Source: a virus. From it: DNA of 27,330 nt. The DNA is taken from IMG/VR virus record IMGVR_UViG_3300021087_000063, positions 1 through 27,330 of that record, one strand, 5' to 3'. A program made the position numbers and the translations under genes. The notes beneath the pieces were generated by a model. It was given only the letters and a program-made list of their open reading frames with translations, ran no database searches and was not told the DNA's origin. The stretch's first letter is position 1. The number at the start of each line of letters is the position of its first letter. Below, in pieces: positions 1 to 27,330 of this stretch.

Positions 1-14
1 CCTTTAGTGTCACC

Positions 15-29
15 GTAGAATTATTCTAC
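15..29 (-). other. Palindrome over the stop codon of the 34-aa gene
   Basis: GTAGAATTATTCTAC is a perfect inverted repeat whose centre contains the TAA stop of the minus-strand gene at 21-125. There is no T-tract after it on the minus strand, so it does not look like a normal intrinsic terminator. It could protect or pause the mRNA end, or be chance in AT-rich DNA. Confidence 0.35.
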
Positions 30-125
30 TTCTACGTCACCGGAATTAATAACATCTAAAACGTCTGAAGATGTTACTTTTTCTGACTGTTCAAATTCTT
101 CTTGTGTTAGAGGATAAGTATCCAT
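21..125 (-). CDS. Hypothetical 34-aa acidic micro-protein
   Basis: This is a very short open frame reading MDTYPLTQEEFEQSEKV at its N-terminus and ending in DVEVE. It is strongly acidic, has no membrane segment, and matches no family I recognise. Its reality rests on a good Shine-Dalgarno sequence (AAAGGAG) about 9 bases before the ATG and on its position as the next gene after 163-291 in the same minus-strand operon. The start is the only ATG near that ribosome site. It is the last gene of operon 1 visible before the window edge; only 20 bases remain to its left and they show no gene. Small acidic early proteins of T4-like phages are often host-takeover factors, but nothing in this sequence shows such a role. 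Confidence 0.6.
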   Translation of the reverse strand: MDTYPLTQEEFEQSEKVTSSDVLDVINSGDVEVE

Positions 126-149
126 AATATAAAACTCCTTTTTAAATTA

Positions 150-169
150 CCAATAACTTATGTTATTGG
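150..169 (-). other. Hairpin overlapping a stop codon (8-bp stem)
   Basis: CCAATAAC-TTAT-GTTATTGG is a perfect 8-bp stem with a 4-base loop. It contains the TAA stop of the 163-291 gene (at 163-165) and lies just upstream of the ribosome site of the 21-125 gene. No run of T follows on the minus strand. An mRNA-stabilising or processing element between two early genes is possible; intrinsic termination is unlikely. Confidence 0.5.
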
Positions 170-291
170 GGTGTTGCAACAATCGTATCTACCATGAACT
201 CAAAAAAGAAGATTTGAGATGCGACTAGTAGATACGGAAAAATAAAATAAAATCCAACGCAACATAGTGCTATTCCAATTAAATATTTCAT
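163..291 (-). CDS. Small single-span membrane protein (paralogue of 3062-3193)
   Basis: The 42-residue product begins MKYLIGIALCCVGFYFIF, has one hydrophobic segment from about residue 4 to 30, and ends in a short polar tail. The ATG overlaps the TGA stop of the upstream gene by four bases (ATGA), so translational coupling is likely. It is clearly related to the 43-residue protein encoded at 3062-3193. Both start MKYL, both have a hydrophobic stretch with a central proline, and both then read Q-(I/V)-(F)-F-F-E followed by a mixed polar tail. The two are encoded late in the two neighbouring early operons, which suggests duplication. Family unknown; an inner-membrane micro-protein is the only inference I would make. 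Confidence 0.65.
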   Translation of the reverse strand: MKYLIGIALCCVGFYFIFPYLLVASQIFFFEFMVDTIVATPQ

Positions 292-413
292 ATCTTGTAT
301 AGTATAATGATTTGGATTATTAAAACCAGAACTGGTACGATAGTACGCACCAGTTCCATTGTATGATTGCAGTTATCAAGTGCTAGTTCTAATTTTGTTT
401 TGTTTGTTATCAT
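288..413 (-). CDS. Small membrane micro-protein, 41 aa
   Basis: The product starts MITNKTKLELALDNCNH and has a strongly hydrophobic C-terminal segment at about residues 23-39 (VRTIVPVLVLIIQIIILY), so a single membrane span with a short cytoplasmic end is expected. The frame is open further upstream to 533, but I place the start at 413. There a clear AGGAG ribosome site precedes the ATG, and the ATG lies one base after the stop of the 415-609 gene (TAATATG). A longer product would overlap that gene for more than 100 bases. It overlaps the next gene by four bases. Function unknown. Confidence 0.65.
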   Translation of the reverse strand: MITNKTKLELALDNCNHTMELVRTIVPVLVLIIQIIILYKI

Positions 414-414
414 A

Positions 415-609
415 TTATACTCCTGTTTTATTTTTGATTTCATAACTATAAGTGTTTGGTAACGATTGAATATAACGCAACATTGATGGTTCGTCAAACT
501 GCGTTTGTAATAAAGATAATCGGTGTGAGTCAATCAGCTTGACTACTTTATACATATCTTTACCATAGACTTTTTTATCTTTAATTTTTTCTATCATTAA
601 TTTCGGCAT
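415..609 (-). CDS. Hypothetical protein, 64 aa
   Basis: This is a basic, soluble-looking protein (MPKLMIEKIKDKKVYGKDMY at the N-terminus) with no cysteine cluster or membrane span. The start is supported by GGAGAA a few bases upstream, inside the end of the preceding gene, and the two genes are separated by only two bases. I recognise no family. It is part of a compact minus-strand run in which almost every junction is an overlap or a gap of a few bases, so it is very probably co-transcribed from the promoter at 2353-2381. Confidence 0.7.
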   Translation of the reverse strand: MPKLMIEKIKDKKVYGKDMYKVVKLIDSHRLSLLQTQFDEPSMLRYIQSLPNTYSYEIKNKTGV

Positions 610-611
610 TC

Positions 612-818
612 TTATTCTCCGTATTTTGAGAGTTCATTAATTTGATCTATTGTCATGTTGTCAATCTCATCTATAATATGAGATTCATGCCAAATGTGAC
701 CGCCTGGACATTCGTAAGTATCTGGACCTTTATATTCAAAGTCATTCATTAATACATACTTTTCTACGAGGGCCTCATCGGCCCAGTTATTATTTTCTGA
801 TTTTCTAAAAATTATCAT
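612..818 (-). CDS. Hypothetical protein with possible metal site, 68 aa
   Basis: The protein is acidic. Its middle reads YECPGGHIWHESH, placing C37, H41, H44 and H47 in a CxxxHxxHxxH arrangement that could bind a metal ion such as zinc; this is inference from spacing only. The C-terminal third is helical and acidic (DEIDNMTIDQINELSKYGE). The ribosome site AGGAG lies about 8 bases before the ATG. Family not recognised. It sits in the middle of early operon 1, three bases after the preceding gene. Confidence 0.7.
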   Translation of the reverse strand: MIIFRKSENNNWADEALVEKYVLMNDFEYKGPDTYECPGGHIWHESHIIDEIDNMTIDQINELSKYGE

Positions 819-821
819 ATA

Positions 822-1025
822 TTATTCTCCTAATTGTGATTTATACATATTGCGTTCGTGTTCTCTTTCAAGATAAAGTTGAAAGTCCCCGATGGTGTAA
901 ACACCATAGCCTGCCCAATGATCTGGATCGTTTGTTAAAAAACCATTTGCACCACGATCTCTAGTATCTTGGTTTAGTTTATTAATGTGATTTACTAATT
1001 CATTCATGTAATGTGCTCCAGCCAT
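822..1025 (-). CDS. Hypothetical protein with DPDHWAGYG motif, 67 aa
   Basis: The product has an N-terminal amphipathic helix (MNELVNHINKLNQDTRD), then a compact aromatic-rich segment at residues 33-53 (DPDHWAGYGVYTIGDFQLYL) and a charged helical tail. The DHWAxYG...DF pattern looks like a conserved phage small-protein signature, but I cannot name the family. GAGGT precedes the start, and the ATG overlaps the stop of the upstream gene by one base (TAATG). The protein is probably soluble. It is part of early operon 1. Confidence 0.7.
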   Translation of the reverse strand: MAGAHYMNELVNHINKLNQDTRDRGANGFLTNDPDHWAGYGVYTIGDFQLYLEREHERNMYKSQLGE

Positions 1026-1267
1026 TATATTACCTCTTTTATAAGTTTAATTATTCTATTAACATTAATATGCTCTGCATTGTTTACTAAAACATTTCTA
1101 AGAATCCAATGGCAATTTACCGTTGTTACTAATCGACGCATTAGTGGAATGTCCAGAGTAGTATCATTTAATAGTGTTTGTAAAGTTCTTATTTTACTTA
1201 TTCTATCCACTTCGATATTATGCTCTTTAAAGATTTGACTTAATGTATTTGTTTTTATCATCTGCAT
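1025..1267 (-). CDS. Hypothetical helical protein, 80 aa
   Basis: The product is a basic, helix-rich small protein (MQMIKTNTLSQIFKEHNIEV at the N-terminus) with a central RRLVTTVNCHW segment and a hydrophobic helical end. No catalytic motif is visible. A second ATG two codons in (MIKTN) is an alternative start; I keep the first because AAGGA lies about 9 bases upstream of it. The stop overlaps the ATG of the next gene. An N-terminal helical or DNA-binding-like small protein is possible, but no helix-turn-helix can be assigned with confidence. Confidence 0.65.
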   Translation of the reverse strand: MQMIKTNTLSQIFKEHNIEVDRISKIRTLQTLLNDTTLDIPLMRRLVTTVNCHWILRNVLVNNAEHINVNRIIKLIKEVI

Positions 1268-1271
1268 TTTA

Positions 1272-1529
1272 TTAGTCCTTATAGTTAGATGGTTTGCGAC
1301 CTTTTAATGTCGCGATAATTTCTGAAGTATCCATTAATCCAATGTACTCGACAATCTCAGAATAAGAGTACCACATATCTTCTTTATTTGGATTTTTCCA
1401 GTACTGTTCTTTTTCATTAAGTAATGTATCAACTCCGTAAACCAGTTCGATTAACTTATATTTTTTTACATAAGCCCGAACCATTTTATCCATTAATAAA
1501 TCGGCTGTATTCATTTCTGTTATATTCAT
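1272..1529 (-). CDS. Hypothetical protein, 85 aa
   Basis: The protein is mixed-charge and soluble-looking. It has several aromatic residues in the middle (EQYWKNPNKEDMWYSYSEI) and a predicted helical N-terminal half (MDKMVRAYVKKYKLIELVYG). No motif or family is recognised. The upstream gene ends with GAATAA two bases before this ATG, and GGAGA in the end of that gene serves as a ribosome site. The tight spacing fits co-translation in early operon 1. Confidence 0.68.
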   Translation of the reverse strand: MNITEMNTADLLMDKMVRAYVKKYKLIELVYGVDTLLNEKEQYWKNPNKEDMWYSYSEIVEYIGLMDTSEIIATLKGRKPSNYKD

Positions 1530-1531
1530 TA

Positions 1532-1825
1532 TTATTCATTCTCCATTTCGTGATGTGTTTCAAAAGCTTCACCAGCCAATTCGTCATTATGAAAAGACCA
1601 AGATTCAAAATTATCTGGATATGCAAGGCCCATATATTTTCGTGAGTAACCAGTATCAGTTCCCCAATGCGTTAAGATAACAGTTCCGAATAACCAATGT
1701 TCATGGCCCTTTGGTGTTACCACATAAGAAGAACAGTTTTTGATTAGATAGTTCAGAGAATTTTTTCTCCAACCATCTGGAATGTTATTAATTTCTTTTA
1801 ATGTATCGTCTTTAATCATCATCAT
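1532..1825 (-). CDS. Hypothetical protein, 97 aa
   Basis: I start this gene at the first of three consecutive ATG codons (MMMIKDDTLKEINNIPDGW), because AAAAAAGGAA lies just upstream. The frame remains open to 1879, but that would overlap the previous gene and lacks a ribosome site. The product is rich in tryptophan, histidine and tyrosine (GHEHWLFGTVILTHWG, then WSFHNDE) and ends in an acidic tail with HH. It looks like a small soluble beta-rich fold. No family recognised. It is the second gene of operon 1. Confidence 0.68.
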   Translation of the reverse strand: MMMIKDDTLKEINNIPDGWRKNSLNYLIKNCSSYVVTPKGHEHWLFGTVILTHWGTDTGYSRKYMGLAYPDNFESWSFHNDELAGEAFETHHEMENE

Positions 1826-1851
1826 TTTATATTCCTTTTTTAAGTTTAAAT

Positions 1852-2304
1852 TTACCAGATGTTGGCGCCTGCCCAACAATCTTGAAAGTTTGGATATTGA
1901 GAAGTTGGCATTCCAAGATTCGATAATTCACCATCCAAAACATTACCAACTAGTTTATAGTTTTTAGTCAAAATATCACCACGTTTAAAAGTTTCATTAT
2001 CATTCTTTACTACAAAGCCCCAAACGTGTTTTTTCTTATGAGCTGTTTTATATAGTTTAGAATTTTCTTGATCTATAATAGAAGAACATCCAGATTTTGC
2101 AGATGCTTCTATACGAAAATATTTTGAACCAGAGAACACTCCAAAACCATGTCCGAAATCTCGGCTCTCAATACAATACTCTTTTTTATCTGTTACACAA
2201 GATAACCAACTATGATAGTTTTTATTGATTGAGTTGTTGAGTGCAACAACTTCCCATTTTAAGTTCATTTTTTTGATATCTTTTTTTAATTCTTTGATGT
2301 TCAT
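1852..2304 (-). CDS. Hypothetical protein, 150 aa, first gene of early operon 1
   Basis: The frame is open to 2346, but I choose the internal ATG at 2304 (MNIKELKKDIKKMNLKW). AAGGAC sits about 6 bases before it, and the promoter at 2353-2381 would start RNA near 2346, leaving no leader for the longer form. The protein has a lysine-rich N-terminal helix and then a probable beta-rich body with several cysteines (LSCVTDKKEYCIESRDFGHG, SGCSS, QDCW). The GHGFGVFSGSKYFRIEA segment suggests a compact sheet. I recognise no family. As the first gene behind a strong promoter it should be well expressed early. Confidence 0.7.
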   Translation of the reverse strand: MNIKELKKDIKKMNLKWEVVALNNSINKNYHSWLSCVTDKKEYCIESRDFGHGFGVFSGSKYFRIEASAKSGCSSIIDQENSKLYKTAHKKKHVWGFVVKNDNETFKRGDILTKNYKLVGNVLDGELSNLGMPTSQYPNFQDCWAGANIW

Positions 2305-2352
2305 TTGAAAGTCCTTATTTGATTTATCTTTATTTCTCATTTTCATAATACT

Positions 2353-2381
2353 ATTATAGCAGCCTTTTCTATATAAGTCAA
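2353..2381 (-). promoter_or_regulatory. Strong early promoter of operon 1 (sigma70-type, extended -10)
   Basis: Read on the minus strand, TTGACT (2381-2376) and TATAAT (2358-2353) are separated by exactly 17 bp, and TGC precedes the -10, giving an extended -10 element. The expected RNA start is about 2346. This is a textbook host-RNA-polymerase promoter and fits immediate-early transcription of the ten genes running to 21. Confidence 0.88.
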
Positions 2382-2451
2382 ATTTATTTGCATATTTAAG
2401 TCATTGTTTTATAACGACTTATGGACAAACGACCGAGCCCTTTGTTTATGG
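2371..2451. repeat. Duplicated early-promoter module, copy A
   Basis: This 81-bp block aligns without gaps to 3772-3852, with 61 of 81 bases identical. It contains the -35 hexamer and, 44 bp upstream of it, a 19-bp element that is identical in both copies (ACAAACGACCGAGCCCTTT at 2425-2443, plus-strand reading). The middle is less conserved. The fixed spacing implies a functional unit, such as an activator or DNA-bending site tied to the promoter. Confidence 0.85.
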
Positions 2452-2518
2452 TAGTTTACAGAGTTATTGATAACGCTAACCATTGTTTTATAAGGGCTTA
2501 CAGTCATATTGATAACGC
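2402..2518. repeat. Two interleaved direct-repeat pairs
   Basis: CATTGTTTTATAA occurs at 2402-2414 and 2481-2493. TATTGATAACGC occurs at 2465-2476 and 2507-2518. The second copy of the latter overlaps the end of the 2504-2785 gene. The order A-B-A-B suggests a small tandem duplication spanning the gene end and the promoter-upstream region. Confidence 0.7.
2436..2498. other. Nested inverted repeats between the two early operons
   Basis: Three stems nest. The outer is AGCCCTT (2436-2442) with AAGGGCT (2492-2498). The middle is ATGGTAG (2448-2454) with CTAACCAT (2476-2483, one bulge). The inner is GTTAT (2463-2467) with ATAAC (2470-2474). On the minus strand this follows the stop of the 2504-2785 gene by five bases, so it may terminate or protect the operon 2 transcript. 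The outer left arm lies inside the conserved 19-bp element. Confidence 0.55.
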
Positions 2519-2785
2519 CATCTTTGCAAGTCCAAAGAGTGCAATCGCGATAACTATGCAATTTAATGCGATTAAATTAACACTATTGCGTAAATACGCG
2601 TTGATGATATGGAGCGAAGAACCAACTATCTGAATTAAAAATATAGTTAAGATAGAAACGGACTCTCCGTACCACGCCATCAATACATAGATTGCAATAA
2701 AACAGATTGAACCAATAGATTCACAGAACAGCCTAAATCGGTGATTCATCCAATCGTCTTTTAACCAGTTTAAAAATTTCTTCAT
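2504..2785 (-). CDS. Integral membrane protein, about three spans, 93 aa
   Basis: A basic, tryptophan-containing N-terminus (MKKFLNWLKDDWMNHRFRLF) is followed by three hydrophobic segments at about residues 22-39, 43-62 and 70-92. The first segment contains two cysteines. The positively charged start suggests a cytoplasmic N-terminus. The start is supported by GAGGT about 9 bases upstream within the end of the preceding gene, from which it is separated by two bases. It is the last gene of operon 2. Phage membrane proteins of this size can be holin-like or superinfection-exclusion factors, but its place in an early operon argues against a holin. Function unknown. Confidence 0.72.
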   Translation of the reverse strand: MKKFLNWLKDDWMNHRFRLFCESIGSICFIAIYVLMAWYGESVSILTIFLIQIVGSSLHIINAYLRNSVNLIALNCIVIAIALFGLAKMALSI

Positions 2786-2787
2786 TA

Positions 2788-3051
2788 TTAACGTACCTCA
2801 TATTGCTTAATATTGCGTGGTAAAAACATTTGCGTAATCCAATAAGTTGCTCTCATTTTCTTAGATACTTTTGGATTGTCTTTTTTAACTGCGAACTTTG
2901 CAAATGATTTTCGTTGCTTTTCTGTTACCGAAAAAATGACCGTATCTTTGTCAATATCATAACCATTGACATAATGATCTTCCAGTTCAAATGCGTCTGC
3001 GATTCTATCAAATTGCGTTCGTGGTATCTCTAATTTATATACAATATCCAT
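2788..3051 (-). CDS. Hypothetical basic protein, 87 aa
   Basis: The protein starts MDIVYKLEIPRTQFDRIADA, continues through an acidic segment (FELEDHYVNGYDIDKD) and becomes strongly basic in the second half (TEKQRKSFAKFAVKKDNPKVSKKMR). That split could suit nucleic-acid binding or interaction with a negatively charged partner, but this is inference. A strong GGAGG ribosome site precedes the ATG. There is no membrane span and no recognised family. It lies eleven bases past the stop of the small membrane gene at 3062-3193, in early operon 2. Confidence 0.7.
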   Translation of the reverse strand: MDIVYKLEIPRTQFDRIADAFELEDHYVNGYDIDKDTVIFSVTEKQRKSFAKFAVKKDNPKVSKKMRATYWITQMFLPRNIKQYEVR

Positions 3052-3061
3052 AGTGCCTCCG

Positions 3062-3193
3062 TTAGTTAGTATAAGTTGCGTATTGAGTCATTTCAACAAA
3101 CTGCTCAAAAAAGATAACTTGAGCTATTGAGTAAAAAAGTGGTGCTAAATAAATCATACAACCAATTATAAAAATGTAAAATAAATACTTCAT
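3062..3193 (-). CDS. Small single-span membrane protein (paralogue of 163-291)
   Basis: The 43-residue product starts MKYLFYIFIIGCMIYLAPLF. It has one hydrophobic segment (about residues 4-29) followed by QVIFFEQFVEMTQ and a short tail. It shares its start, the proline-interrupted hydrophobic core and the Q-hydrophobic-FFE motif with the 42-residue protein at 163-291. Its ATG overlaps the stop of the 3193-3459 gene (TAATG), so translational coupling is expected. The pair suggests an old duplication spread over the two early operons. A membrane-localised role is likely; the function is unknown. Confidence 0.68.
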   Translation of the reverse strand: MKYLFYIFIIGCMIYLAPLFYSIAQVIFFEQFVEMTQYATYTN

Positions 3194-3459
3194 TATATAG
3201 ATGCGCCTTTCACAAAGTTGTCAATTTCAGATTGCTCAACCATCATTATTATATCAGATAGATTAGCGACCCAATTATTAATATGTTTAGAAGTGGTGCG
3301 AGAATATTTCTCTTTTGTTACACAAACTCTTGTTTGCTTTTTGCCTAAATGCATTGCTTCAGTAATAATACAAACAGGCGTTTCGTATGAGAAAAATATT
3401 TGCGTTCCATCTTCTAATTGTAATTCTGTTTGGTTTGCACCAATTAATTTTAATTTCAT
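3193..3459 (-). CDS. Conserved-looking phage hypothetical protein, 88 aa
   Basis: The N-terminal half (MKLKLIGANQTELQLEDGTQ, then IFFSYETPV at residues 21-29) has the look of a small beta-barrel or OB-like sheet. The second half contains YSRTTSKHINNWV at residues 52-64. I associate the GTxIFFSYETPV...YSRTTSKHIxxW pattern with a small uncharacterised protein found in many marine T4-like phages; this is recall, not a search. The start is supported by CGGAG 8 bases upstream. No enzymatic motif is visible. It sits in the middle of early operon 2. Confidence 0.72.
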   Translation of the reverse strand: MKLKLIGANQTELQLEDGTQIFFSYETPVCIITEAMHLGKKQTRVCVTKEKYSRTTSKHINNWVANLSDIIMMVEQSEIDNFVKGASI

Positions 3460-3471
3460 ATTATACTCCGA

Positions 3472-3552
3472 TTATAAAAACATCATTAAAAAGGCCATTA
3501 AACAAATCAACAACAATACTAATATATCTGTTAGAATTTCTTTAATAGTCAT
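3472..3552 (-). CDS. Possible 26-aa membrane micro-protein
   Basis: This is a very short frame starting MTIKEILTDILVLLLICLMA and continuing hydrophobic to its end, so it would be a single membrane helix and little else. The ATG lies one base after the stop of the 3554-3709 gene (TAATATG), the same arrangement as at 413/415, which supports coupled translation. No separate Shine-Dalgarno sequence is visible. It fills an otherwise unexplained gap in a tightly packed operon. Its small size means it could still be chance. Confidence 0.5.
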   Translation of the reverse strand: MTIKEILTDILVLLLICLMAFLMMFL

Positions 3553-3553
3553 A

Positions 3554-3709
3554 TTATTCACATTGACCCCAACGTGCGTTTTTAGAGCCCTTTGCTTTTC
3601 GTGTTGGACACTTAACAAAGCCTCCATTTTTCTTAACTTTTTTTAAGTCTTTTTCTGTTACCATATCTTTGGTAATTACTGCTCCCCAATTTTGTGCTTT
3701 AATTTCCAT
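3554..3709 (-). CDS. Small basic protein, 51 aa, first gene of early operon 2
   Basis: The product begins MEIKAQNWGAVITKDMVTEK and is very lysine-rich in the middle (DLKKVKKNGGFVKCPTRKAK), with two cysteines at positions 34 and 50. The charge would suit nucleic-acid binding, but there are too few cysteines for a classical zinc site. GAGGA lies about 7 bases before the ATG. The leader from the promoter at 3754-3782 would be about 35-40 bases. No family recognised. As the first gene of an early operon it is a candidate host-takeover or regulatory protein, by position only. Confidence 0.68.
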   Translation of the reverse strand: MEIKAQNWGAVITKDMVTEKDLKKVKKNGGFVKCPTRKAKGSKNARWGQCE

Positions 3710-3753
3710 TTATTAATCCTCAATTTTTATTATTAATCATTAAATACAATACT

Positions 3754-3782
3754 AGTATAGCAAAAGCAATCAAATAAGTCAA
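3754..3782 (-). promoter_or_regulatory. Strong early promoter of operon 2 (sigma70-type, extended -10)
   Basis: On the minus strand TTGACT (3782-3777), a 17-bp spacer and TATACT (3759-3754) form a near-consensus promoter with TGC before the -10. The expected RNA start is about 3747. Spacing, -35 and extended -10 match the promoter at 2353-2381. Confidence 0.87.
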
Positions 3783-3852
3783 ATTTATTTTGGCTTGTAA
3801 GTCATTGATTTATTGGCAGTTACAAACAAACGACCGAGCCCTTTAGAAATGG
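3772..3852. repeat. Duplicated early-promoter module, copy B
   Basis: This is the partner of 2371-2451: 81 bp, no gaps, 61 identities, with the 19-bp element ACAAACGACCGAGCCCTTT at 3826-3844 identical and at the same distance from the -35. Conservation of spacing while the region between drifted indicates selection on the element plus promoter. Confidence 0.85.
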
Positions 3853-3907
3853 GGACTTACAGCGTTGAAAATCTGTAAGTCCTTGTAAACAAAGGAGTTG
3901 CCATTTC
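3846..3907. other. Stacked inverted repeats upstream of the divergent promoters
   Basis: GGACTTACAG (3853-3862) and CTGTAAGTCC (3873-3882) form a perfect 10-bp stem with a 10-base loop. Flanking it directly on the left, GAAATGG (3846-3852) pairs with CCATTTC (3901-3907), leaving an 18-base bulge. No T-tract follows on either strand. It lies between the early promoter and the first late promoter and could be a protein-binding site, an insulator or part of a replication origin. Confidence 0.6.
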
Positions 3908-3916
3908 CACAGATAT

Positions 3917-3924
3917 TATAAATA
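3917..3924 (+). promoter_or_regulatory. T4-type late promoter box
   Basis: TATAAATA exactly matches the T4 late promoter -10 box recognised through gp55 with the gp33/gp45 clamp. It is the first late box on the plus strand. With a start about 6 bases past the box, the mRNA leader for the gene at 3938 would be only about 8 bases, and no Shine-Dalgarno sequence is visible. Confidence 0.72.
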
Positions 3925-3937
3925 TCACAAAAACACC

Positions 3938-4384
3938 ATGCTTTTATCAAAAGAAATCAAAAAATGGCGATCAAAACCAACGTATAAAGAGCCGTCTAAA
4001 ATTCATTGGTTTGTATGGTTGCTTGAGAATCCAAAAAGTCCCCTTAGTTTAACCGGTGCAATAGACCTCTATAACCATGATATTATCCATATCTTATTAG
4101 AGCGTGGTATGGAAGTCAAAGATGAAGCTTCTGTAATTGGATTTACTATGGGCAATAGTGAAACTACCAGTTCTTGGGTCCGATGGTTATTTGAGTTTTG
4201 TGCGAGATATCTATATCCAGAGGGGTATCGTTTTAGTGAAGATGATCTGGTGGAATTTGAAATGGGATATGCATATGGATATACCAGACCCAAGCGTAAT
4301 ATTCATTTGACCAAGTTTGATATCCAGAAAGATGTTGAAGAAATACGAAAGGAATGGGATATAGAACTTATAAATATTAGATAG
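3938..4384 (+). CDS. Coq4-like helical protein with HDxxHx11E motif
   Basis: This 148-residue protein is helical and tryptophan-rich. Residues 47-63 read HDIIH, eleven residues, then E (H47, D48, H51, E63), exactly the HDxxHx11E metal-site pattern of the ubiquinone-biosynthesis protein Coq4. Downstream, a YLYPEGYRFSEDDL segment, a FEMGYAYGY helix and an EEIRKEWDIEL tail also resemble the general Coq4 layout, but overall similarity cannot be judged by eye. Phages do not make quinone, so the role might be binding a lipid or metal, or something structural. I recall related hypothetical proteins in marine T4-like phages. The start is the only plausible ATG; no ribosome site precedes it. It is expressed from the late box at 3917. 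Confidence 0.62.
   Translation: MLLSKEIKKWRSKPTYKEPSKIHWFVWLLENPKSPLSLTGAIDLYNHDIIHILLERGMEVKDEASVIGFTMGNSETTSSWVRWLFEFCARYLYPEGYRFSEDDLVEFEMGYAYGYTRPKRNIHLTKFDIQKDVEEIRKEWDIELINIR
4369..4376 (+). promoter_or_regulatory. T4-type late promoter box
   Basis: TATAAATA overlaps the last codons of the 3938-4384 gene and lies 17 bases before the ATG of the phosphatase gene. The AGAGGAG ribosome site lies between. It should add late transcripts for 4394-6229. Confidence 0.68.
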
Positions 4385-4393
4385 AGGAGAATT

Positions 4394-4867
4394 ATGGCAA
4401 AAATATATTGTGACATGGATGGCGTATTGGTAGATTTACTTGGTAGTATCAAGAGGCATCTTGGTAAGACTAAATTGAATCAGGGACTAATTGACGATTT
4501 CTTTTATAGTGAGGCTGGAACCGGTACGGAGTTCTGGGCTGAATGTGGTTGGGAGTCTGGTGGAAAACAACTCTGGAAATTCATCAAATCATATAAGCCT
4601 CAAATACTATCTGCTTGTCCATCTGTTTGCAATAAAGATAAGAAAGTTATCAAAGGCAAGACTCTCTGGTGTGAGAAGAATCTCGGCATTTCATCAAGTC
4701 AAGTCAATATCGTTCAACGTAGAGAGAAGCAAAACTTTGCTGGTAAAGATATTATTCTGATTGATGACCATAAAAAGAATATAAGAGAATGGGAGAGTGC
4801 TGGTGGAACTGGGGTTCTTCATGTAAATGTTAGAACTACAATTAAACAACTGAAAGGGTTAATTTAA
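4394..4867 (+). CDS. HAD-family phosphatase / 5'-nucleotidase-like protein
   Basis: The 157-residue product carries the HAD signature: DMDGVLVD at residues 7-14 (nucleophile D7, acid/base D9), a serine at position 73 in ILSACPS as motif II, a lysine-rich stretch at 82-89, and ILIDD at 121-125 as the acidic motif IV, followed by HKKNIREWESAGG. This closely matches the small phage/bacterial 5'(3')-deoxyribonucleotidase-type members, which remove phosphate from (deoxy)nucleotides; the substrate here is not proven. It could adjust nucleotide pools, though the late promoter argues for action during virion production. The start follows a good AGAGGAG, and the stop overlaps the next ATG by one base. 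Confidence 0.85.
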   Translation: MAKIYCDMDGVLVDLLGSIKRHLGKTKLNQGLIDDFFYSEAGTGTEFWAECGWESGGKQLWKFIKSYKPQILSACPSVCNKDKKVIKGKTLWCEKNLGISSSQVNIVQRREKQNFAGKDIILIDDHKKNIREWESAGGTGVLHVNVRTTIKQLKGLI

Positions 4868-5094
4868 TGGAAACAACTTACAAACAGTTTATGGAAGCAA
4901 AAGTGAAGAGCTGGAAAGACATGAAGGATCGTAATGTTCTCAAGGCCGCAGAGAAGTTCAAAAAGAAAATGCGAAATGATAATGTTCTTGGATATACTCA
5001 GGCACATGGTGAGTTTGTTATCTTTCGTAATGAGAAAGAATGGAACGATTCAGTCAAGCATGCTAAAGACATGAAGTGGATACGGGTGGAGTAA
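4867..5094 (+). CDS. Small charged helical protein with TYKQFMEA start, 75 aa
   Basis: The N-terminus METTYKQFMEAKVKSWKDMK resembles the TFKQFxxE-type leaders seen on many T4-like phage proteins. The rest is lysine-rich and probably folds as helix plus a short sheet (GYTQAHGEFVIFRNEKEWND). There are no cysteines or membrane spans. It overlaps the phosphatase gene by one base (TAATG), so coupled translation is likely. Family not recognised. It could be a minor structural or head-associated protein, but that rests only on the leader-like start. Confidence 0.7.
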   Translation: METTYKQFMEAKVKSWKDMKDRNVLKAAEKFKKKMRNDNVLGYTQAHGEFVIFRNEKEWNDSVKHAKDMKWIRVE

Positions 5095-5098
5095 TTAG

Positions 5099-6229
5099 AT
5101 GGCATCAAATGCAATAGAAACTGCCAAACAAGAAAATGGTTCTTTATTTGTTTTTCAGTCTTTTATTGAAAAAGGAAAAATTCCTACAGCAGCAGCAATT
5201 GAAAAAGCCGCTTATAAAAATATGCCATCTAAATGGTACACAACTTTTGATTTACAAGCAAGAGCATTAAAAAAATATATTGGAAGTGGTAGGGGATATG
5301 TATATAGTCGTGATAAAGGAATGATGCCTTTTTTAGAAAGGACTGCATCTAAGGCTATGGGTGTTTCTGTTAAAGATAGATGGAATCCTATGGATGTCGT
5401 AATGACTAAAAAAGGAAAAGAAGTAGAAATACAAAATAAAGTTAATAGTATATCTGAAGAAGCTATAGAAAAAAAAGCCAAGTTAATTAAACTTAATAAC
5501 TATATGGCGTCTTTGTTAAAGAAGAAACTATTATTACCAATCTCTTTAAAAGAAGTTAAAAAAGGTGTAACTGCCGCTAATGTAGAAGAAGCCAATTTAG
5601 GTAAAGGTTCTAAAGGTGTAAATTTTACTTATAAAAGGAGAACTTTAAAATGTAATTTATCTATAGATAGAAATGGTTTATTTGATACTGGAGAATTAGC
5701 ATTTGATTTTTATGCTGACGATACTGAAATTCATGTTCAAGCCAGAAGTTTTAGATATAGTATTCCAAGTACAGTAGTGCAAACAGATTTAACACCAAAA
5801 GGTAGACAGAGTGGTGCAAAACTTGGTAAGGCATCTACAGAAGCATTAGATCCTTTTTTAACTAAATTAAGATTAGCAAGACCCAAATCACCAACACAAC
5901 ATCCTGAAATCGCAATGGATGGTAATTTTACAACGAAGCAAATTAAGTACTGGAAAGATTTGCATAAGAAACTTAAATCAGTTACTATACAAAATGAAAA
6001 AATAGAATTAAAAGGTAATATAAGTAACATCTTTGCACTTGTGAATAAAAATAAAAAGAAAGCAAATGTTCTGGGCAGACTTACATCTAAATTGGTAGTA
6101 ATGGAATGGTTATGGATTTATGCTGAAATAGATAAAAAACGAAAATTTAAAGATTGGTTAAGTGTATTGTATTATGGTGCAAAAAAAGAATTTTCTGAAA
6201 CTAACGGACCATTTATAAAAATTTACTAA
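5099..6229 (+). CDS. Putative PD-(D/E)XK-like nuclease or virion-associated protein, 376 aa
   Basis: The protein is lysine-rich. Residues 43-78 (PSKWYTTFDLQARALKKYIG, YSRDKGMMPF) are followed by DRWNPMDVV with D99 and, after a helix, LLPISLKEV with K151. The NPxD...hhISLKxV layout recalls phage proteins of PD-(D/E)XK nuclease type in which the acidic residue before the lysine is altered (here SLK). The middle has FYADDTEIHVQARSFRY, and the rest is helical and basic. This is inference from pattern; I cannot exclude a purely structural role. The start follows the previous stop by a few bases, without a strong ribosome site. Base composition is more AT-rich than its neighbours, suggesting independent acquisition. 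Late expression is likely from upstream boxes. Confidence 0.6.
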   Translation: MASNAIETAKQENGSLFVFQSFIEKGKIPTAAAIEKAAYKNMPSKWYTTFDLQARALKKYIGSGRGYVYSRDKGMMPFLERTASKAMGVSVKDRWNPMDVVMTKKGKEVEIQNKVNSISEEAIEKKAKLIKLNNYMASLLKKKLLLPISLKEVKKGVTAANVEEANLGKGSKGVNFTYKRRTLKCNLSIDRNGLFDTGELAFDFYADDTEIHVQARSFRYSIPSTVVQTDLTPKGRQSGAKLGKASTEALDPFLTKLRLARPKSPTQHPEIAMDGNFTTKQIKYWKDLHKKLKSVTIQNEKIELKGNISNIFALVNKNKKKANVLGRLTSKLVVMEWLWIYAEIDKKRKFKDWLSVLYYGAKKEFSETNGPFIKIY

Positions 6230-6235
6230 AACTAT

Positions 6236-6243
6236 TATAAATA
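6236..6243 (+). promoter_or_regulatory. T4-type late promoter box
   Basis: TATAAATA lies just after the 5099-6229 gene and 15 bases before the ATG of the basic 46-aa gene. The ribosome site GAGGAG starts three bases after the box, so RNA started at the usual distance would begin inside or just before it. It may serve mainly the following gene and the baseplate genes. Confidence 0.65.
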
Positions 6244-6257
6244 TATGAGGAGATATT

Positions 6258-6398
6258 ATGGCTCAACAAGTAATCAAAAACAAGCGAGAAAAGATTAAAA
6301 AAGTGACTTCTATTGGACATTCTACTAGAAGTATGCCAAAGAATAAGAATAAAAGAAGAAGCTGGAAAAGATATAAAGGACAAGGGAAAAGAAGATAA
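6258..6398 (+). CDS. Small highly basic protein, 46 aa
   Basis: The product is about 40 percent lysine plus arginine. It begins MAQQVIKNKREKIKKVTSIG and its C-terminal half reads PKNKNKRRSWKRYKGQGKRR. There is no hydrophobic core, so it is probably unfolded alone and binds nucleic acid, RNA or an acidic protein surface. The GAGGAG site precedes the ATG by five bases. I recall short SIG...RPKNKNKRR...KRYRGQG-type proteins beside tail genes of marine T4-like phages, but cannot verify this here. It is encoded between an accessory gene and gene 25 and should be expressed late. Confidence 0.75.
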   Translation: MAQQVIKNKREKIKKVTSIGHSTRSMPKNKNKRRSWKRYKGQGKRR

Positions 6399-6481
6399 TA
6401 TTATGTAAGTAATATCTTGATCCCCGACCGAACCCACAACACAGTATAACATATAGAAAATAGGAATACAAGGAACAAGTT
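6399..6481. promoter_or_regulatory. Intergenic region with third CGACCGA element
   Basis: An AT-only hairpin (ATATTA 6398-6403 with TAATAT 6410-6415) is followed by CGACCGAACCC at 6425-6435. This differs by one base from the core of the 19-bp early-module element and occurs nowhere else in the window except the two early modules. A weak TATAAC at 6445-6450 and an AAGGAA ribosome site for gene 25 follow. No minus-strand gene lies downstream to explain an early promoter here. Confidence 0.45.
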
Positions 6482-6898
6482 ATGGCAACAGTTTACACAA
6501 AAGGGCTTTCAACAAATGCTCGAGCATGGGCCGATCTTGATTTAGATTTCATAAAACATCCTGTCACCAAAGACATTACAAGAAAGACAGATGTTGAAGC
6601 AGTCAAACGAGCTGTTAGAAATCTCATAATGACAAACCAGTATGATAAACCATTTCATCCTGAGATTGATGGAGGAGTAACTCGACACTTATTTGGTTTG
6701 TCAACAGCTCACACAAAACACGATATTGCTGAAGCTGTTAGAGTTTGTTTAGAAAATTACGAACCAAGAGTGATTGTAGATGATGTAGTTGTTTCAGGAG
6801 ATTTAGACAAGAACGGGTTTAATGTTTCTATACATTTTTCTTTAATTAATTCACCACAACCGATTGAAGTTGCTTTATTTCTGGAGAGGGTAAGATAA
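6482..6898 (+). CDS. 25: Baseplate wedge subunit gp25
   Basis: At 138 residues it matches the length of T4 gp25 (132). The family landmarks are visible: an N-terminal YTKGLSTNARAWADLDLDF segment, DVEAVKRAVRNLI, the KPFHPEIDGG loop and the diagnostic ENYEPRV at residues 91-97, followed by beta strands. gp25 joins the gp6-gp53 wedge core and contacts the sheath start; related gp25-like proteins also occur in type VI secretion. AAGGAAC precedes the ATG. Gene 6 starts directly after its stop (TAAATG), as expected for this module. Confidence 0.93.
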   Translation: MATVYTKGLSTNARAWADLDLDFIKHPVTKDITRKTDVEAVKRAVRNLIMTNQYDKPFHPEIDGGVTRHLFGLSTAHTKHDIAEAVRVCLENYEPRVIVDDVVVSGDLDKNGFNVSIHFSLINSPQPIEVALFLERVR

Positions 6899-8740
6899 AT
6901 GGCAAGCAATAAATTAAAAGTTACAGATTTAGAATTTGATGAGATAAAAACTAATTTAAAAACTTATCTTAAATCACAAAGTCAATTCTTAGATTATGAT
7001 TTTGAAGGTAGTGGTATGAATGTTATATTAGATGTCCTGGCATATAATACTCATTACATGGGATTCTATGCAAACTTACTTGCTAATGAAATGTTCTTGG
7101 ATTCGGCTTCACTTAGAGATTCTGTAGTTTCTCATGTCAAACATTTAAATGTTATTCCAAATTCTGTTACAGCACCTTCTGCTCTTCTTGATATGACATT
7201 TTCTCCTTCTAATTCTCCTACTTCTTTAACCATCGCAAAAGATACAAAATTTACTACAAGTATTAGTGGAGTAAGTTATACGTTTACAACAACTGAAGCT
7301 AAAATAATTTATCCAGTTGGTTCATCTTATTCTGTAACAAGTTTACCAATCAAAGAAGGTAAAATTTTAAATAAATCATATACTGTTAATTTGGCAAATA
7401 CAGCACAGCGGTTTATTATTCCAAATCTAAATATTGATACTTCTACTATATCAGTACAAGTTCAAAATTCTGCAAATGATACAACAGTAGCTACATGGAC
7501 AGATGGTAATGCATTAGATGTTACAACTATTGCTTCTTATCAAAAAGTTTTCTTTGTACAAGAAATAGAAGGTGGAAAATATGAATTACTTTTTGGTGAT
7601 GGTTCAGTTGGAAAAGAGTTAGCTGATGGTAATATTATTTTTATTGAATATCTTGTTACAAGTGGATCAGCTGCTAATAAAGCATCTTCTTTTACTGCTG
7701 TTGGTTCTGTTGCTGGGTTATCATCTTCTAACTATACAATAACAGTTACATCAAATGCAACGGGTGGATCAGCAATTGAAACAATTACATCATTAAAAAA
7801 TAATGCACCAAAATTATATCAAGCACAAAAACGTGCAACTACAACTGAAGATTATAAAGCTATTTTATTAGGTGAACGAACTGATATCGAATCAATTAAA
7901 ATATATGGTGGTGAAGATGCTAACCCAGCTGTATATGGTAAAGTGTATATAGCAGTTAAACCAGTTGGTAATACTGCTTATAGTATAGCAACAAAAGATG
8001 CAATAAAAACTTCTATTCTTAAAAAGACAAATGTAGTTACTGTAACACCAGAAATTGTCGATCCAATTTTTTATTATTTGTTAATTGATACTACAGTTAA
8101 TTATGATCCTGTTACATTATTGACAAATGAAGATACTTTAAAAGCAGGTATTAGTAATTCAATTACAAGTTATTTTACCAGTAGCTTACAGAAATTTGAC
8201 CAGAAATTTCGATATTCAGTATTGACACAAACAATAGATGATACAAATAGTTCTATACGAAATAGTAAAACATCTATTAAGTATCAAATGGAGATTGCCC
8301 CTACAACATTAGCAGTAGCTGCCACATATACTATGGAGTTTAATAATCCAATAACTAAAGGAACACTTACTAGTACAGGATTTACAGCTAGTGATGGATT
8401 TACATATACATTGATAGATGATAGTCTTGGAAATGTTAAACTCATACGGTCAACATATTCTAGTAGTACGGGACTTATGACAGTTGATAGTCCAGCAGTC
8501 TATATGACTTTAGTATCTGGTTCACAAAATCTTGGTACTATAGATTATGATACTGGTACAATTGTTTTAAATAGTTTTACTCCTTATACAATTTCTGATG
8601 CAAAGACATATATTAGAATGACAGTAACACCTGGAATTAATAATCAAGATATTACACCATTAAGAGAACAAATATTAACAACTGATATATATGATACAAC
8701 CGCCGTCAATATTACAATGGTTGCTGAAACAATAATTTAA
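6899..8740 (+). CDS. 6: Baseplate wedge protein gp6
   Basis: The product is 613 residues against 660 in T4 gp6. The N-terminal region (LKVTDLEFDEIKTNLKTYLK, FEGSGMNVILDVLAYNTHYM, NLLANEMFLDSASLRDSVVS) is the classic gp6/gpJ-like start that forms the inner baseplate ring. The central part contains YELLFGDGSVGKELADGNII and the KRATTTEDYKAILL motif of the J-like fold, followed by a beta-rich C-terminal half. It forms dimers that close the ring around the hub together with gp25 and gp53. GGAGAGG at the end of gene 25 acts as ribosome site. Identification is firm from sequence and context. Confidence 0.92.
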   Translation: MASNKLKVTDLEFDEIKTNLKTYLKSQSQFLDYDFEGSGMNVILDVLAYNTHYMGFYANLLANEMFLDSASLRDSVVSHVKHLNVIPNSVTAPSALLDMTFSPSNSPTSLTIAKDTKFTTSISGVSYTFTTTEAKIIYPVGSSYSVTSLPIKEGKILNKSYTVNLANTAQRFIIPNLNIDTSTISVQVQNSANDTTVATWTDGNALDVTTIASYQKVFFVQEIEGGKYELLFGDGSVGKELADGNIIFIEYLVTSGSAANKASSFTAVGSVAGLSSSNYTITVTSNATGGSAIETITSLKNNAPKLYQAQKRATTTEDYKAILLGERTDIESIKIYGGEDANPAVYGKVYIAVKPVGNTAYSIATKDAIKTSILKKTNVVTVTPEIVDPIFYYLLIDTTVNYDPVTLLTNEDTLKAGISNSITSYFTSSLQKFDQKFRYSVLTQTIDDTNSSIRNSKTSIKYQMEIAPTTLAVAATYTMEFNNPITKGTLTSTGFTASDGFTYTLIDDSLGNVKLIRSTYSSSTGLMTVDSPAVYMTLVSGSQNLGTIDYDTGTIVLNSFTPYTISDAKTYIRMTVTPGINNQDITPLREQILTTDIYDTTAVNITMVAETII

Positions 8741-8741
8741 T

Positions 8742-10676
8742 ATGGCCAGTAATCCAAACATACCAATACATCCTTCGTTTGATGAACGTATATCTGTTCG
8801 TGTAGAAGGACAGTTACCAGATTTTGTTAAACAAGATCATCCTACTTTTGTAGCTTTCTTAGAAGCATACTATGAGTATCTTGAGCAAGTTGGTAAGCCG
8901 TATGAGATTATTGGTAATTTAGATAATTATTTTAATATTGATAAGACTGTTGATGATTTCTTACAATATTTTAAAACACAGTTTGGTAAAGATATTCCAG
9001 AGGCAGTATTTGCCAATTCAAATAAGCCTCATGTAATAAAAAGACTCCGTGATTTTTATCGTTCTAAAGGTAGTGAGAAATCTTTTCAGTTTTTATTTCG
9101 TTTATTGTATCAAGAAGAAATTGAATTTTATTATCCATCTGTTGATATGCTTCGTGTATCAGATGGAAGATATACTAAAGATAAAATTTTAAGATGTATT
9201 GATACAAGTGGTAGTTCAGCTATTTTTGATTTTACTGGTGAAACAATTACTGGTGGAACATCTGGTGCGAAAGGTATTGTTGAATTGGTACTGAATGAAC
9301 AGATAGGAGCCTTTGTTGTATCTACAATTTATCTTTCTAAAGTAAATGGAACATTTACAACTAATGAAACTATTTCAGATGGAACAAATACGTTTACTCT
9401 GGATAATATGGTAACTGGGTATACGATAACAAATCCTGGTAATGGATATAGTATAGATGATAATATTGCAGTAACAGGTGGTGGTGCAGGAGCTGTCGGA
9501 GCACAGTTTTTAGTTTCATCATTAACAACGGGAAGTATGACTACAGCGACTATTGTTTCAGGTGGAACGGGATATGTTGTTGGTGATAAACTTACGATTA
9601 ACAATATAGATAAATTAGAGATAGATGGAAGAACTTGTAGTGTACTTGTTAAGACAGTAAACTCTGGTGTAATTACTGCTGTTGAGTTTGAACACAACGG
9701 ATCTGGTTATAAAGGTATACCAACTATTTCTGGTGGTGGTACAGGTAATGGTGCTAATATTACATTGGGTGGTTCTGGTATTGGTGGAGTTAAAACTTTA
9801 AAAACAGTAAATGGTGGTTTCCATTATCAGTCAATTCCAACATTAAATTTTGCTACTAAAGGAGATGGCACAGCAACTGGTACTGCAACGATTGGTAGTT
9901 ATGAAAATGAAGCAAATGTAAGATGGGTTGGTGATGATGGACAAATTTCTGCAGCTAATTATATTCAAGATAGTAGTTATTATCAAGCATTTTCATACGA
10001 GATTAAAGCTGGTAATACGATTGACAAGTGGAGAAATTATGTTAAGCGAGTAGTGCATCCATCTGGACTAGCATTGTTTGGTAGAACATTAATTACTGGT
10101 TTACTTGAAACTGGATTAAAACTTACTTTACCACCTACCCACAAATGGCCATATACGATTATATTCCATGACGGAGATATTGTACCTCCAGTTCGATTAA
10201 ATCTACAATTACAGCAGACAAATCCAGAATGGCCAGATGGAGCACCATGGCCACATGATGGACAAGCTGCTGGTTCTCATATGGGACCCGGACATTCAGA
10301 TTGGCACATATATGAAATAGATTTACCTATTATCGTTTTAAGTATAGCAGATAGTGATGATTGGTTATATGTTCAGATGGCTCTTACTATGCCATCTGAG
10401 GATTGGAGTTCTATTACAGATTTAAGTATTTCTGTATCTGAAGATTGGGGACAGATTTCAAGTGGTATTGGTGGAGCATTACAATTAGGTCCTATGCGTC
10501 GTCAAGTAGACAGATTGAAATTTGCCAAACAAGCAGGATTTAGTACATTGAAAACAGACTTGGGTAGTAATGATTACACGATTGATTTTTTTAAGAACGA
10601 ACAGATTTCCAAATATGTTACAACACAGAACGAAAAAACGAGATATGTGATGAATAGTCACATAAGTATTGTATAA
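8742..10676 (+). CDS. Baseplate wedge-type structural protein in the gp7 position
   Basis: The 644-residue protein starts with a well-defined domain (residues 24-50 include LPDFVKQDHPTFVAFLEAYY; later VIKRLRDFYRSKGSEKSFQF), a start I know from marine T4-like structural proteins annotated next to gene 6. The middle holds a GETITGGTSGAKG segment (about 166-178) and four GxGY-type repeats (about residues 230, 274, 319, 357). The C-terminal part includes a Trp/His-rich loop near 494-520 and a GPMRRQVDRLKF region. T4 gp7 is much longer (1032), so the gp7 identity is by position only. Its ATG is one base after the gp6 stop, with no clear ribosome site, suggesting coupling. Confidence 0.8.
   Translation: MASNPNIPIHPSFDERISVRVEGQLPDFVKQDHPTFVAFLEAYYEYLEQVGKPYEIIGNLDNYFNIDKTVDDFLQYFKTQFGKDIPEAVFANSNKPHVIKRLRDFYRSKGSEKSFQFLFRLLYQEEIEFYYPSVDMLRVSDGRYTKDKILRCIDTSGSSAIFDFTGETITGGTSGAKGIVELVLNEQIGAFVVSTIYLSKVNGTFTTNETISDGTNTFTLDNMVTGYTITNPGNGYSIDDNIAVTGGGAGAVGAQFLVSSLTTGSMTTATIVSGGTGYVVGDKLTINNIDKLEIDGRTCSVLVKTVNSGVITAVEFEHNGSGYKGIPTISGGGTGNGANITLGGSGIGGVKTLKTVNGGFHYQSIPTLNFATKGDGTATGTATIGSYENEANVRWVGDDGQISAANYIQDSSYYQAFSYEIKAGNTIDKWRNYVKRVVHPSGLALFGRTLITGLLETGLKLTLPPTHKWPYTIIFHDGDIVPPVRLNLQLQQTNPEWPDGAPWPHDGQAAGSHMGPGHSDWHIYEIDLPIIVLSIADSDDWLYVQMALTMPSEDWSSITDLSISVSEDWGQISSGIGGALQLGPMRRQVDRLKFAKQAGFSTLKTDLGSNDYTIDFFKNEQISKYVTTQNEKTRYVMNSHISIV
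9235..9274 (+). repeat. 40-bp near-identical segment shared with 14333-14372
   Basis: This segment encodes GETITGGTSGAKG in the gp7-position gene and matches 14333-14372 in the DUF4815 gene at 37 of 40 bases, including silent positions. That level of nucleotide identity between different genes suggests recent exchange or copying of a domain. Confidence 0.75.
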
Positions 10677-10688
10677 ATATTATAAATA
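10672..10688 (+). promoter_or_regulatory. Double T4-type late promoter box
   Basis: TATAAATA occurs at 10672-10679 and again at 10681-10688, straddling the end of the upstream gene. A 28-base leader with AGAGG then leads to gene 8. Tandem boxes nine bases apart (same helical side is not kept) suggest two alternative starts or added strength. Confidence 0.75.
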
Positions 10689-10716
10689 TAAGAAATTAAA
10701 CAAGAGGATTTGAGTT

Positions 10717-12045
10717 ATGCCAGCAATTATAACAAATGCATTTAGAACTTATAACGCAGATAATTTTATTGGGTCATTTGCAACCAATAAAGTTTATCTG
10801 ATGATTGGAAAGGCTGATAGTTGGTCTGGCGCAAGTGCAGGACAATATTCAGAATCTTCTCCTTCAGATACAGCAATCCCTACTCCTAAAGATACGACAG
10901 TAGCACCTTATATTCATCATAATGATATGATAGCTGCCAAACTGATTAATGCTTCAGATGTATCTCATGTTGTTAAGAGAACCGATTGGACATCAGGAAC
11001 TGTATATACCGAATACGATCATAACCAAGATGACCAAATAGATCAGACATTTTTCGTAATGACAGATCAGTATAATGTCTATAAGTGTATCAGTAATTAT
11101 GGTGGAGTGGTTTCCACAGTCAAACCTACAGGTCAATCTTCTTCTATTATCGAAACATCAGATAACTATCGTTGGAAATTTATGTATGAAGTCCAACAGG
11201 CAGATGTGTTGAAATATGTTACGACAGATTGGATTCCAATTAAGTATCTAACAACAAATGATGGTACAGCACAATGGACTGTACAACAAGCAGCTGTTGA
11301 TGGAGCATTAGAACATATAGATGTAACTGCTGGTGGAACAGGATATGTCAATACGAATACCGGTACTGCACAGACAGGTAGTACATCTACTACAATAAAA
11401 TTAGCATCAACTGCATCTGCAACAGATGATATTTACAATAGTATGACAGTTTATATTTCATCAGGAACTGGAAGTGGACAGATTAAAGTTATTACAGATT
11501 ATGTTGGTTCTACAAAAGTAGCAACTGTTTCTGCATGGACAACGACACCAGATGCAACAAGTGTATATGAAGTAATGCCAGCAGTATCAATTACAACGAC
11601 AGAAGGTACTGGTGCAACTGCAAGATGTTCAAGTGTAGTTGGTGGTATTGTTAAGAAAGTAGCCATGACAGCAGTAGGTACTGGTTATCGTTCTGGTACA
11701 GCAACTCTTACTGGTGGTGGCGGAACAGGATGTACACTTGAACCAAGAATCGGTCCTAAGAATGGACATGGTAAAAATGCAAAGACAGAACTTGGTGGAG
11801 CATATGTAATGATGAATGTTCGATTAACTGGAACTGAGGGTGGTGACTTTGTTGTTGGTGATGATTTCAGAAAAGTAATTTTAATTACTAATCCATATGT
11901 AAGTGGTTCAGCTGCTACAGCAACTACATATTCTGGTGCAGAAATGGATGATGATAGTGGAGAACAAATCTATGTAGAGTTTCGAGCTCCAATCAATCGT
12001 GCATCTGACCAGACTGAAGATGTCAAGTTAGTAGTTGAATTTTAA
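10717..12045 (+). CDS. 8: Baseplate wedge subunit gp8
   Basis: N- and C-terminal parts match T4 gp8: the ITNAFRTYNADNFIGSF start, then VYLMIGKADSWS, the KRTDWTSGTVYTEYDH segment, NYRWKFMYEVQQADVLKYVT and DWIPIKY, and a C-terminus with VILITNPY...SGEQIYVEFRAPI...QTEDVKLVVEF. T4 gp8 is 334 residues; this one is 442. The extra length lies between residues about 185 and 345, where GGTGY and TLTGGGGTG repeats are inserted. gp8 is a dimer linking gp7, gp10 and gp53 at the wedge periphery. The start is supported by AGAGG and the double late promoter. Confidence 0.88.
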   Translation: MPAIITNAFRTYNADNFIGSFATNKVYLMIGKADSWSGASAGQYSESSPSDTAIPTPKDTTVAPYIHHNDMIAAKLINASDVSHVVKRTDWTSGTVYTEYDHNQDDQIDQTFFVMTDQYNVYKCISNYGGVVSTVKPTGQSSSIIETSDNYRWKFMYEVQQADVLKYVTTDWIPIKYLTTNDGTAQWTVQQAAVDGALEHIDVTAGGTGYVNTNTGTAQTGSTSTTIKLASTASATDDIYNSMTVYISSGTGSGQIKVITDYVGSTKVATVSAWTTTPDATSVYEVMPAVSITTTEGTGATARCSSVVGGIVKKVAMTAVGTGYRSGTATLTGGGGTGCTLEPRIGPKNGHGKNAKTELGGAYVMMNVRLTGTEGGDFVVGDDFRKVILITNPYVSGSAATATTYSGAEMDDDSGEQIYVEFRAPINRASDQTEDVKLVVEF

Positions 12046-12060
12046 TAAAGGTAATAATAC

Positions 12061-15000
12061 ATGACAACCAATATAAATTTAAATCTTAATCAGAGTCCCT
12101 ACTTTGATGATTATGATGAAGCGAAAGATTTTCATCAAGTCCTCTATAAACCTGCTGTTGCTGTTCAAGCAAGAGAACTCACACAAGAACAAACAATACT
12201 AAGAAACCAACTCAAACGATTTGGCGATCATATATTTGCAAATGGTAGTCGAGTATCTGGTGGTGAATTACATATTGATACAGAATATAATTATGTAAAG
12301 TTACAAGCAAACTATAATGGTGTTGCAATTACTGCTTCAAATTTAAATGGTAAAACAATTATTGGTAGTCAATCAGGAACAATTGCTAGAGTTGTCAATA
12401 CTTCTGCTGTTAATGCAACTACTGGTGATCCAGATACTTTATGGGTTAAGTATCTTACTGGTGGTGGTGTTACTCAGAATGTTCAAGGTATTACTGTAAC
12501 TAATGCTGGTAATGGATATACTACAACTCCGAATGTTACTCTTACTGGTGGTGGAGGAAGTGGTGCAACAGCAACAGCTATTGTTGGAAATAATGGAACG
12601 TCTGGTGCGCAAACAATTATTGGTATTAATGTAACAAATAAAGGAACTGGATATACATCTACACCGAGTATAAACATTACTGGTGGTGGAGGTTCTTCTG
12701 CTACTGCAACTGCTACTCTGAATACTTCAGCAGTATTTAATTCGGGTGAACGACTTGTGGCAGATGATTTTTCTTCAGCAGTATTAGCTGCATCATCATC
12801 AGCAACTGGTAAAGGTTCAGCAGTTTCTAATGATGCTGGTTATTATTATTTTAATGGTAACTTTATACGAGCAGCAGCTACAACACTTATTTTAGATAAC
12901 TATACAAATACACCAACATATAAGATTGGTTTTCAAGTATCAGCAACTGTAGTTGCTTCAGGTGATGATAGTACATTATTAGATAATGCACAGGGAGCAT
13001 ATAACTATGCAGCACCTGGTGCAGATCGTTTGAAGTATGGACTTACTCTTATTAAGAAAGCTACAACATCAACTGATGATACAGATTTTATAGAAATGAT
13101 TCGTTTGGTAAATGGTGTTCGTCATGTTGATATTGAATATCCAATCTATTCTGTATTAGAAGAAACTTTTGCAAGACGAACATTTGATGAATCAGGTAAC
13201 TATACTGTAAGACATTTTCCAATTCAATTAAAAACACATTCTAGTGACACAGCTAAGTTTGTTGCAAGATTAGATCCTGGCAAAGCATATGTGGAGGGAC
13301 ATGAATTTAGAACTTTAATTTCAAGTGATGTTCCTGTAGATCGTGCAAGAGATTATGTGAATGTAAATGGTTTTGATCGTTTGATGCAGTTTGGTAATTA
13401 TGCTAAGATAGATAACCTTAGTGGATTTTATGATTTTACAACTGGAACAGAATTTGATATTCACAATGCAGCTCCAGTTTTAACCAATCCAACTACATAT
13501 GCAAATACTAAAATCGGTACAGCTAAAGCACGAACTATAACTGTAATTGACAGACCAACACCTGCTACACCAACTACTTGGAGATATCAATTATTTTTAT
13601 ATGATATTAAAATGACCGGTGGTAATGCATTTGTAGATGCAGAAAGATTTTCAATTCCTGTTAATGCTTCAGCAACACCTGTAGTTGTATCGACAGAATC
13701 AAGAGTAGCTGATGTTGGTAAAGTTGGTGGAGTGAGTAATGGTGATGCAAGATTGTTTGAAACTGATTTTAATACAGCAGTATTTAAATTACCACAGAAT
13801 ACTATTAAAACAATTCGTGATGCTTCAAATAACATTGATACAAGTTATACTAAACAAAAAACTTTTGGTTCTGTAACTATTAGTGCAGGTACTTGTACAT
13901 TAACATCAAGTGGTGCTAATGAAACATTCTATGGAACTGGTGTACTTAGTTCAACTGTTAAAGATACTTATTATCATGCACAAGATGTGGGCGGAACAAA
14001 TATTAATCTTAGTGCAACATCTCCTGCAGCTGCAACTGTTACAGTAGCTGCTAACGGACAATCAGTAACAATCTTTACTGGTGATAGTTCTTTAAGTGCG
14101 ACATTTAATTTTTGGGTAACTATGAATGTTGATACGAAGCAAGAAAGAGTCAAGACACTTGTTAAAAATAAAGAAGTGGCAATTACCTCACCAACCAATA
14201 CAGCATTGGGATATACTTCTCTTGCCTTATCTGATATAAGTTCTATCAAAGCAATTTATGATTCTGGTAATACTAGTAATAATGCAGTACCACCGACATT
14301 AACAGTTCAAAATGCATCAGGAACTTTCATCGCTGGTGAAACAATTACGGGTGGAACATCTGGTGCAAAGGGAACTGTTATTGCACATACTCCATTAACA
14401 ACTATTACGTTTGTTGTTACGTCAGGAACTTTTGCAGGCACAGAAACTATTACTGGTACGACACATACTGCAACTATGGTTAGTCTTGCAGCTGGTGATA
14501 CAGAAATTAAATCTCGATATAGTTTAGATAATGGACAACGAGATAACTTTTACGATCATGGTAGAATCCAGTTAACTGGAACTGCACCAACTGGAAGAAT
14601 TTTAGTTATCATGGATTATTTTACACATGCTGGTAGTGGTTATCTTTCTACTGATTCATATACTGCGGCAGTTGGTTATGATTTAGTTCCAACATTTACA
14701 AGTCCTACAACTGGTAATATAGTTGAGCTTAGAGATTGTATTGATTTTAGACCCATACGAGGTGCAGGTGTAACTACTATGTCGGGGATGGAATTTCCAT
14801 ATCCTAATACAAACTGGCAAGCAGACTATAGTTATTATCAACCACGAATAGACATGGTTTATTTAAGTGCTGATAAAAGGTTTGGAGTACATAAAGGAGT
14901 ATCCTCTAATAATCCAGTACCTCCATATAAACTAGATAACACAATGAGTTTGTGGGAACTTAGAATTCCTGCATATACATTTAAACCAACAGATGTTATA

Positions 15001-17460
15001 GTAAAGTATATCGAAAATAAACGATATACAATGAAAGATATTGGTAAGCTAGAAAAACGATTAAACAATGTTGAATACTATACAGCACTTACACTACTTG
15101 AAAAAGATGCAGAAGCATTGGTTATTAAAGATGCATCTGGTCTTGATAGATTTAAAAATGGTATTTTGGTTGATGACTTTGCAGGACATAGCATAGGAGA
15201 TGTTCGTAATGCAGATTATAAATGTTCTGTTGATTATCAAAGTCGAGAATTACGACCTTCGTTCTTATCGAACATGGCAGACCTTACATATCAGTCTAGT
15301 GCTTCTACTGGTGTTCAGAAAACTGGTGACTTAATTACATTACCATATACTACGACAGCTCTTATTAGTCAAACACAAGCAACATCTTTTACAAGTGTTA
15401 ATCCATTTGATGTGCAACATTGGATGGGTGTATTAAGTTTAAGTCCTTCTGGTGATATGTGGGTTGCAAAAAATAATAGACCAGAAGTTATTGTCAATGC
15501 AACTGGTGAAAATGATGCATGGGAAATGTTAGCTGGTCTTGGTTGGGGTAGTCAATGGAGTGACTGGCAAGATATTGGAACAGGAAGAAATGAAAGAGTA
15601 GTTGATAGAGGTGCAGCTAACTGGCAAGGTCGTGCATTGGTACAACGACAAACATTTGCTGTAGATCAACTTCAATCACGACAAGGTATTCGTACAGAGA
15701 TTGTTGGTTCTGATACAGTTAATCAAAGTCTTGGTGAACGAGTTATTGATCTTTCTGTACTTCCATTTATTCGTGCGCAAACGATTAATGTTTCTGCAAC
15801 TGGACTAAAACCAAATACGAGAGTTTATCCTTTCTTTGATAAAACAGATATTGCTTCTTATTGTACTCCTAGTGGTGGTTCTGCTGGTGGTGCAATTTAT
15901 ACTGATGACAATGGTTCAGTTAGTGGATTAGTATTTAATTTACCTTGTCCAGATTTTGCACAAGAACAAGATCCTCCATTATTAATATTCCGAACTGGTG
16001 AAAGACAATTTCTGTTAACAGATGATTCTAATGGTACTTTGGCAACAGCTAGTACATTTGCTGAAACAGCTTTTCATGCACAGGGATTATTACAGACCAA
16101 TCAAGAAACAATTCTTTCATCAAGAATCCCAAGACTTCATGTAGGACAAATGGGAAGTGCTGATGAGGCAATAGTAACAACTAGAAGGTTTGATAGAAAT
16201 GTTGTTATTGGATGGGCCGCACCTCCGGGTGGTGGTGATCCTCTTGCACAAACATTTTTTGTTGATCCTAGTTTATATCCAAATGGTGTATATTGTAGTG
16301 ATGTAGATATATATTTTAAATCTAAAGATCCTGGTGGTGTTCCAGTAAATGTTTCTTTACGAGCAACTGAAGCTGGATTTCCAACATTGTCTGTTGCACC
16401 ATTTTCTGACGTAAGTAAATTACCTTCTGAAGTTACAACAAGTGCAGATGGTTCAGTAGCAACTAAATTTAATTTTCAATCTCCTGTATTTTTAGCACCG
16501 GGTGAATATGCAGTTGTTATTATGTCTAACAGTAGTGCATGGGAATGTTACATGGCAGAACTTGGACAGAACATAATTGGTTCTACTAGAAAAGTTTCTA
16601 AGCAACCTGCAACTGGTGTATTGTTTAAATCACAGAACGCAAGTACATGGCAACAGAATCAGAATCAAGATTTAACTTTTGTTTTAAATCGGTGTTCATA
16701 TACTATTGCTGGAACACATGAAGCTGTATTTAATAATTCTAATTCAGTAGATATGAAAATGGATGTTATGCAACTTACTCCACAAGAATTAAAGATTGAT
16801 AATACGGCTGTTGATTGGGCAGTTAAAACAAGTCCTGAAGCTACTGGTGTGTTAAGTTCTACTTATGTTAATACAATTCCAAATAAAAACCATGAGTTTG
16901 ATAATCAACAAATTATTAATACAACAGCAGGAAGTTTTGTTACTAGAGCTACTCTATCATCTACGAATGACCAAATCAGTCCTATTATAGATACAGGTCG
17001 AATGGGTGTTATTGCAGTTGAGAATGTAGTTAATAATGTGATTACAAATGAAACAGAACAGCCTTCTGGTGGAAGTGCAACGGCAAAATATATTTCAAGA
17101 CGAGTAACTTTAACAGATGGGTTTGATGCATCTGATTTATCTGTATTCTTAACAATGAATAAACCAGCTGGAACAAATGTCTATGTTTATTATAAAGTAT
17201 TATCACAATATGATCCAGAACCATATGATGATAAAAATTGGGTAGTAATGACACAAACAACAAATGCAAATAATGTTGCATTGACTGATACTGAGTTTAC
17301 TGAATTTCAATTTGACCCAACGGGTGGTAATGTTAACTACACTTCCTCTGGTGCAACTTATACTACATTTAAAACTTTTGCAATTAAGATTGTAATGACG
17401 AGTACGAATACAACTAAGGTTCCGAGAATACAAGATTACAGAGCAATCGCAATGGCATGA
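12061..17460 (+). CDS. Very large DUF4815-type baseplate/tail structural protein, 1799 aa
   Basis: The first 70 residues (SPYFDDYDEAKDFHQVLYKP, VAVQARELTQEQTILRNQ, FGDHIFANGSRVSGGEL) are the clear signature of DUF4815 proteins of marine T4-like phages. Two GxGYxxTP...TGGGG repeats follow at about residues 148 and 193. A GETITGGTSGAKG module is near 758, a receptor-side-looking beta region with DQLQSRQGIRTEI near 1200, and the end reads KVPRIQDYRAIAMA. It probably forms a peripheral baseplate or fibre-attachment structure, possibly replacing T4 gp10-type parts. It is the largest gene of the window. AAGG precedes the ATG, and the stop overlaps the next start (ATGA). Confidence 0.85.
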   Translation: MTTNINLNLNQSPYFDDYDEAKDFHQVLYKPAVAVQARELTQEQTILRNQLKRFGDHIFANGSRVSGGELHIDTEYNYVKLQANYNGVAITASNLNGKTIIGSQSGTIARVVNTSAVNATTGDPDTLWVKYLTGGGVTQNVQGITVTNAGNGYTTTPNVTLTGGGGSGATATAIVGNNGTSGAQTIIGINVTNKGTGYTSTPSINITGGGGSSATATATLNTSAVFNSGERLVADDFSSAVLAASSSATGKGSAVSNDAGYYYFNGNFIRAAATTLILDNYTNTPTYKIGFQVSATVVASGDDSTLLDNAQGAYNYAAPGADRLKYGLTLIKKATTSTDDTDFIEMIRLVNGVRHVDIEYPIYSVLEETFARRTFDESGNYTVRHFPIQLKTHSSDTAKFVARLDPGKAYVEGHEFRTLISSDVPVDRARDYVNVNGFDRLMQFGNYAKIDNLSGFYDFTTGTEFDIHNAAPVLTNPTTYANTKIGTAKARTITVIDRPTPATPTTWRYQLFLYDIKMTGGNAFVDAERFSIPVNASATPVVVSTESRVADVGKVGGVSNGDARLFETDFNTAVFKLPQNTIKTIRDASNNIDTSYTKQKTFGSVTISAGTCTLTSSGANETFYGTGVLSSTVKDTYYHAQDVGGTNINLSATSPAAATVTVAANGQSVTIFTGDSSLSATFNFWVTMNVDTKQERVKTLVKNKEVAITSPTNTALGYTSLALSDISSIKAIYDSGNTSNNAVPPTLTVQNASGTFIAGETITGGTSGAKGTVIAHTPLTTITFVVTSGTFAGTETITGTTHTATMVSLAAGDTEIKSRYSLDNGQRDNFYDHGRIQLTGTAPTGRILVIMDYFTHAGSGYLSTDSYTAAVGYDLVPTFTSPTTGNIVELRDCIDFRPIRGAGVTTMSGMEFPYPNTNWQADYSYYQPRIDMVYLSADKRFGVHKGVSSNNPVPPYKLDNTMSLWELRIPAYTFKPTDVIVKYIENKRYTMKDIGKLEKRLNNVEYYTALTLLEKDAEALVIKDASGLDRFKNGILVDDFAGHSIGDVRNADYKCSVDYQSRELRPSFLSNMADLTYQSSASTGVQKTGDLITLPYTTTALISQTQATSFTSVNPFDVQHWMGVLSLSPSGDMWVAKNNRPEVIVNATGENDAWEMLAGLGWGSQWSDWQDIGTGRNERVVDRGAANWQGRALVQRQTFAVDQLQSRQGIRTEIVGSDTVNQSLGERVIDLSVLPFIRAQTINVSATGLKPNTRVYPFFDKTDIASYCTPSGGSAGGAIYTDDNGSVSGLVFNLPCPDFAQEQDPPLLIFRTGERQFLLTDDSNGTLATASTFAETAFHAQGLLQTNQETILSSRIPRLHVGQMGSADEAIVTTRRFDRNVVIGWAAPPGGGDPLAQTFFVDPSLYPNGVYCSDVDIYFKSKDPGGVPVNVSLRATEAGFPTLSVAPFSDVSKLPSEVTTSADGSVATKFNFQSPVFLAPGEYAVVIMSNSSAWECYMAELGQNIIGSTRKVSKQPATGVLFKSQNASTWQQNQNQDLTFVLNRCSYTIAGTHEAVFNNSNSVDMKMDVMQLTPQELKIDNTAVDWAVKTSPEATGVLSSTYVNTIPNKNHEFDNQQIINTTAGSFVTRATLSSTNDQISPIIDTGRMGVIAVENVVNNVITNETEQPSGGSATAKYISRRVTLTDGFDASDLSVFLTMNKPAGTNVYVYYKVLSQYDPEPYDDKNWVVMTQTTNANNVALTDTEFTEFQFDPTGGNVNYTSSGATYTTFKTFAIKIVMTSTNTTKVPRIQDYRAIAMA
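14333..14372 (+). repeat. 40-bp near-identical segment shared with 9235-9274
   Basis: This is the partner of 9235-9274 (37 of 40 bases identical). Both encode GETITGGTSGAKG followed by a hydrophobic strand and a TxTFxxxETI-like second half, so the shared unit at protein level is longer than the conserved DNA. Confidence 0.75.
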
Positions 17461-17660
17461 GTGAACATAAGTTTGTTAGAGATACTTTATCAAAGGCTGT
17501 TTTAAATACTGATACAAATGGATTAGAAGCATATAAGATGGCAAGAGATAAACGAGTTCAAGAACAAAACACTTTACAAAATTGTGTAACTGATATAAAT
17601 ACTTTGAAAGATGATATACAAGAAATAAAAAATCTTTTACTAAAGATGAGCGAGAAATAA
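17457..17660 (+). CDS. Short coiled-coil protein, 67 aa
   Basis: The product starts MSEHKFVRDTLSKAVLNTDT, continues EAYKMARDKRVQEQN and ends in a heptad-like helix (LQNCVTDINTLKDDIQEIKN). I recall similar VLNxDxxALxAYKxxR...LK-D-LxxLK proteins downstream of large baseplate genes in marine T4-like phages. It may be an assembly helper or a small coiled-coil component of the virion. The ATG overlaps the stop of the DUF4815 gene by four bases, so translation is coupled. There is no enzymatic motif. Confidence 0.75.
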   Translation: MSEHKFVRDTLSKAVLNTDTNGLEAYKMARDKRVQEQNTLQNCVTDINTLKDDIQEIKNLLLKMSEK

Positions 17661-17661
17661 T

Positions 17662-19080
17662 ATGGCAAAGAGAGTCCAAAGACGAAGAGGTACAACCGCA
17701 GAGCATGTTACCTTTATAGGTGTTGATGGTGAAACAACTGTTGATACCAGTAAAGATACTGTAGTTGTCCATGATGGTGCAAATGCTGGTGGATTTCCAT
17801 TAGCAAGGGAGGACATGAGTAATGTTATAAATCAAGTTGGTGTTACTCAATTAAAATGTGCTGATGGTTCTGCAAATCAGGCATTAAAGACAGATGGTGC
17901 TGGTACAATTAGTTTTGGTACGATTGATGTAGCTGGTTCAGCAGTTGGTGGTGATCTTGAAGGTACTGTTGGAAATGCACAGATAAAAGCAAATGTAGTT
18001 GGTATTAATGAAATTAATGTATCTGATGGAACAAATGGACAGGCACTTATTACAAATGGATCAGGTACTCTTTCATTTGGTGATGTTCTTACAGACCCTG
18101 CTTTGGGTGGTCATCTCTCTGGTACAACGTCTGCAGCTGTAATTAATAATGATACGATAACATCTGCGATGCTGACAACGGCATTAAAGAATTTTACAAT
18201 AGATGAGTTTACTGGTGTATCTGCACAAACAACATTTACTCTGACAGCTTCAGTTGGTTCTGTAAATGCATTGATGGTTTATATTGATGGTATTGTTCAA
18301 CCCACAGCTGCATATGCATTACCAACAGCAACATCTATTCAGTTTCTTACAGCTCCTCCTGTTGATTCAATAATTCGTTGTTTGCATCTTGGTTTTCAAT
18401 CTACAGTTGGTGTCCCATCAGACGGAACAATTACAACTCCTAAGATTGCAGCGAACGCAGTAACAGCAGCCAAGTTTGCTGATGGTTCAGTTTCAACTGC
18501 GAAGATAGCTGATAATGCTATTACAGCAGCGAAGATAGGATCACAGATAATTACTGAAGCAAAAATAGTACCGAATACAATTACAAATATTTCGATTGCA
18601 AATGCAACAGTCACAGGTACACAAATAGCAGACAACTCTATTAATGGAACTAAGATTGCTTTGGGTTCAGATACTCTGAATGATCTTATGTATTATGATG
18701 GAACGAACTGGGCAAGAACACCAGGATGGAATTATGACATTTCTTTTATTGCAGGTTATAATGCTACACTAACAAAACAAGATATAGTTGTTCAAAAATA
18801 TGGTGAAATGGTAATGGCACGAACAGGAACATTTGAAGGTGAAGTTGGATATCTTGATACACAATGTGTTGGTTCAGTATTAATATGTGATGTAGAAAAA
18901 AATGGAACGTCAATTTATTCTACTAAACCACAGTTTGCAGTTAGCACATCTACACATACAGCTGGTGTAATATCAACATCAGCTTTTGCTTCTGGTGATA
19001 GAGTAACTTTTAAAGTTACAGCAATTGGTTCTGGAACAGCTGGGCAAGGTTTACGTTTTATGTTAAAGTGTAAGGCATAA
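17662..19080 (+). CDS. Tail-fibre protein with RRGTT-type N-terminus, 472 aa
   Basis: Residues 4-50 (RVQRRRGTTAEHVTFIG...GETTVDTSKDTVVVHDG...) match the attachment domain at the start of many phage tail fibres. A repeat-rich shaft follows with DGSANQALKTDGAGTISFG and DGTNGQALITNGSGTLSFG copies. A module near 189-250 (FTLTASVG...VYIDGIVQPTAAYALP...RCLHLG) recurs in two other genes here, and then come several D-G/N-x-ITxAKI-type repeats. The last 110 residues (from about MYYDGTNWARTPGW) look like a compact beta tip that could touch the receptor. Its start is 1 base past the previous stop. Host-range function is inferred. Confidence 0.85.
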   Translation: MAKRVQRRRGTTAEHVTFIGVDGETTVDTSKDTVVVHDGANAGGFPLAREDMSNVINQVGVTQLKCADGSANQALKTDGAGTISFGTIDVAGSAVGGDLEGTVGNAQIKANVVGINEINVSDGTNGQALITNGSGTLSFGDVLTDPALGGHLSGTTSAAVINNDTITSAMLTTALKNFTIDEFTGVSAQTTFTLTASVGSVNALMVYIDGIVQPTAAYALPTATSIQFLTAPPVDSIIRCLHLGFQSTVGVPSDGTITTPKIAANAVTAAKFADGSVSTAKIADNAITAAKIGSQIITEAKIVPNTITNISIANATVTGTQIADNSINGTKIALGSDTLNDLMYYDGTNWARTPGWNYDISFIAGYNATLTKQDIVVQKYGEMVMARTGTFEGEVGYLDTQCVGSVLICDVEKNGTSIYSTKPQFAVSTSTHTAGVISTSAFASGDRVTFKVTAIGSGTAGQGLRFMLKCKA

Positions 19081-19083
19081 GAT

Positions 19084-19938
19084 ATGGCATTTATTAATTC
19101 TGGTTGGCATATTGGTACTGAAACCAAAATTGATCCTAAGACAGAAGGTGGAACAGAAACTACTTATGGTAGTTTTAAGATTCATACGTTTTTAACTTCT
19201 GGTACTTTTAAATATACTGGTTCTTCAGCAATTAATATAGATATACTTTCCATAGCCGGCGGTGGTTCTGGTGGCGGTGGTTGTGGAGGTGGAGGAGCTG
19301 GAGGTATGGTTGTTCAATCAGCACTTGGTTGTAGTCCCGGAACTTTTAATATAGTTGTTGGTGCTGGTGGGCCGGGTCAGGGTTTTACTGAATCAAATGG
19401 ATTTAATAGTACAACTGGTATAACAGGACAGACAGATGCTGTTGGTGGAGGAGATAATGCTTCAACCGGTGGAAGTGGTGGAGGTGGAGGCTTACCAAAT
19501 AATAGTGGAGGAGCTGGAACTGCTGGTCAAGGAAATGCTGGAGGTAATGGAACAAATTGTGGTGGAGCAACTGGTGGCGGAGGCGGAGGTGGAGCCGGAG
19601 CTGCTGGTGGTTCTGCACCAGGTTTTAGTGGTTGTCCGGGTTGTGGTGGTTGTAATGGTGGTGGTGCCGGAGCAGGTGGTGCCGGAGCATCAAATAGTTT
19701 AAGAACAAACTCTGCTGTCATGTATGCAGGCGGTGGTGGAGGTGGCGGTGGAAACACAAGTGGAAATAGTGGAGAAGGTGCAGGTGGTTCAGGTGGTGGT
19801 GGAGCGCCAGGAAGTTCACCCGGAGCTGCTGATGGTGATATAAATACTGGTGGCGGTGGTCATGGTTCTGGTAGTGGTTCAAATGCAGGTGCTGGTGGAA
19901 GAGGTATAGTTGTTATACGAGCTCCATTTCCATTATAA
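19084..19938 (+). CDS. Glycine-rich adhesin-like tail protein, 284 aa
   Basis: Residues 1-53 form a small beta domain (YGSFKIHTFLTSGTFKYTGS, INIDILSIAGGG). From about 54 to 275 the sequence is roughly half glycine, with many GGGG and GAGG tracts, several isolated cysteines and a SGCPGCGGCNGGGAGAGG cluster. It ends GRGIVVIRAPFPL, as do many phage glycine-rich receptor-binding proteins. The pattern recalls the polyglycine-helix sandwich of T4-like gp38 adhesins, but the order of parts differs. A receptor-binding tip protein is the best inference. The gene is GC-richer than its neighbours because of glycine codons. AAGG precedes the start. Confidence 0.75.
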   Translation: MAFINSGWHIGTETKIDPKTEGGTETTYGSFKIHTFLTSGTFKYTGSSAINIDILSIAGGGSGGGGCGGGGAGGMVVQSALGCSPGTFNIVVGAGGPGQGFTESNGFNSTTGITGQTDAVGGGDNASTGGSGGGGGLPNNSGGAGTAGQGNAGGNGTNCGGATGGGGGGGAGAAGGSAPGFSGCPGCGGCNGGGAGAGGAGASNSLRTNSAVMYAGGGGGGGGNTSGNSGEGAGGSGGGGAPGSSPGAADGDINTGGGGHGSGSGSNAGAGGRGIVVIRAPFPL

Positions 19939-19949
19939 AGGAAAATTGA

Positions 19950-20444
19950 ATGTCATATTTTGCAAAAGTTGTGGATAATAAAGTTGTTAATGTAATTGCA
20001 GCGGAACAAGATTTCATAGATCAATATGATGATGGTACTGGTGAGGGTGAATGGATTCAGACTTCTTATAATACATTTGGTGGAAAACATTATGACCCTG
20101 CAACTGGTTTAGAAGATAGTAAACCACAATTAAGATACAATTATGCAGGCCAAGATTATACTTATGATAGAGAGAATGATGCATTCATTCCTCCGAAACC
20201 GTTTCCAAGTTTTATATTGAATGAAACGACTATGAGATATGAGCCACCAATTCCATATCCAACAGGAAAAGATGGTGGGCCGAGAAGATATATATGGAAT
20301 GAAGAAAATGGAAATTGGCTAGATTTGTGGGATACATCAGATGCATTATCACAACATAATCCAGATTCAAAATATTATCTTGAAGATGTTATAAAGTTTG
20401 AGGAGTCTGATTATCCATTTGAGGATAAACCACAAAGATGGTAA
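19950..20444 (+). CDS. Marine-phage YTYDxxxDAFIPPKPFPS protein, 164 aa
   Basis: The N-terminus (MSYFAKVVDNKVVNVIAAEQ, then DFID) leads to WIQTSYNTFGGKHYDP and the signature YNYAGQDYTYDRENDAFIPP, then KPFPSFILNE, a pattern I know from very many marine phages as a small tail-region protein of unknown role. Its end is acidic and aromatic-rich. It is probably structural or helps fibre assembly, since it is nearly always beside fibre genes. AAGGAA precedes the ATG. It overlaps the next gene by seven bases. Confidence 0.82.
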   Translation: MSYFAKVVDNKVVNVIAAEQDFIDQYDDGTGEGEWIQTSYNTFGGKHYDPATGLEDSKPQLRYNYAGQDYTYDRENDAFIPPKPFPSFILNETTMRYEPPIPYPTGKDGGPRRYIWNEENGNWLDLWDTSDALSQHNPDSKYYLEDVIKFEESDYPFEDKPQRW

Positions 20445-20716
20445 CACAAGTAGAACGTGAACAAAAAATGACTTGGCAGGAGATTCGTGATGATTCTATT
20501 AGTAAATTAAAAGAAACTTATGATGCTGTAACAAGTGGTATTATAGAAAAAGAAATACAAGCTGCACGATATAAAATATGTGAAGGATGTTCTTATTTTA
20601 GAACATCTTTAAAACAATGTAAAATATGTAATTGTTTTATGCCAGCAAAAACATTATTTAATCAATCTAAATGTCCAAAAAATTACTGGGATAAGGATAA
20701 AATAAATGACTATTAA
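20438..20716 (+). CDS. Zn-ribbon-like small protein with six cysteines, 92 aa
   Basis: The N-terminal half is a charged helix (MTWQEIRDDSISKLKETYDA). The second half has cysteines at 48, 51, 61, 64, 66 and 79 in the pattern CxxC-x9-CxxCxC-x12-C, ending CPKNYW. This looks like one or two zinc-binding knuckles and resembles the CxxC...CxxCxCfM..K...CP..W small proteins of marine phages. It could bind nucleic acid or stabilise a fibre or assembly protein; its place amid fibre genes favours neither. It overlaps both neighbours (7 and 11 bases), so it is translationally coupled. Confidence 0.78.
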   Translation: MVTQVEREQKMTWQEIRDDSISKLKETYDAVTSGIIEKEIQAARYKICEGCSYFRTSLKQCKICNCFMPAKTLFNQSKCPKNYWDKDKINDY

Positions 20717-21710
20717 AACACATGGCAGAATGTTTACTGACAATACAGTTGGTATTCCACAATTAGCTTTGGCAGATGGTACAGATGGTCAGGCGATTGT
20801 TACAGACGGGTCTGGTACATTACGATTTGCAACAGTTGGTGCTGGTGGTAGTGTTGGTTCTTCTGTTTATGTAGAAGATATTCGTACTGGTGATGGTACT
20901 ACGGCAACTTTTACTTTAAGTACAGCAGCTCCATATGAAGAATCAATATTAGTTTTTATTGATGGTGTTGGCCAACCAACAAGTTCTTTTACATTACCAT
21001 CAACAACATCTATTACATTTAGTCCTGCACCTGGCAATGGTGCAGCTATAAGAATATGTCATCTTGGTATTGCAAGTTCAGTTGGTAATAATAGTATTAC
21101 TGGTGCAAAGATTGCTATGGGTGGAGATGTTGCTGGTGATGTTTTATATTACAACGGAACTGACTATCAACGACTTGGTATAGGAACAACAGGACAACAT
21201 CTTGCAACGAATAGTGCTGCTAATGCACCTGAGTGGGTTGATGTGAGTGGTAAATTAGTAAAACGAGTTGTAACAATAAATAATACTCCCGGATCTAGCA
21301 CGGGTAATATGCCTTTTGACGAAACACAACCGTTATTTTCAGAAGGTGCAGATTTGGGTATGTCAACAACCTATGCACCGACAAGTGCAACCAATAGATT
21401 GCTAATTAAAGTACAAATGGCTCTCGATCATACTGTAGATACTTCAGAACATGGAATATATCTCTGTAAAGATGGTAGTGATGCTTTGACTGCTTGCATG
21501 AATCAGGGATCTGGAGAAGGATCTTTTGAGATGTGTCAATTAATATATGATGTAGTTGCTGGTAGTACAGCTGCTGCAACATGGACTGTTAGGGGTGGTA
21601 ATGCAGAAGTCGGTCGAACATTGTATTGGAATCGTGATGCTGCGAATGTAAATATATTTGGCGCAGGTAATGTACACAGTCATTTGATAATAGAAGAATA
21701 TACACCATAA
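20706..21710 (+). CDS. Tail-fibre-like protein, 334 aa
   Basis: The start (HGRMFTDNTVGIPQLALADG) leads into a DGTDGQAIVTDGSGTLRFAT unit also seen in the 17662 gene. Next comes the shared FTLS...VFIDGVGQPTSSFTLPSTTSI...RICHLG module (residues about 66-128), then SITGAKIAMGGDVAGDVLYY with NGTDYQRL as a second shared module, and finally a distinct beta-rich tip (from about 195) ending HSHLIIEEYTP. The combination marks a short tail fibre or fibre-tip protein with interchangeable parts. The start codon lies inside the end of the preceding gene, with AAGGAT nearby. Confidence 0.8.
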   Translation: MTIKTHGRMFTDNTVGIPQLALADGTDGQAIVTDGSGTLRFATVGAGGSVGSSVYVEDIRTGDGTTATFTLSTAAPYEESILVFIDGVGQPTSSFTLPSTTSITFSPAPGNGAAIRICHLGIASSVGNNSITGAKIAMGGDVAGDVLYYNGTDYQRLGIGTTGQHLATNSAANAPEWVDVSGKLVKRVVTINNTPGSSTGNMPFDETQPLFSEGADLGMSTTYAPTSATNRLLIKVQMALDHTVDTSEHGIYLCKDGSDALTACMNQGSGEGSFEMCQLIYDVVAGSTAAATWTVRGGNAEVGRTLYWNRDAANVNIFGAGNVHSHLIIEEYTP

Positions 21711-21734
21711 TTTAAATAATAAAAAAAAGGAAAA

Positions 21735-22049
21735 ATGATGGCACATAATATATTAACAGCAAATGCAATACATTGGAAATTTCCAACTCATAGTATAACG
21801 ACTATGGATAATGAAATTACTGTATTTGAGCCAGGTCCTATTCCTACACAATCAGAAATTGATGGTTATATTGTAGAGTATGAAGCTCATTTAAAATCTA
21901 TTGAATATATGAAGAAACGAAAAAAAGAATATCCTTCAATTGATGATGTTACAATTGCACTTGCAGAAAAGGCAGAAGGCGATTCTACAATGTGGGATGA
22001 AATAACTGAAAAGCGACAAGCAGTAAAAACAAAATATCCTAAAGGTTAA
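21735..22049 (+). CDS. Small fibre-region protein with YPSIDDVTIAL tail, 104 aa
   Basis: The N-terminal half is beta-like (ILTANAIHWKFPTHSITTMD...). A helix follows (IDGYIVEYEAHLKSIEYMKK) and a conserved-looking end: YPSIDDVTIALAEKAEGDST, then MWDEI...KTKYPK. The YPSIDDxxxALxEKxEGD...KxKYPK tail is a pattern I associate with small proteins next to tail fibres in marine phages, possibly fibre-assembly helpers. AAAGGA lies before two consecutive ATG codons; the second (21738) is equally possible as start. A TTTAAATA box at 21711-21718 is a weak late-promoter variant. Confidence 0.76.
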   Translation: MMAHNILTANAIHWKFPTHSITTMDNEITVFEPGPIPTQSEIDGYIVEYEAHLKSIEYMKKRKKEYPSIDDVTIALAEKAEGDSTMWDEITEKRQAVKTKYPKG

Positions 22050-22051
22050 TA

Positions 22052-23131
22052 ATGGCTTTACAAAAAATCCCAGGTAGGGCAATACAATTAGAGTCACAAG
22101 CAAACTCAGATGTTATGTATCATAACGGAACTGATTGGGTGCGACTTGCAAAAGGTGAAGCAGGACAAGTATTAGTTGTTAATGACGCTGGAACTTTTCC
22201 ACAATGGGGTACATCTGATTGGATTTATCGTGGTAGTATTAGAGGATTTTCTTTTGGTGGTGCTAATCACCATGACCAGCCGGGTGGTGGTGGAACAGGT
22301 GTCTGGTATTTCTTTGCAGATATATTTTCTCACGAATTTGCAAGTGATGGAAATGCGGTTGATTCAACTGGTAATTTAACACAATCCACACACGTTGGCG
22401 CTGGTTTTTCAAGTGAAACAACTTCATTTATGGCTGGTGGATCAGTTAGTCCTAGTAGTACTAATGTAATTGAAAGTTTTCCAAATGCAAATCCAGCTGC
22501 TGGTGGAACTGATCTTGCTAATTTAACAAGTGCTAGTAATGGAGTAACACCAGTTTCAAGTTTAACACATGGTTATGTACATGGTATAGTCGCTTCTGCA
22601 AATTTTGATAAATTTGCATTTGCCAATACAACAAATGCAGTTGGAGTACATAATTTATCATTTAATCATGGTGGTACTCAATCTGCTGGTGCAACTGATT
22701 CGAGGAATGATTATGGATATGTAGCTGGCGGTGGAAGTCCAACAGCTATAAATGCTATCGAGAGATTTTCATTTGCAAACGAGAATAACCAAGATGATGT
22801 AGGAGATTTAGCTAGCATTGGTGGTCAAGCTTCTGGTTGTTCATCAGAAACAAATGGTTATTTTTTAGGACCGGGAAATCCAACAAGAGTGCAAAGATAT
22901 GCATTTGCATCATCTGGTAATGCAACACAGGTTTCTACACTTAGTTCATCTGGATCGGCTAGAGGAAATGGAATGTCATCTCAGACACATGGATATGTTG
23001 TTGGTGGTGAAGTTCATTTTACACAAATAGATAAATTTTCTTTTGCTAATGAAACAACATGGAATGATGTTGGAGATTTAGGAACAGGAGAAACGACTAA
23101 TAGATGTCATCACTCATCATCACATTTTTAA
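22052..23131 (+). CDS. Kelch-like repeat tail protein 1, 359 aa
   Basis: This is the first of three paralogues. Residues 1-55 form an anchor (LQKIPGRAIQLES..., SDVMYHNGTDWVRLAKGEAG, then QWGTSDW). From about 62, six repeats of roughly 50 residues follow the plan (T)(H)GYxxGG...I(D)KFSFAxxxNAxDVGDL...GxSSxT, the third and fifth degenerate (HGYVHGI, NGYFLGP). A di-glycine after a hydrophobic strand and an aromatic strand later in each unit suggest blades of a six-bladed propeller such as kelch; the fold is inference. It ends SSSHF where the other two end SGHQY. It starts three bases after the previous stop. A fibre-tip role is probable. Confidence 0.8.
   Translation: MALQKIPGRAIQLESQANSDVMYHNGTDWVRLAKGEAGQVLVVNDAGTFPQWGTSDWIYRGSIRGFSFGGANHHDQPGGGGTGVWYFFADIFSHEFASDGNAVDSTGNLTQSTHVGAGFSSETTSFMAGGSVSPSSTNVIESFPNANPAAGGTDLANLTSASNGVTPVSSLTHGYVHGIVASANFDKFAFANTTNAVGVHNLSFNHGGTQSAGATDSRNDYGYVAGGGSPTAINAIERFSFANENNQDDVGDLASIGGQASGCSSETNGYFLGPGNPTRVQRYAFASSGNATQVSTLSSSGSARGNGMSSQTHGYVVGGEVHFTQIDKFSFANETTWNDVGDLGTGETTNRCHHSSSHF
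22127..22155 (+). repeat. 29-bp identical segment shared with 24361-24389
   Basis: The DNA encoding GTDWVRLAKG in the anchor of kelch-like protein 1 is identical over 29 bp to 24361-24389 in protein 3, while protein 2 differs (GSAWQRLPIG). This suggests recent conversion between the outer two genes, skipping the middle one. Confidence 0.75.
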
Positions 23132-23156
23132 TATGAAGATACTAAAAGGATAGATA

Positions 23157-24275
23157 ATGGCGACACAAAAAATACCGGGAAGAGCAATTAAATTAGGAAA
23201 TGATACTGCTGGTGATATTACATATTTTGATGGAAGTGCATGGCAACGATTACCAATAGGTTCAGCTGGTCATCGACTAACTATGAATGAAGATGGTACG
23301 GCACCTAGATGGGGACCGACTTGTTTATTTACTGGAACACAAAAAGGTTATGCTTGTGGTGGGTTGGGTGGATCAAATGTATACCATGACGATATAATAT
23401 ACTGGAGTTTTGCATCAGATGGAAATGGTACAGAAGGTTCTTATGGTGATTTACAACGAGGAGCAAGATTTCTTGGTGGCCATTCATCACAGACACATGG
23501 ATATACTTCTGGTGGTTATGCAGGCGTGGGTAATACTGTTGTTAATGTAATTGATCGTTTTAGTTTTACGACAGAGGGAAATTCTACAGATTGGGCAGAT
23601 TTAAGTAATATTACTTGTAGGTCTGCGGCAGTATCATCATGTACTCATGGATTTGCAGCAGGAGGAACCAATGAAGGGCCATCAACAGTTACTATTGATG
23701 TAATTGATAAGTTTCCATTTGCGACACAAACAAATGCAACTGATTGGGCAAATTTAACAGAAAATAAATATGCCGGTGCGGGATGTTCATCTTCATCTCA
23801 TGGTTATATGATGGGAGGTGTAAGCACAACTGCTGCGATGCTTAATGTAATTGAAAATTATCCATATGCGACACAAACAAATGCTAGTGATGTAAGTGAT
23901 ATAACTCTTGCAAGACATTCTCCTGCAGGAAATTCATCAACTACACATGGGTATGTTTCTGGAGGATGTATTCAAACTGCATCTATTGCTAATTCTGATA
24001 TTGTTGATAAAATGTCATTTGCTACTGGTGGTAATTCTACAGATCACGGAGATTTATCTATGGCAAGACGGCATCCTTCTGGTGCTTCATCTGATACTCA
24101 TGGATATACTGCTGGAGGTAATTTTGGTTCTACAGCATCACCTCCAATAGATGCGTTGACTGATAGAATTGATAAGTTTGCTTATGCTTCAAATATAACT
24201 GCAACAGATGTTGGAAATTTATACTTTCAAGGTAGTGATCGAGAATTAGATGGATGTTCAGGTCATCAATATTAA
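23157..24275 (+). CDS. Kelch-like repeat tail protein 2, 372 aa
   Basis: Same plan as the neighbours: anchor ATQKIPGRAIKLGNDTAGDI, TYFDGSAWQRLPIGSAG, then APRWGPTCLFTGTQ. Six repeats follow with KGYACGG, HGYTSGG, HGFAAGG, HGYMMGG, HGYVSGG and HGYTAGG, each followed by an (I)DxFxFATxTNxTDxxDL strand. It ends SGHQY. Repeats are closest to those of protein 3, sharing exact 17-mers in the ATQTNA region. The probable structure is a six-bladed propeller on a fibre, acting in receptor binding; this is inferred. AAAGGA lies about 7 bases before the ATG. Confidence 0.82.
   Translation: MATQKIPGRAIKLGNDTAGDITYFDGSAWQRLPIGSAGHRLTMNEDGTAPRWGPTCLFTGTQKGYACGGLGGSNVYHDDIIYWSFASDGNGTEGSYGDLQRGARFLGGHSSQTHGYTSGGYAGVGNTVVNVIDRFSFTTEGNSTDWADLSNITCRSAAVSSCTHGFAAGGTNEGPSTVTIDVIDKFPFATQTNATDWANLTENKYAGAGCSSSSHGYMMGGVSTTAAMLNVIENYPYATQTNASDVSDITLARHSPAGNSSTTHGYVSGGCIQTASIANSDIVDKMSFATGGNSTDHGDLSMARRHPSGASSDTHGYTAGGNFGSTASPPIDALTDRIDKFAYASNITATDVGNLYFQGSDRELDGCSGHQY
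23721..23884 (+). repeat. 17-mer repeats inside kelch-like genes
   Basis: GCGACACAAACAAATGC occurs exactly at 23721-23737, 23868-23884 and 25009-25025, encoding the ATQTNA part of successive repeats in proteins 2 and 3. Such identical stretches provide sites for repeat gain, loss and exchange by recombination. Confidence 0.75.
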
Positions 24276-24285
24276 GGAATAAATA

Positions 24286-25395
24286 ATGGCGATACAAAAA
24301 ATATCAGGTGTCACAATAGAGTTGACTAGTCAAGCATCAGGTGATGTTGCATACTTTGATGGAACTGATTGGGTGCGACTTGCAAAAGGAGAACCTGGAG
24401 AAGTTCTTACTATGAATGAATCTGAAACAGCACCTCAATGGGGTCCGGCCTGTTTATTTACTGGAACACAAACTGGATATTCATGTGGTGGGTGGACAGG
24501 ACCGGGTGAAACTTATTCAGATAATATTCAAAAATATAGTCTTGTTACAGATGGTAATAGTACCGATATTGGTAATCTAGTATTTAGTCGTAGAATGTGT
24601 AATGGCCATTCATCTTCAACTCATGGCTATGTAACTAGTGGATACAAAGGTTCACCCATAGTGAATTATAATCAGATTGATCGTTTTAGTTTTACAACAG
24701 ATGGAGATGCTACAGATTGGGCAGACTGCACGACCACTATGAAAGTGAGAGCAGCACCCGCATCATCATGTACTGATGGATTTACATATGGTGGAGAAGA
24801 TGGTGCTCATCTTAATACTAATGTTATTGATAAGTTTCCATTTGCTTCACAAACAAATGCTACAGATTGGGCCGATGCGGTAAAAGCACAATATGCTGGT
24901 GCGGGATGTTCATCTGATACTTATGGTTATGCTATGGGAGGTGTTCAGCATTTAGCACCGGGTATACCGAGTGGAACAGTAATTAATAGTATTGAAAGAT
25001 ATCCATTTGCGACACAAACAAATGCTACAGATGTAGGAGATATAACTGTTACAAGACATACACCAGTAGGAGTATCTTCTCTAACACATGGTTATTGTTG
25101 TGGAGGTACCTTTGCTCCTGCGCCTGCTGGGACGCAAGATTATGATGTTATTGATAGGGTATCATTTGCTACTGGAGGGAATGCTACAGATCACGGAGAT
25201 TTGACTGCTGTTATTAGACATCCTTCAGCTGCATCATCAACAACTCATGGATATGTTTGTGGTGGTGGTTGGGGGCCAAGTTGGTCAGCTGTAGTTAATG
25301 TAATACAAAAATTTGCATATGCTTCTAACACAACTGCTACAGATGTAGGAGATATAACCATAGCTACAGATGGAATGTCTGGACATCAATATTAA
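24286..25395 (+). CDS. Kelch-like repeat tail protein 3, 369 aa
   Basis: Anchor AIQKISGVTIELTSQASGDV, AYFDGTDWVRLAKGEPGE, then APQWGPACLFTGTQ. Six repeats follow with TGYSCGG, HGYVTSG, DGFTYGG, YGYAMGG, HGYCCGG and HGYVCGG, with strands of IDxFxFxxxTNATDxxD type, ending SGHQY. Some repeats carry cysteines (SCGG, CCGG, VCGG), unlike most in protein 1. It is separated by ten bases from protein 2. The three genes look like tandem duplicates that diverged at repeat loops, as expected for host-range proteins. Function inferred from context and plan. Confidence 0.82.
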   Translation: MAIQKISGVTIELTSQASGDVAYFDGTDWVRLAKGEPGEVLTMNESETAPQWGPACLFTGTQTGYSCGGWTGPGETYSDNIQKYSLVTDGNSTDIGNLVFSRRMCNGHSSSTHGYVTSGYKGSPIVNYNQIDRFSFTTDGDATDWADCTTTMKVRAAPASSCTDGFTYGGEDGAHLNTNVIDKFPFASQTNATDWADAVKAQYAGAGCSSDTYGYAMGGVQHLAPGIPSGTVINSIERYPFATQTNATDVGDITVTRHTPVGVSSLTHGYCCGGTFAPAPAGTQDYDVIDRVSFATGGNATDHGDLTAVIRHPSAASSTTHGYVCGGGWGPSWSAVVNVIQKFAYASNTTATDVGDITIATDGMSGHQY

Positions 25396-25417
25396 GGATA
25401 GGTTCACAGGTATAATG

Positions 25418-25425
25418 TATAAATA
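25418..25425 (+). promoter_or_regulatory. T4-type late promoter box
   Basis: TATAAATA lies in the 53-bp gap after the kelch-like genes. The ribosome site GGAGA and the ATG at 25449 follow at normal distance, so this should start a separate late transcript for the right-hand genes. Confidence 0.75.
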
Positions 25426-25448
25426 CTAGAAAAATGGAGAATTAAAAA

Positions 25449-25985
25449 ATGGCAGTAACAGTAGTTAATTTAACAGATACTTTTGATGAGTGGAGATTAA
25501 AGACTAATACCCTAGGAACAAATACGGGTGATTTGGCTACTCTTTCTACGACTGCCAAAGGAAGTCTTGTAGCAGCTATCAATGAGATTTTCACCAATGA
25601 TAGTGATGATATGGAAAATGTGGTAGATGATACCACACCGCAGTTGGGAGGAAATCTTGATCTGAATAGTAAGGATATTACTGGTACTGGTAATTTAAAT
25701 ATTACTGGTGTATTAACTGCTACATCTATTGCTGGAACTGTTACTGGTACAACTCAAGCAGCAAGTAATAATTCTACCAAACTTGCAACGACAGCATATG
25801 TTGATGCACAAGTCGCAACAGAGGATACTCTAGCCGAGATGAACGATACTACTATGTCGGGTTTGGCAAATCTTAATATTCTTGTATATAATAGTGGAAC
25901 ATCTGTTTGGGAAAATAAAACAACGTCAGCTGCAGGGATTCCAACATCAGGATTTGCTGTTGCTATGGCAATAGCACTTGGATAA
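25449..25985 (+). CDS. Tail-fibre-like protein, 178 aa
   Basis: The N-terminus (VVNLTDTFDEWRLKTNTLGT) and a helical segment SLVAAINEIF are followed by VVDDTTPQLGGNLDLNSKDI, a motif very common in phage fibre shafts. Then come TGxxxxTGVLTATSIAG units and the TKLATTAYVDAQVATED pattern of fibre trimerisation regions. The end reads GFAVAMAIALG. It has the features of a short fibre or of an N-terminal fibre segment, and no tip domain is evident, so it may work with the genes that follow. GGAGA lies upstream of the ATG, behind the late box. Confidence 0.78.
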   Translation: MAVTVVNLTDTFDEWRLKTNTLGTNTGDLATLSTTAKGSLVAAINEIFTNDSDDMENVVDDTTPQLGGNLDLNSKDITGTGNLNITGVLTATSIAGTVTGTTQAASNNSTKLATTAYVDAQVATEDTLAEMNDTTMSGLANLNILVYNSGTSVWENKTTSAAGIPTSGFAVAMAIALG

Positions 25986-25990
25986 AGTAT

Positions 25991-25998
25991 TATAAATA
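25991..25998 (+). promoter_or_regulatory. T4-type late promoter box
   Basis: TATAAATA starts six bases after the stop of the 25449 gene. AGAGGAA and the ATG at 26025 follow, giving a leader of about 20 bases. Confidence 0.76.
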
Positions 25999-26024
25999 TA
26001 TAAAACAATGAAGAGGAATTAAAA

Positions 26025-26372
26025 ATGGCAAATGATTTTAAAAACGCAATAGCGCAAAACATAAGTAATGCTTCTGGCGGCACTACTCTTTATACGGTCC
26101 CAGCAACAAAGACTTCTATTATGTTGGAACTTGATATTGCCAATACGACACAGAATGTTGTTGAGGCTTCTGTTGAAGTTTTAGACTCAAGTGTATCTTC
26201 ATCGGCTTGGAGGTATCTGGTTAAAAATGCACCTGTTCCTTCTGGTGGTTCATTGATGGTAATCGCTGGACAGAAAATTGTATTAGAGGCAGGAGATAAG
26301 GTAAGAGTAACTGCAAGTGCTGCGAATGTTTTAGATGTAGTTGCAGCCATACTAGAGGATGTAAATAGCTAA
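26025..26372 (+). CDS. Small beta-rich virion structural protein, 115 aa
   Basis: The protein reads MANDFKNAIAQNISNASGGT, then TLYTVPATKTSIMLELDIAN, a valine-rich strand region, and VPSGGSLMVIAGQKIVLEAG followed by DKVRV. The alternating strands and an LEAGD turn suggest an immunoglobulin- or jelly-roll-like sandwich. I associate the layout vYTVPAxxTxxxxxLxIAN...GxxIVLxAGDxV with small structural proteins of marine phages. No signal peptide or membrane span is visible. Late promoter and AGAGGAA lie upstream. The stop overlaps the next ATG by one base. Confidence 0.76.
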   Translation: MANDFKNAIAQNISNASGGTTLYTVPATKTSIMLELDIANTTQNVVEASVEVLDSSVSSSAWRYLVKNAPVPSGGSLMVIAGQKIVLEAGDKVRVTASAANVLDVVAAILEDVNS

Positions 26373-26926
26373 TGGCATATATAGGAAAACAACCAGCTAA
26401 CGTAGGTCAACGACCAAGTGAAGATACATATACTGCTACAGCAAATCAAACTGTTTTTACTTTGACTGCTGATGTAGATTATGAATCAGATATTATTGTT
26501 TCAATCAATGGTGTTACACAAACCAATGCAGCTTTTGCATTGAGTGGAACTGGAAGTCGTACTCTTACATTTGTTTCTGGCATGACTGTTGGAGATGTTG
26601 TTAGAGTTTTGCATCATGGTTATAAACCAATGACTGTTACTGTTGCAGATAATATTGTAACGACACAGAAAATAGAAGATGATGCAGTTACAGAACCTAA
26701 GATATTAGATGGCGCAGTAACACAAGCTAAGATTCATTCAGCTGTTGTTCTTGGAGGTCCCTCTATTGGAACAATACCAAATATGGTTCGTACCAATGCA
26801 AAAACAATTACGGCCGCAATAACTTTTGCGGGAACAGAAAACGGTATCACAGCAGGTCCCGTTACATTTAGTGGTAGTGGTTCTGTTACTGTTACTACTG
26901 GAAGTACTTGGCATTTACTAGTATAG
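26372..26926 (+). CDS. Tail-fibre-like protein with shared module, 184 aa
   Basis: A YIGKQPANVGQRPSEDTYTA start is followed by the module found in two other fibre genes (FTLTADVD...VSINGVTQTNAAFALSGTGS...RVLHHGYK, residues about 25-88). Then come TVADNIVTTQKIEDDAVTEP and KILDGAVTQAKI repeats and a short C-terminal beta segment (ITAAITFAGTENGITAGPVT) ending STWHLLV. It is probably a small fibre or fibre adaptor. The start overlaps the previous stop (TAATG) and is translationally coupled. Confidence 0.78.
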   Translation: MAYIGKQPANVGQRPSEDTYTATANQTVFTLTADVDYESDIIVSINGVTQTNAAFALSGTGSRTLTFVSGMTVGDVVRVLHHGYKPMTVTVADNIVTTQKIEDDAVTEPKILDGAVTQAKIHSAVVLGGPSIGTIPNMVRTNAKTITAAITFAGTENGITAGPVTFSGSGSVTVTTGSTWHLLV

Positions 26927-26934
26927 GAAATTAA

Positions 26935-27330
26935 ATGACGATAATAATAGATGGAACAGTTGGTGCAAACAAAGCAGTTGTATTAGATTCTAATGGTAAG
27001 TTACCTGCAATAGATGGAAGTCTTTTGACTACACTTAATGCAACTCAAGTAACTACTGGATCAATAGCAACAGCTCGTTTAGATGCAGCTACAACAGGTG
27101 CCAATAAAGTTTTAATACTAGATGGTTCTGGTAATTTAGGTGCAGTTGATGGAAGTAACTTAACTGGTATTGAATCTGCAACAAAGAGTTCAAGTGATCC
27201 TACTATCACAACAAATGCTTCACTTGGAACGAAATGGATTAATACTACTTCAGGTGAAATTTTTATTTTAACAGATGCAACAACTAATGAGAATGTATGG
27301 ACAAGTACAGGTGGGACTAGTGGTAATGTA
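26935..27330 (+). CDS. Tail-fibre-like protein, 5' part only (cut by window edge)
   Basis: The frame begins MTIIIDGTVGANKAVVLDSN and is open to the last base (132 codons). Two 25-residue units repeat: GANKAVVLDSNGKLPAIDGS and GANKVLILDGSGNLGAVDGS, each followed by a short hydrophobic end, separated by a TQVTTGSIATARLD segment. The last visible part (LGTKWINTTSGEIFILTDAT, NENVW) is a pattern common in marine-phage fibres. AGGA lies about 9 bases before the ATG. The C-terminal domain lies outside the window, so the final function cannot be judged. Confidence 0.78.
   Translation, partial: MTIIIDGTVGANKAVVLDSNGKLPAIDGSLLTTLNATQVTTGSIATARLDAATTGANKVLILDGSGNLGAVDGSNLTGIESATKSSSDPTITTNASLGTKWINTTSGEIFILTDATTNENVWTSTGGTSGNV

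What the first reader, a model, noticed from the sequence alone, without database searches (positions are those of the whole stretch)
2371..3852. Duplicated early-promoter module with an invariant 19-bp upstream element
Blocks 2371-2451 and 3772-3852 align without gaps (61 of 81 bases). In both, a near-consensus extended -10 promoter has ACAAACGACCGAGCCCTTT exactly 44 bp upstream of its -35. Host-type promoters this strong should not need an activator. An invariant, GC-rich element at fixed distance in an AT-rich genome suggests binding of a phage or host regulator, or a DNA signal such as a packaging or replication mark.
Basis: partly seen in the sequence, partly recalled or inferred. Interest (0 to 1): 0.62.

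Follow-up and report, generated by a model that had tools for sequence, protein, structure and literature searches.

The report
Palindromic operator arrays on phage promoters
The repeated 19-letter sequence is one piece of a larger pattern: uncultivated ocean viruses related to phage T4 carry rows of a 31-letter mirror-image sequence just upstream of their strong promoters, which looks like a docking site for an unknown control protein.

Summary
The interpretation needs correcting. The 19-mer starts right after a 31-bp imperfect palindrome, so 44 bp is a 12-bp gap plus the palindrome. Each module is a row of three sites centred near -63, -100 and -142, the middle one degenerate and overlapping the 19-mer. 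The palindrome has strict dyad spacing (15 pairs vs about 2.4 expected), occurs 69 times in 21 contigs of uncultivated marine T4-like phages (0 in each of five simulations) and is at background in HTVC008M, Mosig and Melnitz. Of 18 non-redundant clusters, 14 have an outward sigma70 promoter within 60 bp (control 2.4%) and 7 a late TATAAATA within 40 bp (control 2.3%). A second search pattern gave promoters at 6 of 8 low-GC groups. The arms do not covary, so a protein-bound operator array is likelier than a hairpin. Best reading: an upstream operator or enhancer array for a dimeric regulator, laid out like the FIS sites of rrnB P1. The protein, and whether it activates or represses, are unknown.

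The parts
2353..2381 (-). early-type sigma70 promoter 1, TTGACT-17-TATAAT with extended -10 (TGn)
2394..2424 (.). palindromic site A1 (proximal, centre about -63), score 25.5, 12 bp from the -35
2431..2461 (.). degenerate middle site A2 (centre about -100), score 5.3, below threshold
   Evidence: score and offset; sequence
2473..2503 (.). palindromic site A3 (distal, centre about -142), score 21.5
1852..2346 (-). gene downstream of promoter 1 (no Pfam or PHROG match); real start probably ATG at 2304, because the inferred transcription start is about 2346
   Evidence: start site inferred
3754..3782 (-). early-type sigma70 promoter 2, TTGACT-17-TATACT with extended -10
3795..3825 (.). palindromic site B1 (proximal, centre about -63), score 23.3
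3826..3844 (.). second copy of the 19-mer
3832..3862 (.). degenerate middle site B2 (centre about -100), score 7.1, below threshold
3873..3903 (.). palindromic site B3 (centre about -141 to promoter 2; upstream of the late promoter), score 33.0
3917..3924 (+). T4-type late promoter TATAAATA, 13 bp beyond site B3
3554..3709 (-). first ORF downstream of promoter 2 (51 aa, no family)
3938..4384 (+). 148-aa gene downstream of the late promoter; conserved in 12 of the 34 contigs compared, no Pfam match in its G002 homologue

Best explanation
Each module is an operator or enhancer array fused to a strong early-type sigma70 promoter: 31-bp imperfect palindromes, probably each bound by a dimer of one DNA-binding protein, with the nearest site about 12-13 bp upstream of the -35 (centre about -63). 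Shown: the sites, their dyad spacing, repetition, intergenic placing and promoter association. Inferred: that a protein dimer binds, and that from this position it touches RNA polymerase (alpha-CTD side, class I-like) and tunes early transcription, more likely upward than downward. At divergent junctions such as 3795-3903 the same array also flanks a T4-type late promoter and could act on both. The 19-mer is a clade-specific, strongly conserved linker plus variant half-site inside the array, possibly a second contact point. Whether phage or host encodes the protein is unknown.
For: Half-sites GTAASYC/GRSTTAC peak sharply at a 13-bp gap: 15 pairs vs 2.4 on average in shuffles, other gaps 0-4. 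69 sites (score 17 or more) in 21 T4-like contigs of 411,744 bases vs 0 in each of five first-order simulations and 2 in the reversed sequence. 31 of 35 sites in the 18 non-redundant clusters lie outside ORFs of 70 aa or more, where such ORFs leave 11.6% of the sequence. 14 of 18 clusters have an outward sigma70 promoter within 60 bp vs 2.4% of 655 draws from 131 other intergenic gaps (Fisher p about 1e-17); 7 of 18 have an outward TATAAATA within 40 bp vs 2.3%. 9 of 10 promoters of at least 11/12, 17-bp spacer, outside ORFs longer than 240 nt, carry a cluster (three of the nine are orthologues of one promoter). Contigs found with a different core pattern: 7 of 13 new groups have such a promoter, 6 of 8 below 42% GC, vs 4.9% of random positions. 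Over all 31 groups the gaps are mainly 12-13 (7) and 23 (3), about one turn apart. Arms show no excess complementarity over shuffled arms in 67 sites (517 vs 558.5 +- 9.9). The centres resemble the FIS sites of rrnB P1 at -71, -102 and -143 (PMC2885671, passage seen).
Against: No binding protein was found. The protein family shared most widely with non-T4 site-bearing contigs is a peptidase M15. Gaps are not uniform: 3, 6, 16, 25, 29, 36-38 and 51 also occur, and 10 of 31 groups have no promoter. The core promoters are near-consensus and may need no activator. The contigs were chosen because they carry sites or a neighbouring gene. Of the 5 new groups from contigs of 47% GC or more only 1 has a promoter. 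Minus-strand RNA of both arrays folds better than shuffles (z -4.1). No expression or binding data exist.
Confidence: 0.62

Rival explanations
1. Repressor array: the same dimeric protein shuts down early promoters later in infection, through looping or cooperative binding of sites about 37 bp apart, or blocks the neighbouring late promoter early.
For: Promoters are near-consensus and would be on by default, and arrays lie between early and late promoters at divergent junctions.
Against: The proximal site ends 12-13 bp upstream of the -35 and does not overlap the core promoter; site spacings vary (25, 29, 36-39, 47-49, 77-79, 99, 104).
Confidence: 0.2
2. PeSL-type cassette: stem-loops that end upstream transcription, joined to an early promoter, which spread by homologous shuffling.
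For: Module duplicated around a five-gene block; in relative G004 the 93-aa gene next to the array is absent. Arrays often follow a stop codon. The RNA of the arrays folds well.
Against: Arms do not covary. No terminator-like site was found at either array. Many arrays are divergent, with nothing to terminate. In L015 and L030 a hairpin with T runs lies next to the palindrome, so the two are separate parts.
Confidence: 0.1
3. Replication origin iterons: the arrays bind an initiator and the early promoter primes replication, as a counterpart of T4 oriE (recalled, near gene 5).
For: Repeated palindromes beside a strong promoter in the baseplate gene region.
Against: Clusters occur at several other loci, such as around peptidase and CobS genes and after a GAPDH gene, often with only one or two sites.
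Confidence: 0.05
4. The palindrome is a target or footprint of a mobile element or recombinase and is not regulatory.
For: A related motif is dispersed in a Kapaibacterium genome and sits at the tmRNA 3' end in two planctomycete MAGs.
Against: Strong promoter association with recurring gaps; only 5 stretches in the whole genome-contig collection vs 31 in viral contigs for the same exact pattern.
Confidence: 0.05

Closest known systems
E. coli rrnB P1 with FIS sites I-III
   Same: Strong sigma70 core promoter with three upstream dimer sites; FIS at -71, -102, -143 (PMC2885671), here about -63, -100, -142.
   Different: The site is 31 bp with fixed outer half-sites and does not match the 15-bp FIS consensus (recalled). 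The binding protein is unknown. The proximal site is about 8 bp closer.
PeSL promoter-terminator cassettes of T4-like phages (Arbiol 2010, Comeau 2014; titles seen in reference lists only)
   Same: Early promoter plus an upstream palindromic element, duplicated and flanking exchangeable small genes.
   Different: No terminator signature, no arm covariation, present at divergent junctions.
T4 early promoters (UP/-35/TGn/-10)
   Same: -35, TGn and -10 elements near consensus (PMC2988021, passages seen).
   Different: T4 early promoters are described there with UP elements; operator arrays are not mentioned in the passages seen.
MotA box of T4 middle promoters
   Same: A phage-specific element at a sigma70 promoter.
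   Different: The MotA box is centred at -30, replaces the -35 and is bound by a monomer (PMC2988021, passages seen); here the -35 is intact and the element lies upstream.

Membership tests
PeSL promoter-terminator cassette | early-type promoter | tested here: met
PeSL promoter-terminator cassette | stem-loop terminator (GC-rich stem plus T run) upstream of the promoter | tested here: not met
   none called at the arrays; arms do not covary
PeSL promoter-terminator cassette | module copies flank exchanged genes | tested here: inconclusive
   duplicated module; 93-aa gene absent beside the G004 array; no systematic recombination test
FIS/rrn P1-type upstream activation | array of dimer sites upstream of a strong core promoter at about -60 to -145 | tested here: met
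   both window arrays, by arithmetic; transcription start inferred
FIS/rrn P1-type upstream activation | the bound protein is FIS and raises transcription | not testable with these tools
   needs binding and transcription assays
MotA-dependent middle promoter | MotA box replaces the -35 | tested here: not met
   TTGACT -35 intact in both promoters
Known RNA element | match to an Rfam family | tested here: not met
   0 matches in the window at gathering thresholds

The most novel reading that the evidence does not exclude
A regulator not yet described in phages, encoded by the phage or borrowed from the host, binds these arrays and sets the switch from early to late transcription in marine T4-like phages. 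That would fill the gap left by their lack of recognisable middle promoters, with one array serving an early and a late promoter at divergent junctions.
Probability: 0.25. Interest if true: 0.72.

Novelty: new variant of a known kind. Interest (0 to 1): 0.52.

Why it matters
Published work on the closest isolates reports that middle- and late-promoter detection failed in pelagimyophages (PMC7029224, passages seen) and that Melnitz lacked identifiable middle promoters, perhaps because they are too divergent (PMC9004378, passages seen). This motif gives a concrete, scorable control element for a related uncultivated marine group. It makes the question of how these phages time transcription testable: pull down the protein on a 31-bp site and map starts in infected cells.

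Tried and rejected
Element as the unit: rejected; where ACAAWCGACC follows the array grammar it is directly attached to a palindrome, and the other exact hits are unrelated. Two of six hits of the 16-mer in viral contigs (L004, L009) showed no resemblance beyond the element and were dropped as chance.

Hairpin or RNA element: arms tested against shuffled arms, no excess. Caveat: I turned each site to one orientation by its core, which lowers core complementarity; the outer arms alone (positions 0-11) also show no excess. Rfam gave nothing. The folds do show strong structure (z -4.1), which palindromes produce anyway.

Regulator gene: clusters of proteins shared by site-bearing contigs and absent from three isolates gave a peptidase M15, a zinc ribbon, a WYL_2 fold and unknowns; none is a convincing regulator.

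Isolates: no convincing site in 50,697 phage records by blastn with a consensus 31-mer (best E 0.2); the two window arrays gave nothing convincing either. The E-values of so short a query are weak evidence.

Host regulator: one exact-pattern scan of genome contigs gave 5 stretches in Planctomycetota, Gemmatimonadetes and Kapaibacterium, whose settings do not suggest a named regulator.

Literature: the searches for the motif core TTTGTTTACAA and for palindromes at T4-like early promoters returned no description of it. The two PeSL papers are not held.

Full report
What is there. The window is a 27,330-base virus record with T4-type baseplate genes to the right and small leftward genes to the left. 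The closest named phages by the baseplate protein are the Pelagibacter phages Mosig and HTVC008M and Methylophilales phage Melnitz, at about 40% identity. The reported duplication is real: 61 of 81 ungapped matches, against 45-47 for the best match in three simulations, and two exact copies of the 19-mer. Both promoters read leftward and have a TGn-extended -10.

From the 19-mer to the palindrome. Relatives found by the 148-aa neighbour gene (22 loci) showed that the region is built of imperfect palindromes. A spacing test in 12 records, with half-sites GTAASYC and GRSTTAC and one mismatch allowed, gave 15 pairs at a 13-bp gap against a mean of 2.4 in shuffles; other gaps gave 0-4. The half-sites had been read by eye from the same relatives, so the test is of the spacing, not of the half-sites. 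The resulting weight matrix is 31 bp long. In the window it finds 2394-2424, 2473-2503, 3795-3825 and 3873-3903. Between each pair lies a weaker site that starts 6 bp into the 19-mer (2431-2461 and 3832-3862, scores 5.3 and 7.1). So the 19-mer is the short linker after the proximal site plus the altered left arm of the middle site. The 44-bp spacing is 12 bp to the palindrome plus its 31 bp.

Conservation of the 19-mer. In six aligned arrays from window, G002, G004 and G006 the block AAAGGG[CT]TCGGTCG[AT]TTGT is one of the most conserved stretches. It is therefore probably functional, but it is restricted to this group. In the 59.8-kb relative G002 the pattern TCGACCGARCCCTTT (two mismatches) occurs only at the two orthologous arrays, and 7 of 23 records have any match; two of these 7, G007 and G015, have only two-mismatch matches at other places. 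Of 17 exact hits of ACAAWCGACC in the 38 records, 13 begin at the base after a palindrome; 4 do not (G002, its near-copy G003, G010, L019). A second linker, CGACATAGTA, follows sites in G005, G020 and L076 with 1-3 bp overlap; most of its other hits have no site before them.

How widespread. An exact core pattern gave 31 stretches in viral contigs and 5 in genome contigs; a second core pattern gave 29 in viral contigs, of which 23 were new loci (L149-L171). In 21 T4-like contigs (411,744 bases) there are 69 sites at score 17 or more, 0 in five first-order simulations and 2 in the reversed sequence. HTVC008M has 1, Mosig 0, Melnitz 0, as expected by chance. I grouped the 34 clusters into 18 non-redundant ones by sequence similarity of the flanks. 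These contigs were selected for carrying sites or the neighbour gene, so frequency among all marine phages is not measured.

Association with promoters. 14 of 18 clusters have an outward promoter (TTG..., at least 10 of 12) within 60 bp, against 2.4% of 655 draws from 131 other intergenic gaps; 7 of 18 have an outward TATAAATA within 40 bp, against 2.3%. The four without a promoter are G006:1285, G007:19132, G021:16898 and G005:23. Contigs fetched with the second pattern are a partial hold-out: 20 of 27 clusters, or 7 of 13 new groups, have such a promoter; 6 of 8 groups below 42% GC, against 4.9% at random positions. Over all 31 groups 21 have one; the gaps are 12-13 (7), 23 (3), 29 (2), 36 (2) and single cases of 3, 6, 16, 25, 37, 38 and 51. 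A preferred position exists but not a single fixed one. Per genome the number is small: the strict pattern gave, counting a place once, 2 to 4 places in each of 7 records of 35-195 kb, some of them one-mismatch matches likely to be chance, above all in the AT-rich G052 where the control gave as many.

Sense of the sites. The arms are not more complementary within a site than between sites (517 vs 558.5 +- 9.9, 2000 shuffles, 67 sites). That argues for protein half-sites, not for a hairpin. Against this, the leftward RNA of both arrays folds better than its shuffles (z -4.1). The terminator scan finds nothing there, and divergent arrays have no upstream transcript to end.

Mechanism. If transcription starts 7 nt after the -10 (2346 and 3747, inferred), the sites are centred at -63, -100 and -142, and at -63, -100 and -141. 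FIS sites at rrnB P1 are centred at -71, -102 and -143 (PMC2885671, passage). A strong core promoter with three upstream dimer sites is thus a known working design. My commitment: an upstream operator array for a dimeric protein (0.62), activation more likely than repression. The protein was not found. Proteins shared among site-bearing contigs and missing in the three isolates gave a peptidase M15, a zinc ribbon, a WYL_2 fold and unknowns.

Place among known things. It resembles PeSL cassettes in layout but lacks the terminator; it resembles rrn P1 in geometry but not in motif. Papers on the nearest isolates state that middle and late promoter prediction failed in pelagimyophages (PMC7029224) and that Melnitz lacks identifiable middle promoters (PMC9004378). 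I found no published description of the motif in the searches; the library holds open-licence papers only.

Noticed in passing
L048:9373-10407 and L049:1699-3198 (record G002, relative of the window): A phage glyceraldehyde-3-phosphate dehydrogenase (Pfam Gp_dh_N and Gp_dh_C) and an aldehyde dehydrogenase (Aldedh, E 4e-165), each with a palindromic site at or just after its stop codon.
   Followed up: partly
L048:18789-19118, L048:6777-8702 and L048:16458-16970: Further metabolic genes in the same relative: an iron-sulphur assembly protein, a B12-type ribonucleotide reductase and a 5-FTHF cyclo-ligase.
   Followed up: no
L110:1169 and 3759, L111:621, 3370 and 6257 (Kapaibacterium Ch6 chromosome): A related palindrome directly after a run of C, repeated between genes that look like secreted surface proteins.
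   Followed up: no
L107:398-428 and L109:4931-4961 (planctomycete MAGs): A related palindrome sits directly against what reads as the 3' end of a tmRNA gene (gene named by eye).
   Followed up: no
L082:3971-9685: A 50% GC viral contig with eight related palindromes (score 8 or more), several with a shared flank (GGGGC-like before, CGATT-AAAAAA after), dispersed between genes.
   Followed up: no
L015 near 2120 and 2415; L030 near 2530 and 2890: A symmetric hairpin AACGACCCGGTAGGTCGTT with T runs lies next to the palindromes and shares the CGACC letters of the 19-mer; the 19-mer may be related to it.
   Followed up: partly
window 1-27330: Another pair of 81-mers in the window matches at 68 of 81 positions; its place was not looked up.
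   Followed up: no
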